64,000 bases of DNA from Alicyclobacillus sp. SO9 (lineage in GTDB: Bacteria; Bacillota; Bacilli; Alicyclobacillales; Alicyclobacillaceae), in NCBI RefSeq assembly GCF_016406125.1, contig NZ_CP066339.1, positions 1,302,001-1,366,000 on the forward strand, given 5' to 3'. The notes beneath the pieces are model-generated. The model saw only the letters and a program-made list of their open reading frames with translations, had not been told where the DNA came from and made no database searches. A program made the position numbers and the translations under genes. How positions within the stretch are numbered: position 1 is the stretch's first letter; the number at the start of each line of letters is the position of its first letter. Of this stretch, positions 1 to 64,000 are shown in pieces.

Positions 1-2922
1 GGTTTAGTGGGAATGAACTACGGATCCATTACAAACGCCTTTGCCATCGGGAGTGTGAGGGGAGGGAGCGCTTCTAATGCCGGCGGATTAGTGGGAGACA
101 ACGAAAGTTCCATTTCGAATGCCTATTTCACCGGAAGTGTGAGTGTTGGCAGTGGCGCTAAGGCCGGAGTTGTGGCATATAACCATGGAAGTGTGAGTGA
201 TAGTTATACGAATGTTTCTCCATTAAGTGCTTACAATGTAAAAGGATGGAGCTCCGTCACTGGATCTTCCGTGCAGTCGTTATCGAATATGGAACTACAA
301 TCGACCTACGGTTCCGGGTGGGATTTTACGACCTCGGCAACAGTTGGAATTCCCAGTCCAAAAACATTTCCTACTAATCTTAATTCAGTCACGGTATCCG
401 GTACCACAGGGGCGGCAATCACGAAAGGAAACAAAATAACTTATAAATATCTAGAAAATACGATTGGTACAATAACGCTCAGTGATTCTAGTGGACACTC
501 ACAAAATGTGTCTGTTAGTCCCGGTCAGTCAACGGTAACTATCACCAATGGGGCATTTCAAGGTTTGACGCTTCATTATACGGATCACAATAATAATCAA
601 ATATATGCAAATACCATCACCATTACAGGACCCTCGTGGGGGATTCGATCCGGGAGCACGACACCCTATTTGCTTGGGTTCAAGCCAAGTCTTACTGTGA
701 ATCCGCTCGCGCCGACGACGTATGGTCATTCGGCCGCGAAGGATACGTTGTCAGTGACCAGTTCGCTAGTTGACGGAAGCATCGGAGAACCTATCACTAT
801 GAAATATGACATTTTCAACCACTCGAATGTTTCCGTAGCCAGTCTCACCTCTACCGTGTACGCTACCGGCGGCGCCCAATCAATCAATTACCCGATTTCC
901 CTTGCTGGACTGGCCGCTGGAACCTACACCTTGCACGTGAGTGCAAAGGATACTTATAATACGGCAGTGTATGCGACGCAGCAGTCTTTTTCTATCGAGC
1001 CGACTTTAAGCGGCCTGAGTCTAAACCAAGGGACGCTGTCATCTCCTTTTGCGAGCGGGACAACAAGCTACACCGACAGTGTGGCATATAGCGTGAGTTC
1101 CATCACGGTGACACCAACTGTGGGAGACCCTGGGGATACTGTGAAAGTCGATGGCAACACCGTGGCAAGCGGCAGTACGTCAGGCAGTATTCCACTGACC
1201 GTTGGAAGCAACCCGATTACAGTCGTGGTGATCGCGAAAGACGGCACGACGACGAAAACCTACACGGTTGACGTAAATAGAGCGCCGGCGAGCAGTAACG
1301 CCAACTTGAGCGGTTTGACGCTATCCAGCGGCAGTTTGAGTCCAACGTTTACATCCGGGACAACGAGCTACGCAGCGAGTGTGGCAAATAGCGTGAGTTC
1401 CATCACCGTGATCCCAACCGTGTCTGACAATACTGCTGCGGTCACGGTGAATGGGAAGTCGGTGACGAGCGGAAGTGCTTCGGGCCCAGTCGCCTTGACC
1501 GTTGGAAGCAACCCGATTCTGGTGGTGGTGACAGCACAAGACGGAACGACAACCAATACCTACACAGTTGATGTAAACCGCGCGAAGAGCAGCAACGCCA
1601 ACTTGAGCGGTTTGACGCTGTCCAATGGCAGTTTGAGTCCAACATTTGCTTCTGGGACAACGAGCTATACAGCGAGTGTGGCAAATAGCGTGAGTTCCAT
1701 CACCGTGACGCCAACCGTGTCCGACAATACTGCTGCGGTCACAGTGAATGGGAAGTCGCTGACGAGCGGAAGTGCTTCAGGTCCAGTCGCATTGACGGTC
1801 GGAAGTAACACCATCTCCATTGTGGTGACTGCACAGGATGGAGTTACACAGAAAACTTATACACTGAAGGTTTCAAGGGCAGTCGGCCATACGGTGACAT
1901 ACAACGGAAATGGAAGCACAAGCGGCACGGTGCCGACAGACAGCAACATCTATGCGAATGGGTCACTTGCCAGAGTGCTGGGAAACGCGAGCAACCTGAC
2001 TAAGACGGGCTATACCTTTGCAGGCTGGAACACGAAGGCTGATGGCACTGGAACGGGTTATGCAACAGGCAGCACGCTGACCATCGGTACCACAAACGTC
2101 ATGCTGTACGCCCAATGGAGAGTTGACCCGTCCGTATCAACGTCTCCTTCACTACCGAATGTACTAGAAGGAACATCATACAGCCAGAAACTCCAAGCAT
2201 CAGGTGGTATGTCGCCGTACACCTTCTCCATAGCTGATGGTTCCTTACCAAACGGCTTGACACTGCAATCCGATGGGGGTCTGGTTGGGACACCACAACA
2301 AAGTGGAACCTTTCACTTCACTGTTCAAATCAAGGGTCACACAGGCACCACAACCACTAAGCAGATGAGTCTATACGTGATTCCGACGGCACCCACAGGT
2401 TACTTGAAGACGACATCCACGAAGCAGGTGGTCGGCAATAGTGGCGGCACACTCACGGCAAAAGGCAACCATACGACGGCCACATTGGTGATTGTATCAG
2501 GCACATTTAAGAACCCGTTGCAGATGGACATTACGACCGGGACAGTCCCGTCGAACCTGGTTCCATCGGGCTGGAACATGGTGGCTGCATACGGAGTGAA
2601 CTTCGACAGGAACGACACCCCGACCCACCCGTTGTCCTTCACACTGTTGAATGCAGGCATCACGCCACAATCGAAGGTGTACAAGATTGTGAACGGGAAG
2701 TTGATTCCGGTCACAGCCACAGTGACCAAGGGGAAAGCGGTCATCACATTTACCACAGACCCGGATTTCGTGGTGTTGCAGCCCAAACCAAAACCAGTGC
2801 CGCAAGCCACAAAACCTGTGACAGGGTTTCCTGCATTTCCGTGGGCTGCAGGCGGATTGCTCAGTACCCTGACAGGTGGGCTGGTGCTCTGGTGGCAGAG
2901 ACGCAAGAAGACACTGGAGTAG
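1..2922 (+). CDS. Large surface protein, 3' part (GLUG, cadherin-like, InlB-type, Ig; KPVTG C-terminus)
   Basis: The frame is open from base 1 and the first codons already read as part of a GLUG motif (GLVGMN), so the N-terminus lies outside the window. In order the protein shows GLUG beta-helix motifs (about residues 1-85), an Ig-like stretch, three cadherin-like beta-sandwich repeats of about 99 residues (roughly 330-625), one InlB/Listeria-Bacteroides repeat ending in LYAQW (about 630-705), a putative Ig (He_PIG) domain, and a C-terminal module. The end is KPVTG, a hydrophobic segment and RRKK, which looks like a cell-wall sorting signal or membrane anchor. The gene at 52432-57816 has the same C-terminal module. 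Probable role is adhesion or an envelope layer, by family only. An intrinsic terminator follows. Confidence 0.85.
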   Translation, partial: GLVGMNYGSITNAFAIGSVRGGSASNAGGLVGDNESSISNAYFTGSVSVGSGAKAGVVAYNHGSVSDSYTNVSPLSAYNVKGWSSVTGSSVQSLSNMELQSTYGSGWDFTTSATVGIPSPKTFPTNLNSVTVSGTTGAAITKGNKITYKYLENTIGTITLSDSSGHSQNVSVSPGQSTVTITNGAFQGLTLHYTDHNNNQIYANTITITGPSWGIRSGSTTPYLLGFKPSLTVNPLAPTTYGHSAAKDTLSVTSSLVDGSIGEPITMKYDIFNHSNVSVASLTSTVYATGGAQSINYPISLAGLAAGTYTLHVSAKDTYNTAVYATQQSFSIEPTLSGLSLNQGTLSSPFASGTTSYTDSVAYSVSSITVTPTVGDPGDTVKVDGNTVASGSTSGSIPLTVGSNPITVVVIAKDGTTTKTYTVDVNRAPASSNANLSGLTLSSGSLSPTFTSGTTSYAASVANSVSSITVIPTVSDNTAAVTVNGKSVTSGSASGPVALTVGSNPILVVVTAQDGTTTNTYTVDVNRAKSSNANLSGLTLSNGSLSPTFASGTTSYTASVANSVSSITVTPTVSDNTAAVTVNGKSLTSGSASGPVALTVGSNTISIVVTAQDGVTQKTYTLKVSRAVGHTVTYNGNGSTSGTVPTDSNIYANGSLARVLGNASNLTKTGYTFAGWNTKADGTGTGYATGSTLTIGTTNVMLYAQWRVDPSVSTSPSLPNVLEGTSYSQKLQASGGMSPYTFSIADGSLPNGLTLQSDGGLVGTPQQSGTFHFTVQIKGHTGTTTTKQMSLYVIPTAPTGYLKTTSTKQVVGNSGGTLTAKGNHTTATLVIVSGTFKNPLQMDITTGTVPSNLVPSGWNMVAAYGVNFDRNDTPTHPLSFTLLNAGITPQSKVYKIVNGKLIPVTATVTKGKAVITFTTDPDFVVLQPKPKPVPQATKPVTGFPAFPWAAGGLLSTLTGGLVLWWQRRKKTLE

Positions 2923-2960
2923 GTAGAACATCTCAAAAAGCAAATCACAATGACAAAATA

Positions 2961-2998
2961 GATGAGGTTTCCCTATATGGGGAACCCATCTTTTTTTC
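2961..2998 (+). terminator. Intrinsic terminator of the surface-protein gene
   Basis: GATGAGGTTTCCC pairs imperfectly with GGGGAACCCATC across a short TATAT loop. Seven T residues follow directly. It lies 39 nt after the stop codon. Confidence 0.8.
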
Positions 2999-3162
2999 TC
3001 TAACCGATACCATCGTGCTCGGAATTTTACTCGAGGGGACAGCTATGGGTACGAGATATACAAACGCATCGCTAATTAAAGCGGCGGATTGTATCAAATT
3101 TGGGGGCTTCATGCGGAACATAGATACATATTTATACAATCTGTTCATGGTACTCTTATGTA

Positions 3163-3181
3163 AGAGCCGATGCCAAAATTA
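3163..3181 (+). repeat. Left terminal inverted repeat of the IS1182-like element
   Basis: This 19-bp arm matches the reverse complement of 5108-5126 at 18 of 19 positions. Confidence 0.75.
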
Positions 3182-3347
3182 CTGAGGACATGGGAGTAAT
3201 GCGAAGAGCGGTCAAATGGCCCAGAACTCGACCGGTTGGGGCGTTCTGTTACTGAAGGACCGTGGGTGTTCGTTCCTGTCGGAAAAAATGGGCGTAGGAA
3301 AGCTGAGAATAAGGTCCGCCAGCCTCAGTTTTTGTGGGTAGTAGTTT

Positions 3348-4826
3348 TCATTGAGCCCGCCTCAGTCTACTTCGTGTCCAGCCTCGATTTACTGTGCCGG
3401 TTTGAGCGTAAGCGCAGTAGGCCATCACGTGCATACAGAGGATAGCTTGGTCGACGTGTGCCTCTACCGCCTTACGTCCACGTTTGTGTACACGCCGTAA
3501 ACTGTACCCATCCTTCAGCATTCCAATAATTCGCTCAATCCCTGTTCGGGCGTCATACAACGTATCGAACGTACGGCTGTGCTGTGGGAACTCAGGGTCG
3601 ACCTGAGGTGTCGTCGAAAAATCAACCCGGAGTACCCGGCCTTGCGTGGCACCGCCGCAGCATTCAATGTGCTTGTGGTGAGGGCAGACAAGCCCTGCCT
3701 GTGTTGCCTGAGGATTGTGAACTGGATACGTGAATATGTACTGTTGCTTTTTGAGGTCGCACCCCTTCAATACCATCTTGTGTCCAACAATACAATGGGG
3801 TACCCCGTAACGGTCAATCATATCCATGCCACGGATATCGCTCGGTTTGTCCTGCCGGCCCCTGGGATTAATGGGAGCAACCAGCTTCGCCCCAAGCACA
3901 TCCTTTGTTGTCTGCTGGTTCCTGGGACTCTGGTAAATTCCATCGGCAAGCACGTATTGCACAGGCTGTGCCAGTTCCTCAAATTCAGACTTGAATCTCT
4001 CAAGTGTAGGCAGCAAAGTGAAGGCATCGTATTCCCCGCCCTTGCATACCTCTCGAGTAAGTGGAATCTGTCCCTTAGCGCCACTGAGTAAAGAAACTTT
4101 GTGGCCAATATAGGACACGGCGTTACTCTTACGGACAATGCCTACGTTGTCTTCTGTGGGTACCATGGCACAATCACAATCTTCTTTGTGCCCTCAGATT
4201 TTCATCTGTTCTCCGTATGTCGCTTCTGCTTCAACGTGTGTCGTGTCAGCCACCAACGTGTCTTCAGCCTCTAGCACACCCTGGTTCAAATTGAATTCAA
4301 CGACTCGTCGTCGAGCCTTATCCCATAATCCGAAGTTTGTCATGATTTCGTCGAAGCGGGCAAATGAGCGGTAACTGGGGAGTTTGCCTGTGAACCCACA
4401 AGCTTCAGCAAATAACGGGTTTGAGCGAACTTGCAGGTAAACACTCTCTGCCATGCTTTCGACGTATAGCAACCGAGCCAGCTCAAACGACCGCATCATA
4501 GGCATAAAATCATGAGGCTTGCGGCCTGAGCGGCTTCGTCTGACGGTCGAGGTATCAGCAGTTTGTTCGGTTGGGGTTGCGAGTCCTAGGTCAAGAGCAG
4601 AGTCAGTGAGGCTGGCGCCTCTATCTGACCGATTCATCCGTTTCTCACGTAACGAGTCATACAGATGTTGGTAGTATTCTTGCTCAATGTCTCGAAAGAT
4701 GTCCCAAGGGAAAGTCAGTGCGGGGATCACGAACGGAACGTCCAGATATTGTTCCCACTGACGAGAAATCAACGGGAGGGGAAGCAAACACGATTGCGTT
4801 TGTCGTGATATACTAGATAGCGCCAT
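3348..4826 (-). pseudogene. DDE transposase, IS1182-like, interrupted by one in-frame TGA
   Basis: Two pieces, 4826-4194 (210 aa) and 4166-3348 (272 aa), lie in exactly the same frame. They are separated only by a TGA at 4196-4194, with readable codons on both sides. The joined product would be about 492 aa, full length for the family. Catalytic positions are recognisable: D in ADTTHV, D in LADGIY, and E in GIERIIGMLKDGY. The nonsense codon lies just after the first catalytic motif, so the product should be inactive unless it is read through. The start ATG at 4826 is preceded by AAGGAG. No frameshift is evident, which points to recent inactivation. Confidence 0.8.
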
Positions 4827-5107
4827 GGTTCTTCTCCTTTGTAGGTAGGTTTTCGTCGACTTTATTCTACCAAAGAGGGTTCCGTGGCGTATTTATGTCT
4901 AATGTCACACTGACGATTTACGTCCACCATGATTTTCGTCGCATAAACGTTCAGCAATACTTATAAACATACAAATCGCCTTGATTCATATCGCAATATT
5001 GGTCGTCAAATGCCTGAGAACAAGTTCTCTCACTCTTCTGAGTTCCTTTCGCGAAATAAAGCAACTTTATTCGTGTTCCTGATTTACCTACTGTAACGGC
5101 GAGAATT

Positions 5108-5126
5108 TAATTGTGGCATCGGCTCT
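5108..5126 (-). repeat. Right terminal inverted repeat of the IS1182-like element
   Basis: This is the partner arm of 3163-3181. It lies about 280 bp upstream of the transposase start. Confidence 0.75.
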
Positions 5127-5268
5127 AAACTTAGGGGCAGCTATGTTGAAGAAGAAGTCTGGCAAATTGAACAAAATAGGTCGGCGTAGACAACAGACAT
5201 GATGTCTCCATGTTGGCTTAAATCAGGTGTCAAGCTAACGTCCGAACTATTCGCGGAAGGGGTATTCA

Positions 5269-5457
5269 ATGGGCAAAAAAGATGCAAAAAGCTTTTTGAT
5301 CAAAGAGAAACAGCTCTTTTGTCCAATTTGTGGTCACGATAAATTCTGGAAAGATGAAGCACGTGTTGAGAAGGGAATTGGTCAGTTTCGTCCAGATTGG
5401 GAGGCGGTCACCTTGACATGTGAGGAGTGCCGACACATTCTCTGGTTTGAACATTAA
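5269..5457 (+). CDS. Small zinc-ribbon protein
   Basis: This encodes 62 aa with two CxxC pairs (CPIC near residue 18 and CEEC near residue 50), the arrangement of a zinc ribbon. It has no signal peptide or membrane segment, so it is probably cytoplasmic. The ATG at 5269 has a good AAGGGG ribosome site 8 nt upstream. It starts just outside the right repeat of the IS element, so the IS may have separated it from its original promoter. I do not recognise a specific function. A role in nucleic-acid binding is common for such ribbons but is only a guess here. Confidence 0.65.
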   Translation: MGKKDAKSFLIKEKQLFCPICGHDKFWKDEARVEKGIGQFRPDWEAVTLTCEECRHILWFEH

Positions 5458-5500
5458 ATCGACATAGATACACACCTCCAAGAAACACTGTTTCCATCGC

Positions 5501-5521
5501 GTCAGGGGATCTCCCCGTGAC
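5501..5521 (+). other. Strong GC hairpin after the zinc-ribbon gene
   Basis: GTCA-GGGGA and TCCCC-G-TGAC form a stem with one bulged base and a two-base loop. No T tract follows, so it is not a standard terminator. It lies 60 nt upstream of the next start codon and could insulate or regulate that gene. Confidence 0.4.
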
Positions 5522-5584
5522 ACTCGTTGGACCATGGTAGAGTCCTATCCTAATAATAGATATAGCCAACGGAGGCGAGACCTG

Positions 5585-6142
5585 TTGAAAACGCTGTTGA
5601 TTTCGAGTATTGCTCTTCTCACACTAACTGTAAGCGGTTGTGGCTCGCCGGCGCAGGTCAACGTGGGTAATAAAGTAAACGAAATCCAAAACTCCACAAG
5701 CAAGCAGGTCTCCAGGAAACCGATGGCTCCGAGCTTTTCCCTGACGGAGCTAGACACAAGTAAAAAAGTTTCTCTAAAGTCTCTGTTGGCAAAGGGGCAT
5801 CCAGTGATTTTAAACGCGTTCGCATCATGGTGTGCTCCCTGTAACAAAGAAGCCCCAGAACTGCAGAAGTTAAGCAAGCAGTACCAAGGCAAAGTAACCT
5901 TTGTTGGTGTGGACACCATGGATACAGTATCTGGTGTTAAGAAATTCGTCAGAAAGCATAATTTAACGTACCCCGTATTGCTGGACAACCAAGAGAACAG
6001 TTTTGGCAGCGAATATGATGTGATAGGACTGCCTGACACGTACGTTATCAGTTCCGGTGGGAAGATTGTTATTAGGCACGAAGGTATTCTAAGTAAAGGC
6101 GAAGCTGCGTCTATATTCAAGTCTGCCGCAAAGTTTAGTTGA
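5585..6142 (+). CDS. TlpA/ResA-like thioredoxin lipoprotein
   Basis: The protein has an N-terminal lipoprotein signal (MKTLLISS..., hydrophobic core, lipobox VSGC) and a TlpA/AhpC-TSA-like fold with the redox motif WCAPC near residue 83. It should be anchored outside the membrane and exchange thiols, as in cytochrome c maturation or oxidative protein repair. I chose the TTG at 5585 over the upstream ATG at 5534. GGAGGCGA (5571-5578) sits at ideal distance, and this start gives a canonical signal peptide while the upstream one adds 17 charged residues. The product is 185 aa, usual for the family. No cytochrome maturation genes adjoin it. Confidence 0.85.
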   Translation: MKTLLISSIALLTLTVSGCGSPAQVNVGNKVNEIQNSTSKQVSRKPMAPSFSLTELDTSKKVSLKSLLAKGHPVILNAFASWCAPCNKEAPELQKLSKQYQGKVTFVGVDTMDTVSGVKKFVRKHNLTYPVLLDNQENSFGSEYDVIGLPDTYVISSGGKIVIRHEGILSKGEAASIFKSAAKFS

Positions 6143-6278
6143 CGTGTGTTTAAGCACTATGTGCCCTGCGGAACGGAAGCCGACTGTCGCTGGAGCTGCA
6201 CGAATATTAATTCTTGATACTGTTTGCTTCCGGGACAAGCGGGCAGGATGACGTAAGAACCTCACGTGGAGGGAATCT

Positions 6279-6704
6279 ATGGGTACGCCAATGAAGAGTC
6301 TTGAAGGACAACGTGTGACACTTCGCCCAATTGACGTTGAACGAGATGCTCAGGAATGGTTTGAGGCGATGCAAGAGCCGGAAATGCATTTGTGGACAGG
6401 TAACAACATCCCGATCGATGTAGATGAAGTTAGGGATGTTGTTTTAGCAACCTATGCCAATCATCCTGAGATTTTTGCTTGGTGTATCAGGGAGTCTATA
6501 ACAGATAAGATGGTCGGGATATACTGGATTGGCGTCCCATTTATATCGGACGAACAACGCCTAGTCACACTTGACGCACAACGCATTGCGAAACCATTTT
6601 GGAGAAAAGGATACACAAGAGAAGCGAGGTCACTCGTTTACGATTACGCATTTACAGACCTCGGCGTAGAAGAGATACGAGCGTCAGGCTCAAGGGCAGC
6701 TTAG
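6279..6704 (+). CDS. GNAT acetyltransferase, RimJ/RimL type, C-terminally truncated
   Basis: The N-terminal two thirds matches RimJ/RimL-like GNAT enzymes. The sequence LRPIDVERDAQEWFEAM is followed by the beta-4/alpha-3 region with FWRKGYTREA, the acetyl-CoA pyrophosphate-binding loop, and then LGVEEIRAS. The reading frame ends at 141 aa, shortly after that point. Family members continue about 40 residues through a conserved Asn/LGF region. That part is missing, so the gene is probably a remnant or a degenerate C-terminus. The start ATG has GGAGGG upstream. The substrate cannot be inferred. Confidence 0.6.
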   Translation: MGTPMKSLEGQRVTLRPIDVERDAQEWFEAMQEPEMHLWTGNNIPIDVDEVRDVVLATYANHPEIFAWCIRESITDKMVGIYWIGVPFISDEQRLVTLDAQRIAKPFWRKGYTREARSLVYDYAFTDLGVEEIRASGSRAA

Positions 6705-6829
6705 TTAAGTAAAGATTATCCTCCCATACCTTCATTATACATCCTTTTACCTCCGATTTGCAGACTGTTTTTTCCATTATTTGTATTGTACTCTCTTAGT
6801 GAGTGGAGTTTGCGGAGAGGTGGATGATT

Positions 6830-7846
6830 ATGAAGGTACTTCTAATTGGGGGCTCTGGACTTATTGGCTATTATCTGGTACCTCTGCTTGTGCAAGAGGG
6901 AAATACTGTTACCGTTATGTCCCGTGGTAACAAACCAATAGCTGAAAGGAACGTAACTCATATTACTGTTGATCGGTCTACAGCTTTTGAAGAGCAAGGA
7001 CTTTTAGGTGAATATGACGTTGTAATCGACAATGTGGCGTATACACCTGAAGATTGTAAAAGCCTGTTAGATGGTTTGCGAGGTAGAATAAATCACTACA
7101 TTGTTACCAGTACGGCTTTTGTCTACCCGCAACTCGAGCGTTCCTTGGCAGAACCTTCACGTCCTCTCAGAGAAAGTGATGCGTCTTTTGACGACGAACT
7201 GCCAGAGAGAACTCCTAACAATGCTCATGACCGCTACGTTTATGACAAACAGCGGATGGAACGTTGGCTTCGTCAACATCGAGAGAGATACGGTATCAAA
7301 ATCACTGTGATTCGCCCCTTGCTTCAGATGGTAGGACCCAATACAGAAGACGGACGCTTTGCATGGTTTTGGTTGCGAGTCATCGACGGCGGCCCCATAT
7401 GGTTGCCGGACAGTGCCAGGCACAAGGCCGGTCCTTGCCAACTTTCCTTCTCAGGCGATGTCGCCAAAGCAATTATCGCCGTCATGCAGCATGCTACGGC
7501 AGATTATGCCGTGTATAACATTGGACAACCAGAGTTGTGGACGTATGAAGAGTATATTGACATGATGGCAACCGAGGCTGGACGACATACAGAAGTTCAC
7601 TACGCTCCTGAGGAAACTCTAAATATAAGAGCGGGTGGATTCTATCGGATTTCGTTGCCATATCCAGTAGCATTTGATGTTTCAAAAGCTGAACAGGAAT
7701 TGGGAGTCAAACCGACTCCAATGAGAGACTGGGTGCGGGAAACCGCAGCATGGATGACGAATCACTACAGAGATACGTCACCCAGTTGGTACGAAAACAG
7801 AAAGAATGAACTCACATGGTCGATAGATGTTACTGCAAAAAACTAG
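6830..7846 (+). CDS. NAD-dependent epimerase/dehydratase (extended SDR)
   Basis: The N-terminus MKVLLIGGSGLIGYYLV carries the Rossmann glycine motif GGSGLIG. A YVYDK segment near residue 140 resembles the YxxxK catalytic pair. The 338-aa length is normal for extended SDR sugar or isoprenoid epimerases and reductases. The ATG at 6830 is preferred over an upstream GTG (6803) and an ATG (6824). It follows GGAGAGGTGG at ordinary spacing and places the Rossmann strand at the N-terminus. The substrate is unknown. It appears to be a single-gene unit. Confidence 0.75.
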   Translation: MKVLLIGGSGLIGYYLVPLLVQEGNTVTVMSRGNKPIAERNVTHITVDRSTAFEEQGLLGEYDVVIDNVAYTPEDCKSLLDGLRGRINHYIVTSTAFVYPQLERSLAEPSRPLRESDASFDDELPERTPNNAHDRYVYDKQRMERWLRQHRERYGIKITVIRPLLQMVGPNTEDGRFAWFWLRVIDGGPIWLPDSARHKAGPCQLSFSGDVAKAIIAVMQHATADYAVYNIGQPELWTYEEYIDMMATEAGRHTEVHYAPEETLNIRAGGFYRISLPYPVAFDVSKAEQELGVKPTPMRDWVRETAAWMTNHYRDTSPSWYENRKNELTWSIDVTAKN

Positions 7847-8019
7847 TTGTTCGCTGCATAAATATGCTTGGTCGCTTACTGATTCATCTTGGACTTATGG
7901 GAGCTAAGTGCAATATAGATCCAGCCTGTATTTCCGAGAGAAATGGTATAATTAGTTAATGACTCGGTGTCTCGTGTAATTGATGACGAGCTAAAGTTGT
8001 CAATCTGAGGTGAGGTTAT

Positions 8020-8754
8020 ATGTCGGCTAGAAGATTGTTAACCGTCGATGAAGCTCGTCAGTACTATGACAGCTTCGGAGCAAAACAGGATTCACAGAGC
8101 TTTTATGAAGATCCCGCTCTAGAAGAGCTCATTCGTGAATCACATTTTGGGACCGCTGAGTCGGTGATTGAATTCGGGTCTGGCACGGGTCGATTTGCGA
8201 AGCAGTTGTTAGTGAAGTCCTTACCTCCACACGCTACATATTTGGGGTTGGATACGAGTTCAATCATGGTTGATCTCGCCCGAACACGTCTGAATGACTA
8301 TGACCAACGTGCAGAAGTCATACTAACTGACGGTTCTATTCACCTTCCCGCTTCAAACCGTTCTTGCGATCGAGTTGTTTCGAATTATGTTTTGGATTTA
8401 CTCTCACCCTCTCATATTGATGCTTTTGTTGAGGAAGCCCAACGGGTGCTTAAGCCGGAAGGTTTGCTTTGTCTGGTCAGTCTAACTTTCGGAAAGGGAA
8501 TGTTAAGTCGGTTTGTATCAATGACTTGGGATCGCATTCATGCGATTCAACCTAAGATAGTGGGCGGGTGCAGACCAGTAAATTTGCTGAGTTATTTGAA
8601 TGAGAGCTACTGGCAAATCAAGCATCATAGTGTTCAAGTTGCGTATGGAATCAGCTCCGAAGTTGTCGTTGCGAAACCTATCGGTAGGGTGTTAAGATAT
8701 GTTCCAGTGTGCCTTTGCAAAGCTCCATTGCTTGAGTTTGAAAGTCTGACTTGA
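8020..8754 (+). CDS. Class I SAM-dependent methyltransferase
   Basis: The SAM-binding motif EFGSGTGRFAKQLL (about residues 50-63) is followed by an acidic GLDTSS motif, a DGS motif II and a post-I region VLKPEGLLCLVS. This is the Methyltransf_11/25 pattern of small-molecule methyltransferases. The start is supported by GAGGTGAGG. A TATAAT at 7950-7955 could be its promoter -10, though I see no convincing -35. The substrate is unknown. A bidirectional hairpin separates it from merA. Confidence 0.75.
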   Translation: MSARRLLTVDEARQYYDSFGAKQDSQSFYEDPALEELIRESHFGTAESVIEFGSGTGRFAKQLLVKSLPPHATYLGLDTSSIMVDLARTRLNDYDQRAEVILTDGSIHLPASNRSCDRVVSNYVLDLLSPSHIDAFVEEAQRVLKPEGLLCLVSLTFGKGMLSRFVSMTWDRIHAIQPKIVGGCRPVNLLSYLNESYWQIKHHSVQVAYGISSEVVVAKPIGRVLRYVPVCLCKAPLLEFESLT

Positions 8755-8790
8755 AGTTGTTACGAGGAGAATTGAACGTTATTGCTACGT

Positions 8791-8818
8791 ACAAGGAGGG
8801 ATATTCCCTCCTTGTTTA
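8791..8818 (+). terminator. Bidirectional terminator between methyltransferase and merA
   Basis: ACAAGGAGGGA and TCCCTCCTTGT form a perfect 11-bp stem with a three-base loop, followed by TTATT. It lies between two convergent genes. Confidence 0.75.
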
Positions 8819-8846
8819 TTGTAGCGTCATTAGTTTTGTTCTTCAT

Positions 8847-10514
8847 TCAACCAGCACAGCATGAAAGCTTTGATACGTCTTTGTCGAAGGTCAGTGCTGC
8901 CAGCTTTATCCCTTCCGTCATGGTTAGATATGGGGCAAGCGTTGACCGCAGATCTTCGATGGTCAGTCCAAACTTCACTGCGAGCACGCCGGAGTATATG
9001 ACATCACCTGCGTTTTCCGCCACCACATGGACACCGAGGATCTTCCGTGTCTTTGCATCCGCTACGAGCTTGAATACGCCAGTCGTCTCTCGATTGACCA
9101 GAGCCCGAGGTACAGCATCAAGCGGAAGGACGGAAGTTAAAACCGCGTATCCACTGGATTGTGCCTGATCTTCTGTAAGCCCAACGGTCGCAACTGCAGG
9201 ATGTGTAAATGTGACACCAGGAACGGCTGTCAAATCGACCCTTTCTTCGCTGCCAGCCAGTGCGTTCTTTGCTACAACTCCACCTTCATAAGCTGCTACA
9301 TACACGAATTGGGGTCCCATGGTAACGTCGCCTGCCGCATAAATCTGGTGATTACTCGTGCGAAGATAGTCATTCACCAGAACTTCACCGCTATCACCAA
9401 CTCGTACATTTGCTGCACTCAGATTTAACGCTTCAGTATTGGGCTGACGACCTGTTGCAACGAGCAAGGCTTCCGCTTCGACAACTTCCTCCTGACCATT
9501 CACCGTGAGATATACCCGTTTGAGATCTCCGTCCTGCTCGACACGATGAAATGTCGCACCGGTGATGATATTGATTCCTTGATCCGTCAACGCCGTGGTG
9601 ACCGCCTCCGAAATTTCTGGATCGTACGACTTCAATACACGAGCACCCCGCTGCATCAGGGTAACCTCTGCACCAAGATTGTGGAACATCTGACCAAGCT
9701 CCATGGCGATATATCCAGAACCAATGACAGCCAACCGTTTGGGCAGTTCCTTAAGTTCAAGTGCCGTGGTGCTGACTAGGTAATCCACGTCTTTCAATCC
9801 AGGAATATTGGGCACAGCAGGTGATGCTCCGGTCGAAATCAGGAAGTTTCGAGCCTTGATCTTTCGCCCGTTCACTTCAACGGTCGCCTCATCTACAAAA
9901 CGAGCCTCGCCCTGAATGAATTCAAAACCGTATTCGTCAATCAAGTCAATATACTTCTGTTGGCGGAGTGCTCCGACCAACTCATCTTTACGGTCGATAA
10001 GTTTCCCTAAATCTACAGGCTCAGCGGATGTGTTAAGCCCTTGGAATGGATTTTGCGCTGCCAGATGATTGATTTCACCCGCACGAAGCATGTTTTTTGA
10101 GGGGACACAGCCAATGTTGACACATGTTCCACCGACGGTTCCCCGCTCCACCATGGCAACTTTCGCACCATACGACACGGCTTGAATTGCCGCTGAGAAT
10201 GCTGAACCGCCTGACCCGATGATAAGCAAGTCGTAGTCGAAGTTCCCACCAGTGTCGGGTAGAACGCTGGGCTGTGGATCGCTGAAGACGGTAGCGTCAC
10301 CAGGCTTGTACCCTGTATCCGTAATCGCCTGTTTCGCAGCATCAAGCTGATTGAGGTCTGTCAGTTCAAATGTAGCTTCATTGCGGCGAAAACTAGCCGA
10401 TATATTGTCAGCTCCCACGCTTTTAAGCGCATGGGACACATGGCGTTCACAATCATCACAAGTCATTCCATCTACGACGAGTCGAATGTGCTTTTTGCTG
10501 CTTGATTCAGTCAT
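8847..10514 (-). CDS. merA: Mercuric reductase MerA
   Basis: The enzyme reduces Hg(II) to Hg(0) with NADPH in the cytoplasm. It has an N-terminal heavy-metal-associated domain (GMTCDDC, residues 16-22), an FAD-binding [10 protein letters not shown] motif near residue 100, the redox-active disulfide in [13 protein letters not shown] near residue 130, a second dinucleotide motif [10 protein letters not shown], and the C-terminal vicinal cysteines CC at 552-553 that pass mercury to the active site. The length of 555 aa is typical. The start has GGAGGG upstream. It is the last gene of a minus-strand operon after the metal sensor, a thioredoxin-like lipoprotein and a CcdA-like protein. Confidence 0.93.
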
Positions 10515-10541
10515 ATGAAATCCCTCCGTTAAAATTCTGCA

Positions 10542-11210
10542 TCACATATGAATGTATGGAAACCAGTACATAACGAGGTACACACCTGTGGCAAAAGTGA
10601 TGAGACCACTCAGTCGTCCCATCCATCGGGCGCCCATTCTCACCCATTTCATAACCACTTGTTGTGACAATGTCGCTCCTATGGAAATTCCGGTGACTAC
10701 TACGCCCATACCCAACGCGTAGAGAATAAAATCCCACATACCTTTCGCAAAATCACCAGCATGGAAAGAGGAAAGGACTAAAACAGCGAATAGAGGTAAC
10801 GTACACCCTAGAGAACCCAATGCATATAACACACCATAGAGAATAAATGAAATTTTTGACCCTCGGCGTAGGTTCTGATTCGTGCCTCTTAACTCTAAAG
10901 CAAGCACATTCTTACCGAATATCATTAATATCCCAAAAATAATAAAGAATACCCCGACCAGAAAAGCAAGCCAAGCTACCAAGGTACCTAGTACGGAAGC
11001 AACCAAAGATGAGAGAAACCCAGCTACGATAAAAATGCCAAGAAACCCGACAGTCATCAACAAACCTGCCCAAAGTCCATCCCATGCCCGTTTTTTTTCG
11101 CCGCCGATTAAATAGACAATATAAGAGGGTAACATAGCGACACCACAAGGATTAAATGTCGCCAGAATTCCTGCTGCGAGTACGACGGGAAGTCCGCTTA
11201 AATAGCTCAT
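10542..11210 (-). CDS. CcdA/DsbD-type membrane protein in mer operon
   Basis: This 222-aa protein with about six membrane segments has the two intramembrane cysteines of CcdA/DsbD proteins, in NPCGVAMLPSY near residue 22 and in SLGCTLPLF near residue 134. Such proteins move reducing equivalents from cytoplasmic thioredoxin to extracytoplasmic partners. It overlaps the thioredoxin-like lipoprotein by 4 nt (ATGA), so the two are translationally coupled and probably form a redox pair. In the mer operon it occupies the place usually held by MerT. It could transport or hand over mercury or protect surface thiols, but that is inference. Confidence 0.8.
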   Translation of the reverse strand: MSYLSGLPVVLAAGILATFNPCGVAMLPSYIVYLIGGEKKRAWDGLWAGLLMTVGFLGIFIVAGFLSSLVASVLGTLVAWLAFLVGVFFIIFGILMIFGKNVLALELRGTNQNLRRGSKISFILYGVLYALGSLGCTLPLFAVLVLSSFHAGDFAKGMWDFILYALGMGVVVTGISIGATLSQQVVMKWVRMGARWMGRLSGLITFATGVYLVMYWFPYIHM

Positions 11211-11692
11211 GTAGATATCACCTTTTGAATCTTTTGTAGGGAAGGAGCAATTCCCTTGTAAATTTGCTTATGATGATAAAGGACGATCACAGTATCCAAC
11301 GATTGAATTTTGAAATGGTTCACCCACTTACTCTGCTTGTCAATCACGTGTGTCCAATTTGCCCCAACAGAATGTTTGAAATTCTGGATTTCCTTTGGCG
11401 TATTAAATCCTTGAACGTCAATTGAAATCAGTTTTGCGTGAATTTGCGAACGGTCTTTGGCAAAACGCTTTTCGCCAGCAACGCAGGAACCGCAACTCGG
11501 AGACATAAAATACAAGATGGTTTTTTGATTCGGGTTGACAGAGACGGTTTTCCCATCGGCAGCTTTAAACTGTAACTCGTGGCTTGAAGTGGGGGATTGT
11601 ACCTTTCCAGTTCTAGCTTGCCCTGCGTTCGTTCCGCATCCTGCCAGTAGTGATGTGACGGCAACCGCAGTAAGCCCTATAGCATACTTCAT
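11207..11692 (-). CDS. Thioredoxin-like lipoprotein in mer operon
   Basis: The lipoprotein signal (MKYAIGLTAVAV, lipobox LAGC) is followed by a thioredoxin-fold region with CGSC near residue 67 in the context YFMSPSCGSCVAGEKRF. It should sit on the outer face of the membrane. The gene begins 18 nt after the regulator and overlaps the CcdA-like gene by 4 nt, so all are probably co-transcribed. Its CxxC could bind Hg(II) like MerP or be kept reduced by the CcdA partner. Which of these applies cannot be decided from sequence. Confidence 0.75.
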   Translation of the reverse strand: MKYAIGLTAVAVTSLLAGCGTNAGQARTGKVQSPTSSHELQFKAADGKTVSVNPNQKTILYFMSPSCGSCVAGEKRFAKDRSQIHAKLISIDVQGFNTPKEIQNFKHSVGANWTHVIDKQSKWVNHFKIQSLDTVIVLYHHKQIYKGIAPSLQKIQKVIST

Positions 11693-11710
11693 CGCGCATA
11701 ACCCCCCCTT

Positions 11711-12046
11711 TTACATCCGCGTGCAACTGCTGATGTGCGCTGCATTGTCAGCCACAATACCCTTCGCAAGTTGCAATATCGTTCGGACGCGCTCATCTGC
11801 AATTCGATAAAAGACGTATTTTCCGCTCTGCCGAGAACTGACATAACCGCACCATTTCAGACAGGCTAAATGATTGGATACTTGTCCCTGGGATATATTG
11901 AGTCGTTGAACCAATTCACTTACAGTCTGCTCTCCATCCAGTAGCATTTCCGTGATTTTTAATCGTGTTGGGTTTGAAAGACCATGAAAGAACTTAGCAT
12001 ATAATTCTGTTTGCAGGTCTTGATCTTCGGAGAGAAAAAGTTCCAA
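11711..12046 (-). CDS. ArsR/SmtB-family metal sensor of the mer operon (CmtR-like)
   Basis: This 111-aa winged-helix repressor has the recognition region SQGQVSNHLACLKWCGYV. The two cysteines in LACLKWC and a third near the C-terminus (SSCTRM) match the alpha-4 plus tail cysteine layout known for CmtR and for ArsR-type mercury regulators. It should bind DNA without metal and release it when Hg(II) or Cd/Pb is bound. It is the first gene of the mer operon. The TTG start at 12046 has AGGGTGAG upstream. A dyad at 12146-12161 is a candidate operator. Confidence 0.85.
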   Translation of the reverse strand: MELFLSEDQDLQTELYAKFFHGLSNPTRLKITEMLLDGEQTVSELVQRLNISQGQVSNHLACLKWCGYVSSRQSGKYVFYRIADERVRTILQLAKGIVADNAAHISSCTRM

Positions 12047-12145
12047 AATAGCTCACCCTTTCTGAACTCATATCGAAAACGACAAACTTGATTTTGATAC
12101 GCTTTTAATAAATTCAGTGGTTACAAATTCCCGTCTAATATATTT

Positions 12146-12161
12146 TCATATCTAAATATGA
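12146..12161. promoter_or_regulatory. Candidate operator for the ArsR-type mer regulator
   Basis: TCATAT-CTAA-ATATGA is a perfect 6-bp inverted repeat about 100 bp upstream of the regulator start, in an AT-rich region. Such AT-rich dyads are typical of ArsR-family operators. It also lies 6 bp upstream of the ATG of the split ORF on the other strand. Confidence 0.4.
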
Positions 12162-12167
12162 CTGTCA

Positions 12168-12307
12168 ATGAGGATCACAAATATTATAGGTCGAGAAAGA
12201 AAAGGACAAATTGTATATACTGTTACGATTCATCTGTCGGGTGATCTTCAGGACTTTGATAGCTTTTCTAGCCCTTTCTTTGATAGAGATTTTATTGCGC
12301 TTATGGG
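12168..12307 (+). other. Exon 1 of a short ORF apparently split by two group II introns
   Basis: This is an open frame from ATG 12168 to the inferred intron boundary after TATGGG (12302-12307). Joined to 16689-16700 and 19039-19066 it gives 180 nt, a 59-aa protein plus TAA. The protein begins MRITNIIGRERKG and ends LMGALATQENADQTA. I do not recognise it. The ATG lacks a clear ribosome site, so the true gene might start elsewhere. Confidence 0.45.
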
Positions 12308-13043
12308 CTGCGACTTGAAAGTCGTCGGGAATCATGCGGTGCAAATCCGCCCGTCCAGAACTGCGGATGCGAACCTACCGTGACGTGGGACAGTGGTAAC
12401 GCCGTCTTGCGATAGCTCACGGAACAATGTAGCCGCGCCAGATAGGGTGAATTCTGGCCGGAGCTAGGTTGAGAAGTGCATGGTGAACACCAGTGAACCC
12501 CATATAAACCGCGTTACGCAAGACAAGCGAAACACCATGACACGCTTGAGCCAAAAGGCAAGTAGCCGGAATCGTCACTCCCGTTTTGGCGATTCGCAGT
12601 TCTAAGCGCTACCGCGGGACTCGGGGTACCTAAACACTTCAGAGACGGGTTGTCGACGGAACAAGGTAAGCCCCACGGGGTCTGTCCTGTATGGACAGTA
12701 AGCGGAACGTAAGTGAAGCCGAACTCCCTAGGGGGTAGAGGAACGGGCAAAAAGCAAAAGCTGTCTTGTAATGGGACAGATAAGGGTAGCGGACATGCTA
12801 AGATGCCCTGACGCGAAAGCGTGCAGACTTGCCCAAGGTCATCCAGCCGGAAATCCTGCAGCATGAGACGAAAGAGCAGCGGTACGATGTCAAGGCCCTA
12901 AGGTGACATAATATTTGTCGAATTGCTACTACGTTGGACGTGGTGCCAAAATTAGCAATACTCAACTAAGCCCACCCTACCTAGATTTTTAAAATATGGT
13001 GAAAAACCTAGGAACTGGTGGATAGAGGTCGATCGCGGTAAGT

Positions 13044-14294
13044 TTATGCGCGTTGTCGGACCCCTCCTTCCGGAGTGTAAAGTCGGTTGGTCTTTAGCAG
13101 ATAGAAGACCACTCGCATCAGTTTCCGGGCTGTAAGCGCAAGGGTACGTCCCTCGGCAAATTCCTTTGGCTCCGCTCTCTTCTTGGCATAGTACTCGGCG
13201 AAAACAGGGTCGTGCACCCGGACACTGTTTGCCGCTTCAACCATGTAGTACTTGAGGTAGCGGTTGCCAGAATGAATCAGTCGAGTTCGGTTGGCTGTGA
13301 ATTTCCCGGACTGGTGAACGGTCCAAGCGAGCCCGGCGTGTTTAGCGGCTTCCGCGTGGCTCTTAAACTGGCTTACATCCAGCTCAGCTACAATGCCGGA
13401 AGCAAGAATGGGACCGATACCGGGAATGGAATCAAGGGTTTGCGGGATCGTCGCCAAGTGGTCCTCAATTCCTTTGCGTAGTGCCTTCAGTTGCTCTTGT
13501 ACCGTTCGAATCACGCGAATACTAGAAGCCATTGCGAGATTGACCGAGTCCGACATCGACTGGGGTAGCCGGTACGAGGAGCGAGCAGCCTTCTGTAGCA
13601 CTTTAGCAACGACCTCAGGATTTTCGAATCGGTTCTTGCCATGTGCCACAAGGAATTCAATGAGACGCTCAAGGGGCATCTCACAGAGTTCCTCAACGGA
13701 TTCGAATTCCTCCATGACAGCAATGGAAGTTGCCGAGAGCTTGTTTCTCTTAAAGGGACCTGTGCTGCTGTAGTCACTGAACTTGAGATACAAGTTCGTC
13801 ATGAGGAAGTTGCTCTCTCTAGACAGATCCTGCATCAGGTGGTAGCGGGCTCGCGTCAAGCGCTGCAACGCCATGAGCGGCTCGCTCCAGGTAAAGGGAT
13901 GCGGGAGAAGGCCTGTCCGAAGCTTAGCTGCGATAAACCAGGCATCTACTCTATCGTTCTTGGGGGCACTCAGGTAATGGGATTTCTTAAACTCCCTGAT
14001 AAGACTGGGGTTAAAGACGTAGACCCTACGCTGAACACCAAAGTCCAAATGACGTTGCAGATACATGGCGGCATGGGTTGAGTAGCATCCAGTATGTTCG
14101 AGACCAAAGAGAATCTCTTCAGCCTGTTTCTGTTTTGCCAGCTTGGAGATACGATCCTGAAACTCTAAAATCCCAGGACGATTGTTGGTAACGGTGAATC
14201 GACTCACAGGTCGTTTCTCATCGTCCTGTGTTAAGCAGCAAACCACGTTCTCTTGGCTGCCTACATCAATTCCGACAAACAAGGAGGAAGTCAA
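13044..14294 (-). CDS. IS110-family transposase
   Basis: The N-terminal DEDD domain is visible (FVGIDVGSQENV, LEHTGCY, KNDRVDAWF). The C-terminal IS116/IS110/IS902 domain has SIPGIGPILASGI and the HSGNRYLKYYM region containing the conserved serine. IS110 enzymes recombine DNA through a DEDD plus serine active site guided by a bridge RNA. The TTG start at 14294 follows a near-perfect AAGGAGGTGATT. An upstream in-frame start at 14360 would bury that site inside the gene. The 416-aa product looks intact. The element sits inside group II intron 1, opposite in orientation to the intron. Confidence 0.85.
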   Translation of the reverse strand: MTSSLFVGIDVGSQENVVCCLTQDDEKRPVSRFTVTNNRPGILEFQDRISKLAKQKQAEEILFGLEHTGCYSTHAAMYLQRHLDFGVQRRVYVFNPSLIREFKKSHYLSAPKNDRVDAWFIAAKLRTGLLPHPFTWSEPLMALQRLTRARYHLMQDLSRESNFLMTNLYLKFSDYSSTGPFKRNKLSATSIAVMEEFESVEELCEMPLERLIEFLVAHGKNRFENPEVVAKVLQKAARSSYRLPQSMSDSVNLAMASSIRVIRTVQEQLKALRKGIEDHLATIPQTLDSIPGIGPILASGIVAELDVSQFKSHAEAAKHAGLAWTVHQSGKFTANRTRLIHSGNRYLKYYMVEAANSVRVHDPVFAEYYAKKRAEPKEFAEGRTLALTARKLMRVVFYLLKTNRLYTPEGGVRQRA

Positions 14295-14640
14295 TATAAT
14301 CACCTCCTTCAGGTTGGGATGCAGATGCCTGCGACCTCGGGATGACCCTGGGAAACCCATGAACGACAGCCTTGCGAGCTATTGGAATACACCAGACGTC
14401 ATCGGTGCACGAGCCTCCTTCTGCTGGCAGGAGGGATGACGGACCGGGAAACAGTCAGCGTGTAGGTCTATTCCATGGGGCCAGGGGAACAATCTTTCCT
14501 CGGAAGACACCCTCAGATGAGGGGCAACGGGAGGGATAGGAACATTCCCTTGGTAGACACCTACGGCTATTTTCCCAAGATCAGCCCGAGGTCGTAAACA
14601 CTCACTTTGTCACAGAAAGGTCTATCAACATTTGATTAGG
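14295..14640 (-). ncRNA. Candidate IS110 bridge-RNA region
   Basis: This stretch of about 340 bp without a gene lies upstream of the transposase, where the IS110 group encodes its structured bridge RNA (known for IS621). It holds several short inverted repeats and GC-rich runs. I cannot delimit the RNA or its target- and donor-binding loops without folding. Confidence 0.4.
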
Positions 14641-14734
14641 TTTTCAAGGAACAGAAATTTAATAGAGCAACTACATTATGGTTTTACGTAAACCAATTCA
14701 GCAGCTGTTCTTAATATACAAGGAGTGGTCTGTT

Positions 14735-16615
14735 ATGAACCGAAAAGCCGTCTCACAAGACGAGTCAACAGGCCACATTCGTGAGAATCCCCGCGAAGTC
14801 CACGAAGACGCAATCATGCGCGCGTGGGTAGAAGCTCAAACAGCGGATACCAGTGAGCATGCAGATGAGTGGATAGATTGGAAGGGAATCGAACGTCACG
14901 TTCTCAGGTTACAGCGACAACTGGCCCACGCAGTCGAACACAACAATCGTAAAGCTGTGCGTCACTACAAGTGGCTCATCCGCACTAGCCATCACACCAG
15001 GCTTCTGGCCATTCGGCACGTGACACAAGAAAACCGTGGACGCCATACACCGGGAGTGGACGGAAGGACCTACGCCACGCCAGAAAAGAGACGTGAGTTA
15101 AGTGGACTCGTCAATCTCCAGAGTCGCCTCTTACCCGTTCGGCGTGTGTATATCGTCAAGAAAAACGGAAAACTCAGGCCGCTCGGCATTCCAACTACCC
15201 ATGATCGCGTGTGTCAGGCCATTCATAAAGCGGCTATGGAACCAGAATGGGACATCCAGTTTGCGCCCAACACGTACGGATTCCGTCCACAACGATCGAC
15301 ATGGGATGCCATGAGTCAAGTCTTCGCGAACCTCTGCAAGTCAGGCTCGGCACCATGGGTCATCGAAGGGGACATACGCGGCTATTTTGACAACGTCGAC
15401 CATGCGAAACTCTTGGCCAAATTGGCCCCGGAGGACCGTGTATATGTTCGGCGTATGTTGAAAGCCCCGGTCCTCGACCCCGAAGAAGGCCTGCAGGCAA
15501 GCACGCGGGGCACTCCGCAGGGTGGCCTAGTTTCGCCGTTAATTGCGGTCATCGCGCTGCAGGGTATGGAGAAGGATTTGCGGCAAAAGGCCTTCCAAAT
15601 GAAATTCGGAAGTAGCCGTGCTAACCCTGGCATCAACATCGTCTCTTACGCGGATGACTTCATTGTCACGTGCAAAACGAAGGAGCAAGCAGAGCAGTTC
15701 GTTCCAGTCATCGCCCAGTGGCTTGCGGATAACGTAGGCGTCGAACTCAGCCTAGAAAAAACTCACATAACCAATGTCAATGACGGATTCGACTTCCTCG
15801 GATTCCATGTCCGCAAGTACAAGGGACAGCTATTGATTAAACCCGCTAAGGACAGTAAACTCGCTGTTCTACGGAAAATCAAAAGTATACTGGACGCGAA
15901 CAAGTCAGCCAAACAATCCATGGTCATTCGACTGCTTAATCCTATTATTCGCGGGTGGGGCAATTACTACAGCACACAGGTCAGCAAAAAAGTCTTCGCA
16001 TACTGTGACCATCGAATTAACCAGATGCTGTGGAGATGGGCAAAACGACGTCACCCTAAAAAGAGTGCAAAGTGGCTATACCAGAGGTATTTTGCCCGAA
16101 TCGGAAGCCGAAACTGGGTATTCTCCGACGGCACCTTCACTCTAGCCACCATGACTGATGTTCGCATCATTCGTCACATCAAGATACAGGGACGCCGTTC
16201 GCCTCACCGACCAAGTGACCACGAATACTTTGAGGCAAGGCGACAACAACTGCTACTCAAGCGTTTGAATGGCTTCCAGAAGAAAGTGGTGCGCAAAACT
16301 AACGGACGATGTGCTCTCTGCGGATGTAATATATCTGCAGAGCACTTCCGTCGCTGGCAGGTCAACGGAGATAATGACATCCTTTTCGCTCGAATGATTC
16401 CCGAACGATTAGGTGGGCACAACACGATTGAAAATGTAGTCGTCACGCATCGATGGTGCTACGAAAAATATCGCTCCATCAATGACTATGATACTTTGCC
16501 AGACAATCCAGAACGCTATCTTTCCGGTCAGGAAAGCATTGTTAATGGACAAGTGGTTTGGCATGAAAAACGCTCAGAAGGCCAACGACGACAGCAAAAC
16601 TGCAGGATGGCTTGA
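14735..16615 (+). CDS. ltrA: Group II intron maturase / reverse transcriptase with HNH endonuclease (LtrA-like)
   Basis: This intron-encoded protein of 626 aa appears intact. It has RT motifs with TPGVDG, LGIPTTHDR, YGFRPQRS, the catalytic SYADDF, and DFLGF. A maturase X domain (IIRGWGNYY) and a C-terminal HNH zinc module with CALCGC and a later C follow. It should splice its intron and drive target-primed reverse transcription. ATG 14735 follows AAGGAG. The longer frame to 14678 lacks such a site. The stop codon overlaps the first base pair region of domain V, which is usual for compact introns. Confidence 0.9.
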   Translation: MNRKAVSQDESTGHIRENPREVHEDAIMRAWVEAQTADTSEHADEWIDWKGIERHVLRLQRQLAHAVEHNNRKAVRHYKWLIRTSHHTRLLAIRHVTQENRGRHTPGVDGRTYATPEKRRELSGLVNLQSRLLPVRRVYIVKKNGKLRPLGIPTTHDRVCQAIHKAAMEPEWDIQFAPNTYGFRPQRSTWDAMSQVFANLCKSGSAPWVIEGDIRGYFDNVDHAKLLAKLAPEDRVYVRRMLKAPVLDPEEGLQASTRGTPQGGLVSPLIAVIALQGMEKDLRQKAFQMKFGSSRANPGINIVSYADDFIVTCKTKEQAEQFVPVIAQWLADNVGVELSLEKTHITNVNDGFDFLGFHVRKYKGQLLIKPAKDSKLAVLRKIKSILDANKSAKQSMVIRLLNPIIRGWGNYYSTQVSKKVFAYCDHRINQMLWRWAKRRHPKKSAKWLYQRYFARIGSRNWVFSDGTFTLATMTDVRIIRHIKIQGRRSPHRPSDHEYFEARRQQLLLKRLNGFQKKVVRKTNGRCALCGCNISAEHFRRWQVNGDNDILFARMIPERLGGHNTIENVVVTHRWCYEKYRSINDYDTLPDNPERYLSGQESIVNGQVVWHEKRSEGQRRQQNCRMA

Positions 16616-16647
16616 GCTGCATAACGGTAAACTGTTACGTGCAGTTC
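16614..16647 (+). ncRNA. Domain V of group II intron 1
   Basis: The 34-nt hairpin starts GAGCTGC, has a GTAA tetraloop and ends GCAGTTC, with the catalytic AGC triad at 16615-16617. A domain VI hairpin with a GCAA loop follows. Confidence 0.88.
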
Positions 16648-16688
16648 TGAGGGGAGAAGGAGGTCGCAAGGCCTCCGACTTACCCGAC

Positions 16689-16700
16689 GGCGTTAGCGAC
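16689..16700 (+). other. 12-nt micro-exon between two group II introns
   Basis: GGCGTTAGCGAC lies between the inferred 3' end of intron 1 and the GTGCG start of intron 2. Its last six bases AGCGAC (16695-16700) are complementary to EBS1 of intron 2. It is four codons long and keeps frame between the outer exons. Confidence 0.6.
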
Positions 16701-17262
16701 GTGCGCCATGAGGCGCTATGTATCGAAGCCACAGACACTGTGGCTGACGGGTACCTCACCCCGTCAAGGCTAGGATGGCATGCGTTGGGTTTGAGTAAAC
16801 CCTGGGTGTGGAGCCCATCTAACAATGTACCTGTGAGGGAGAACCGACCTCCCAAGAAGCGGGGCTAGCCTCCAAGACCTGCTATGGTCAGCGAAAGCAA
16901 AGGCATGTCTGAAGCGTGGTCAAGCCCAACACCGGAAATCGTCGGATGATACGGGTGGGATGGAACGAACACACCCCCCTGTCGCTTGGGGGTATGGCCC
17001 GGTTTAACCGGTGGTCAAGGTGGTATAGAGGTACAACCCCCTTGAATCTTCCCCGCGTATAGTGGTGACCTAAGGCAGTGAGACGATACGTGGTGAACAT
17101 GGGAACCGATGCATTCGTCCCGATGGGATGGACAGCTACGTTGAAGTGAATGTGTCGGGGCGGAGGAACCGTAGTAGTCGGAGATGGGGAAAGCCCACCA
17201 CATGGCGAAGGGTTCCAGTTTAAAGTAGGTGCGCGCAAGTAAAGTAGGACTCCCACACGGGA

Positions 17263-18935
17263 GTGATTGCGATTTCTTCCACCATCACTCGACTCTCCGT
17301 TGAGGAGATAAAGAGATTCAAAACACAAACGCGCCTTGCACGACGGTCTTTGGAACAGCAACCTTTTTCAAGATTACATCATTTGCTGAGATGGAATGTC
17401 TGGATAGACTACTCAATTGAAAGGGTGCTAAAGAACTCTGGTGCACATACACCCGGAGTCGATAACAAGGCAAAGAAAGATTACACTACGTCGGAAACTA
17501 GAGAACGACTGCGGGAGGACGTGAAACATGCGCTCCGCAGTATCCTAGAACCCATTTACGAGGGCAAGCAACACCCACACAGTTATGGCTTTCGACCGTA
17601 CCGCGGTACCCATCAGGCCATTGAGAGAGTCCGCTTTCTCATTGGCCGACTCGATACGACTGGGTCGTAGAGATTGATATTAAGGGGTTCTTCGACAACG
17701 TAGACCATGAAATCCTGCTGAATATTCTGCGCAGGACGATTCACGACCGAAGATTAATAAAAATCATCCGCAATATGCTCAAAGCCGGCCTCGTATATGA
17801 AGGAGAGTTCGAAGAAACTGACCTTGGCACACCTCAGGGTGGCGTAGTGAGTCCGATTCTTGGGAACCTATATCTGAATGAACTGGATGAATTCATCGGT
17901 AACAAATACGAATTTCTGTCACCCAGGGAAAGAAGGAAAGCCCCTATCCCTTGCTACATCGTCAGGTACGCAGATGACGCAGTCATCCTCTGCAGAAGCA
18001 AGGAACACGCCGAAACGATGAAGAAGGAAGTTTCGGAGTTCCTAAGTAACCACCTAAAACTTCAGTTGTCTGCAGAGAAGACACTTGTGACACATGCGAA
18101 AGATGGATTCGACTTCCTCGGATTTAACATCCGAAGGTGGAGACGACAAGGAAAAGACCGTGTCCTCGTTAAACCGAGCCGAACAGCAATCCAACGGTTT
18201 AAGAGTTCGGTAGCAAGAGATTCGAGAGCACTACAGATAGCACCCGGTACTGCTGCAATCGCGCTGTTGAACAAAAAGATTCGTGGTTTTGCTGAACACT
18301 TCCGAAGAGGGAACGCAAAGAAGATATTCAGTACCCTCGACAATTATATATGGTGGTTGGTGCTTCACAGGCTCAAGCAGAGAACCCGAGAACCGCCAAG
18401 AACTGTAGCACGACGATTCCTGTACCCCTACAACCAGGCGGCGAACCTCCCATACCACCGGAAGTCCACGGCGAAAAACTTTGAATTTAAAGACGATGAC
18501 GGCAATGTACACATGCTAGATAAGTTGGGTTTCTACAAAATAGAATACCCAGACAAATGCTCACAAAAGAATCCTTACGTGCTTGAAGACCGTGAATGGC
18601 TTGATGGGAACCGGAAACTACGTGAACTGATGAAAATTCGAGAGGCACGATTCATTCAGAAAATATATGGGCTATCTAAGAACTGGGCATCTTACCGAAA
18701 ACACGTGGTGCAACGACAGGATGGACGCTGTGTGAAATGCGCTCGCAAACTCACAGCCCGAACTACTCATGTTCACCATTGGCCACGCTTCGCAGGAGAA
18801 TGTCAATCCGAGAGGGAACTCATACCAGACTATCTTGTAGCCTTATGCATTCCGTGCTACAAGAAAATCCGACAGCAGAATGTACGCAAGAAGAAACAAG
18901 CGAGTCCTAACAACGTGCAAACAACACTACTTTAG
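17263..18935 (+). pseudogene. Group II intron 2 maturase, internal deletion plus frameshift
   Basis: The first piece (17263-17670) carries TPGVDN and YGFRPYRG. The second, in a different frame, carries IDIKGFFDNVDH, RYADDAVIL, DFLGF and an HNH domain (CVKC, HVHHWP, CIPCYKKI). The frame switches near 17655-17670, just before VVEIDIKG. In addition, the sequence jumps from a KHALRS segment directly to ILEPIYEG. It omits the region of about 60 residues with the RVYIPK and LGIP motifs (RT-1/RT-2) that members normally have there. Both defects make an active enzyme very unlikely. Splicing would depend on another maturase. Confidence 0.85.
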
Positions 18936-18940
18936 ATGGA

Positions 18941-18974
18941 AAGCCGGATGCGTCGAAAGGCGCACGTCCGGTTT
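18941..18974 (+). ncRNA. Domain V of group II intron 2
   Basis: The 34-nt hairpin AAGCCGGATGCG, GAAA-type loop, CGCACGTCCGGTTT carries the AGC triad at 18942-18944. It lies 6 nt after the maturase stop. Confidence 0.88.
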
Positions 18975-19038
18975 GGGGAAAGGCTCGGGCGCCAAACTGC
19001 CCCTTTGTCGGGGGTAAGTCGGCCCGGGCCTATTCTAC

Positions 19039-19066
19039 ACAAGAGAACGCTGACCAAACTGCATAA
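19039..19066 (+). other. Exon 3 of the intron-split short ORF
   Basis: The sequence directly after intron 2 completes the ACA codon and continues for eight sense codons to TAA (19064-19066), in frame with exon 1 and the micro-exon. Confidence 0.45.
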
Positions 19067-19192
19067 TTATCAAAAAAACGGTATATTTAGAGCATCGCGT
19101 TTCTCTGCATTTTTAAGTCGCGGAAAACAGATACGAAGTGTCACATAGGAAGAATTTGCTCCGTCTAAGCTATTGAATGGAGGAATTTGTGC

Positions 19193-19678
19193 ATGGAGCG
19201 ACATAAGACACTTATGGTGTCGGGTATAGCTCTATCTCTGATGCTTCTTGTGGTGGGGGGTGGTATGCCCCATTCGCCGAACTCAACGGAACATACTACA
19301 AGCAAATCGACCTCAATAAGACAGAACTCCACAGTCCCTGCCACAAACAATCAATCGCCTGCTGTGATACCTGATGGTATCCGTCAAAAATATGGCGAAG
19401 TCCGGAATGAGTTTCTGCTGGGGAATGAATGGGTAGTGACTACTCTTGGCAATCAAAACTCCCGTGGAGTCATTGGGATTTACAATTGTTCGCCGAAAGA
19501 CACTGCATGTCTAAGTGGGCAGAAACATCTTCCATTGGCCGCTTGGAAGTTCTATAAGCCACCGTTTGCTGGAGGAGTTACCTTACTGTTAAAGAGGAGA
19601 GATACACTTATCGTAGATAATGGTGGACACCAAATTACCTTCAGTATTTCTACACATCAGTGGATGAGCAAGCCGTGA
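19193..19678 (+). CDS. Secreted or membrane-anchored protein of unknown function
   Basis: This 161-aa product has an N-terminal hydrophobic stretch (LMVSGIALSLMLLVVGGGM), then a Ser/Thr-rich linker and a small domain with a CSPKDTAC pair of cysteines. There is no lipobox cysteine. The ATG at 19193 is preferred over the TTG at 19187 because GGAGGA (19179-19184) lies 8 nt upstream. The layout of signal, low-complexity linker and small domain recurs in the exported proteins at 22110 and 36437. I do not recognise a family. Confidence 0.65.
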   Translation: MERHKTLMVSGIALSLMLLVVGGGMPHSPNSTEHTTSKSTSIRQNSTVPATNNQSPAVIPDGIRQKYGEVRNEFLLGNEWVVTTLGNQNSRGVIGIYNCSPKDTACLSGQKHLPLAAWKFYKPPFAGGVTLLLKRRDTLIVDNGGHQITFSISTHQWMSKP

Positions 19679-19924
19679 AGAAATAAATCCTATAGATCTA
19701 AATACAGGAAGTTTCTTGTTGTGGGTAGGGTGTATGATATTAAGTCTATCTTGCCAATACGATAACTGGAGGGAAGTACACAAAACTCATCTGTCGCTCG
19801 AACAATGGTACTGGGCTTAACAGTTCATGCAATGGTGGATCTCGAGTCAAGCAAGTTGTACCTGAATTCCTCCCAAGCCGTGCACTATAAAAATTCCTCT
19901 TGTAGTGCGGTAACGGAACTCTCT

Positions 19925-20848
19925 TTAAACTTCAGACAGCTTTTGAACATCCAGCATGGGCGGCCGTCCGTACATACGGGCATATTCCCGGCTAAACTGG
20001 GACGGACTCTCGTAGCCTACCCGGAAGGCTGCCTCGGCGGCCTGTATGGTTTCGGTCAGCATCAAACGCCGGGCTTCTTGCAGACGCACGGTCTTTTGGT
20101 ATTGCAGTGGACTCATTGCTGTCACACGCTTGAAATGTTTATGAAATGCCGAAGTGCTCGTGTTCACGGACCCTGCAATCTGTTCCATGACTAGGGACTG
20201 ATTGAATTGTCGGTTGAGTAACTGAATGGCCTGTGCGATTTTGTATGCATGACTACCGATAATCGCGAATTGACTTATGAGGGGTCCTTGTTCACCTTGA
20301 AGCACTCGATATAGAATTTCACGGACTAGAAGCGGAGCGAGGACGGGAATGTCTTCTGGTGCACTCTGTAGTTCCATGAGCCGGACCAGGGATTCGATTA
20401 ACGCCGGGCTCGTCTTGTTCACAGTTATACCCCGACTTGATTCGGCCGGCACCGAAGCCGAAACAGAGGTTGGGTTGCTCATGTTTTTTACGATATCTAC
20501 TATGACATCAGCGTCAAAGTTCAGTTTTAAACTCAGGGAGGGTGTGTCTAGTGAAGCTTCAACGATTCTTCCCTTTATCGGCAGTTCGACGGAAGTAACC
20601 ACATAGTTCAAAGGATTGTACCTATAGGTTTCAGACCCCAAAGTGGCCGTTTTGGCTCCCTGTGCCACAACGCAAATGGATGGCGTATAGACAGATTCCA
20701 GCCGTTCTGAAGTGTGTGTTGCATGCATCAGTGTCAAAGCAGGCACGTGGGTTCGATGCGTACCACTAGACGGTGCATGGCGACGTATCAAAGACGCCAA
20801 TTGTGGCAACGCGTTTTCCATGCGTTGTGAGTCGTTGACTGTAGGCAT
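19925..20848 (-). CDS. AraC-family transcriptional regulator
   Basis: The protein has an N-terminal AraC_N domain (PF06719 type) and a C-terminal double helix-turn-helix, with FHKHFKRVTAMSPLQYQKTVRLQ and the second helix FRVGYESPSQFSREYARMYG. Regulators of this type often sit beside and control short-chain dehydrogenases or aldo-keto reductases. Here it is divergent from the SDR at 21042, which it probably regulates. I chose the ATG at 20848 because GGGAG lies 8 nt upstream; the ATG at 20863 has no ribosome site. Confidence 0.85.
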   Translation of the reverse strand: MPTVNDSQRMENALPQLASLIRRHAPSSGTHRTHVPALTLMHATHTSERLESVYTPSICVVAQGAKTATLGSETYRYNPLNYVVTSVELPIKGRIVEASLDTPSLSLKLNFDADVIVDIVKNMSNPTSVSASVPAESSRGITVNKTSPALIESLVRLMELQSAPEDIPVLAPLLVREILYRVLQGEQGPLISQFAIIGSHAYKIAQAIQLLNRQFNQSLVMEQIAGSVNTSTSAFHKHFKRVTAMSPLQYQKTVRLQEARRLMLTETIQAAEAAFRVGYESPSQFSREYARMYGRPPMLDVQKLSEV

Positions 20849-21041
20849 TTGAGTGACTCCCATCTAGGCATGATATCTGATATTTTAACCTTTCAGTATA
20901 GGTACACCGAGGAGAATTAGGCAAGGAACGGATAGGAATGGTCTAACGGTACGGCTTCAGTACTCCCTATAATCAATTTGTGAAACGCTACTCGGTCAAT
21001 GACCGGTATGTTTATAACAGCATTAGGGGAGTGGAACGTCA

Positions 21042-21779
21042 ATGAATTCAACTGGAAAAGTAGCCATTGTAACCGGAGCATCACGAGGTATAGGACGGCA
21101 GGTTGCGATTCAATTAGCGCAATCCGGAGCAAAGGTAACGGTCAATTACTTCTCAAATCGGGTGCAAGCGGATGACGTTGTAAAGACAATTGAGCAATTC
21201 GGTGGAAAGGCACTGGCCATTCAAGCAGATGTGAGTAAGGTGAGCGAGATCGAAACATTGTTTTTGGAGACCCTTAAGGAATTCGGGCGGGTGGATATTC
21301 TGGTTAATAACGCTGGAGTCATGGAAAACAACGCGCTGACGGATGTGACGGAGGAGCAATTTGATTTGCATTTTGCGACAAACGTGAAAGGGACTTTTTT
21401 CGCATGTCAACAAGCGATGAAGCATATGACGCAGGGTGGGGCAATCATCAATTTCTCGACGTCCGTCTCAGGAGCAACGCTCCCAACCTACAGCGTATAC
21501 GCCGCAACCAAGGGTGCAGTTGAGCAGCTCACACGTCAACTGGCTAAGGAATTTGGTCCCAGGGACATCGTCATCAATTGCATCGCGCCTGGGCAAGTGG
21601 CAACCGATCTGTTCCTTCATGGCAAGTCGCCTGAGTTGGTCGATTCGTTCCGTCGAATGAACGCGTTTTCGCGTCTTGGAGAGCCGGAGGACATCGCGAA
21701 TGCCATTGAATTGCTCGTTAGTGACAAAGCTCGTTGGATAACGGGACAGACGATTCGTGTGAACGGGGGGTTCAATTAA
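21042..21779 (+). CDS. Short-chain dehydrogenase/reductase (FabG-like SDR)
   Basis: This classical SDR of 245 aa has the cofactor motif TGASRGIG (residues 12-19), NNAG near residue 87, catalytic S in FSTSVSG and the YAATK catalytic pair near residue 150. The C-terminus WITGQTIRVNGGF is typical. It probably acts on a small carbonyl or alcohol with NADPH. The R in the region after the second strand (YFSNR) is only weak support for NADP. It is divergent from an AraC regulator and has GGGGAG upstream. Confidence 0.88.
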   Translation: MNSTGKVAIVTGASRGIGRQVAIQLAQSGAKVTVNYFSNRVQADDVVKTIEQFGGKALAIQADVSKVSEIETLFLETLKEFGRVDILVNNAGVMENNALTDVTEEQFDLHFATNVKGTFFACQQAMKHMTQGGAIINFSTSVSGATLPTYSVYAATKGAVEQLTRQLAKEFGPRDIVINCIAPGQVATDLFLHGKSPELVDSFRRMNAFSRLGEPEDIANAIELLVSDKARWITGQTIRVNGGFN

Positions 21780-21966
21780 CTGACGTGTGGAGCAGAGGGA
21801 GAGCGGACCACGCATCATAAGGTTGTGCGTTAGTCTGTTTTCCCCTTCCTCAAAATAGACGCAATCTAGGTGCACATAAAATGGATTACATGTAAATTTA
21901 TTTGTCTTTCCAACTTATAGTGTTATCGTAGATTTAAACGCTTGTACTCCACATGAGGGGGTGTCA

Positions 21967-22113
21967 TTGCATTTAGTTTTTATCAGGGTATCCGGTAAAG
22001 ATATGAGATTCTATACGATACGAATAGCAGTTGGACCGCCACTCTCTGAAGTAACTATTTTCAATATGGATACGTCTATGTGGTGTGAACGAAAGGAGCG
22101 AGTCATCGAGTGA
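21967..22113 (+). CDS. Possible 48-aa ORF coupled to the downstream lipoprotein
   Basis: A TTG start with GAGGGGGTG four bases upstream opens a frame of 48 codons (MHLVFIRVSGKDMRFYTIRI and onwards). It ends in a TGA that overlaps the GTG start of the next gene (GTGA). Ribosome site and stop-start overlap suggest translational coupling. It is the only coding-like stretch in the 330 bp between the SDR and the lipoprotein. No homology is recognised and it may be chance. Confidence 0.35.
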   Translation: MHLVFIRVSGKDMRFYTIRIAVGPPLSEVTIFNMDTSMWCERKERVIE

Positions 22114-22682
22114 GTCGTTATCAGCAATTTGCTACAGCATGCCTGACACTAAGCATCGCTGGAATTCTCGTTGGATGTGGTTCTGAAGGCAACGGGTCAA
22201 TTCCAACCACAAACAGTACAGGAACCACAGCGAAAGTGTCTTTATCAAATGATGCGTCCAATCATACTAAGATGGTTGCAAACAGCACAAACGTTCAAAA
22301 ATCCTCGTCGAATCCACTGTTTCAGACAACTTTGAAGTTGCCGAATGGTAAAGTTGTCAAGCCAAATAACTCTGTACGTTGGAAAGACTTATCTATTCAG
22401 CTTATCATCACCTCCCCTCAATCATACCGCGGGGTAATTGGTAACCATTCCACAGTCATCAGTCACACGAGCGTGTTTACTTCAGCTGGACCAGCAACAC
22501 TTGTTCTTAACAAACGGACACAACCAGCTGCATCAGAGTCCAATGCGGTGACTCATGAGTATTGGGTAATTGTAAATAGAAGTCAGTATGCCTATGCAAT
22601 CGATGCTACCGTAATGGGGAACCTAAAGAAGTCCAAGAGTGAAGTCATGCAACTCTTAAAACAATGGCAGATTCCCAATTGA
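22110..22682 (+). CDS. Lipoprotein of unknown function
   Basis: This 190-aa product has the signal peptide MSRYQQFATACLTLSIAG and lipobox LVGC, followed by an Asn/Ser/Thr-rich linker and a domain of about 110 residues. It should be exported and lipid-anchored. The GTG start has AAAGGAG 11 nt upstream. It converges on the membrane protein at 22699, with only 16 nt between the genes. I do not recognise the family. Confidence 0.7.
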   Translation: MSRYQQFATACLTLSIAGILVGCGSEGNGSIPTTNSTGTTAKVSLSNDASNHTKMVANSTNVQKSSSNPLFQTTLKLPNGKVVKPNNSVRWKDLSIQLIITSPQSYRGVIGNHSTVISHTSVFTSAGPATLVLNKRTQPAASESNAVTHEYWVIVNRSQYAYAIDATVMGNLKKSKSEVMQLLKQWQIPN

Positions 22683-22698
22683 CTCCTTTGCGACCGTC

Positions 22699-23421
22699 TC
22701 ACTTACGAATAAATCGCAGGGTGCTCTCAGTCAAACGTACTAGTCCCCACATTACGATAACTGCAGCAAAAGCGGCAGTGAACAGAATCCCTGCGATGAT
22801 GACACTACCTTGAATATGCAGCCAGATGGCGCCGGCATATCCAGCTGTGAGCGCCATGTGAGAGATGCGAACTGCTTTCGCTCGTATCGGTGACTTGTGG
22901 AGTCTACTGGTGAAAAATCCGCTTATGGCCAAAAGAACCAAGGCAATCCACGCACCCACTCCTGTGTAAAATTCCTCCCAACTGTTGGGCTGGTGGAATA
23001 AAAAGTACAGTCCATGAGCTGTTGCCGCTGCTAGCGTCACCCAACCGAAGAGGTTGTGATGGTCTTGGGCAAGCAGAACGATACGTCGTATAACATCCCC
23101 ATCTTTGATGCGCTTACTTCTCAATTTACGGAACAACCGTTTTGAAAACAGAATGAAGACGGCAGCCAGTCCCCACAGGAATCCCGAAATACCAATCGAA
23201 TTGCTGACACTTTCAAGGGTGCGACCAAGGATAAACATCGGACGAGCATCAATACTGAATACCGTAACTCCATAAACAGATTGAGCAAGGACAAGCAGAC
23301 TGGATCCCCAAATCACCCAAGTCATGATTTTCAGGCTCCGATTATGAAATACGTAGGGCAGCCCCCACAACACCACAAAAAATGCTGTGAGACCGCCTGT
23401 CACGGCGACAAACTTTATCAT
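22699..23421 (-). CDS. Six-helix membrane protein, ferric-reductase / cytochrome b-like
   Basis: Six hydrophobic segments are visible. Histidines lie in adjacent helices (DHHNLFGW and ATAHGLYF, then ISHMALT and IWLHIQG), the pattern that ligates b-type heme in ferric-reductase-like transmembrane domains. It lacks flavin and NAD domains, so it would need a partner or act as an electron conduit. The start ATG at 23421 follows GGAGGG at five bases. The ATG at 23439 has its ribosome site too close. Assignment is by helix and histidine pattern only. Confidence 0.6.
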   Translation of the reverse strand: MIKFVAVTGGLTAFFVVLWGLPYVFHNRSLKIMTWVIWGSSLLVLAQSVYGVTVFSIDARPMFILGRTLESVSNSIGISGFLWGLAAVFILFSKRLFRKLRSKRIKDGDVIRRIVLLAQDHHNLFGWVTLAAATAHGLYFLFHQPNSWEEFYTGVGAWIALVLLAISGFFTSRLHKSPIRAKAVRISHMALTAGYAGAIWLHIQGSVIIAGILFTAAFAAVIVMWGLVRLTESTLRFIRK

Positions 23422-23835
23422 ATTTACCCTCCTGTACATTACCCTCCCGACTGAATTCGTCTTCTTCTAAAGATGGCCTTCGCCGGGAAACGTATGACTA
23501 GTTACGGTGCCTTACTTTAATGAGTGTTGGTGCGGATTCCCTGATTCGGAGACCATCGACCATCGCAACACCATTTACTAAGCAATACTTATTAATATAA
23601 ACTTAGTAATTTAAACTGAATAATAGCTTGTGTAGCTTTCCGTGTCAAGGTCAGCAGTTCAGAGGTTTAAAACCCATGCAGAAGTCGTCGGGGCTGGCTC
23701 CGGGTGCGCCTGTCGATGAACGACATGGAACCTGCCCCGTGCTCCGAGCAAAGTAGCCGCGTCCCAGTATTTTTTCAAATTCAATGTAACCAATGGAGTC
23801 TGCAGTACACTAATAAAAGAGGGGGGAGAACAGGT
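23422..23835. other. Intergenic region upstream of the ECF sigma operon
   Basis: This 414-bp divergent intergenic region includes an AT-rich core (about 23570-23640) likely to hold promoters. I see no convincing small gene or RNA. A possible ECF-type promoter lies at its right end. Confidence 0.5.
23785..23811 (+). promoter_or_regulatory. Possible ECF-type autoregulatory promoter
   Basis: TGTAACC (23785-23791), with the AAC core of ECF -35 elements, is followed after 16 bp by CACT. The start would fall close to the GGGGGGAGA ribosome site of the sigma gene. This is weak pattern evidence only. Confidence 0.3.
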
Positions 23836-24339
23836 TTGGAGTCGCTCAGTCCGAAAGAAGCAGCCTCAGTGTTGTTTGAGAGGCACGGAGACGAGGTTTA
23901 CCGATACATACGTTACACCATAGGAAATGTTCCCCAGGCTGATGATATCCTCCAGGAGGTTTTTCTTCGCGTACTCCAGTCCTGGCATCGTTTCCAACAC
24001 CAATCGACGCCGAAGACCTGGCTCTGGGCAATTGCGAAGAACTGCATACGAGATTACTTTCGCAGCAGTAAACGGACAAACCAGCAGGTGCCCCTTGATG
24101 AGCAACTTCTTGATGAAACAAGCGGCGATTACCTCCTGAAACTCCAGCTTGAAGACAGCCTGCAGTCATTATCGGTGGCACACCGGGAAGTCTTCGTTGA
24201 ACGTATTATTCATGACAAGAGTACTGAAGAGACGGCACAGACACTGGGTTGGAGCGCGTCAAAAGTGAAAACAACGCTTCATCGGGCCATGAAGCAAATA
24301 AGGAAATCCCTTGCTGAAGGAGGCCACCATCGTGGATGA
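23836..24339 (+). CDS. ECF-type RNA polymerase sigma factor
   Basis: This 167-aa protein has sigma-70 region 2 (LFERHGDEVYRYIRYTIG, ADDILQEVFLRVLQSW, WLWAIAKNCIRDYFR) and region 4 (LSVAHREVFVERIIHDKSTEETAQTLGWSASKVKTTLHRAMKQI). ECF factors direct polymerase to stress or envelope promoters. The TTG at 23836, six bases after GGGGGGAGA, gives the usual ECF length; the longer frame adds 44 atypical residues. The stop overlaps the start of the next gene, the usual arrangement with an anti-sigma or membrane partner. Confidence 0.85.
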   Translation: MESLSPKEAASVLFERHGDEVYRYIRYTIGNVPQADDILQEVFLRVLQSWHRFQHQSTPKTWLWAIAKNCIRDYFRSSKRTNQQVPLDEQLLDETSGDYLLKLQLEDSLQSLSVAHREVFVERIIHDKSTEETAQTLGWSASKVKTTLHRAMKQIRKSLAEGGHHRG

Positions 24340-25105
24340 AACTGAAGAACTACGCAAGAAATTCCGCCCCCTTGCTCAGACCACGGTGCCACAGGCAGCT
24401 CGCGCGAGAGTCCAGGAGATGATTGATACCCATAATCCCAACAGCACTTCTGGCAAGAGGATTACTTTCGCCGAAATCTGGCGCGGTACAGGAGCAGTCC
24501 TGGCGGCGATGATCGTTGCTAGCTTCGTTATTCTTCACGTCAAGAATCCGCTGCCGTCTTACACGACTGCCGGGACAGGCAAGCCGGGGATTGAGGTGGG
24601 CTGGCAGTTCTCCCTCTTTGCACCATATTTCGTCCTTCTGGGCATGAGCGGGATACTGTTTTTGCTGGCATGGATTGGGCGCAAAACGGCGTTTGCACTC
24701 GCTTTTCGCTATCACAGTCTAAGTTGGCTTATTGGGTCAGGCACGGGTCTACGCTTGTACGATTCAGCGCGCATGCAGACCTACATTGCAATTCTCTTCT
24801 CGTGGGTTATGTTTGCCATCTTTGTAGCTCCCAGAACTACGAGCCCCTTTGTCGGGGTTGCGGCCTTCTTGCTGTTTTCCGCTCTGTGCGGGAGTCTCCG
24901 TTATCTGCTGTTTGCAGTTGTCGCGTTGCTGCTTGCAACGGTACCCGCATGGTGGATGACCGTCTTGCCTAGCAGCGGGATTGAAAGCTGGTATCGCTTA
25001 ATCTTTTTCAATATCGTATTTTTCATTATGACTCCAGGTTTAGTTCTCATCTCTAGTCGCAATGCAATGATTCGGCGTTTGCAAAAACGGAAAGGGGGAA
25101 GGTAG
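24332..25105 (+). CDS. Membrane protein, probable anti-sigma partner
   Basis: A cytoplasmic N-terminus of about 50 residues (MDETEELRKKFRPLAQTTVP) precedes about six hydrophobic helices. The gene starts at GTG 24332, 7 nt after GAAGGAGG, and overlaps the sigma gene by 8 nt, so the two are translationally coupled. Position and topology fit an anti-sigma factor that holds the sigma at the membrane. I see no recognisable zinc anti-sigma motif, so the role is inferred from context. Confidence 0.6.
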   Translation: MDETEELRKKFRPLAQTTVPQAARARVQEMIDTHNPNSTSGKRITFAEIWRGTGAVLAAMIVASFVILHVKNPLPSYTTAGTGKPGIEVGWQFSLFAPYFVLLGMSGILFLLAWIGRKTAFALAFRYHSLSWLIGSGTGLRLYDSARMQTYIAILFSWVMFAIFVAPRTTSPFVGVAAFLLFSALCGSLRYLLFAVVALLLATVPAWWMTVLPSSGIESWYRLIFFNIVFFIMTPGLVLISSRNAMIRRLQKRKGGR

Positions 25106-25107
25106 TT

Positions 25108-25815
25108 GTGGCAACCAGATGGGTTAAAGGTATCGGCGTGGTCATTCTGTTGGTGCTGGTCCTTGTGGCCGCCCTCTACACGTATTTCAACGGAACCTTT
25201 TGGGGACGGGCATCGGCTCAACGACAGATTCAAAAAGCCCTGCAGGCGGAGTATGGCAAGATGAAACTCCATCAGATAGGGGGAGCCTTATACAACTTTG
25301 AGTCACATAGGTATGATGCCACGGTGGTATTTGACAAGCGTCCTGGCGTCAAATACTTCTTCGAGTTAAACAAGGGTCAACTTACATACGATGGGACAAA
25401 TACCTTACGCGCGCCCATTCCTGTGCCCTATAACACCGGTTGGATAAGCAGTCCGACTTCTGTGCCTCCCAGCCCGGTGAAGGGGGTGTCTGTAACAGAC
25501 TTGAATTGGAGCATCGGAGCGGTCAGTCCTAAGAACCTCAGTATGGATAGGCAAAAATACTCTTTTACAGCGACTATTGAAAACCAGACAAAACAGCGTG
25601 TACACGTGACAAAAGTCGTATTATCGTTGCCTGGAAAACTGGGCCATCACTTTCTTTCGGGGGTGCAGACCATCTCTGTAGATAGAACTCTCAAACCAAA
25701 AGGGTATACCTCGGTGTCAGGGTTCTTTATCATCAAGACGAAGGGGATGACGAAACAGCAGATCCTCGGATTGGGTTCCATCAAGGCGAGGGATTTCACC
25801 GTTTATGTAGCGTGA
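25108..25815 (+). CDS. Single-pass membrane protein, sigma operon
   Basis: An N-terminal membrane anchor (VVILLVLVLVAALYTYF) is followed by an extracytoplasmic domain of about 200 residues with beta-rich character. The gene begins 2 nt after the previous stop, with AAAGGGGGAAGG as ribosome site, so it belongs to the sigma operon. Its C-terminal half (residues 130-235) has the alternating pattern of an Ig-like sandwich. I do not recognise a family. It could be a sensor or an envelope output of the sigma system. Confidence 0.6.
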   Translation: MATRWVKGIGVVILLVLVLVAALYTYFNGTFWGRASAQRQIQKALQAEYGKMKLHQIGGALYNFESHRYDATVVFDKRPGVKYFFELNKGQLTYDGTNTLRAPIPVPYNTGWISSPTSVPPSPVKGVSVTDLNWSIGAVSPKNLSMDRQKYSFTATIENQTKQRVHVTKVVLSLPGKLGHHFLSGVQTISVDRTLKPKGYTSVSGFFIIKTKGMTKQQILGLGSIKARDFTVYVA

Positions 25816-25938
25816 TCACGATAACTGTGAACAAGAGACTCCGTAATCATCTAAGATATAGTAAGCTATACCTATAGTCTCAGGAATTTGAGGGAACCTG
25901 GAGCGATAGAATCGCTAGGTTTCGTCAGGAGGATTGTT

Positions 25939-26400
25939 TTGGGAGTGACTGTCAAGTGGTATCGTAGAAAAACTACCCTCATAGTTGGCGGTTGCGCTGT
26001 GGTATTGCTGTGTGTCGGTTGGTTTTGGCGCGATTGGGTCGGTCTTGGTCTTGAAACTCAAGTTCGAGCGAATACTGTGAATGCATTCAAGTGGGCGCTA
26101 AATACTTCCGCCGCTGAATCGACGTCCTTCCAGAAGGTTGACTCTGGCGACAAGACGTTTTACTTACCCAACTATGATCCAACGGATGCGGCTGGGATGC
26201 ACAATATGCAGAATCTCAAAAGCCTGTTTGTTGATAGCTTGAGTAATAAATTGCCTATGCCCATGTTTCGTATTGAATCAGTTCAAATTGTGCCTACTAC
26301 CACTATGCAATACACTGCCAGAATACGATATGCGACGTGGTTGGGTTTGAATAAAACAATTGCTGTTAGCGGCAATCCCCCGATTCCTCACAAAAGGTGA
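25939..26400 (+). CDS. Membrane-anchored protein, possibly frameshifted at its C-terminus
   Basis: A basic N-terminus and one hydrophobic segment (TTLIVGGCAVVLLCVGWFW) precede an extracytoplasmic domain. The TTG at 25939 sits six bases after CAGGAGG; a GTG at 25945 is an alternative. The frame closes at 26400 after GNPPIPHKR. The +1 frame continues as TKGDRASNGGDSHSTLITGD and onwards to TGA 26503 with natural-looking composition, so a slip in the C5 or A4 run near 26377-26395 may have truncated it. It probably belongs with the upstream sigma operon, 120 bp away. Function is unknown. Confidence 0.5.
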   Translation: MGVTVKWYRRKTTLIVGGCAVVLLCVGWFWRDWVGLGLETQVRANTVNAFKWALNTSAAESTSFQKVDSGDKTFYLPNYDPTDAAGMHNMQNLKSLFVDSLSNKLPMPMFRIESVQIVPTTTMQYTARIRYATWLGLNKTIAVSGNPPIPHKR

Positions 26401-26555
26401 CCGCGCGAGCAATGGAGGCGATTCGCATTCTACACTCATTACGGGTGATGACAGGGAACATATGGAGAAGTATGGAAAAGAATCTGCGAAGGTAACGCAG
26501 TGAGCAGCTAAGATGGAGAACGATAGGCACCAAAGAAATTGGGAGATGGTTGTGG

Positions 26556-27863
26556 ATGGAGCCTCTTAGGTACGACCTTTTGACAGACCGCATCGTCAAG
26601 TGGGCGGAAGATAGGGACGATATTCGCCTCGTAACAATCATCGGGTCGCGTGCACGAACGGATGTGCCGGCGGATTTGTGGTCAGACTTAGATCTGCTGC
26701 TGTTCACGAAACACCCAGACATTTATCTATTAAATGCTAAGTGGCTTTCTGAACTTGGTGAGTATCACCTAACGTTTCTCGAATCGACCGCCGTTGGGGA
26801 TTTCGTAGAGCGACGCGTATTGTTTGATGGAGGACTAGATGTCGATTTCGTTCCTTTGCCGATGCACGTCATTCAGGGTGATGTTGCGCCTGAGATGTCC
26901 GCAGTGCTCCAACGTGGCTATCAGGTTCTCGTTGACAAGGACGGGCTTTCACTAAAACTTCAAAATGCGGCAGGAGCAATCAAAAATTCGGAGATTTCAG
27001 CACCTGTCATTCCGACCGATGCGTCACTCCTGCATTTAGTAAATGACTTCCTTTACCACGCAGTCTGGTCGGCAAAGAAGTTGTGTCGAGGAGAACTGTG
27101 GACGGCTAAGATGTGCTGTGATGGCTCTATGAAGCGCCAACTTCTGCAGATGATGGAATGGCATCATCAGGCTTGCACAGAGTCGTGCGATACCTGGCAT
27201 GAAGGGCGATTTCTGGACTCATGGGCTAATCCGGGTGTACTCAATGACGTACGCCAGTCCTTTGCCCTGTACGATGTGGATTCAGTCTGGACAGCACTCC
27301 TCACGACCACTGACGTGTTCGGACGACTTGGCAAAGAACTTGCCGTGCAGTTGGGGTACAAATATCCGACAGATGCGCATAGTTATGTGACAGGTCTCCT
27401 CCGAGAGTATCAAGATACAGACATTTTGGTATCGGCGAAACACCACACGGTTCCCTCTCAATCGGAGCGCACAGGTTATTTACACCATGTTGAAGTCAAC
27501 GTATCTCATCTCGAAAGCTCGATACAGTTTTGGGGATGGCTGTTAGACTACTTGGGCTATCAGCTTTATCAAGAGTGGTCACAGGGGCAAAGTTGGAAGA
27601 AGGGTAACACCTATATTGTGTTTGTTCAAACTGTGCAAAGACATCTGGAGACTGGGTATCATCGAAAGCGCACCGGGCTAAACCATCTCGCTTTTCATGC
27701 TGAATCACGAGAAGAGGTCGACGAATTGACCCAGGTTCTGAGGACGCGGGGCATTCCTATTCTGTACGAATCCAGTCACCCCTATGCCGGAGGACCCGAA
27801 CACTATGCAGTGTTTTTCGAGGACCCAGACAGAATCAAAGTTGAGCTCGTGGCACCGGAATAA
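26556..27863 (+). CDS. Aminoglycoside 6-adenylyltransferase-like protein fused to a VOC domain
   Basis: Residues about 1-285 resemble streptomycin adenylyltransferases of the ANT(6)/AadK family. They show the nucleotidyltransferase motif GSRARTDVPADLWSDLDLLLF with the DLD metal ligands and a third Asp in LDVDFV. Residues from about 310 to the end form a glyoxalase/VOC unit (YLHHVEVNVSHLESSIQFWGW, GLNHLAFHAESREEVDEL, HYAVFFEDPDRIKVELV). That unit has the conserved H and E metal-site positions. The frame is continuous with no stop between domains, 435 aa in total. ATG 26556 follows GGGAG. The fusion is unusual. The VOC part could bind drug or act on a separate substrate. Confidence 0.8.
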   Translation: MEPLRYDLLTDRIVKWAEDRDDIRLVTIIGSRARTDVPADLWSDLDLLLFTKHPDIYLLNAKWLSELGEYHLTFLESTAVGDFVERRVLFDGGLDVDFVPLPMHVIQGDVAPEMSAVLQRGYQVLVDKDGLSLKLQNAAGAIKNSEISAPVIPTDASLLHLVNDFLYHAVWSAKKLCRGELWTAKMCCDGSMKRQLLQMMEWHHQACTESCDTWHEGRFLDSWANPGVLNDVRQSFALYDVDSVWTALLTTTDVFGRLGKELAVQLGYKYPTDAHSYVTGLLREYQDTDILVSAKHHTVPSQSERTGYLHHVEVNVSHLESSIQFWGWLLDYLGYQLYQEWSQGQSWKKGNTYIVFVQTVQRHLETGYHRKRTGLNHLAFHAESREEVDELTQVLRTRGIPILYESSHPYAGGPEHYAVFFEDPDRIKVELVAPE

Positions 27864-27929
27864 GGGGATGGTAGAGAGGTGGGGCCGTTGACAGGCGACG
27901 AATCCGAGCAGTTACAGCCCAGGTGTGAT

Positions 27930-28289
27930 TTATTCGAGCGCAAGCCTATCCTTACGTCGTAATTTAGAAACGACGCGTTGATAAGATTCGTGCAGCATTT
28001 GAACCACGACGTCGTCAGGAACACTTCCATTCAATATCACGGTATTCCAGTGTTCCTTATTCATGTGATAGCCAGGAATGACAGATCCAGGGTATGTTTG
28101 GCGCTGAGACCAGGCCTCTTCGGGATTCGTCTTTAGGTTGACGCTTTCATAGTTGTTGTGTTTGCCGAGCAGGGCAAACATTTTCCCACGCACGTCTAGT
28201 ACAGGCAAATCGGGGCGAAAGGGAAATCTCAAGCTGGAGCCAGGGAGCTTGAGTCCAAGTTCAATCAAATAACTGTGGTTGACTGTCAT
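27930..28289 (-). CDS. MmcQ/YjbR-family protein
   Basis: This 119-aa protein has the YjbR pattern: LGLKLPGSSLRFPF, KMFALLG, VNLKTNPEEAWSQRQ, PGYHMNKEHWNTVILNGSVPDD. These proteins have a CyaY-like or double-wing fold and are proposed to bind DNA, but no clear function is established. ATG 28289 lies five bases after AGGTGATT. It converges on the ANT-VOC gene. Confidence 0.8.
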   Translation of the reverse strand: MTVNHSYLIELGLKLPGSSLRFPFRPDLPVLDVRGKMFALLGKHNNYESVNLKTNPEEAWSQRQTYPGSVIPGYHMNKEHWNTVILNGSVPDDVVVQMLHESYQRVVSKLRRKDRLALE

Positions 28290-28502
28290 GGGAATCACCT
28301 GATTTGGCAGAATTTTATCCTATCATCAACTTAATCTGATTGTCCGTCAAAAGATTGAGTTGTTTTTCTCATATCTCCCAGCCGTTCCCACATAGATGAC
28401 GAGATACTTATAGATGGAGAAACAGACTACATCGATGGGGAGGGGTGCAGTGGCCAGTTGGTGAGGCCGTTGGCTACCGCGTATGCGGTATACGTTGCTG
28501 TG

Positions 28503-29153
28503 TCATCGCTCTATTTTGTGCATGTTGGCGAGAACGTGATCGCGTCCGTGATAGATATGAGATGCCATGATTGCGCGGGCTTGGTGGCTGTCGTTGTTTC
28601 GAATGGCTGCTTCCAGCAGTTGATGGTGATAAACGGATTCGCGCAGTGCATCGGGACTAAACCAAGAGAATCCGTTGAAGGCCACAGGTAGAGACACAAC
28701 TGTGGTTATGACGTCCGTCAAATAACGGTTCTTTGCCAATTCCGAAATGATAGAGTGAAAGGCTTGGTTGGCTTTAACCATGTCCAACGTATTATCACTT
28801 GTTCTGCTGACAAGACATTTTTCAGCCGCCACCTCACACGCGCGATTCGCTTCTTCAAGGCGGACAATGTCGTTGTCTTGTGCATTCTCGGCAGCCAGTG
28901 TGGCCGCATAACCTTCCAATTGAGCCCGAAGATTGTAGGCATCCCGAACATCATCAAAACTATAGGTTCTGACAGACACGCCTCGATTCGTCGAGTAAAT
29001 TAAGAGCCCTTCTGCTTCAAGTCGGCGAATCGCCTCGCGTACAGGTGTACGGCTCAAGTTCAGCCGTGTTGAAATTTGTTCTTCTCGGAGTCTCTCACCA
29101 GGCTTTAGGTTGCCGCGTAAGATGTCTTCCTTGAGTACGGTGTATGCATCCAA
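28503..29153 (-). CDS. GntR-family regulator with FCD effector domain
   Basis: The winged-helix N-terminus (LREEQISTRLNLSRTPVREAIRRLEAEGL) and the all-helical FCD ligand domain of FadR-type GntR proteins are both clear. Histidines expected as metal ligands appear in FHSIISEL and ASHIYHGRDHV. Such regulators usually repress adjacent catabolic operons and release DNA on binding a pathway acid. It is divergent from the CaiB-to-HyuB operon. A perfect 16-bp palindrome lies 17 bp upstream of its TTG start, and a matching 12-bp palindrome overlaps the operon promoter. Confidence 0.88.
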   Translation of the reverse strand: MDAYTVLKEDILRGNLKPGERLREEQISTRLNLSRTPVREAIRRLEAEGLLIYSTNRGVSVRTYSFDDVRDAYNLRAQLEGYAATLAAENAQDNDIVRLEEANRACEVAAEKCLVSRTSDNTLDMVKANQAFHSIISELAKNRYLTDVITTVVSLPVAFNGFSWFSPDALRESVYHHQLLEAAIRNNDSHQARAIMASHIYHGRDHVLANMHKIER

Positions 29154-29170
29154 AATAAATGCCTCATCTC

Positions 29171-29186
29171 AAATTGTATACAATTT
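29171..29186. promoter_or_regulatory. GntR operator, regulator side
   Basis: AAATTGTATACAATTT is a perfect 16-bp palindrome just upstream of the regulator gene. Its core TTGTATACAA fits FCD/FadR-type GntR operators and recurs at 29451-29462, so autoregulation is likely. Confidence 0.8.
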
Positions 29187-29424
29187 AGAAAATTATTAAA
29201 AGATAACGAGTGTAACAGCGTGTTTAAGGTCCCGGATCCATTATAACACTATGTCGGCTGCTGTCGCGGGTGGCTGGTAAGTTTGCAAGGGCACAGATAT
29301 CCATGAGGTTTCTGTCTTAGAACAAGCCCATTTAAGACATTTGATACATCGGTTTGGCTGGAAAATGTCGTGTTATGACAGCGGAAAGAATTAGGGATAT
29401 GAGATGTTTGTGTTAATCTATCTC

Positions 29425-29462
29425 TTGAAAAATAATATCTGAATGTTATGATTGTATACAAT
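29425..29462 (+). promoter_or_regulatory. Promoter and GntR operator of the catabolic operon
   Basis: TTGAAA (29425-29430), a 16-bp spacer and TATGAT (29447-29452) form a sigma-A promoter. The palindrome ATTGTATACAAT (29451-29462) overlaps the -10 and start region, a position suited to repression. Confidence 0.75.
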
Positions 29463-29507
29463 TGATGCTTAGGGCGAGTCAACTTTGTGATATATGGAGG
29501 AGAATAA

Positions 29508-30698
29508 ATGGGAGCATTGACTGGAATTCGGGTGTTGGAAGTAGGCACGCTTTTGGCAGGTCCGTTTACTGGGAGACTGTTGGGAGACTTTGGGGCGGAG
29601 GTCATCAAGATTGAGCCTCCGGACAGATCGGACCCAATGCGTCACTGGGGACAACAGATAGACGGAGAGGGTCTATTATGGCCTGTTCAATCCCGAAACA
29701 AAAAGTGCATTACGCTTAACTTACGCAAACCTGAGGGGCAGCGGGTGTTTAAGGAATTGGCGGCAGAGGCGGATGTGGTCCTTGAGAACTTTCGCCCAGG
29801 AACCATGGAGAAGTGGGGACTTGGTTATGAAGAACTAAAAACTGTGAATCCAGGCATCATCATGCTTCGCACCAGCGGTTTCGGGCAGACGGGGCCCTAC
29901 AGCAGTCAAGCTGGTTTTGGCAGCGTCGGTGAGGCAATGGGTGGACTCCGCTACGTCACAGGATACGGAGACCGTCCGCCAACGCGTGTTGGAATCAGTA
30001 TTGGTGATTCCCTGGCAGCGTTGTTTGCGACCATTGGATGTCTATTGGCCCTCCAGGAACGGAACAAATCGGGCCAGGGTCAAGTGGTTGACACGGCTAT
30101 CTATGAAGCTGTCTTTTCCTTGATGGAGGGGCTGGTGCCGGAATACGCACTCAAGGGCTATGTGCGTGAACGCAGCGGAAACATTCTTCCCGGTGTAGCG
30201 CCGGCCAACATCTACGAAACAAAGGAAAGTGACTATGTTGTCATCGGCGCCAATGCAGATACAGTTTTTAAGCGATTGGCACAGGCCATGGGAGCGCCTG
30301 AAATGGCAGAAGATGAACGCTATGCTACGCATAATGCCCGGGGACAGAACCAGGACGAACTGGACAATCTCATTAACGAGTGGACACAAAGCGTTAGCAC
30401 AGACGATTTATTGCAGATATTAAGTGAGTTTGGTGTGCCGGCGGGAAAGATTTACAGTGCAAAGGATATCGTGAACGATCCGCACTATTTGGCACGGGAT
30501 ATGATTCTATCCATGATGCATCCGCATCTCGGAGAATTCAAACTGCCGGGCATCGTGCCAAAACTGAGCCGTACACCTGGGGAAGTGAACTGGCTAGGTC
30601 CGGCGGAAATGGGTGAGCACAATTCGGAAGTCTATCAAGGCCAGCTGGGTTACACGGACGGCCAAATTAACCAACTGAAGCGGCTGGAAATCATCTAG
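29508..30698 (+). CDS. CaiB/BaiF family CoA-transferase (family III)
   Basis: This 396-aa enzyme has the family III pattern: LAGPFTGRLLGDFGAEVIKIEPP, VLENFRPGTMEKWGLGYE, and the catalytic Asp in VVDTAIYEA near residue 200. It transfers CoA between carboxylic acids through an aspartyl-CoA thioester. As first gene of the operon, with GGAGGAGA before the ATG, it would activate a pathway acid. The lyase encoded next could then cleave the CoA ester. The particular acid is not predictable. Confidence 0.9.
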   Translation: MGALTGIRVLEVGTLLAGPFTGRLLGDFGAEVIKIEPPDRSDPMRHWGQQIDGEGLLWPVQSRNKKCITLNLRKPEGQRVFKELAAEADVVLENFRPGTMEKWGLGYEELKTVNPGIIMLRTSGFGQTGPYSSQAGFGSVGEAMGGLRYVTGYGDRPPTRVGISIGDSLAALFATIGCLLALQERNKSGQGQVVDTAIYEAVFSLMEGLVPEYALKGYVRERSGNILPGVAPANIYETKESDYVVIGANADTVFKRLAQAMGAPEMAEDERYATHNARGQNQDELDNLINEWTQSVSTDDLLQILSEFGVPAGKIYSAKDIVNDPHYLARDMILSMMHPHLGEFKLPGIVPKLSRTPGEVNWLGPAEMGEHNSEVYQGQLGYTDGQINQLKRLEII

Positions 30699-30778
30699 TC
30701 GGGAACTTGTCTTGAGGCCTGCTGCCGATGCCATTTCAGCAGAGGGTAACAGGGAGTTGAGGGGAGCGCTGAAAAGAA

Positions 30779-31663
30779 GTGGTGGAAATATGTGAAGTCG
30801 GACCTCGCGACGGTCTCCAGAACGAAGCCGTCACTTTGTCCGTATCAGACAGAGTACAACTCATCAATCGGCTGGTAGAGGCGGGAATCACAAAAGTGGA
30901 AGCAGTCTCTTTTGTCAATCCCAAGGTGGTTGTGCAAATGGCTGAGCCAGAAGAGGTCATGAGACAGCTCAATCAGGCAGTGGGTGTACGGTTTGCGGGC
31001 CTGGTTCTGAGTGCCAAGGGGATGGAACGGGCGATGGAATCGGACGTGGACGACATTCATCTTGTACTGGCTGCATCCACGGCATTCAACCTGAAAAATG
31101 CACGCAGAACGACGGATGAATCACTGGGGGAACTGGTTCCTCTGGTGGAAAGGGCTAAGACAGGTCATCGCGGTGTCACGGCTGTCATTGGAACCGCTTT
31201 TGGCTGTCCGTTCGAAGGAAAGGTGTCAGAAGAGGTTGTTTTTTACGCTGCAAAGCGATTTCTGGATGCTGGTGCGGATGCGATTACGCTGGCAGACACA
31301 ACCGGTATGGCGAACCCCGGTCAGGTGAGAAATATGGTCGAGGCTTTTGTAGAGCAATTTCCTGATGTGCCGCTTGGTCTTCACTTTCACAATACAAGGG
31401 GCCTAGGGGCGGCCAACGTCTACGCGGGTTACCTGGCGGGGGTAAGACGGTTTGATGCGTCTATCGGAGGTTTGGGTGGCTGCCCTTTTGCTCCGCTGTC
31501 CGTGGGCAATGTCTGTACCGAAGATGTTGTTCACATGTTTGAGCAAATGGGGGTTGACACAGGACTGAATTTGGATGGGTTGTTGGCTGCGGCAAGGTTT
31601 GCACAGGAAAAGGTTCAGCATCCCGTTGACAGTTATGTACTACGTGCAGGGCCTGTGCCGTGA
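30779..31663 (+). CDS. HMG-CoA lyase-like enzyme
   Basis: This TIM-barrel enzyme of the HMGL/DRE-TIM family begins EVGPRDGLQNE. It contains ADTTGMANP, the metal-binding HFHNTRG, and GGLGGCPFAPLSVGNVCTEDVV, which holds the glycine-rich loop with the catalytic cysteine. It should cleave a 3-hydroxy-3-methyl-type acyl-CoA to acetyl-CoA plus a keto acid. Length 294 aa is normal. The start is a GTG, with GTG 30782 as an alternative, and the ribosome site (GAGGGGAG) is rather far. It shares the operon with the CoA-transferase, which could supply its substrate. Confidence 0.85.
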   Translation: MVEICEVGPRDGLQNEAVTLSVSDRVQLINRLVEAGITKVEAVSFVNPKVVVQMAEPEEVMRQLNQAVGVRFAGLVLSAKGMERAMESDVDDIHLVLAASTAFNLKNARRTTDESLGELVPLVERAKTGHRGVTAVIGTAFGCPFEGKVSEEVVFYAAKRFLDAGADAITLADTTGMANPGQVRNMVEAFVEQFPDVPLGLHFHNTRGLGAANVYAGYLAGVRRFDASIGGLGGCPFAPLSVGNVCTEDVVHMFEQMGVDTGLNLDGLLAAARFAQEKVQHPVDSYVLRAGPVP

Positions 31664-31729
31664 CGAGTCCGTGAAAGTAGCAGCAGATGCTGCGCAGACT
31701 GAAATTTTGAACACGGAGAGGAGGAATGG

Positions 31730-32350
31730 GTGTTGGCGCAGCAGTTCAAACGGTTTGACGGTTTTGGCGGCAGCTCTGGTGTGGGACGTCATCCTGCTAT
31801 TTTGGTGGTGGATTACATTCAAGGATTTACGGATGCAAGTTGTCAACTCGGCAGCAATTTTGACAAGGAGGTTACCGCTTGTCGTCAACTGCTGGATCCG
31901 GCGAGAGTGAAGTCTGTTCCTGTGATTTTCACAACGGTCTTCTATGAAGACGTTCGCGAGGGAGGTCATTTTCTCGAAAAAGTCCCTGCGTTAAAGCAGC
32001 TTGTGCCTGGGAGTCCCTTCATCGAGGTGGATCATCGTTTGGGACGCAACTCTGGCTCCGAACCTCTTATCGTAAAGAAGTTTGCCAGCGCCTTTTTTGG
32101 TACGCACTTACAGTCTCTACTGACAACCATGCAAATCGATACACTCATTGTGACAGGATGTACAACTTCTGGGTGTGTTCGGGCAAGCGTTGTTGATGCT
32201 TTGCAATTTGGATATAGGGTGGTGGTGCCGCGCGAGTGTGTCGGAGACAGAAGTGCTGCCGCTCACGAAGCCAACTTATATGACATTCAGACAAAATACG
32301 GAGATGTAGTTGGGTTGGAGTCGGTGCAAGAGTTCTTTCAATCGCTATAG
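31730..32350 (+). CDS. Isochorismatase-fold cysteine hydrolase (carbamoylsarcosine amidase-like)
   Basis: The catalytic triad of the family is visible: D in ILVVDYIQGF, K in VKKFASAFFGT, and C in TGCTTSGCVRASVVDAL. The TTSGCVRAS signature is that of N-carbamoylsarcosine and maleamate amidohydrolases rather than isochorismatase itself. It should hydrolyse a carbamoyl or amide group, releasing ammonia. Next to HyuA/HyuB, which open hydantoin- or oxoproline-like rings, it would act on the ring-opened product. GTG start with AGGAGGA upstream. Confidence 0.85.
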   Translation: MLAQQFKRFDGFGGSSGVGRHPAILVVDYIQGFTDASCQLGSNFDKEVTACRQLLDPARVKSVPVIFTTVFYEDVREGGHFLEKVPALKQLVPGSPFIEVDHRLGRNSGSEPLIVKKFASAFFGTHLQSLLTTMQIDTLIVTGCTTSGCVRASVVDALQFGYRVVVPRECVGDRSAAAHEANLYDIQTKYGDVVGLESVQEFFQSL

Positions 32351-32397
32351 ACTGTTCGGACAATTACTTAAAACAATGCCGTCGGGAGGCTGAGTTC

Positions 32398-34446
32398 ATG
32401 TATCGGATCGCAGTTGACGTAGGGGGAACTTTTACAGATGTTGTCCTGCAAGATGAAACAAGCGGGGAGATATACGCCACAAAAGTGCCGTCAACTCCTA
32501 AAGACCAATCCATCGGTTTGATGGACGGAATTATCAAGATTTGTGAAGAAAGGGGTGTTTCATTTGACGATGTTCGGGCCATTATGCACGGGATGACTGT
32601 GGCTACAAATGCTGTACTCGAAGGAAAAGGAGCAAAGGTTGGGCTCATTACGACAGAGGGGTTCGAGCAGATTCTTCACGTAGCCAGGTCTTGGACACCG
32701 GCTCCTGTAAGTGCGTGGATTGGGTTTTTGAAGCCCGATCCATTGGCAGATTTGCGGTTTACACGGGGAGCCAAGGAACGCATGACTGCCCGGGGAGAGC
32801 TTCACTTGCCTTTAGATGAAACAGACATTCGTGAGAAAATAGAAGACCTGTACGGTCAGGGTGTAGACAGCCTTACAGTAAGCCTTCTCAACTCCTATGC
32901 GAATCCGGAAAACGAGCAACGGATTCGCGAGGTTGCCTTAAGTGTAAATCCAGATATACCAGTCTCCATTTCCTACGATATTCTTCCGGAATTTCGCGAG
33001 TATGAACGTACGCTGACAACTGTGATGAACGCGTACGTCCGTCCCGTCATGCAGCGTTACTTGAATAATGTTCAGAACAAGTTACATCACGAGGGCATCA
33101 AAAGCCGTATCAGTATTGTGCGGTCAGACGGAGGACTGATGAGTATCCCGTCTGCTGCAGCACGCCCGGTTCATACTATGTTGTCAGGGCCCTCGGGTGG
33201 CGTGACAGCAGCTGCTGCAATCAGTGCCCAAACTGGACAGAAGAATGTAATTTCGTTTGACATGGGTGGCACATCAACCGATGTAGCCCTTACTTATAAC
33301 GGCACACCCCGGGTATCACGCGAGACAAAAGTTGGTGTGTTTCCGGTAAAATCTCCGTCCCTGGAGGTTGTGAGCATTGGTGCCGGCGGCGGTTCCGTTG
33401 CCCACGTGCCCTTGACGGGTGCGCTCCGAGTCGGGCCGCAAAGTGCAGGCGCTGAGCCGGGACCTGCATGCTACGGCAAAGGCGGAGACAATCCCGCTGT
33501 CACGGATGCGAATGTTGTGCTTGGCTATCTGCCCCCCAATCTCGTCGGTGGTGAGATGAAACTCGATGTCGAGGCTGCCAAAGCAGCGATGGCCAAAATT
33601 GCAGAGCCTTTGGGTGTCGATGTCTATCATGCAGCAAAAGGCGTATATGATATCGTAAATGAGAATATGTATGGTGCTACACGTGTTGTCTCCGTAGAAA
33701 AAGGATACGATCCGCGCGAGTTCGCCCTGCTGGCCTTGGGCGGAGCAGGGCCGCTTCATGCAAATGCGCTGGGGAGTCTATCGGGATCGTTCCCCATTAT
33801 TATTCCACCCACCCCAGGCGTTCTGTCAGCACTGGGATTCCTAGAGTCCGATATTCGAAATGAATTCTCACGAACCTATATCAGAACCCTCAGTTCCACA
33901 GACAAGGATACATTAATCGAAGAATTATCTGAATTGGGCAAAGAGGCGAAAAACTGGCTGGAGGACGAGTCTGTACAAGGCGATCTTCAGCAGATTACTC
34001 ATGAAGTGGATGTGCGTTACTTCCGCCAGGGATTTGAAATTCCTATCAAAGTTGACACTGAGTTGCTGGCTGACAGAGGACTGAACCTATTGAAGGACAT
34101 GTTCGACGACATTCACGAGCAAACCTATGGGTTCAAGATGGACATCGAAGTGGAAATCGTCAATGTCCGCGCGGTGGCAATTGGGAAAGTGTTGTCGCCG
34201 AGTCTTCCGACGGACGAGTTGGGAGAGTCAGACTCATCGCACGCTGTCATTGACGCAGAGCACCAAGCGTTCTTTGACGGTGCGTTTCAAAAGACCCCCT
34301 TGTACAGCCGCGATTTGCTCAAGCCGGGGAATCAAATCACAGGTCCGGCAATTGTGACGCAGAAGGACAGTACGACCCTAGTCTTGCCTGGATTTATCGC
34401 TGCAGTGGATGCGTATGCCAATATCATCATTTCTAAAGCCAACTAA
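32398..34446 (+). CDS. hyuA: HyuA-family ATP-dependent hydantoinase/oxoprolinase subunit A
   Basis: This 682-aa protein has the ASKHA-type phosphate motifs: IAVDVGGTFTDVVL at the N-terminus, FDMGGTSTDVAL near residue 290, and GAGGGSVAHV. These ATPases open cyclic amides (N-methylhydantoin, 5-oxoproline) or carboxylate ketones together with a HyuB subunit. It lies 47 nt after the amidase and 27 nt before hyuB, in one operon. The start has GGGAGG. The substrate (hydantoin, oxoproline or another ring) cannot be fixed by sequence alone. Confidence 0.92.
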   Translation: MYRIAVDVGGTFTDVVLQDETSGEIYATKVPSTPKDQSIGLMDGIIKICEERGVSFDDVRAIMHGMTVATNAVLEGKGAKVGLITTEGFEQILHVARSWTPAPVSAWIGFLKPDPLADLRFTRGAKERMTARGELHLPLDETDIREKIEDLYGQGVDSLTVSLLNSYANPENEQRIREVALSVNPDIPVSISYDILPEFREYERTLTTVMNAYVRPVMQRYLNNVQNKLHHEGIKSRISIVRSDGGLMSIPSAAARPVHTMLSGPSGGVTAAAAISAQTGQKNVISFDMGGTSTDVALTYNGTPRVSRETKVGVFPVKSPSLEVVSIGAGGGSVAHVPLTGALRVGPQSAGAEPGPACYGKGGDNPAVTDANVVLGYLPPNLVGGEMKLDVEAAKAAMAKIAEPLGVDVYHAAKGVYDIVNENMYGATRVVSVEKGYDPREFALLALGGAGPLHANALGSLSGSFPIIIPPTPGVLSALGFLESDIRNEFSRTYIRTLSSTDKDTLIEELSELGKEAKNWLEDESVQGDLQQITHEVDVRYFRQGFEIPIKVDTELLADRGLNLLKDMFDDIHEQTYGFKMDIEVEIVNVRAVAIGKVLSPSLPTDELGESDSSHAVIDAEHQAFFDGAFQKTPLYSRDLLKPGNQITGPAIVTQKDSTTLVLPGFIAAVDAYANIIISKAN

Positions 34447-34473
34447 AACTTTCTAAAGTGGAGGGGATTGCCA

Positions 34474-36237
34474 ATGACGACAATGGATTCAATTACAGTG
34501 GACATTGTGGAAAATGCCTTGAAAAATATTAAGGAAGAAATGGATGTCACGCTCTTCCGGTCGGCCATGTCGCCGGTCATTCGCGAGCAACATGACTGCT
34601 TTCCGATGATTACGGACGCTTCAGGAAAAATGGTTGTAGGGAACTTCGGCTCCCACGTCCCTGAAGTTGTAGCACATTTTCCGGAGGGTGTGCAGGAAGG
34701 GGATGTGATTTTCCTCAGCGATCCGTATAGCTGCGGCGGGTCTATCTCCCATATCAACGACTGGATGATTATCATTCCGATTTTCTACAAGAGCGAGCTG
34801 GTGGGATACTCTTCCATGTTCGGACACGTGATGGACGTTGGCGGTCCTGTACCAGCCAGTCTTCCGGTCACCGCCATTTCCATCTTTGGCGAAGGTGTTC
34901 GGTTTCCTCCTGTCAAGCTGTACGAGCAGGGGCAACTCAACCAATCTATCATCAAGATTGTCAAGGCCAATACGCGTACACCGGTTGAAAACTACAGTGA
35001 TTTAATGGCGATTGTTGCAGCCTGCCGGACGGCAGAAAAGCGTGTAAAGGAACTGTGCGAGAGGTTTGGACCTGAAATCTATCAGCAGGCTCTCGGTGAA
35101 CTGCTGGATCGGACGGATAAGATGATGAGAGAACTCATTAAAGGGTTCTTACCGACCACGCCAGTTTCCTTTGAAGACTACGTGGATGACGACGGGCTTG
35201 GCAATGGGCCATTCAAAATGAAACTGACCATTTGGCGCGATGGGGAACAAGCGTACTTTGACTGGACAGGAACGGACCCTCAGGCACAAGGTCCCATTAG
35301 TTATTATTTGAGTGATTCGATGTTCAAAATGTTTATTGGGTCGTTCCTCATTTCTGTGTTTGATCCCGCTATTATGTTCAATGACGGCTTCTATAATTTG
35401 CTTCACATTACAACACCGGAAGGCAGCCTGCTGCGCCCGAACTTCCCGGCAGCCCTGGGTTGCCGGACCCACGTGTTGAGCAGACTTTTCGATGTGCTCA
35501 GTGGCGCCCTGTCGTTGAATACACCTGAAAACAGCCCGGCGGCTGGTTACGGCACGAGCCCGTACTTTATCTACTCTGGTAAAGATGAAGACGGACGGGA
35601 TTACCACCTGATGGAGGTCATGTACGGAGGACTGCCAGGCCGCCCCATAGGAGACGGATTAGACGGTCACTCCTGGTGGCCGGCTTTCGTGAATATCCCA
35701 ACAGAATACCTGGAGACCTACTACCCGTTGCTTGTGGAATACTACCGAACGGGAACAGACTCCGGCGGAGCCGGCAAACACAGAGGCGGCAACTGCAACG
35801 AAAAGCAGTACACCTGTCTGGCAGACGGAGTGGTTTCGATTCATGATGACAGAGCCAAGATGCAGCCTTGGGGCATTAATGGAGGCGAGCCAGGAACGTC
35901 GTCTTATAAGATCCTTTTGAAGAAGGATGGCAGTGAAGTCCCCATTGAGTCCAAAGTAGACAACGTCCAAGTGGCGAAAGGAGACAGAGTTCTGTTTGTC
36001 ACCGCCGGAAGCGGGGGCTGGGGTGACCCGCTGGAACGCGAACCGGAAAAAGTTCGCACTGATGTACTGCGCGGTCTTGTCAGCAGAGATAAGGCTGAGG
36101 ATGCTTACGGAGTAGTTTTAACAGCAGACGGGGAAGTAGATGCCGCAGCTACCGAAGAAAAACGCCAAGTCATGAGTGTGTCTAGAGGAGAGATTGATCT
36201 GTTTAACTTTGGCAACCGCGAAGCTGCTATCCGGTAA
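34474..36237 (+). CDS. hyuB: HyuB-family hydantoinase/oxoprolinase subunit B
   Basis: This 587-aa partner of HyuA has the family segments RSAMSPVIREQHDCF, GSHVPEVVAHFP, LSDPYSCGGSISHINDW, SGGAGKHRGG and GSGGWGDPLERE. Together with HyuA it forms the ATP-dependent amidohydrolase. ATG 34474 lies about 8 bases after GTGGAGGGG; TTG 34468 is too close to it. It is the last gene of the operon, followed 18 nt later by a strong terminator. Confidence 0.92.
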   Translation: MTTMDSITVDIVENALKNIKEEMDVTLFRSAMSPVIREQHDCFPMITDASGKMVVGNFGSHVPEVVAHFPEGVQEGDVIFLSDPYSCGGSISHINDWMIIIPIFYKSELVGYSSMFGHVMDVGGPVPASLPVTAISIFGEGVRFPPVKLYEQGQLNQSIIKIVKANTRTPVENYSDLMAIVAACRTAEKRVKELCERFGPEIYQQALGELLDRTDKMMRELIKGFLPTTPVSFEDYVDDDGLGNGPFKMKLTIWRDGEQAYFDWTGTDPQAQGPISYYLSDSMFKMFIGSFLISVFDPAIMFNDGFYNLLHITTPEGSLLRPNFPAALGCRTHVLSRLFDVLSGALSLNTPENSPAAGYGTSPYFIYSGKDEDGRDYHLMEVMYGGLPGRPIGDGLDGHSWWPAFVNIPTEYLETYYPLLVEYYRTGTDSGGAGKHRGGNCNEKQYTCLADGVVSIHDDRAKMQPWGINGGEPGTSSYKILLKKDGSEVPIESKVDNVQVAKGDRVLFVTAGSGGWGDPLEREPEKVRTDVLRGLVSRDKAEDAYGVVLTADGEVDAAATEEKRQVMSVSRGEIDLFNFGNREAAIR

Positions 36238-36255
36238 TAGAGTATCTCAATTCAA

Positions 36256-36289
36256 GGCCGTCGACGAAATTTTTTCGGCGGTCTTTTTT
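36256..36289 (+). terminator. Intrinsic terminator of the GntR-controlled operon
   Basis: GGCCGTCGA pairs with TCGGCGGTC (with G-T pairs) across a loop, followed by six T. It closes the operon directly after hyuB. Confidence 0.85.
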
Positions 36290-36436
36290 GGCGTACACTG
36301 CGATTCTCATCGAGCAATGACCCGGTATCCAATTAACGTAATTGTGAAAGTGTTCAAAGTTGACACTATAGAGCTGACAAAAGTTTAGGGAGTATCATAA
36401 TGATTAGAAAATTATGTAAGGTGGGTGACAGTTTAG

Positions 36437-37186
36437 GTGGTTTATCGTAATAGAGAATACAATTATACTGTCCTCTCCGCTTCCCTTTCCCTTGTCGTAT
36501 TTGCCCTCGGAGGGTGTGCGACAACGCCTGCAACAAGTCAACAAAAGACGAATCGGGTTACTACGAATACAGCGGTATTACAAAGCCGGAACAGTACTTC
36601 TTCAAATCCTGTGTCTGGCCAGCTATCAAATTCTACAGCAGCGTCGCAACAAGTCTCGACGAAAGTGAGTCAAGCAGGTGCCGTCGAACTGGCCGCCAAG
36701 CCGATTACACTTGTCTACGGCGGCACGAAATATCAACTCTCTGTACCGGCGGCAGATAGTGGCGGAAAACAAACGAATGTCAGCGCTGTGGTCGTACCCG
36801 GCGGTATCGTCTGGATTCCTGGCGGAAGCAGTATCGGTGTTGTGGTTTCTGACCCAAAAAATCCAAGCGAAAAGGTTACCTTGTGGATGAATGCGTGCGC
36901 TGGGTGCTATTCGCCATCCGTAGTTTCTGCAGAATTGGTAACTGCCCCCGATTCACCTCTACTGGGTGCTCAAAAAGGGGAGAGCTATACTTGGCTGAAC
37001 GATCACGCTGTCACTTACACGCTTCCCCCCTCCAAAAAGTCCAAATATCCGACCTACGGGTTGACCAGGACATTCACTGGTGCTAGTGGGGATGAAGAGG
37101 TCACTGTGACTGTACCGGCAAGGGATAAGCAAACCGCAACGGACATCTTAAATTCTGTGTTGTCAAGACCGTCACGGCATGCGTAA
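36437..37186 (+). CDS. Lipoprotein of unknown function
   Basis: The signal peptide (SASLSLVVFALGGC, lipobox LGGC) is followed by a Thr/Ser/Asn/Gln-rich linker of about 60 residues and a C-terminal domain of about 150 residues. The domain contains NACAGCYSPS, a CxxC that might form a disulfide or bind metal. It should be exported and lipid-anchored. The GTG start is only moderately supported (AAGGTGG 12 bases upstream). I do not recognise the domain. Confidence 0.65.
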   Translation: MVYRNREYNYTVLSASLSLVVFALGGCATTPATSQQKTNRVTTNTAVLQSRNSTSSNPVSGQLSNSTAASQQVSTKVSQAGAVELAAKPITLVYGGTKYQLSVPAADSGGKQTNVSAVVVPGGIVWIPGGSSIGVVVSDPKNPSEKVTLWMNACAGCYSPSVVSAELVTAPDSPLLGAQKGESYTWLNDHAVTYTLPPSKKSKYPTYGLTRTFTGASGDEEVTVTVPARDKQTATDILNSVLSRPSRHA

Positions 37187-37432
37187 TCCATCATCAACAG
37201 CTGCATCTCGAACCGTTCTCCGCCGTGTACTCGCTTCATTTTTACGATTTTTCCCTGTCCGTTTGCGAAGGTGCAAATTCCCTTTTAATTTGAAAACTCT
37301 AAAGAGGGGGATTTAATTTATCAAAGTATCCAGTTGCGGTACAGGCTCGAAATACTTACAAAATGAATAGTGCGGCGTCTATCACAGGGATGTATAATAA
37401 GCGTTAGATTGATTGACTCGGGAGCGGATGGA

Positions 37433-37765
37433 ATGTCTGACAAAACGCAGATGGACCGTATGGAGGACTTGTTAACCCAACTCATCGGCAATGTCGCCAG
37501 CAATCGCTCAGATCTAGTTGGACTCAAGAATGATATGGCAGGGTTCCGTGAGGATATGGACGCAATCCGCAGTGATGTGGCGAGTTTTCGCAGTGATATG
37601 GACGCAATCCGCAGTGACATGGCGAGTTTTCGGAGCGAAGTGAATGAGCGCCTGGACAGAATTGAGGGTCAGCAAGCATTGACCGATAAACGACTGTCGG
37701 TGCAAAGAGATGACATCGCTAACCTTCGAGAGCGTGTTGGTGTCATAGAGCAAAGCCAGCATTAG
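37433..37765 (+). CDS. Coiled-coil protein with tandem heptads
   Basis: This 110-aa acidic protein consists of consecutive heptads of the form DM(D/A)(A/S)(I/F)RS. They include a 42-nt tandem duplication (37553-37594 and 37595-37636) with one or two differences. Such repeats form long parallel coiled coils. It has no signal or membrane segment. ATG 37433 is chosen because GGAGCGGATGGA precedes it and the longer frame is not coding-like. Possible roles include a scaffold or structural rod. No family is recognised. Confidence 0.65.
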   Translation: MSDKTQMDRMEDLLTQLIGNVASNRSDLVGLKNDMAGFREDMDAIRSDVASFRSDMDAIRSDMASFRSEVNERLDRIEGQQALTDKRLSVQRDDIANLRERVGVIEQSQH

Positions 37766-37802
37766 GACATGAAGCCTACCTGGCCAAAACAGTGTGTTCT
37801 CA

Positions 37803-37828
37803 AACAGGCTCCCGGTAGGGAGCCTGTT
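37803..37828. terminator. Perfect hairpin between convergent coiled-coil gene and recQ
   Basis: AACAGGCTCCC and GGGAGCCTGTT form an 11-bp stem with loop GGTA. T tracts are poor on both sides, so its strength as a terminator is uncertain, but its position between two gene ends fits. Confidence 0.6.
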
Positions 37829-37897
37829 GTTACAGCATCTCGTTTGAAACTGACGGCGTACCCGCCGTGATTTCGGTTCAGGAGGAAACTGCTTACC

Positions 37898-39721
37898 CTA
37901 CCTAGGTGCTTCTGACGCATTGAGGTACATTTGAATTCTGTCCAAAAAGTGGCGACCGTAGCGTTCGGCTTTGACCTCTCCGATGCCTTTAATTCGCAGC
38001 ATCGATGCAAGGTTCGTAGGGCGCACTGAGGCCAATTCACGCAGGGTCGTGTCCGGGAAGATAACATAGGGTGGAACGTTATTCCGCAACGCGAGCTCAC
38101 GACGCAATTCCCGAAGGTTTTCAAATAGTCTGGTGTCCCCTGCGGAGTCTGACGTACGTTTCGTCGATTTCACCTGTAATACTTTCATCAACACGCTTGC
38201 TTCTTGCTTTAGCACCGGAGCTGCTTTGGGTGTGAGTTGGAGGACAGGGTACTGTCCTTCACTCATCCGCAGATACCTTTCCGTAATCAGATGTCGGACA
38301 TAGCCAGTCACTACTTTGTCTGACACTCCGCGCATCAGTCCATAAGTAGACAGCTTGTCCAAACTTGCATCAACGATTTTCTTAGTCTTCGATCCCTTTA
38401 GTACCCCGACCACAACCTTTATCCCATAGCGTTCTCGCAACCGTAGAACGCATGAGAGAATCTGCTGGGCCGGGATGGTGATATCCTGAACATCAAAGGT
38501 CTGGTTGCAATTGCTGCAGCGCTGACAATCTGCCTCTGGCTCTTGCCCAAAATACCGTAAAACGAAGGACTGCAGGCAGTGCGTGGTTTGGCAATAATCA
38601 ATCATCGCGTAGAGTTTCTTCAACTCGATGCGTTTGCGTTCCTCGCTTTCAACACTCTGCTCAATTAAAAACTTCTGGACGCGGATATCTTCCGGACTGT
38701 AGAGGAGGATGCACTCGCTCGGACCGCCATCTCGTCCTGCACGGCCGGCTTCTTGGTAATAGGCTTCTATGTTTTTCGGCATATTATGATGGATCACGAA
38801 TCGAACGTTGGACTTATCAATCCCCATTCCAAATGCGTTTGTGGCGACGATGACCCGAATATCATCGTACAGAAACCTATCTTGGACGCTGGCACGTTCA
38901 CCATCGTTCATCCCGGCGTGGTAGCGCCCCGCAGAACACCCGTTGTCCAGAAGATACTGGTACAGGCTGTCCACTTCTTTGCGCGTAGCCGCATAGATAA
39001 TACCCGCATCACCCTGATGCTGATTCAAGTACTGCATGATATAGTCCCGTCTGTCCCACCCCGACAGTACCGAAAATGACAAGTTGTCGCGGCTGAAGCC
39101 GGCGACGTAAACCTCAGGTTGGGCTAAATGCAACGAGATGGCGATATCTCGTGTCACCTCTGGTGTCGCCGTCGCTGTGAGTGCCACCACAACGGGACGC
39201 TCATCGAGCTGCTCCAAAAAAGGGGCAATTGATTGATAACTTGGCCGAAAGTCATGACCCCACTGCGATAAGCAATGCGCTTCATCTACAGCTACCAAGG
39301 ATGGCCGAAGTTTATTTAACCAGCGTGTAAAGGACTCTGATTCCAGCCGCTCTGGCGACACGTAGAGGAGCTTATAGGCTCCTTGGTCTGTTTCGCGGAT
39401 ACGTTGTCGCAACTCCGTCGTGGTTAATGTACTGTTGATGAACGCAGCTGGAATTCCAATGGACGTTAAGCTGTCCACTTGATCCTTCATCAGGGATACG
39501 AGCGGTGAAATGACAATTGTAATTCTCTCAATGACCATCGCCGGAATCTGGTAGCAGATTGACTTTCCGCCTCCGGTGGGCATTATGCCAATGGTGTCTT
39601 GTCCTTCAAGTACGGTCCTCACAATGTGTTCCTGGCCCTCGCGAAACCCATCATAGCCGAAGTACTGCTTCAGTGCCTGCTTGGCAATGTGGATCCGACT
39701 TAAGTGGCTTGGTTGATCCAA
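37898..39721 (-). CDS. recQ: ATP-dependent DNA helicase RecQ
   Basis: This SF2 helicase of 607 aa has Walker [13 protein letters not shown], the DEAH-type box [23 protein letters not shown], motif [14 protein letters not shown], a zinc-binding region (CQTTHC, CQRCSNC) and a C-terminal HRDC domain ([15 protein letters not shown]). It unwinds DNA 3' to 5' in recombination and replication repair. The start is TTG 39721, with AGGGG about nine bases upstream. It is apparently a single-gene transcript. Confidence 0.95.
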
Positions 39722-39873
39722 ACTATTCGACCCCTAACATCTTATGTACATCTCGCTAAAACCATCATACCATCACAATAGACAAGAAAGGGTTGAACTC
39801 CCCGATGAGAAGCGACTGAATACACATGGTGCGCATGCAAAATATGATGTTCCCAGCTGAGGGCGGATTGATT

Positions 39874-40275
39874 CTAGTGCTTGACATCCTTCAACATCGC
39901 TTGGGCTCGCTGCGGATCGCTCGTCAACGCCATTCTGTACTCCAACATCCATTGAAGGGTTTTAAGAACATGGTCCAATTCGTCCTTTTTGCTTTCCACT
40001 TCATTCATCTTTTGACGAATCCATTCAATGACTTCAACGTTAGTCAGGGTATTCGTGTCACGGTCCTGCAGGATTGCTTTCAACTCGGACAGCGAACACC
40101 CCAATCCCTGGAATTTCTTGACCAGATTCAGACGCTCTAGAGCCTCATCAGAATAACTGCGGTAGTTGTTCTTCTCTCTGCGCACATGTCGCTGGTCCAA
40201 CAGTCCCTCCTTCTCATAAAAGCGAATGGTGTGGGCAGTCAACCCTGATTTATCAGCTAACTCCTGTATCCTCAT
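39874..40275 (-). CDS. MerR-family regulator (AdhR/NmlR-like)
   Basis: This 133-aa protein has the MerR winged helix (MRIQELADKSGLTAHTIRFYEKEGLL, NNYRSYSDEALERLNLVKKFQGLGCSLSELKAIL) and a dimerisation coiled coil. One cysteine (GLGCS) lies at the position that senses electrophiles in AdhR/NmlR-type proteins. It is divergent from an NAD-dependent epimerase whose promoter holds a classical MerR operator. GAGGAGAT precedes the ATG. Confidence 0.85.
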   Translation of the reverse strand: MRIQELADKSGLTAHTIRFYEKEGLLDQRHVRREKNNYRSYSDEALERLNLVKKFQGLGCSLSELKAILQDRDTNTLTNVEVIEWIRQKMNEVESKKDELDHVLKTLQWMLEYRMALTSDPQRAQAMLKDVKH

Positions 40276-40297
40276 GCAAAAATCTCCTCAAAATGGC

Positions 40298-40328
40298 TTG
40301 CCTTAGAGTTCACTCTATAGTTTAGACT
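40298..40328 (+). promoter_or_regulatory. MerR-type promoter with 19-bp spacer
   Basis: TTGCCT (40298-40303), a 19-bp spacer and TAGACT (40323-40328). The spacer holds the perfect dyad TAGAGT-TC-ACTCTA (40304-40317). A long spacer with a dyad is the hallmark of promoters activated by MerR proteins. Confidence 0.8.
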
Positions 40329-40377
40329 GCAATTGTCAACTTGTATTTCATTCCCTTGGTTTAAGGAGGATATTTTG

Positions 40378-41220
40378 ATGCGTGTTTTTGTAACAGGAGC
40401 AACAGGCTATATTGGTTCTGCCGTTGTAAGAGAACTCATCAGGAATGGTCATCAAGTCCTAGGACTCACCCGACGGGCCGATAGTGCAGGTATGCTGAAG
40501 GAAGCTGGTGCCGAAGCACATTACGGTACCCTTGACAATCTCGACAGCCTTCAAAGCGGAGCTGCTGCTTGTGACGGAGTCATTCACCTTGCGTTCAAAC
40601 ACGATTTCTCCGATTTCTCCGGATCGCTTGCCAACGATTTACGCGCGGTGCAGGCAATCGGCGAAGTGCTTGAAGGCTCACAAAAACCCTTCATCACGAC
40701 CGCTCATGCAAATGGAGAGGCATCCGACAATGCGGTCATCGCGCTGGCTCAGCGCGGGGTACGAGCAGCGGTTGTGTCACTCGCCCCAACAGTACATGGC
40801 GATGGGGATAAGGGATTCGTGCCGAGGCTCATCGACATTGCCCGCGACAAGGGAGTTTCCGCGTATATTGGCGACGGCTCCAATCGTTGGCCAGCTGTCC
40901 ATCGCCTTGATGCAGCGACTCTCTACCGGCTTGCGTTGGAAAAAGCGCCGGCGGGATCACAACTATACGGTCGCGCCGAAGAAGGAATTGCCTTACGTGA
41001 CATTGCCGCAGTCATTGGCAAGCACCTTGGCGTACCAACTGCTAGCGTGTCGCGAGAAGAGGCAGATTCTCACTTCGGCTTTCTCGGCACCATTGCTGCG
41101 CTCGATGTGCCAAGTGTACTACCTGGACGCGCCGCTGAAACGAAACAATTGCTGGGCTGGGAGCCCGTCGGCCCCAGCCTCATTGAAGACATGGAACAAG
41201 GGCATTACTTTCATAGCTGA
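40378..41220 (+). CDS. NAD-dependent epimerase/dehydratase family oxidoreductase
   Basis: The Rossmann motif MRVFVTGATGYIGSAVVREL opens a 280-aa extended or atypical SDR. The family often appears as an NAD(P)-binding oxidoreductase induced by MerR regulators under aldehyde or thiol stress. A YxxxK pair is not obvious, so it may be an atypical SDR. ATG 40378 follows AAGGAGG. It lies under the MerR-type promoter at 40298-40328. Confidence 0.8.
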   Translation: MRVFVTGATGYIGSAVVRELIRNGHQVLGLTRRADSAGMLKEAGAEAHYGTLDNLDSLQSGAAACDGVIHLAFKHDFSDFSGSLANDLRAVQAIGEVLEGSQKPFITTAHANGEASDNAVIALAQRGVRAAVVSLAPTVHGDGDKGFVPRLIDIARDKGVSAYIGDGSNRWPAVHRLDAATLYRLALEKAPAGSQLYGRAEEGIALRDIAAVIGKHLGVPTASVSREEADSHFGFLGTIAALDVPSVLPGRAAETKQLLGWEPVGPSLIEDMEQGHYFHS

Positions 41221-41304
41221 CTTCAGAAGTATGGTAACGGTTTGTCTGTAATCAAAGTGTGGGGCTACGAGTACGATGGCGTCAGGACTGCATCACCTGT
41301 TTGG

Positions 41305-41505
41305 TTAGTCTGACGCAACCTCAACACAGTATTCGCTGGCCCCGCATGAAGGGCATGTTAGTTTGCGTGTTTTTGATGAATGACGGGAGAATACGAACCG
41401 CCCCAGTGACGGCTTGAATTTCGCATCGCATTTCGGACAAATGTACTCAGCATTTCTGTAATACTTTGCCCGGTGTATCGCTGTCCAGTATGCCTTTAAT
41501 TGATT
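41305..41505 (-). pseudogene. Zinc-ribbon reading frame without start codon, overlapping the short MerR gene
   Basis: This frame is open for 66 codons between a TAA (41508-41506) and a TAA (41307-41305). It reads KYYRNAEYICPKCDAKF, then TRKLTCPSCGASEYC, a convincing double CPxC zinc ribbon. It has no ATG, GTG or TTG, and its first 20 codons overlap the end of the MerR frame in the +1 register. It may be a frameshifted tail, a remnant of a separate gene, or a product of frameshifting. Confidence 0.5.
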
Positions 41506-41695
41506 TTAGCGTTAATCCCAGGGCTTTTAACATCAAAATTAAGCGCAGTCTCTCAACGTCTGTATCAGAATACAGACGTCTTCCACCCTCCGTAAGTTCT
41601 GACGGTTTCAATAAGTCTTTCGTATCATAAAACTGCATTGTTCGCACTGAGACTTCACACAGTTTTGCCAACTCTCCGGTTGTGTACTGCGGCAT
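41447..41695 (-). CDS. Short MerR-family protein (DNA-binding domain only)
   Basis: This 82-aa product carries a complete MerR helix-turn-helix and wing (YTTGELAKLCEVSVRTMQFYD, GRRLYSDTDVERLRLILMLKALGLTLKSIKGIL). It stops right after PGKVLQKC and lacks the coiled coil and effector domain of TipA/Mta-type activators. ATG 41695 has a near-perfect AAGGAGGTGA. Its promoter carries a TipA/Mta-like operator, so control seems intact although the effector part is lost. It could act as a constitutive DNA-binding fragment or be a decayed regulator. Confidence 0.7.
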   Translation of the reverse strand: MPQYTTGELAKLCEVSVRTMQFYDTKDLLKPSELTEGGRRLYSDTDVERLRLILMLKALGLTLKSIKGILDSDTPGKVLQKC

Positions 41696-41716
41696 AGAGC
41701 TCACCTCCTTGCCCCG

Positions 41717-41747
41717 ATTCTAGGGGGTTACGCAACGTCACCAGCAA
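41717..41747 (-). promoter_or_regulatory. TipA/Mta-type MerR promoter
   Basis: On the minus strand TTGCTG, a 19-bp spacer and TAGAAT precede the short MerR gene. The spacer contains GTGACGTTGCGTAAC, a near-palindrome of the Mta/TipA type. A second dyad, AACGTCACC and GGTGACGTT (41734-41742, 41750-41758), overlaps it. Confidence 0.75.
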
Positions 41748-41987
41748 TGGGTGACGTTAGAGGATTTTTACAAAGTCAACAATACACTCTATTCACAGGA
41801 AATGTTAGATACAGTTTCCGTTGGTGTATATGATTCAATGCAAGTGTTACCAGTGCAAAAGTAGGTCTCCATACATAACTGTCACAAAGTCTTCACAAGG
41901 CTTGCATCGAACCTTTATCCAGGTATACAAAGCCGGAGTTACAATGTGTATGCATAGGGGCAGGACTCAGTTCAGGGGGGGATTGTA

Positions 41988-42992
41988 TTGGAGGTCTTTT
42001 GGATAACTCTTAGTTTTGGATTTCTTTTGGCCTATGGTTTTGGCTATTTATATGTTAGTAGTAAATTATCCACAGTTGCCGAAACAGAGTCAGAAAGGAG
42101 CAGAAATGGGCTCACTCCAAATCGCCGAGTATTGAGAGTCTCACGCATAGGTATGCAGAGAATACTGGGTACCGTCTGGTTTCTTGATGGCTTGTTTCAA
42201 TTGAAACCACAGATGTTTACACCGTCTTTTCTTAAACAGGTCGTCTTGCCCACTAGTGCCGGGCAACCTCATTGGCTTGCCTCCATTGTAAAGTGGGGCG
42301 CGGGCATTGAGATGTCACATATAGTAGTCTGGAACACTCTCTTCGCACTTATCCAACTCCTTATCGGACTGGCGCTTATATTTAATTTCAGAGTAAAGTT
42401 CTTCATTATTGCATCATTAATATGGAGTGTATTTGTTTGGATTTTTGGGGAAGGAGCCGGTCAGATTTTAACAGGGCAGTCCTCTTTGATAAATGGAGCC
42501 CCTGGCGCGGCTCTGATTTACGGCTTATTGGGGATTGCCGTCTTTCCAAAACAGGAAGCCGATGCCGGTGAATGGCGCGGATTCGGTATTCGATTCGCAC
42601 AAGTATCACTGGCCATCGTGTTGTTTACGGGCTTTGCCTTGCAATTTCAACACTTGTATTTAACGCCAACGGGTCTGTCGCAGGCAGTCTCCGTGACATG
42701 GTTAGCGAAGGCAATCGGAACTGGTGGGATTCCGCTTTCTATTCTATTGGCACTTATCGAATTAGCATTGGGTACTATGCTACTTGTCAAGTTCAAACTC
42801 CGCTTTACTGTTTGGGTGTCAATAGCTCTGTTTTTTGTCTATTGGTGGATGGGGCAGTCATTTGGTCAATTTACGCAACCGTTGGCGACGGATTTTAACA
42901 CGGGGCTGTTGATGATTTTGTTAGCGATATCTTCGAATCCCGAATTGGCAAGTTGGTATACTGAAAAGACCGTTCAATACAGTGCAATCTAG
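41988..42992 (+). CDS. Polytopic membrane protein of unknown function (DoxX-like?)
   Basis: This 334-aa protein has about eight hydrophobic helices. The core segments (GTVWFLDGLFQLKP, LIQLLIGLALIFNFRVKFFI, WWMGQSFGQF) recall DoxX/quinol-oxidase-subunit-like membrane proteins, but the match is weak. The TTG start follows AGGGGGGGA at five bases. It is flanked by the short MerR gene and a two-component system and shows no operon partner. Confidence 0.55.
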   Translation: MEVFWITLSFGFLLAYGFGYLYVSSKLSTVAETESERSRNGLTPNRRVLRVSRIGMQRILGTVWFLDGLFQLKPQMFTPSFLKQVVLPTSAGQPHWLASIVKWGAGIEMSHIVVWNTLFALIQLLIGLALIFNFRVKFFIIASLIWSVFVWIFGEGAGQILTGQSSLINGAPGAALIYGLLGIAVFPKQEADAGEWRGFGIRFAQVSLAIVLFTGFALQFQHLYLTPTGLSQAVSVTWLAKAIGTGGIPLSILLALIELALGTMLLVKFKLRFTVWVSIALFFVYWWMGQSFGQFTQPLATDFNTGLLMILLAISSNPELASWYTEKTVQYSAI

Positions 42993-43044
42993 AAATTTTG
43001 CGTAATCAAGACCACTGAGGAGTTTCTCAAAATCTTTAAACCAG

Positions 43045-43764
43045 CTATTTTACTAGACCTTGTCGCAGAGCAAGGACGACGGCCTGCGTTCGGTCTTCTA
43101 CACCAAGTTTGTCGAGAATGTGGTGAATGTGGGTTTTGACTGTTCCTTCAGATACATGCAGGTTCCTTGCAATTTCACTGTTGCGTCTGCCATAGGCCAT
43201 CTCTTGAAGGACATCTAACTCCCGTTCGGTTATGCGCTCACTTGGACCTGTTTTAGTTGTCGCAGCCTCAAGGGATCGATTTCCAGTTTCTGTATCCGGC
43301 TGTACAGCATCCCCGTACACAGGCTCGGTGTGCGGGGAGGTCTTCACGGCAGTGGTCATCGCTCGACTTGCATGTTCCGTACGAAAGAAGGCCTCACCGC
43401 GGTTTGCTGCCCGAACCCCTTCAATCAGGTCATCAGGTTCGGCATCTTTCAGCAAAAAGCCGACGGCGCCCGCTCTGATGGCGTCCACAACGTGAGTCAA
43501 CTCGTTAAAAGTGGTTAGCACTACAACCTTGAGTGACTCGTTCTGCGCCAGAACTTCGCGTGTCGCGGAGATGCCGTCCATGTCCGGCATACGAATATCC
43601 ATCAACACAACGTCTGGATTCGTTTGAACAATACCATCCACTGCCAGGCGGCCGTTCTCGGCTTCGGCCACCACTTCCATATCTTCTTGCACATCCAGAA
43701 TGTATTTAATGCCTTCACGGACTAGGGCTTGATCGTCTGCTATAAACACTCGAATCTTTCGCAT
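43045..43764 (-). CDS. NarL/FixJ-type response regulator
   Basis: The receiver domain has the acidic pair in FIADDQ and phospho-acceptor D56 in VVLMDIRMPD, with T and K in VVLTTF and LLKDA. The C-terminal LuxR-type helix-turn-helix is ITERELDVLQEMAYGRRNSEIARNLHVSEGTVKTHI. A linker of about 40 residues rich in Thr separates them. ATG 43764 follows GGAGGGCGGAAAG. The longer frame overlaps the kinase gene and is not coding-like. It pairs with the kinase encoded 25 nt upstream. Confidence 0.92.
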   Translation of the reverse strand: MRKIRVFIADDQALVREGIKYILDVQEDMEVVAEAENGRLAVDGIVQTNPDVVLMDIRMPDMDGISATREVLAQNESLKVVVLTTFNELTHVVDAIRAGAVGFLLKDAEPDDLIEGVRAANRGEAFFRTEHASRAMTTAVKTSPHTEPVYGDAVQPDTETGNRSLEAATTKTGPSERITERELDVLQEMAYGRRNSEIARNLHVSEGTVKTHIHHILDKLGVEDRTQAVVLALRQGLVK

Positions 43765-43789
43765 CTTTCCGCCCTCCTCATCCCTTCGT

Positions 43790-44980
43790 TCACTTCTCCG
43801 TATCAGCAGTGGGAGCATGAAGTGGCAGTACCACCTCAACAGTGACACCGCCGTCAGAACCCACCTGCCAACCACAATGTCCGCCAATTTCTTCACATCG
43901 TGCTCGCATGTTTCGAAGTCCGAAGCCAGGTTGCAGCGCCTCCTCTGAGGCCATCGTTCCGTTATCTGAAACTGTCATTGCGACCCCCTGCATATGCTCA
44001 GAAACACCAACCTGAATGTGGCTCGCGTTGGAATGGCGTATTGCATTCGACAGTGTTTCCTGAAGAACGCGGTAGAGTACGATTTGAACGTTTGTGGGCC
44101 AGTTCTCGTTGTCACTGACATTTGTCTGCAGGTCCACAGTGCAGTGGGACGTGGATTTTACTTCCTGGACAATTGCCCTGAGAGCGGTCAAACCACGGGT
44201 GTCATCGGAGTCTTCCCAACCTCGCACAGACTGCCGTACTTCGTGCAAACCTGTCCGAGCTACATATAGCAGCTTGGGAATGCGATTGCGAACTTCATCC
44301 AGGGAATCCGGAATCATGTAGGTCAGCGCCTGCAACTGCACAATCAGTGAAGTGATCTGGTGCCCTAGGCCGTCGTGAATGTCTCGGGCAATGCGGAACC
44401 GTTCAGCCTGCGCTGCATAGTGCATCGATTGGGCAGATTCTGCTTCTAATTTAGCTTGGGTGGATTTTAATTCTGCCAAAGTGGCCTCGAGTTCTTTGAT
44501 GTAACGCTGCCGCATGGCTTCCATTTCCCGCCGTCCGCGAATACTTCTGACACCTGCATAAATACCGAGTTGTGCAACGCCGCTCCACAAACCCTCTGGA
44601 TATGAGCTCCCTGTGACGCTCATGAGGGTAACTGCCGCCGATAGACCAAGGCTCAGTGCTAGGATGCGGTTCGGCGCACCAGCCAAAATCACCACAGCGG
44701 CAATGAGGCCGTCTGGAGGGATATGGTGAGGCGATGCGGTGGTCCACAGCCAGGCACCAGCGACCAGTGCTCCGGTTCCGACACCGACGTAGTAGGCGGT
44801 TGTCCGAAAGCGTTTCGGGATCCAAATTGCGATGAGCGTTACACCAAACAGGACAGCGTAGATGACGACGCTTGACCGAGGACCGCTTGTAGCAAGCGAT
44901 TGATACAGAGCAGCCATGGCAATTGTAAAAATGAGTCTGCCGCGGATTACCCGGATGTAAGCCTGGCTTAAACTAAACAA
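43790..44980 (-). CDS. NarL-type sensor histidine kinase (HisKA_3)
   Basis: About five membrane helices (residues 15-140) precede a coiled coil, the dimerisation/phospho-acceptor motif RIARDIHDGLGH (His about 202) and an HATPase_c domain (LQETLSNAIRHSNASH, VSDNG, GFGLRNMRARCEEIGG). It lacks a large extracellular sensor, so it probably senses an intramembrane or membrane-stress signal. The TTG start has GGAGGACGG upstream. Kinase and regulator form one operon with the CcdC-like gene just upstream. Parts of this gene recur in decayed form at 51571-51750. Confidence 0.9.
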   Translation of the reverse strand: MFSLSQAYIRVIRGRLIFTIAMAALYQSLATSGPRSSVVIYAVLFGVTLIAIWIPKRFRTTAYYVGVGTGALVAGAWLWTTASPHHIPPDGLIAAVVILAGAPNRILALSLGLSAAVTLMSVTGSSYPEGLWSGVAQLGIYAGVRSIRGRREMEAMRQRYIKELEATLAELKSTQAKLEAESAQSMHYAAQAERFRIARDIHDGLGHQITSLIVQLQALTYMIPDSLDEVRNRIPKLLYVARTGLHEVRQSVRGWEDSDDTRGLTALRAIVQEVKSTSHCTVDLQTNVSDNENWPTNVQIVLYRVLQETLSNAIRHSNASHIQVGVSEHMQGVAMTVSDNGTMASEEALQPGFGLRNMRARCEEIGGHCGWQVGSDGGVTVEVVLPLHAPTADTEK

Positions 44981-45055
44981 TGTCGCCGTCCTCCACTTGT
45001 ACCATCAGCTGTTGATTTCCCTATTGTAGCCCTTGTCTATAGCTGGCACAATTCA

Positions 45056-45556
45056 TTAGACATCGCAGCGACGTCCCTTCCTCCTAGCGAGTTGACTGCG
45101 AATCTCTGGATGCTTCAGGTACAGTACAATACCCCGAACTCCCCACACACACGCCAACTCCGCCCAAATAATCCAAGCCATGGATGAGAGCGAGTTGCCA
45201 GACTGATGGAAGACAATATCTGTAGCAATTCGACTGACAAAAAGCACAATCCAAAGTATGAGATAGACCCAACCGCCGCGCATGTACAAGACACCGTCTG
45301 TCTCAGTGTATACCGCGGTGACTTGAGCTTGCAGGAAGCCAATGACGATGGATATGGAAAGCGCGATGGCCGCCTCTGTCAATTGATTTGCTGAAATCGT
45401 TGAACGGGGCAGGGAGTGAACAGATTCATACAGTCCAATGAGAGGCAGGATGATAAACGGAAATCGATTGACTCGGCGAGGGGTTATCTGACGAAAGATA
45501 GCCCAGAGAAAAACAAGTCCGATAATAATGCCAAGAACTAAAGTATGCGTTGACAT
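45056..45556 (-). CDS. CcdC-like membrane protein (DUF1453 type)
   Basis: This 166-aa protein has four to five hydrophobic helices and the general pattern of CcdC/DUF1453 proteins (FRQITPRRVNRFPFIILPLIGLY, VYTETDGVLYMRGGWVYLILW). CcdC of Bacillus is linked to cytochrome c maturation, but family members beside two-component systems have unknown roles. It is transcribed toward the kinase gene and ends 75 nt before its start, so co-transcription is plausible. A decayed copy lies at 51757-52000. Confidence 0.7.
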   Translation of the reverse strand: MSTHTLVLGIIIGLVFLWAIFRQITPRRVNRFPFIILPLIGLYESVHSLPRSTISANQLTEAAIALSISIVIGFLQAQVTAVYTETDGVLYMRGGWVYLILWIVLFVSRIATDIVFHQSGNSLSSMAWIIWAELACVWGVRGIVLYLKHPEIRSQLARRKGRRCDV

Positions 45557-45719
45557 GGGAAACCTCTCCTTGTTATGAGTTCATGCATTCAGTTTAGTAC
45601 CAGCCGCTTGGGATTTCGTCTGTCTGTAAGTGGATTTACGTATGAGTAAGTCTATCCAGAGATAGAGGACGAGAGCGGACACGACACATCTGAATGACGA
45701 AAATGCGGAGAGAATCTAG

Positions 45720-47114
45720 TTACCTGGAGTACCGGCTGTAGGTTGTAAGGAACATGATGATGCTGCACAGAATCGTCGCTGCTGCAAAATCCCACGCCAG
45801 ATGAAACCCGTGAATGAGACCGAGTCCCGTCCCATTTGAATTGGCAAGCAACAATGCGGCGGCTACGGCAGTATACACTGCTATCCCCAAATTTTGCACC
45901 ATTCGCTGAACCGCTCCAATCGTACCCTGGGCATCCCGTGCGACTGTGCTCATGATTGCCGCGATGTTGGGTGAAAGAAATAAGCCGCCGCCCGCTCCGT
46001 ACAGTAATAAAAGAAGACTCACCACCAGTGGATTCCAGCTCACTTGCATTTGACCTAGCACTGTATAGGAGATGAACATGATGATAAGGCCCGTCACCAT
46101 CAAGCGAGTAGTTCCCCACCGGTCCATCAGTCGTCCCGATACTTTTGACAGCAAGACAATGCCAAGAGGAGACGACAGGTTGACCAATCCCACTTGCCAC
46201 GGCGTGAGGTGAGTGACTCGTTCAAGAAAAAAAGGCGGGATGATAAAGCCCATTGAGCTCGCGCCGCCAAATACAAAGATGGCCAGCATAGGAGCCGAAA
46301 ACCTTCCTTTCGAAAACAGATGGAGGTCGACAATAGGCTGTTTCACGTACAATTGATTTATCAAAAACAAAATAAACACCATGATGAAGATCCCAAGCGG
46401 GATATAAGTCATCGGCTTTGACAGCCCAACCGACGGCCACATGGCGAGGCCCTGCAAGAGAGCAAGCATAGAGAGGGACAGTAGTGTGTTTCCGGACACG
46501 TTGAGTTGGATTAGGCTGTGTTCCTCAGTAATCCTCCTGAACAGATAACGACATCCTATCAAGCCTGTCAGTGCTATCGGCAGATTAATCCAAAAAATCC
46601 ACGGCCATCCGCCGAGAGAGATGAGAACCCCGCCCACACTGGGACCCAAGACCGGTCCAAGTCCCATTAAAACGCCAAGTGTTCCTAGTGCGGAGCCTCT
46701 GCGATGCGGTGGGATTGAAGTCGTAATAATAGCCGCAGCGGTGGCTTGAAGCATCGCTGCACCGATGCCTTGAATCGTACGAAAAGCTATCAATTCAGCC
46801 GCTGAATGGGATAGTCCGCATAGTGCGGAGAACAGGGCGAACAAAATCAGGCCCAGTGTGTAAATGCGCAGGCGTCCGTACCTGTCACTGAGTCTGCCAA
46901 AGATGATAATTGTCCCCGTTAAAGCAATCGTATATAGCGTCACCGTCCAGGCAATGGTTGTCACACTCGTATGAAGCACTCGTGAGAGCGTGGGTAAGGC
47001 AACGTTGATGATACCAGTATCCAAGGTGGACAGGAAGAGTCCAATCCCTGCAGTGATAACAAGAACTCTTTCATTGACATTGGGTGCATCATTATGAACT
47101 ACACCACATTCCAT
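45720..47114 (-). CDS. MFS drug exporter, DHA2/EmrB-QacA type
   Basis: This 464-aa protein has about 14 membrane helices. Motif A is GRLSDRYGRLRIY, motif C-like is GLGPVLGPSVGGVLISLGGWPWIFWINLP, and the N-terminal D1 motif is LDTGIINVALPTL. It should export drugs or metabolites with protons. ATG 47114 follows AGGGGG; the longer frame from 47198 adds a non-homologous cysteine-rich leader. It is divergent from an ArsR-type regulator that probably represses it. Confidence 0.88.
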   Translation of the reverse strand: MECGVVHNDAPNVNERVLVITAGIGLFLSTLDTGIINVALPTLSRVLHTSVTTIAWTVTLYTIALTGTIIIFGRLSDRYGRLRIYTLGLILFALFSALCGLSHSAAELIAFRTIQGIGAAMLQATAAAIITTSIPPHRRGSALGTLGVLMGLGPVLGPSVGGVLISLGGWPWIFWINLPIALTGLIGCRYLFRRITEEHSLIQLNVSGNTLLSLSMLALLQGLAMWPSVGLSKPMTYIPLGIFIMVFILFLINQLYVKQPIVDLHLFSKGRFSAPMLAIFVFGGASSMGFIIPPFFLERVTHLTPWQVGLVNLSSPLGIVLLSKVSGRLMDRWGTTRLMVTGLIIMFISYTVLGQMQVSWNPLVVSLLLLLYGAGGGLFLSPNIAAIMSTVARDAQGTIGAVQRMVQNLGIAVYTAVAAALLLANSNGTGLGLIHGFHLAWDFAAATILCSIIMFLTTYSRYSR

Positions 47115-47248
47115 TGAATAACCCCCTGCAAAGCGAAATAGCATCGTTTGCTCTATTCTATCTACGGAACATTTCATGCACCGTCGAAATATGCTCATGC
47201 TAGACTAAAGTAGGAAGTTTATAGCATGGGTGAGGGGAGTGAACGTAA

Positions 47249-47932
47249 GTGGTCTATGAGAATATAACGACTGTCGCAGCGCTCATTGGGGACAAAACTC
47301 GCACAGCAATTCTTTTGGCGCTAGCTGACGGGCGAGCATTGCCTGCGGGGGAGTTGGCCAAGATGGCTGGGGTGTCGCCGCAAACAGCAAGTAATCACCT
47401 GGCCAAATTGGTCGAAGGGAAGCTCATCACCGTGGAGGCCTGGAGCCGACACCGATACTATCGGCTGGCTGGATCAGACGTTGCCAATATGCTGGAAGCG
47501 ATTGCATCCTGTGCTCCGCCTTCACCCATCCGCTCACTTCGACAATCAGAACAAGTGAAGGCGTTACGTCACGCCAGGACCTGTTATAACCATATTGCGG
47601 GCGAATTAGGCGTCAGATTTACTGAGGCACTCGTTACCAGGACATACCTGAAGGAAGCAAATGACGGGTTCTTGCTTACTCCGGAAGGAGAGACGTGGTT
47701 GCGGAACTTCGGTATTGCGAAGAGAATCATTGGGCAAGCCCATGTAGCTGTACCGTGGCACAATGATTGGACCGAACGCGTGCATCATATAGCGGGTCCC
47801 GTTGCGCTTGCGGTCACAAAGAAGATGTTTGAAATGGGGTGGATTGACCATGGAAGAATCCGTCGGTCAATTACTGTAACGCCGGTCGGGCGGGAGGCGT
47901 TTGCACGGGAGTTTGGTATATACCATTTATAG
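47249..47932 (+). CDS. ArsR-type winged-helix regulator
   Basis: The HTH_5/ArsR domain is clear (IGDKTRTAILLALADGRALPAGELAKMAGVSPQTASNHLAKLVEGKLI). A C-terminal region of about 130 residues follows, without the metal-binding cysteines of classical ArsR sensors. Such two-domain members often control adjacent MFS exporters in response to drugs or oxidants. It is divergent from the MFS gene with about 130 bp between starts. GTG start with GAGGGGAG upstream. Confidence 0.8.
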   Translation: MVYENITTVAALIGDKTRTAILLALADGRALPAGELAKMAGVSPQTASNHLAKLVEGKLITVEAWSRHRYYRLAGSDVANMLEAIASCAPPSPIRSLRQSEQVKALRHARTCYNHIAGELGVRFTEALVTRTYLKEANDGFLLTPEGETWLRNFGIAKRIIGQAHVAVPWHNDWTERVHHIAGPVALAVTKKMFEMGWIDHGRIRRSITVTPVGREAFAREFGIYHL

Positions 47933-47973
47933 GAAACGGTCTTCGCGTCCGCTTGCAGCATGCCATCGACGTA

Positions 47974-48022
47974 TTTGGTGTCGTCCATTCGTTATGTCAG
48001 AAAAGTAGGAAATGACACCAAA
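47974..48022. repeat. Inverted repeat upstream of dnaN paralog
   Basis: TTTGGTGTC (47974-47982) recurs inverted as GACACCAAA (48014-48022) with 31 bp between. It is a possible regulatory site or transcript hairpin about 100 bp before the clamp gene. Confidence 0.45.
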
Positions 48023-48119
48023 CGAGTCGAAGTATGTCCATTCACACCGTAAGAATCGGTTAGAACAACAAGTCTATAACGGTATCTACTGAACTGCTCG
48101 GTACGAAAGAGGGAATAAC

Positions 48120-49238
48120 ATGGAATTTAAAATGAACAGAATGTTGTTGGCTAGCATGCTGCATGCAGTTTCCAGCGGACTTGCAACACGAACACCACAT
48201 CAGATCTTGACCGGTGTATTGTTACAGGTGACCGAAACCTCAGTTGAGGCGACGGCCTATAACCTGGAAACCGGTGTTAGACAAATCTTGCCGGTGGAGT
48301 TAGATGAAGATATTATGGTCATAACCCCGGGCAGTGTAGTGGCACCTGCCAAGCAGTTGATGGATCTGATTCGTAAACTCACAGGTACCCACGTGACGGT
48401 GTCTTGTGAGAATGCAGAATTAATCACACTGAGTTCCAATCAGTTCGAATGTAATTTACATGGATTTGATGCAGAGGCTTTTCCACAGTTGCCGAACTTG
48501 TCAGGAGCGGTACAGTTCTCTCTCACAGCACCTGTACTTAAGAGCCTGATTACGAGTACCGCTTTTGCGGCATCCAAGCAAGAGGCACGTCCCGTGTTAA
48601 CCGGGATCTACATAGAATTAGCTAACGGACTTCTTCGATTCTCCTGTACAGATTCTCTGAGACTGGCGACCCAGGCAGTACCTCTCGAAACAGACGTAGA
48701 CACACTGTGTGCTATTATTCCAGCTAAATCCATGGTAGAACTCGCTCATTTGCTTCCGGACAATGACCAGACCATTTTCGTTACAGTGGCAAACAGTCAC
48801 TGTTCCTACACAATTGGGAATTTGCAGTTTTACACGCGCATCATCGAGGGTGCGTTTGTCGAAGTGACCAGACTGATTCCCAGCGTTCACATGACAGAGG
48901 TGACGATACGGACCCAGAGCCTCTTACATTCGCTTGATTGCGCCACAGTGATTGCACCACAAAGCCAAGAAATTCAGGTTCTCGTTGAGAAGGGAACGGT
49001 CCTAATATCCACTGAGTCTGCCGAATACGGAGATTCAAAAGACGTACTCGATGCAGTGTCTGTCAGCGGGGGGCGGTCGGCATTGCGGCTCAACGCAAAA
49101 AATGTGCTTGAGGCCTTGCGTACTTGTAAGTCGGAGGATGTTGTTCTTCGGTTCACCGGAAAAAACAGACCACTCATCGTCGTACCGAACGATGACACAA
49201 ATCTGGTACACGTCATTTCACCCATTGTCTCAAGATAG
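48120..49238 (+). CDS. dnaN: DNA polymerase III beta subunit (sliding clamp) paralog
   Basis: The 372-aa product has the three-domain clamp architecture (SSGLATRTPHQILTGVLLQV, ETGVRQILPVELDED, AFAASKQEARPVLTGIYIEL, CTDSLRLATQAVPL, and the C-terminal LIVVPNDDTNLVHVISPIV). It encircles DNA and tethers polymerases. It lies far from any dnaA, recF or gyrB gene, and its tail differs from the usual LILPVR(T/S) end. It is therefore probably a second, divergent clamp rather than the housekeeping copy, though that copy is not in view. The start has GAGGG. Confidence 0.85.
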   Translation: MEFKMNRMLLASMLHAVSSGLATRTPHQILTGVLLQVTETSVEATAYNLETGVRQILPVELDEDIMVITPGSVVAPAKQLMDLIRKLTGTHVTVSCENAELITLSSNQFECNLHGFDAEAFPQLPNLSGAVQFSLTAPVLKSLITSTAFAASKQEARPVLTGIYIELANGLLRFSCTDSLRLATQAVPLETDVDTLCAIIPAKSMVELAHLLPDNDQTIFVTVANSHCSYTIGNLQFYTRIIEGAFVEVTRLIPSVHMTEVTIRTQSLLHSLDCATVIAPQSQEIQVLVEKGTVLISTESAEYGDSKDVLDAVSVSGGRSALRLNAKNVLEALRTCKSEDVVLRFTGKNRPLIVVPNDDTNLVHVISPIVSR

Positions 49239-49277
49239 AATTGCATCGCATTCGGTGAAAGTTGGAAGGTAACTGGC

Positions 49278-49303
49278 TGAGGCACTGACATGAGGCACTG
49301 ACA
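49278..49303 (+). repeat. 13-bp tandem duplication
   Basis: TGAGGCACTGACA occurs twice back to back in the non-coding gap between dnaN and the MocR gene. Confidence 0.8.
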
Positions 49304-49394
49304 GACCGGGAAACCGCATCTCACGGGCACATGATACCGGTTGAGCAGTGATTTGACGTTTGACACGACTGGATGCGATAAGAGGTGGCGCAGA

Positions 49395-50807
49395 ATGGAA
49401 TTTGTTTTCACATTTGATGAAAAAAACGGTATTCCGTATTATCATCAACTCTATCAGTTTGTGCGTCACGAAATTGAGTCGGGCAAGATTGCCGCCGGAT
49501 CACGTTTGCCATCCGTTCGCAGTCTATGCGATTCGCTAAAAGTCAGCAAGACGACGGTAGAGCAGGCTTACCAACAACTGGTGGCAGAGGGCTACATCGA
49601 GAGTAAACACCGGTCCGGGTATTTCTCGTTGACACCTGAACACAGTTTCGGGTCTTCGACAGATTCAAAGTACATTGATGTGCTGTTTCCAACTGCAGAA
49701 CAAAGACAACCGGATATTGACTTTCATCCTGCAAGAGTCGATGTTCATAGTTTTCCGAGATTGACCTTGAAAAGAATCGCAAACGAAGTCTGGAATGGGA
49801 TTGACCAAACTCTGCTCGACTACGGTGATGCAAAGGGGGAACTTGGTTTGCGCAAGCAAATTGCGACCTATCTGCAGCATTCACGCGGTGTTCGGTGCAG
49901 CCCTCAACAAATTGTGGTGGGGAGCGGTATTCAATTTTCGCTTCAGTTCTTGGTCGATTTGCTCGGGAGAGAAAATATGCAGGTCGCTATGGAAGACCCA
50001 GGATATGGCCGTGCTCAGTCAATCTTTAATCGGCTTCATGTGGGCATTAAGCCCATATCCCTCGACCACGACGGAATTAGCGTGAAAGAACTGTATTCCA
50101 ACACTGCACAACTCGTCTATGTAACGCCTTCGCATCAGTTTCCACTGGGCATGGTCATGTCCTATTCAAAGCGCATTCAGTTGCTGGAATGGGCAGAACA
50201 AACTGGAAGCATCATTATTGAAGACGATTACGACGGTGAGTTCCGCTACAGCGAACGTCCCGTTCCCTCTTTACAGGGTATAGACAGCCATCATCGAGTT
50301 GTTTACATTGGCACTTTTTCCAAGGCGCTCGCTCCATCCTTTCGAATGAACTACATGGTATTGCCTGTTTCACTTCTAGAGGACGCCTTGCATCGACTTC
50401 AAGAAATCGATTCTCCAGTTCCAAAATTGCAGCAATTGATTGTTGAGCGCTTTATGGACCTTGGCCACTTTGAACGACATATTCGAAGGGTGAGACGGTC
50501 GTACAGACAAAAGCACTCGATACTGCTGGATGCTGTTCGGTCTGAGTTTGGAGAGTTGGCTGCAATTGAAGGCCATGGTGCAGGATTGCACGTGTTAGTG
50601 CGCTTGCAAACGAACTACTCTGAGGTTGAACTGGCAGAGCGTGCAGAGGCCGTCGGTGTTCGCGTGTATTTTCCAGCACACAGTGCAACTTTACACATTG
50701 TACCCTGCGAGGCGAGCCCGACGGTGAGTATCATGCTGGGATTTGCAGGTCTTGGTGCAGCGGATATTGTGGAAGGCGTCAGTCGGCTCCGTGCTGCATG
50801 GTTATAA
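49395..50807 (+). CDS. MocR/PdxR-type regulator (GntR HTH plus aminotransferase fold)
   Basis: A GntR winged helix (FVRHEIESGKIAAGSRLPSVR, LKVSKTTVEQAYQQLVAEGY) is joined to a fold-type I aminotransferase domain. The PLP lysine is visible in YIGTFSKALAPSFRMNY and the PLP-pocket Asp in IIEDDYDGEFRY. Such proteins sense PLP or amino-compound adducts. Starting at ATG 49395 (AAGAGGTGG upstream) gives 470 aa, the usual length. Two direct repeats immediately after the gene, before 50902, suggest the next gene is its target. Confidence 0.9.
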   Translation: MEFVFTFDEKNGIPYYHQLYQFVRHEIESGKIAAGSRLPSVRSLCDSLKVSKTTVEQAYQQLVAEGYIESKHRSGYFSLTPEHSFGSSTDSKYIDVLFPTAEQRQPDIDFHPARVDVHSFPRLTLKRIANEVWNGIDQTLLDYGDAKGELGLRKQIATYLQHSRGVRCSPQQIVVGSGIQFSLQFLVDLLGRENMQVAMEDPGYGRAQSIFNRLHVGIKPISLDHDGISVKELYSNTAQLVYVTPSHQFPLGMVMSYSKRIQLLEWAEQTGSIIIEDDYDGEFRYSERPVPSLQGIDSHHRVVYIGTFSKALAPSFRMNYMVLPVSLLEDALHRLQEIDSPVPKLQQLIVERFMDLGHFERHIRRVRRSYRQKHSILLDAVRSEFGELAAIEGHGAGLHVLVRLQTNYSEVELAERAEAVGVRVYFPAHSATLHIVPCEASPTVSIMLGFAGLGAADIVEGVSRLRAAWL

Positions 50808-50838
50808 ACTGACCTCTTATAAATCTCGAAAACTGACC
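50806..50838 (+). promoter_or_regulatory. Direct repeats, candidate MocR operator
   Basis: AAACTGACC occurs at 50806-50814 and 50830-50838, 24 bp apart in the same orientation. MocR/GabR-type dimers bind direct repeats. The pair lies upstream of the thioredoxin-like gene and overlaps the MocR stop codon. Confidence 0.5.
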
Positions 50839-50901
50839 ATTTTGTGATATACAGTGTTGATCTATAGTGCAATTATCTTACTGTAGAGAGGACGCTGTAC
50901 T

Positions 50902-51507
50902 GTGACAGAACCCATTAATCTAAAACATGAAATTGGACAAGGTATATCTCCACAAGAATTCATGGATGGAATGCAAACGCTGAAGATGGAATTGAGCAAT
51001 ATCCCCGATACCAAAGAACAGCTTCACAGGAACTACGAAGAATTTCGGTTTCGGCACCAAAGCGATGAGGCGTTCTTCTCCAGAGTGTCCCAGAAACCGG
51101 GGCTTCACTGTCTGATTTTGACGACGGATTGGTGCCCGGATGTGATATGGAATGTACCGGTGCTATTTCGAGTCATGAATCAGGCGGGGGTACCCACAGA
51201 AGTCCTGCCGATGGATGAACATCTTGAGACGATGGACTTGTTTCTCACAGATGGGGGGAGAGCACAACCCATTGCCGTGCTCCTGACCGAAGGCGGAGAT
51301 GTTGTCGGAACGTGGGGGGCACGTCCGGCATACATTCAAGCGGTCATGGATAAGTTCAAGCTAGAACACCAAGTAAGAACGTCTCCCGAGTACGACGACC
51401 AAATTTCGGATGTGTACCGAGAGATTGGCGCCCTGTACCATGATGTAGCAAGGTATCAGGATGCAATGACTGCAGAACTGCGAGCACTGTTTACAAGTAT
51501 TTTGTGA
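50902..51507 (+). CDS. Thioredoxin-fold protein (CxxD type)
   Basis: This 201-aa protein resembles the Thioredoxin_9 family. LILTTDWCPDVIWNVPVLFRV holds the active-site-like WCPD, where the second cysteine of CxxC is replaced. The region TEGGDVVGTWGARP follows the usual cis-Pro strand. It has no signal peptide, so it is cytoplasmic. With one cysteine it cannot act as a dithiol reductase and may be a monothiol or structural thioredoxin. It is probably controlled by the upstream MocR protein. Confidence 0.7.
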   Translation: MTEPINLKHEIGQGISPQEFMDGMQTLKMELSNIPDTKEQLHRNYEEFRFRHQSDEAFFSRVSQKPGLHCLILTTDWCPDVIWNVPVLFRVMNQAGVPTEVLPMDEHLETMDLFLTDGGRAQPIAVLLTEGGDVVGTWGARPAYIQAVMDKFKLEHQVRTSPEYDDQISDVYREIGALYHDVARYQDAMTAELRALFTSIL

Positions 51508-51570
51508 CGGGCGAGTGAGGACCGGCGTCAAGGTCAAACGCTACAGTACAACAACTACTGGGAGGATCCG

Positions 51571-52000
51571 ATGTCTCGGGCAATGCGGAACCGTTCAGCC
51601 TTGGCTGCATAGTGCATAGATTGAGCGGATTCTGCTTCCAGCTTGGCTTGTACCGATTTCAATTAAACAGGACAGCATAGATGACGACGCCTGACCGATG
51701 ACCGTTTGTACCAAGCAATTGATAGAGCCGCTATGGCGATTGTACAAGTTAAATGTGAATCTCTGGGTGCTTCAGATACAGTACAATACCCCGAATTCCC
51801 CACACGAGCGCCAACTCGGCCCAAATTATCCAAGCCATACTGGAGAATGAGCGGCCAGGTTGATGGAAGCCCACATCTGTGGCAATTCGGCTGGCAAAGA
51901 GAACAATCCAAAGGACGAGTTAAATCCATCCGCCAAGCATGTATACCTGACCATCTGTATCAATATATACTGTTGTCACTTGAGCTTGCAGGAAGCCAAT
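51571..52000 (-). pseudogene. Decayed copy of the histidine kinase and CcdC-like gene region
   Basis: Three blocks match the region 44379-45342 in the same order and orientation. 51571-51664 matches the kinase dimerisation part (44379-44472), 51667-51750 matches the kinase N-terminus (44846-44930), and 51757-52000 matches the CcdC-like gene (45098-45342). Two deletions and many substitutions remove any long frame. It is a pseudogene relic of a kinase-ccdC pair, from duplication or from a second system that was lost. Confidence 0.8.
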
Positions 52001-52010
52001 GACAATGCTG

Positions 52011-52431
52011 CAAGGAATGTTCAAGACAAAATAATACTGAATCTTTCGATGTATTTCGTGCTCAAGAATTTTTTCTGCTCTATACCCTAACTAAACTGCG
52101 CTGAAAAGTTAATTTCCCTGTGGAGTACAGAATGCTTGTACGCCGAGGACTCCGCACCGAGGGCTGTTTCTGTAATTGTTTAGAATTTGTTTAGAGGTGC
52201 TTCTATATAATGAAATCTATTCTGCGAGGTGTAAGAGACAGGCAAGCGATTCCGTAAGCGATATTCGTCGATGGCAAATGTTCAGTCTAGCAGGTATATC
52301 GAATGGGACGGAGTCTGGACGAGTGCATGGGTTTTGGTGCAGTCAGACATAGAAAGTGAGTGAAAACGCTGCTTGGAGTGTATTGTGCAGCATTCTAGTG
52401 GCTATTACTGCATGTAAGGAAAAGGGGAAAA
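52011..52431 (+). other. Intergenic region upstream of the giant surface-protein gene
   Basis: About 420 bp without a credible gene. A TATAAT near 52207-52212 follows TTTAG-rich sequence and may be a promoter -10, but no -35 at normal spacing is convincing. The long leader before the GTG start could carry regulation. I see no clear terminator or riboswitch. Confidence 0.4.
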
Positions 52432-55400
52432 GTGTTTGTGGGGAAACGACATGAGAAAAGAACAAAGAAGTTGACGCTAGAGGCCAGCATTCAACGCAAA
52501 CGTTTAAGAAAGTCACTGGTTGCCTTCATCGTTATGACACCACTCTCTTGGTTGACACTGGTGCCAATGCAAAACACACGAGTGCTTGCTGCTACCACAG
52601 TCTTTGCTGGGGGAAGCGGAACTACAGCAGACCCGTACATCATTGCGACGGCTGCACAACTCGCGGCGATGGCGAGCGACGTTAATGCAAAGTTGACTGA
52701 TCCGCAAGGCACATCCTACGCTACCGCCACGTATGACTTGGGTGCGAACATTGACTTGTCAGCCACAACGTGGACTTCCATTAGTAATTTCGCGGGGACA
52801 TTTGACGGAAACGGTTATAGGATTAGCAATTTGAGCAGCAGTGGCGGCCTGTTTGAGAGTACTACATCTGGTGCGACGATTGAAAATGTGGCCCTGACCA
52901 ACGTCAAGGTAACGACGAGCGGCTCATATTTGGGTGCCTTGGTAGGTGTCAACCGGGGTGATGTCACAAACTCGTACAGCAGCGGATCGGTACAGTCATC
53001 AGGAGGAGGAAACGTAGGAGCACTGATAGGGGAGAATTTTGGAACCATTTCGTATTCCTATTCAACCGGAACCGTGTCTAGTGCAGGTAACTCAGCCGGA
53101 GGGCTCGTAGGCTATAACAATGCTACTATTGAGGATTCCTCTTCCAGTGCTTCGGTTGCTTTCACAGCAAGCGGTTTGTGGGGCGCAGGCGGACTAGTGG
53201 GTATAAATTATGGCAAACTTACGGATGTATACGCAACAGGATCGGTTACAGCACAAACAACGAACGCGGAAGTGGGTGGATTAGTGGGTGACAACCCTGG
53301 TCATATTACGGACGCGTATGCAACTGGACGTGTGACCGCCTCGGCTTCAGGAGAAGCCGCAGGGCTGGTTGGCCAGGAATACTACACCGGATCATCAATC
53401 ACCGATTCGTTCTGGGACACGACGACGACAAACCAGTCCAGTGGTGTTGGAGGAGGTGGCGCGTCTCCGTCCACCATTCAACTGACTGCGGAAACCGACA
53501 CCAACATGAAATTGGCCAGTACGTTCTCCAGTTGGCCGTCTGTCTGGACCGCCACAAACGGGCACTATCCGTACTTCGGACTGCAGATGGGTACACAGCA
53601 TTTGCCTTCAGCCACGGTGGGGGTCCTGTATATCGCATATTTGAAACCCAAATATGCGACAGGCACGGCGCCCTACACCTGGTCGCTCACGGGGAGCCTG
53701 CCGCAAGGATTGTCGTTCAATTCAAGTGGGGAAATCAGCGGCATACCCACTGTGTCTGGGACAGCTAATTTTTCCGCCCAGGTTAAGGACAGCTTGGGTG
53801 CTACCGCTACGATAAACAACCTGTCTATTGTGACCGGTAAGCCGAATCCTCCGGGCGCGCCGACGGGTCTCGGTCACAGCAGTGTGGGGAAGACCGGATG
53901 GACGGAGTATTGGTCTTCTGTGAGCGGCTCGACTGGGTACAACGTATACATCAATGGGACGAAAGTGACCACTAGCCCGGTAACAAGTACGAGCTACAAT
54001 GTAACTGGAGAGACAGCGGGGACAATCTACAGTGTGATGGTGACGGCAGTGAATGCAGGTGGCGAGAGCGCGCCGTCTTCCCCGGACAGTGTGACGACGC
54101 CCCCTGGTGCGCCGACAGGTCTCACTCATAGTAATCTGACGCAAACGGGATGGACAGAGTCTTGGGGATCAGTTACCGGTGCTACGGGCTACAACGTGTA
54201 CATCAATGGTACGAAGGTGACCAGTAGCCCAGTGACGGCTACGAGTTACGTAGTGTCTGGCGAGAGCGCAGGCACCACATATCATGTAACGGTGACGGCA
54301 GTGAATGCAGGTGGCGAGAGTGCCATGTCGACCGCGGACACTGTTACGACACTGCCAAATGTTCCCGGTGTGCCGACGAGTCTCACTCATAGTAATCTGA
54401 CGCAAACGGGATGGACAGAGTCTTGGTCTTCCGTGACTGGTGCGACAGGATACAATGTGTACATCAATGGAACGAAGGTGACCAGTAGCCCAGTGTCGAG
54501 CACGAGTTACCCGGTGACTGGTGAGAGTGCAGGTGCCACATATCATGTGACGGTGACTGCAGTGAATGCAGGCGGCGAGAGTGCAACTTCTACAGCGGAC
54601 AGTGTGACGACCGTCCCTGGTGTGCCGACGAGTCTTAGCCATAGTAGCGTGACGCAAACGGGATGGACAGAGTCTTGGTCTTCCGTGAGCGGTACGACAG
54701 GATACAATGTGTACATCAATGGAACGAAAGTGACCAGTAGCCCAGTGGCGGGTACCAGTTACGTAGTGTCTGGCGAGAGCGCAGGCACCACATATCATGT
54801 GACGGTGACGGCAGTGAATGCAGGTGGCGAGAGTGCAGCTTCTACAGCGGACAGTGTGACGACCGTCCCTGGTGTGCCGACGAGTCTTAGCCATAGTAGC
54901 GTGACGCAAACGGGATGGACAGAGTCTTGGTCTTCCGTGAGTGGTGCGACGGGATACAATGTGTACATCAATGGAACGAAAGTGACCAGTAGCCCAGTGG
55001 CGGGTACGAGTTACGTAGTGTCTGGCGAGAGTGCAGGCACCACATATCATGTGACGGTGACTGCAGTGAATGCAGGTGGCGAGAGTGCCATGTCGACCGC
55101 GGACAGTGTCACGACTGTCGCATTGGTGAATGCGGAAACACCGTCATTTAGCACGGAGCCGCAAGCCACGCAAAGTGTAACGGCGGGTTCGCCAGCGACG
55201 GCGTTGACGGTGGCGGCAAGTGTGACGGATGGCGGAACCGTCACGTATCAGTGGTACAAAAACACCACGAACAGCAACACGGGTGGCACAGCTATCACGG
55301 CAGCAACCAGTGCGAGCTACACACCTGCGACGGCTAGTGCGGGAACAACGTACTACTACGCAGTGGCGACCAACACCAACAATAGTGTCAATGGTACGAA

Positions 55401-57816
55401 GACGGCAACATCCACCAGCACTGTGGCGAAAGTCACAGTCAACGCGCTGGTGAACGCAGTTAAGCCAACCTTCACGACAGAGCCCCAAGCGGCGCAAAGT
55501 GTAACGGCGGGTTCGCCAGCGACGGCGTTGACGGTGGCGGCAAGTGTGACGGATGGCGGAACCGTCACGTATCAGTGGTACAAAAACACCACGAACAGCA
55601 ACACGGGTGGCACAGCTGTCACGGCAGCAACCAGTGCGAGCTACACACCTGCGACGGCTAGTGCGGGAACAACGTACTACTACGCAGTGGCGACCAACAC
55701 GAACAGGAGTGTGAATGGAGCGAAGACTGCGACAGCCACAAGCAGTGTGGCGAAAGTCACAGTCAACGCGCTGGTGAACGCAGTTAAGCCAACCTTCACG
55801 ACAGAGCCCCAAGCGGCGCAGAGTGTGACGGCGGGTTCTGCCGCAACGGCCTTGACGGTCGCAGCGAGCGTCACAGACAGTGGGACAGTCACGTATCAGT
55901 GGTACAAAAACATCACGAACAGCAACACGGGTGGCACAGCTATCACGGGAGCGACCAGTGCTAGCTACACGCCACCGACCACCAGTGTCGGAACAACGTA
56001 TTACTACGCAGTGGCGACCAACACGAACAGGAGTGTGAATGGAGCGAAGACTGCGACAGCAATAAGCAGTGTGGCGAAAGTCACAGTCAATGCGCTGGTG
56101 AATGCAGCGACGCCGAAATTCACTACGGAGCCACAAGCGACGCAAGGTGTGACGGCAGGTTCTGCTGCAACGGCGTTGACGGTAGCGGCCAGCGTCAGTG
56201 ATGGCGGAGCAGTCACCTACCAGTGGTATAGCAACACTACCAACAGTAGCAGTGGCGGCACAGCTATCGCGGGAGCAACCAGTGCGAGCTACACACCACC
56301 GACCACCAGTGCAGGAACGACGTACTACTATGCAGTGGCTACCAACACGAACAGCAGTGTGAATGGCGCCAAGACAGCAACCGCCACGAGTAGCGTTGCA
56401 AAAGTTACAGTCAATGCGCTGGTGAATGCAGCGACACCGACCTTCACGACAGAGCCACAAACGACGCAAAGTGTGACGGCGGGTTCGACCGCCGCAGCCC
56501 TGAAGGTAGCAGTCAGCGTCAGTGATGGTGGAACCGTGACGTACCAGTGGTATAGCAATACTACCAACAGCAACAGCGGCGGCACAGCCATTACTGGAGC
56601 AACGAGTGCCAGCTACATGCCACCAAGCACCAGTGTCGGAACCATGTATTACTACGCGGTGGTCACAAATACCAACAATGGCGTCAACGGTGCGAAGACA
56701 GCGACAGCAACCAGTGATGTGGCGAAGGTCACAGTCAACGTCGTTTTGGCTCCAATGGGGCTGAGCCATAGCAGTATCACGCAAACTGGCTGGACAGAAT
56801 CATGGAATTCCGTCAGCGGAGCCGCAGGCTACAACGTGTATGTCAATGGGACCAAAGTAAATGCCAGCCCGGTGACCGGGAGCAGCTATGCTGTGACGGG
56901 TGAGAAGGCGGGTGCCAGCTACAAAGTCACCGTGACAACAGTCGGTGCGGGTGCACAGAGCGCAGCTTCTGCTGCAGATACGGTTCAGACCTTATCCGTG
57001 CTCTCTGTATCCACAGGCTCTTCCCTACCCAGTGTCTTACAGGGGACGGACTACAAACAGAGCATCCAGGTGACTGGAGGGGCGAGCCCGTATACGTTCT
57101 CTGTGACTAAAGGAGCTTTGCCCACAGGGGTGACCTTGCAATCGGATGGGAACCTGGTCGGAACACCGTCAAGCAACGGGAGCTATAACTTTACCGTGCA
57201 AGTGACTGATAAGAACGGGAACACAGCTGCGAAGAACATGAGTTTGTACGTGATACCTGCGGCACCAGCAGGTTTTCTCCCCAAGGTAGAAACCAAGCAG
57301 GTGGTCGGTGGCAGCGGCGTGACTTTGACGGCTGGAAATGGTAGCACAAATGCCACATTGGTCGTGGCAACAGGAACTTTTGCGAATCCACTGCAAATGG
57401 ATGTGACTAGCGGAACAGTACCCAATGCGCTGGTTCCAAAAGGTCAAAAGGTGATTGCGGCCTATGGGGTGAACTTTGATGCACAGGATGCCCCTTCTAA
57501 ACCGCTGATATTTACATTGCGGAACGCAGAGATTACACCACAATCAAAGGTGTACAAGATTGTGAATGGGAAGATAGTCCCAATCAGTGCTGTGGTGACG
57601 CAGGGGAAAGCAGTGATTACCTTTACAACAGATCCTTCATTCGTAGTATTGAAGTCACAATCACAACCTCAACCGCAGACAAAGACAGTTCCAGGTGCGA
57701 CGAAACCTGTGACAGGATTTGGCGCGAGGCCATGGGGAGCAGGAGGAGTGCTAAGTATCCTGACAGGTGGACTCCTGCTGTGGTGGCAAAGGCGAAGAAA
57801 GCATCATGAAGAGTAA
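52432..57816 (+). CDS. Giant repeat surface protein (GLUG, Ig, FN3; KPVTG C-terminus)
   Basis: This 1794-aa exported protein has a long basic signal peptide (core SLVAFIVMTPLSWLTLV, likely cleavage after VLAA). GLUG beta-helix motifs follow (about 60-340), then a He_PIG Ig domain (about 390-470), five fibronectin-III-like repeats of about 84 residues (475-895), five Ig-like repeats of exactly 108 residues (897-1436), another FN3 unit and a second He_PIG domain. It ends in a C-terminal module with KPVTG, a hydrophobic stretch and RRRK. The module is shared with the gene at 1-2922. It is probably a wall- or membrane-anchored adhesin. The GTG start follows AAGGAAAAGGGG. Confidence 0.9.
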   Translation: MFVGKRHEKRTKKLTLEASIQRKRLRKSLVAFIVMTPLSWLTLVPMQNTRVLAATTVFAGGSGTTADPYIIATAAQLAAMASDVNAKLTDPQGTSYATATYDLGANIDLSATTWTSISNFAGTFDGNGYRISNLSSSGGLFESTTSGATIENVALTNVKVTTSGSYLGALVGVNRGDVTNSYSSGSVQSSGGGNVGALIGENFGTISYSYSTGTVSSAGNSAGGLVGYNNATIEDSSSSASVAFTASGLWGAGGLVGINYGKLTDVYATGSVTAQTTNAEVGGLVGDNPGHITDAYATGRVTASASGEAAGLVGQEYYTGSSITDSFWDTTTTNQSSGVGGGGASPSTIQLTAETDTNMKLASTFSSWPSVWTATNGHYPYFGLQMGTQHLPSATVGVLYIAYLKPKYATGTAPYTWSLTGSLPQGLSFNSSGEISGIPTVSGTANFSAQVKDSLGATATINNLSIVTGKPNPPGAPTGLGHSSVGKTGWTEYWSSVSGSTGYNVYINGTKVTTSPVTSTSYNVTGETAGTIYSVMVTAVNAGGESAPSSPDSVTTPPGAPTGLTHSNLTQTGWTESWGSVTGATGYNVYINGTKVTSSPVTATSYVVSGESAGTTYHVTVTAVNAGGESAMSTADTVTTLPNVPGVPTSLTHSNLTQTGWTESWSSVTGATGYNVYINGTKVTSSPVSSTSYPVTGESAGATYHVTVTAVNAGGESATSTADSVTTVPGVPTSLSHSSVTQTGWTESWSSVSGTTGYNVYINGTKVTSSPVAGTSYVVSGESAGTTYHVTVTAVNAGGESAASTADSVTTVPGVPTSLSHSSVTQTGWTESWSSVSGATGYNVYINGTKVTSSPVAGTSYVVSGESAGTTYHVTVTAVNAGGESAMSTADSVTTVALVNAETPSFSTEPQATQSVTAGSPATALTVAASVTDGGTVTYQWYKNTTNSNTGGTAITAATSASYTPATASAGTTYYYAVATNTNNSVNGTKTATSTSTVAKVTVNALVNAVKPTFTTEPQAAQSVTAGSPATALTVAASVTDGGTVTYQWYKNTTNSNTGGTAVTAATSASYTPATASAGTTYYYAVATNTNRSVNGAKTATATSSVAKVTVNALVNAVKPTFTTEPQAAQSVTAGSAATALTVAASVTDSGTVTYQWYKNITNSNTGGTAITGATSASYTPPTTSVGTTYYYAVATNTNRSVNGAKTATAISSVAKVTVNALVNAATPKFTTEPQATQGVTAGSAATALTVAASVSDGGAVTYQWYSNTTNSSSGGTAIAGATSASYTPPTTSAGTTYYYAVATNTNSSVNGAKTATATSSVAKVTVNALVNAATPTFTTEPQTTQSVTAGSTAAALKVAVSVSDGGTVTYQWYSNTTNSNSGGTAITGATSASYMPPSTSVGTMYYYAVVTNTNNGVNGAKTATATSDVAKVTVNVVLAPMGLSHSSITQTGWTESWNSVSGAAGYNVYVNGTKVNASPVTGSSYAVTGEKAGASYKVTVTTVGAGAQSAASAADTVQTLSVLSVSTGSSLPSVLQGTDYKQSIQVTGGASPYTFSVTKGALPTGVTLQSDGNLVGTPSSNGSYNFTVQVTDKNGNTAAKNMSLYVIPAAPAGFLPKVETKQVVGGSGVTLTAGNGSTNATLVVATGTFANPLQMDVTSGTVPNALVPKGQKVIAAYGVNFDAQDAPSKPLIFTLRNAEITPQSKVYKIVNGKIVPISAVVTQGKAVITFTTDPSFVVLKSQSQPQPQTKTVPGATKPVTGFGARPWGAGGVLSILTGGLLLWWQRRRKHHEE
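53848..55119 (+). repeat. Five FN3-like repeats (later period 252 nt)
   Basis: Successive units contain TGWTES, GYNVYINGTKVTSSPV and TYHVTVTAVNAGGESA. The last copies are nearly identical at DNA level, with starts at about 54613 and 54865 that differ by 252 nt. Confidence 0.85.
55120..56739 (+). repeat. Five 324-nt Ig-like repeats
   Basis: Units start at 55120, 55444, 55768, 56092 and 56416, each exactly 324 nt apart (108 codons). They share TEPQ(A/T)(A/T)QSVTAGS, VTYQWY and TYYYAVATNTN. Copies 1 and 2 are almost identical, which points to recent duplication or conversion. Confidence 0.92.
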
Positions 57817-57877
57817 AACTGCCAGATTACCATGAACATGCAGTACACTGAACGTAAATGCATGAAAAGACAGGGGG

Positions 57878-57905
57878 AGGCTTCTCAATTGAGAAGCCTT
57901 TTCTC
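57878..57905 (+). terminator. Intrinsic terminator of the giant surface-protein gene
   Basis: AGGCTTCTC and GAGAAGCCT form a 9-bp stem with an AATT loop, followed by TTTTC. Confidence 0.85.
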
Positions 57906-58021
57906 CGTTCACCCTCCATCAGTGACGAAAGGCATTGCTCTCGCTGTTTGTAATGAGAATGTGGAAAACGACCTTCGTAAGCAGTGGTTACATTTGGTGC
58001 TGACAATTATGCCTTGCGCCA

Positions 58022-60619
58022 TTACAGTAAATCGATATACCCTTCGGTTCCATTCAGACGAATTTTTTGCCCGTCTTGTATCCGTTTAGTTGCATTTTCC
58101 ACTCCAACAACCGCCGGCAAACCATACTCACGTGCAATGACTGCACCGTGAGTCATGATTCCCCCAACTTCGGTGATGAGGCCTCTGCTGGATACAAACA
58201 ATGGTGTCCAGCCAGGATCGGTGAAGGCGGTAACTAATATATCGCCCTCTTCGAGGTGAGCGTCTTCCATGTTTAAGATGACGCGAGCTCGTCCCTCCAC
58301 AACTCCGGAGGAGACGGGCAAACCAGCAATCGCCTTCGGAGGGACATTTTCTCGTTTGTATAAGCCTCTGATAATCTCGCCATCAGAAGTCATCACACGC
58401 GGGGGAGTTAATCGTTCATAGACTTCGTATGCGTCTTTTTGCCTGTCGATGATGTGGTAATCAAGTTTGTGAGTCCGTACAACTTCGTCCAGTTCTTCAA
58501 ACGTGAGATAGTATATATCTTCTTTCGCGACAATCACGCCAGCTTTTACAAGTCGTTCAGCTTCCCCTAGCAGAGCTTGCTTATAGACGAAGTAACGACT
58601 CACCATGCCGTATTTCGGATACTCCCGATAGCCAATGAAATTACGAATCAAGTGAATGGCTCGTTTCGTGTCCTTCATTTTTTGCTGACCACCCGGCAGT
58701 CGTTGTAATCGTTCTAATAACTCTTGCTCTTTCTTCAAAGCTTTTTGTCGCCCCTGGTCAAATATTCGGTTGCTTGCATGGCTCTCAAAATTTTTAATGT
58801 TATTGAGAATTATCGGGACAAGCGCAACTGGGTTTTCGCTCCAACGAGTTCTCGTAATATCGATTTCTCCATCACATCGCATTCCGTATTTGGTTAGAAA
58901 AGCGTAGATAGCGTCTCGGCTCTCCCGCCCGCCAACAAACTGAACGAGATTATCCAAGAAGGTGTCTTCTTTTACCTGTTGTAAATAGTCTACGACCTCC
59001 GCGTACGGACGAATCGCGTCTGCGAGATCCAAAAGGGCCAGCCCCATGTCGGAAGTAATGTTATTTGGCACAGACCGAGAGAGCGTATCGACTGCATTCT
59101 TTTCGCCCAACCACTCGTTTATGTGCTTATTGACCCATGACGAAGCATGAATAGCAGCCATAAACACACGTGAACTTTGAGGGTCGAATAATACTCGCTT
59201 TAGTTCCTTGATGTCTTCCCGAATAAAATCCAATAATGCTGGTCCCGATTTGGTACGAATGTCTTGTTTTAACTGGTTTATCGATGCTTGATTTTGCTGA
59301 ATTAAATCAAGGACGACGGTCTCATCGCTGTGGATTTGTGCCAATCTGTTTGCGGTGCTGCTTGCTTCTGGCGTTGTCGTGTCACTTGGCTGGGATTTTA
59401 TGAAACCCTCTCGCTGAGTGATAGTTTCAAGTGCGTCTCGTATGAGTGGATCGGACTGCTCGAAGGTGTCTAACAAAATCTTGCTTCTGACAGACGAAGC
59501 CAGGTGATGTGTTACATCCACAAACAACCTTCCACCGGCCTTACGCATGGGTGCATTCGTCGTTAACAGGAAGAATGACAATCCCAATGGTTTTATTGGG
59601 GCAGTCATCATTTGTTGATGACCAACGGATATGTAGACGTGGTTTTCGTCATCATTTGCATCTGGAATGGGGTACAGTGTTGTGATTGGACGACTTTGAA
59701 CAACATAAAATGTGTTCTTAAACAGACACCATTCGATATCTTGCGGACATCCAAAATGACGTTCTATGGTTCTGGAAATATGCGCCAGTTGTAAAATCTC
59801 CTGGTCTGTAAGTGTTTGAGTGTTTTGTCGGTTAAAATCAATCTGCCGTGTTTCCGTGCCGCCTCCCCTTTGCCCGTAGATTCCTAATTTTTTGGTTGCT
59901 ATCCTCTTGTCTTTGATGTTTTCGTCTTGCACCTTATAGCAGTCAGGCGAGACTTTGCCTGAAACCAGCGCCTCCCCAAGTCCAAAGCTGGCGTCTATTG
60001 ACAGCAACTTTCGATTGGAGGTAACGGGATCGGCCGTGAATACTATCCCTGAAGCCGATGGCAACACCATTTTTTGAACGACAACGGCTAGACTCACTTT
60101 GCTGTGGTCAAAACCGTTTTGAATTCGGTAGATGACTGCACGGTCTGTATACAGAGAGGCCCAACATTTGCGGATATGCAGCAAGATGTCGTCGAGTCCA
60201 ATAATGTTAAGGTAGCTATCGTGTTGACCGGCGAAAGAGGCATGCGGTAAATCCTCAGCAGTCGCACTGGAACGGACTGCATATGCGTGATTATCACCGC
60301 GCTTGGACAGGTAGTGAGAGACTGCGGCAGCAACGTCAGAAGGAACGTCAAGCTTCATGATAATTTGTCTAATCTTTTTGCTTAATTCACTAATTTGTTT
60401 GCGATTTTCAACTTGAAGCAGTGTTAATTGTTCCAAAGAATCTAGTAGTGCACGGTTTTGTTCGATGGCTTCTTGATAGCCTGCGGTTGTGACGCAGAAT
60501 CCTTCGGGAACTTGTATTCCTTCGATTGTTGACAGCTCTCCCAGATTTAATCCTTTGCCGCCAGCCAGTGACAGGTGGGTTTTGTGCATTTCCTGAAAAT
60601 CGAGGACCACAGGCTTCAT
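58022..60619 (-). CDS. rph: Rifampin phosphotransferase RPH (PEP-synthase-like)
   Basis: An N-terminal ATP-grasp (PPDK_N) domain (LAGGKGLNLGEL, AVRSSATAEDLPHASFAGQHDSYL), a central rifampin-binding region and a C-terminal swivelling phosphohistidine domain are present. The catalytic His lies in GGIMTHGAVIAREYGLPAVVGV. Length 865 aa and domain order match RPH enzymes, which inactivate rifamycins with ATP. PEP synthase, which has an extra PEP-binding barrel, is excluded. It has a consensus promoter and a leader of about 105 nt. The substrate in nature could be another ansamycin. Confidence 0.88.
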   Translation of the reverse strand: MKPVVLDFQEMHKTHLSLAGGKGLNLGELSTIEGIQVPEGFCVTTAGYQEAIEQNRALLDSLEQLTLLQVENRKQISELSKKIRQIIMKLDVPSDVAAAVSHYLSKRGDNHAYAVRSSATAEDLPHASFAGQHDSYLNIIGLDDILLHIRKCWASLYTDRAVIYRIQNGFDHSKVSLAVVVQKMVLPSASGIVFTADPVTSNRKLLSIDASFGLGEALVSGKVSPDCYKVQDENIKDKRIATKKLGIYGQRGGGTETRQIDFNRQNTQTLTDQEILQLAHISRTIERHFGCPQDIEWCLFKNTFYVVQSRPITTLYPIPDANDDENHVYISVGHQQMMTAPIKPLGLSFFLLTTNAPMRKAGGRLFVDVTHHLASSVRSKILLDTFEQSDPLIRDALETITQREGFIKSQPSDTTTPEASSTANRLAQIHSDETVVLDLIQQNQASINQLKQDIRTKSGPALLDFIREDIKELKRVLFDPQSSRVFMAAIHASSWVNKHINEWLGEKNAVDTLSRSVPNNITSDMGLALLDLADAIRPYAEVVDYLQQVKEDTFLDNLVQFVGGRESRDAIYAFLTKYGMRCDGEIDITRTRWSENPVALVPIILNNIKNFESHASNRIFDQGRQKALKKEQELLERLQRLPGGQQKMKDTKRAIHLIRNFIGYREYPKYGMVSRYFVYKQALLGEAERLVKAGVIVAKEDIYYLTFEELDEVVRTHKLDYHIIDRQKDAYEVYERLTPPRVMTSDGEIIRGLYKRENVPPKAIAGLPVSSGVVEGRARVILNMEDAHLEEGDILVTAFTDPGWTPLFVSSRGLITEVGGIMTHGAVIAREYGLPAVVGVENATKRIQDGQKIRLNGTEGYIDLL

Positions 60620-60643
60620 AGACTATCTCTCCTCTAAAAAAAT

Positions 60644-60673
60644 TTGACAAACCACTTCCGGGTGTGATATATT
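60644..60673 (+). promoter_or_regulatory. Divergent promoter inside the rph leader
   Basis: TTGACA (60644-60649), 18 bp and TATATT (60668-60673) on the plus strand would drive a transcript antisense to the rph leader and promoter. Confidence 0.5.
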
Positions 60674-60679
60674 TACAGT

Positions 60680-60753
60680 GTAAGATGGGATTTTTATTAG
60701 AGTCGTATATTGAAGAGTGGTCGTAATGCGATTATAGCGTCGCATTTATTTTT
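60680..60753 (+). ncRNA. Possible short antisense RNA over the rph promoter
   Basis: The span runs from the expected start of the promoter at 60644-60673 to the hairpin ATGCGA/TCGCAT (60726-60745) followed by TTTATTTTT. It contains no reading frame of note. Its existence is inferred from these signals only. Confidence 0.3.
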
Positions 60754-60758
60754 GTCAA
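60731..60758 (-). promoter_or_regulatory. rph: Consensus sigma-A promoter of rph
   Basis: On the minus strand TTGACA (60758-60753), 16 bp and TATAAT (60736-60731) match consensus in both hexamers. The leader to the ATG is about 105 nt and ends with a T7 run just before GAGGAGAG. Confidence 0.85.
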
Positions 60759-60925
60759 TAAAAAAATGGGCTGGATTGCATATTCAGTCTCTTTTTTTCG
60801 TTTGCTCTGTGTCCTATCCATAGGAAACCGTGAGCTAGTGTTTAACGTATGTGTTACAAATGAGTAAATATGGTTTATAGGAAAGGATTAACTGTATCAA
60901 GTGCTTATGAATCAGGGAGAGTGCA

Positions 60926-61846
60926 CTAGACTTGCGCAAACAGAGTCATCCATAAGTAAAATGTTGCGTAGGATTTCCAGTGCCCCCAGTGTTCTGCGAT
61001 GTCCACTACCTCATTTACGGTTGGTTTGCGTTGCATTTGCAGGGCTATTTTCACGGCGTTTTGCAGTCCAACATCCTGAGCAGGCAACGCATACTCGTCT
61101 CGGAAATGTCGCATGAGGACGTAATTGGCAGACCATGGTCCAATCCCGCGAACGTTTTGCAGGGCTTTATACGCTTGGTCGAACCCGCTCATGTTCAAGA
61201 ACTGTGCCCGTGATAACTCACCTGTGACAATGGACGCAGCTACTCCGATGAGATACTCCGCTTTTCGAACTGTAAACTGTAATTCTCGTAATGCATCGAT
61301 GCTCAAATTTGCTACTTGTTCCGGTGACGGAAATGTCCAATATGTTTGGTTTTCATAGTTTACAGGACGTCCGCATAACTCCACCAGACGTTGTTTTAGT
61401 GTGTAGGCAAAAGGTAAGTTAATTTGCTGCCCTATAATGGTCCAACACAACGCCTCGAAAAAGTCAGGAACACCAATCAAACTCAGCCCCCGAAACTTTT
61501 TAACCGCTTGATGTAACACAACATCATTTTGTGCCATCTGGTAGAAATCGCTTAGATTTCTGTCCAAGTCAAACCAATCCCATACGTATGCCGCGGCTGC
61601 AACACGAGTCCTTCTTTTCGATGGTATCTGATGGACAAACCGGACTTGGAGACAGTGATTATAGATGGCGCTAATTTCCATCACAAGGTCTTGGTTGTCT
61701 AGATGAAGCAGCTTATACACCCTATCGTTCTCGACGACATGCATACACTCAGTCTCTGAGCGATTTAGGTACTGCAAGTTTGCTGCAAACCGAAAGTCTT
61801 TTGGCGTCTGCAAAACTATGAATGTCTGATGGTCACTCCAATCCAT
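60926..61846 (-). CDS. alkA: DNA-3-methyladenine glycosylase II (AlkA-like)
   Basis: This base-excision glycosylase has the helix-hairpin-helix-GPD region NVRGIGPWSANYVLMRHFRDEYALPAQDVGL; the Asp in AQDVGL is the catalytic residue. CWTIIGQQINLPFAYTL is the preceding conserved helix. It removes alkylated bases from DNA. ATG 61846 lies 8 bases after AAGAGGTGA, with GTG 61858 as an alternative. It is divergent from ogt, so the two genes form an alkylation-repair pair. Confidence 0.9.
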   Translation of the reverse strand: MDWSDHQTFIVLQTPKDFRFAANLQYLNRSETECMHVVENDRVYKLLHLDNQDLVMEISAIYNHCLQVRFVHQIPSKRRTRVAAAAYVWDWFDLDRNLSDFYQMAQNDVVLHQAVKKFRGLSLIGVPDFFEALCWTIIGQQINLPFAYTLKQRLVELCGRPVNYENQTYWTFPSPEQVANLSIDALRELQFTVRKAEYLIGVAASIVTGELSRAQFLNMSGFDQAYKALQNVRGIGPWSANYVLMRHFRDEYALPAQDVGLQNAVKIALQMQRKPTVNEVVDIAEHWGHWKSYATFYLWMTLFAQV

Positions 61847-62101
61847 CGAGCGGTTCACCTCTTATAAAATGATTTTACTTGGACCTTTGCGGCACTGCTC
61901 ACGGCACTGCTCTCAGCCAAGTATGACTCCTCGCTGCGCAACAGACTTGCGTTTTCTTGTCATCATATTTGCGTTCATGTGTGGGGAGATGTTCAAAGAC
62001 GATAGGACGGCAAGAATCCGAAATCGGTCACTGCGGGAATATGTTAGACTCCAATCTACCTAAGCTGTTTGTAGACAACCAATCTGTGGAGAGTGAAAAG
62101 C

Positions 62102-62635
62102 ATGTCAAATACGTTGTACTGGGGCAATGTCAAACACAGAGGGATGACTTTTACATTGGTACGTCACAAGGAAGCATTGTGCTTCGTTGGCCTGCCCAAT
62201 CAGTCACATGACTCAATCGTCAAATGGACTCAATCTCATTTTCCTCATCATGATTTGGTTCATGTTGATGGAGAAATAGGCCAGCTCGCTGTCCAGTTGA
62301 AAACCTATTTGGATGGGGAAGTGGACCACCTTGACGGTCCGCTCGAACTGCACGGAACGCAGTTTCAGCAAGCTGTATGGGATGCACTTTGTGCTGTCCC
62401 GTTTGGCGAAACGCGGACGTATTCTCAGATTGCCGAAAACCTTCGCAAACCATCGGCGGTTCGTGCAGTCGGTGCTGCTATTGGTGCAAATCCACTTCCG
62501 ATTTTTGTACCGTGTCATCGTGTGATTGGAAAGGATGGGAAGCTAACAGGATATCGAGGGGGGATAGAGTTGAAAGCGTCGTTACTGCTGTTGGAAGCCC
62601 GAAGGAAAAAGATGATGTCATGTCACATGAACTGA
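62102..62635 (+). CDS. ogt: Methylated-DNA--protein-cysteine methyltransferase
   Basis: This 177-aa suicide repair protein has the acceptor-cysteine motif IFVPCHRVIG and the helix-turn-helix segment GTQFQQAVWDALCAVPFGETRTYSQIA. RAVGAAIGANPLP and TGYRGGIELK complete the family pattern. It removes alkyl groups from O6-guanine. ATG 62102 has GGAGAG eight bases upstream. It is divergent from alkA with about 255 bp between starts. Confidence 0.93.
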   Translation: MSNTLYWGNVKHRGMTFTLVRHKEALCFVGLPNQSHDSIVKWTQSHFPHHDLVHVDGEIGQLAVQLKTYLDGEVDHLDGPLELHGTQFQQAVWDALCAVPFGETRTYSQIAENLRKPSAVRAVGAAIGANPLPIFVPCHRVIGKDGKLTGYRGGIELKASLLLLEARRKKMMSCHMN

Positions 62636-62711
62636 GGCCGTATCGTCTACATAATGGCAGGGAATAATGTGTAACTCGCCACGAACCGACTGAATTCTGG
62701 GGGACATCCTT

Positions 62712-64000
62712 ATGCGTTGGATGAAGAAAACTATAGCAGGAAGCGGAACTATCATCCTTTCGCTATTCGCAGTCACTGCCTGTGCTAATACTTCTGGCAG
62801 CTCCCATTCAACTTCAAATAGTGGTGGCTCACATAACGAGACTTCTTCGATAGGCAGTAATACAATAAGTGAGAACTCATCTGGCAAAGGCACGAAAGCA
62901 GAGTCCAAAACGTTTGTGCTCCATTTAGATTCGGAGGCTAAGTCTGGGAAGACAGACAATTCACTTTATACAGCAGGGAACTCAAGCATCACACAGGTCA
63001 AACAGAGGTGGGGAAGTCCTGATAAACAGGGGGTTGCGGGTCAAGGAACCTACGCAACGTATAAGTCAGAAAAGGCTTCTTTTGGGTTTAATCAGGACGG
63101 CACTATCTTTGATGTCCGCTCTTACAGCAAGCAAGTGCAAAGCCTAACACTCTCCGACGTACGAGCAGTACTTGGGAACCCAAAAGAAACAACTAAACCT
63201 ACAGCGAGTCAAATTAATGAGATTTATCAGGTGAACAACACTTTCCAGCTTGAATTCATCATTAACACGGGAACAGATGCCGTTAATCACATTTCCGTGT
63301 TCGATGCGAGCGCCGTCCATTCACCGGGGACACAGCCCACATCACCGCATGGGTCGAACATCGCGATTCGAGGGGTGATTGAAGGATTTTATGGGAAGCC
63401 CTGGAGTAACAAAGAGCGCATAAATATGTTTTCGTTCATGCAAAAAGAGAATCTAAACACCTATGTCTATGCTCCAAAGGGTGATCCATATCAACGTGTA
63501 GATTGGCGAGAGCCCTACCCCTCTGTGAAACTTCAGCAAATGAAGGCGCTTGTGGCCCAGGCCAAACAAGACGGTGTTCAATTCGTTTACTCCATCTCAC
63601 CGGGAATGACCGGCTACTCAACAAAGGATATTCAAAAATCAATTACCTACAGTTCTGCTTCAGACAGAAAAGCATTAGAAGCCAAGATTCATCAACTTCA
63701 ATCAATTGGTGTCAACACGTTTATGTTGTCGTTTGATGATATTGAGAAAACCTTAAAGCCTGCTGATAAGAAGGTTTACGGTACGGACTATGCAAAAGCA
63801 CAAATGCAGTTGGCCAATCAGGTCCTAGCGTATGAAAAAGCAAGAGACCCCAACTTTAGGCTTTGGTTTGTTCCAACGTTTTACTATGGTATGACTGACG
63901 GCCCGTATTGGCAAACGCTTCGGTCCACCTTAAACCACAGCATTAAGGTCATTTGGACCGGAAAATGGGTTTTAAACAAGAGCATCAACAGTTCACAGGC
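62712..64000 (+). CDS. GH84 beta-N-acetylglucosaminidase lipoprotein, 5' part
   Basis: The frame is open from ATG 62712 to the right edge (429 codons), so the C-terminus lies outside. It shows a lipoprotein signal (MRWMKKTIAGSGTII, lipobox VTAC), a Ser/Asn-rich linker and a small domain of about 100 residues resembling DUF4309 (QRWGSPDKQG, VRAVLGNPKE). From about residue 220 it is a GH84 catalytic domain with RGVIEGFYGKPWS and the catalytic Asp pair D342-D343 in MLSFDDIE. It should hydrolyse N-acetylglucosaminides outside the cell. GGGGG precedes the start by 9 bases. Confidence 0.88.
   Translation, partial: MRWMKKTIAGSGTIILSLFAVTACANTSGSSHSTSNSGGSHNETSSIGSNTISENSSGKGTKAESKTFVLHLDSEAKSGKTDNSLYTAGNSSITQVKQRWGSPDKQGVAGQGTYATYKSEKASFGFNQDGTIFDVRSYSKQVQSLTLSDVRAVLGNPKETTKPTASQINEIYQVNNTFQLEFIINTGTDAVNHISVFDASAVHSPGTQPTSPHGSNIAIRGVIEGFYGKPWSNKERINMFSFMQKENLNTYVYAPKGDPYQRVDWREPYPSVKLQQMKALVAQAKQDGVQFVYSISPGMTGYSTKDIQKSITYSSASDRKALEAKIHQLQSIGVNTFMLSFDDIEKTLKPADKKVYGTDYAKAQMQLANQVLAYEKARDPNFRLWFVPTFYYGMTDGPYWQTLRSTLNHSIKVIWTGKWVLNKSINSSQ

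What the first reader, a model, noticed from the sequence alone, without database searches (positions are those of the whole stretch)
26556..27863. ANT(6)-like adenylyltransferase fused to a VOC domain
A continuous frame joins a nucleotidyltransferase with intact GS and DxD motifs to a VOC domain of the type found in bleomycin-binding, fosfomycin and glyoxalase proteins. I know of no common fusion of this kind. It could combine two resistance mechanisms or signal a different substrate.
Basis: partly seen in the sequence, partly recalled or inferred. Interest (0 to 1): 0.6.

Follow-up and report, generated by a model that had tools for sequence, protein, structure and literature searches.

The report
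Drug-modifying enzyme with extra C-terminal domain
One bacterial gene really does join an enzyme of the type that inactivates streptomycin to a second, metal-enzyme-like domain; the join is old and genuine, and in this bacterial group the same second domain has been joined to several unrelated small-molecule-modifying enzymes.

Summary
The fusion is real. Window 26556-27863 (+) is one open frame of 435 aa: an ANT(6)-superfamily nucleotidyltransferase (NTase; PF04439, E 3e-38) followed by a VOC domain (PF00903, E 1.5e-9; 3ct8-like, E 4e-57). Alicyclobacillus sp. ALC3 aligns continuously across the junction; there the VOC is broken while the NTase is kept (dN/dS about 0.15). The NTase lies outside the clade of ANT(6)-Ia, AadK-like and AadS rows and misses NCBIfam cut-offs, but keeps the conserved aspartates. 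The VOC keeps 43 of 43 conserved positions, including three residues aligned with FosA's metal ligands. NTase-VOC was found only here and, decayed, in ALC3. The wider finding: this VOC lineage is an intact C-terminal fusion in 7 of 59 genomes of the order, on the NTase, a RimJ-like GNAT, a tabtoxin-resistance-like GNAT and one unassigned domain; none of 73 same-class carriers outside the order shows a fusion (three long frames read, the rest too short). Best reading: two separately folded enzymes in one chain. Substrates unknown. New variant of a known kind, moderate interest.

The parts
26556..27863 (+). fused CDS, 435 aa (ATG; alternative TTG at 26550)
   Evidence: open frame without stops; GGGAG at 26541-26545 read by eye as a possible ribosome site
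26580..27395 (+). nucleotidyltransferase domain, residues 9-280 (PF04439, ANT(6) superfamily)
   Evidence: Pfam E 3.4e-38; PDB 8vxb ANT(6)-Ib E 3.6e-12, 2pbe E 1.6e-11; Foldseek top hits of the predicted domain are the same two entries
26643..26693 (+). GS motif (G30-S31) to DxD (D44, D46)
   Evidence: S31, D44, D46 invariant in 12 of 12 rows
26844..26846 (+). D97, third conserved Asp
   Evidence: invariant in 12 of 12 rows
27396..27479 (+). linker, residues 281-308
   Evidence: between the two Pfam ranges; codons 291-307 diverge fast from ALC3 (dN 0.51 against 0.14 in the NTase)
27480..27848 (+). VOC domain, residues 309-431 (PF00903; 3ct8 subfamily)
   Evidence: Pfam E 1.5e-9; 3ct8 E 2.9e-59 for this part alone; 43 of 43 conserved positions kept
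27486..27488 (+). H311, putative metal ligand
   Evidence: aligned with H7 of FosA 1npb; His in 59 of 60 rows, gap in 1
27684..27686 (+). H377, putative metal ligand
   Evidence: aligned with a His of FosA 1npb; His in 60 of 60 rows
27843..27845 (+). E430, putative metal ligand
   Evidence: aligned with a Glu of FosA 1npb; Glu in 58 of 60 rows, gap in 2

Best explanation
The gene encodes two separately folded modules in one chain. The N-terminal module is a nucleotidyltransferase that most likely transfers AMP from ATP to a hydroxyl group of a small molecule, as ANT(6) enzymes do with streptomycin; its own substrate is unknown. The C-terminal module is a VOC-fold protein with an intact His-His-Glu site that probably binds a divalent metal and does the job of the free-standing 3ct8-type VOC proteins of Bacilli, of which this is the only copy found in the genome. 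The fusion belongs to one VOC lineage of this order that became attached, repeatedly or by partner exchange, to the C-terminus of small-molecule-modifying enzymes. Shown: the fusion, that it predates the split from ALC3, conservation of both sets of key residues, recurrence with other partners, loss of the VOC part without loss of the NTase. Inferred: both catalytic activities, metal binding, independence of the two halves, the detoxification role.
For: Both domains pass curated Pfam cut-offs. Key Asp residues are invariant across the NTase superfamily sample; NTase dN/dS against ALC3 is 0.143/0.956. The VOC keeps 43 of 43 conserved columns. Each of the 86 class genomes with this VOC shows one match at E<=1e-40 (at most ten candidates per genome were scored), and G000 has only the fused copy (next match E 0.099). 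Unrelated partners share the VOC lineage: NTase, GNAT PF13302, TTR-like GNAT (1ghe E 2e-27), one unassigned domain. In ALC3 the NTase-linked VOC is broken while a second intact VOC sits on another protein. The other six members of the NTase clade are not fused (frames read; the G046 copy is cut short).
Against: No activity was found stated for either half or for any 3ct8-type VOC. In G037 three TTR-like GNAT-VOC copies have all lost an intact VOC and no intact copy was found, and three quarters of the surveyed genomes of the order (44 of 59) have no such VOC at all, so its job is dispensable. A shared substrate cannot be excluded. The full-length model was too poor (mean pLDDT 47.8) to judge contacts between the domains.
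Confidence: 0.55

Rival explanations
1. A bifunctional resistance protein: the NTase adenylylates a drug and the VOC binds or modifies the same drug or a co-occurring one.
For: NTase superfamily includes streptomycin-modifying ANT(6). VOC has weak similarity to FosA (1npb E 0.00055). Another fused partner is like the tabtoxin resistance protein. In G024 an NTase remnant lies near APH-type (E 7.4e-18) and ANT(2'')-type (E 7.5e-30) genes.
Against: NTase and VOC both miss curated resistance-family cut-offs. The VOC is lost while the NTase is kept in ALC3. Relatives of each half occur alone. No single obvious substrate suits all the partners.
Confidence: 0.22
2. The VOC is a passive tail (dimerisation, stability or ligand-binding module) without catalysis of its own in the fused protein.
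For: Several different partners; VOC breakage beside an open N-terminal domain in ALC3 and in three G037 copies.
Against: The putative metal-site residues and 43 of 43 conserved positions remain in the window copy, as in free-standing relatives; a passive tail would be free to lose the metal ligands.
Confidence: 0.15
3. Accidental read-through fusion with no functional consequence, on the way to loss.
For: The fusion is rare, has decayed in ALC3, and an internally deleted NTase remnant without VOC is all that was found in G024.
Against: It predates the split from ALC3 (NTase 77% identical, dS about 0.96) and the window copy has kept all 43 conserved VOC positions.
Confidence: 0.08

Closest known systems
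ANT(6) / AadK / AadS aminoglycoside 6-adenylyltransferases (PF04439; 8vxb, 2pbe)
   Same: Same Pfam family over the full domain, same conserved Asp residues, best sequence and fold matches
   Different: About 22-26% identical, separate clade, below NCBIfam cut-offs, and followed by a VOC domain
3ct8-type VOC protein ('putative glyoxalase' in the PDB; the tool shows no organism)
   Same: E 2.9e-59 over the whole VOC part, no gaps
   Different: The solved chain is a single domain of 146 residues; here it is a C-terminal domain
FosA fosfomycin thiol transferase (1npb)
   Same: Same fold family; the three residues aligned with FosA's metal ligands (ligands recalled) are kept
   Different: Fos_GSH 26.4 bits against a cut-off of 180; the K+ loop of FosA (recalled) has no counterpart that I can see in the alignment
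GNAT-VOC proteins of Alicyclobacillales (L032-L035, L067)
   Same: Same VOC lineage at the C-terminus of a small-molecule-modifying type of enzyme
   Different: The N-terminal enzyme is an acetyltransferase, not a nucleotidyltransferase

Membership tests
PF04439 Streptomycin adenylyltransferase superfamily | whole-protein score above Pfam gathering cut-off | tested here: met
   131.8 bits against 22, residues 9-280
ANT(6)/AadS proper | NCBIfam equivalog cut-off | tested here: not met
   AadS 115.6 of 450, ANT_6 78.3 of 420, AadK 50.5 of 600 bits
ANT(6)/AadS proper | falls inside the clade of characterised ANT(6) enzymes | tested here: not met
   own 8-row clade, 100/100, branch length 2.03; some rows in that tree have long branches, AadS among them
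ANT(6)/AadS proper | adenylylates streptomycin at position 6 | not testable with these tools
   needs an enzyme assay
nucleotidyltransferase active site | GS, DxD and third acidic residue | tested here: met
   S31, D44, D46, D97 invariant in 12 of 12 rows
VOC superfamily (PF00903) | score above gathering cut-off | tested here: met
   38.7 bits against 20.6
VOC metalloenzyme | His-His-Glu ligand triad in sequence | tested here: met
   H311, H377, E430 by alignment with 1npb and conservation
VOC metalloenzyme | binds a divalent metal | not testable with these tools
   needs purified protein
FosA fosfomycin resistance | NCBIfam cut-offs | tested here: not met
   Fos_GSH 26.4 of 180, FosA8 30.3 of 300, FosA7 29.9 of 305 bits
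bleomycin-binding protein | membership in a bleomycin-resistance equivalog | tested here: inconclusive
   no such NCBIfam model among the 20 listed at E up to 10; whether the library holds one was not checked
anti-phage defence protein | PADLOC model match | tested here: inconclusive
   only PDC-S09 at E 0.042 over residues 13-53; the library gives no cut-off

The most novel reading that the evidence does not exclude
In Alicyclobacillales one VOC lineage is an exchangeable C-terminal detoxification module: it is joined to different drug-modifying enzymes (adenylyltransferase, tabtoxin-resistance-like and RimJ-like acetyltransferases) and carries out a second chemical step on their products or on a companion toxin, so that one chain gives two-step inactivation.
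Probability: 0.12. Interest if true: 0.65.

Novelty: new variant of a known kind. Interest (0 to 1): 0.36.

Why it matters
Both halves belong to known families, but no described architecture that joins them turned up in the searches made here, and the recurrence of the same VOC on several unrelated modifying enzymes offers a natural set for finding out what 3ct8-type VOC proteins do: their partners narrow the guesses, and matched fused, separate and VOC-less homologues exist for comparison. If the two halves act on one compound it would be a compact two-step resistance protein.

Tried and rejected
Assembly or frameshift error at the junction: rejected, because ALC3 aligns continuously across it.

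Widespread known architecture: rejected within what was searched. NTase survey: 71 of 398 class genomes matched at E<=1e-15. Apart from the window's, I read seven frames there (L108-L111, L120, L140, L141), including the three longest (386, 427 and 380 aa); none carries a VOC. The rest were judged by open-frame length alone, all 328 aa or less. VOC survey: 86 of 398 class genomes and 5 of 398 phylum genomes matched at E<=1e-40. The three long frames outside the order (G239 276, G326 249, G359 203 aa) were read: the VOC starts at or shortly after a start codon behind sequence in which I recognise no domain (no family search was run on it). The other 70 frames outside the order are 183 aa or less. 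Plasmids: 458 records matched, 0 with one place covering 80% of the query. Viral contigs gave no relative of the NTase subfamily or of the VOC.

Shared neighbourhood with ALC3: only the gene itself matched between window 10001-50000 and 20 kb around the ALC3 gene, at ORFs of 80 aa or more and E<=1e-10. Window 14678-16615 has an 81%-identical relative about 9 kb from the G024 remnant, but it is a group II intron reverse transcriptase/maturase, a mobile gene, so I do not read it as conserved order.

Structure: AlphaFold on the full fusion failed (mean pLDDT 47.8, pTM 0.32; only two rows covered the NTase). A second job on the NTase domain gave 77.8; its matches to 8vxb and 2pbe are strong by Foldseek E-value and Z (1.6e-14, Z 21.9 for 8vxb) but with rmsd 12-17 A, so the placing of its lobes is not reliable.

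Fisher test of fused against separate (7 and 6 in the order, 0 and 73 outside, p 3e-7) is descriptive only: the four GNAT-A fusions are one lineage, and I counted the frameshifted G029 copy as separate and left out the broken G037 and G045 copies. One origin of the fused state is not rejected (p-AU 0.419).

Promoter and terminator scan: counts no higher than in shuffles by a clear margin (promoter 1 found, mean 1.4; terminator 2 found, mean 1.2), so nothing was concluded about transcription.

Literature: searches showed no paper on this fusion among those listed. The listings were partial (17 of 18, 2 of 2, 20 of 64, 20 of 1,084, 12 of 145, 4 of 4, 10 of 64, 15 of 153 papers), and only titles and abstract openings were seen, except passages of PMC7641849 and PMC10343464. 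A recalled parallel, bleomycin N-acetyltransferase with a second domain, was looked for and no paper on its structure was listed.

An earlier count gave tentative numbers for the metal-site residues that are off by one; H311, H377 and E430 are right.

Full report
What is there. Window 26556-27863 (+) is one open frame of 435 aa without stops. Pfam places PF04439 (Adenyl_transf) over residues 9-280 and PF00903 (Glyoxalase) over 309-431, both above the curated cut-offs. The best PDB relatives are ANT(6)-Ib 8vxb and 2pbe (aminoglycoside 6-adenylyltransferase of Bacillus subtilis) for the first part and 3ct8, a 'putative glyoxalase', for the second. The gene is single in its genome.

The join is genuine. 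Its DNA aligns with the window gene from the NTase through the linker into the VOC, to about residue 340 (775 of 1013 bases). There a TGA stands at the start of the VOC and about three quarters of the domain are gone, but the NTase is open and under constraint: dN 0.143, dS 0.956 over residues 4-290. The 34 surviving VOC codons give dN 0.22, dS 0.81, and the linker evolves fastest (dN 0.51). A third genome, G024, has an internally deleted NTase remnant with no VOC match in the 19.9 kb around it. The window gene and ALC3 share no neighbours in the stretches compared, while ALC3 and G024 share a divergent GNAT gene next to it, as read by eye.

The nucleotidyltransferase. It scores below the NCBIfam cut-offs of AadS, ANT_6 and AadK. 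In a 31-row tree it sits with ALC3 in an 8-row clade (100/100) that also holds proteins without a VOC from G042, G045, G046, G226, G132 and G307; ANT(6)-Ia, AadK-like and AadS rows lie outside (some branches are long, and one row, L121, was dropped for a stop). In the class survey the same subfamily stands out by score (254 bits or more) against the rest of the superfamily (115 bits or less), with a model built from this subfamily. A model of the domain (mean pLDDT 77.8) matches 8vxb, 2pbe and LinB best, with high rmsd. So it is an ANT(6)-superfamily enzyme of a separate subfamily. Streptomycin is not excluded: AadS, only 25.91% identical to ANT(6)-If, is listed as conferring streptomycin resistance (PMC10343464, passages).

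The VOC domain. It is 59-68% identical to other VOC proteins, mostly free-standing and mostly from Bacilli. Against 45 reference rows there are 43 positions conserved at 95% or more, and the window copy keeps 43 of 43. H311, H377 and E430 align with three FosA (1npb) residues that I recall as its metal ligands, and are invariant where present (59, 60 and 58 of 60 rows, the rest gaps). It misses the fosfomycin-resistance cut-offs. In the class survey each of 86 carriers showed one match at E<=1e-40 (at most ten first-look candidates per genome were scored), which fits a function that needs one copy.

Recurrence. In the order, 15 of 59 genomes carry the VOC at E<=1e-25. Intact fused copies are in 7: G000 (NTase); G028, G010, G018 and G025 (GNAT PF13302; PDB relatives of the G028 one are RimJ/RimL- and spermidine-acetyltransferase-like); G062 (GNAT like tabtoxin resistance protein 1ghe, E 2e-27); and G020 = ALC3 (a 143-aa stretch, at best weakly DUF4440-like, E 0.043 below cut-off, no NCBIfam match). 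Separate copies with an open frame are in 5 (G032, G026, G002, G012, G061). Copies in G029 (frameshift), G045 (two stops) and G037 are broken. Outside the order, 73 class genomes carry it; the three with frames over 185 aa were read and are not fusions, the others are too short. In a 60-row VOC tree all 8 fused rows, the broken G037 row included, fall in an 11-row clade (94/90) with three separate ones (G032, G026, G029); the window VOC groups (91/85) with the G062, G020 and G037 fusions. Neither branch reaches that tool's 95/80 mark, and one origin of the fused state is not rejected (p-AU 0.419). So either one fusion was followed by partner exchange or a few fusions happened in one VOC lineage.

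Loss. In G037 three TTR-like GNAT-VOC copies have three different VOC lesions while the GNAT matches have no stops. Together with ALC3 this suggests that the N-terminal enzymes can do without the VOC, and, in G037, that the VOC function itself can be lost. Free-standing relatives of the GNAT partners exist too: G003 has a GNAT-A gene with no VOC match in its 3.6 kb locus, and G063 and G008 have TTR-like GNAT matches without one (the latter two carry a stop).

How it probably works. The NTase presumably uses metal ions held by its Asp residues to transfer AMP to a hydroxyl of a small molecule (inferred from the superfamily). The VOC presumably binds a divalent metal and acts on its own ligand. 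The variety of partners, the low constraint on the linker and the loss pattern favour independent action over a shared active site. This is inference; no activity was measured, and the full-chain model was too poor to use.

Novelty. Literature searches listed no paper on this fusion; the listings were partial and the library is only part of the literature. A related theme, VOC domains near putative ligand-activated antibiotic-resistance genes with EVE domains, is mentioned in PMC7641849 (one passage). The architecture is a new variant built from known families.

Noticed in passing
G037 (Ferroacidibacillus organovorans SLC66 contigs L023, L024; also L176, L179, L180): Three TTR-like GNAT-VOC paralogues in one genome, each with a different lesion in the VOC part while the GNAT matches hold no stops.
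   Followed up: partly
L099 5465-9822 (G024): An NTase remnant lies in a cluster with an APH-type gene (PF01636), an ANT(2'')-type gene (PF10706) and GNAT-like genes, which looks like a chromosomal collection of drug-modifying enzymes.
   Followed up: partly
L031 283-1923 and L038 1724-3112: In G026 and G029 the non-fused VOC of the same clade directly follows a DUF7309/DUF6930 gene (Pfam on the G026 gene; the G029 gene by eye); the G029 VOC is frameshifted.
   Followed up: partly
L173 (G020:C1:4449729-4450073): A broken GNAT-A relative lies about 1.9 kb after the intact VOC fusion of ALC3, hinting at local exchange of partners.
   Followed up: no
L101 5522-8009 (G002): A classical ANT(6)-type gene and a separate VOC gene lie about 1.2 kb apart with one other gene between them.
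   Followed up: no
L012 (Sedimentibacter sp. SX930 contig 4): Its VOC sits among nearly identical Trichococcus copies in the tree; recent transfer or a mis-assigned contig.
   Followed up: no
window 14678-16615: Group II intron reverse transcriptase/maturase (PF00078, PF08388, PF13655), with an 81%-identical piece in G024 at L099 1-693.
   Followed up: partly
window 23704-25815: ECF sigma factor gene (PF04542, PF08281) overlapped by a gene without Pfam hit that reads like a membrane protein, followed by a YfjL_N-type gene; perhaps a sigma/anti-sigma unit.
   Followed up: no
L139 2665-2880 (Halorussus limi plasmid): A stretch inside the VOC match is labelled cpxA efflux pump by the plasmid database's resistance prediction; the label looks doubtful.
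   Followed up: no
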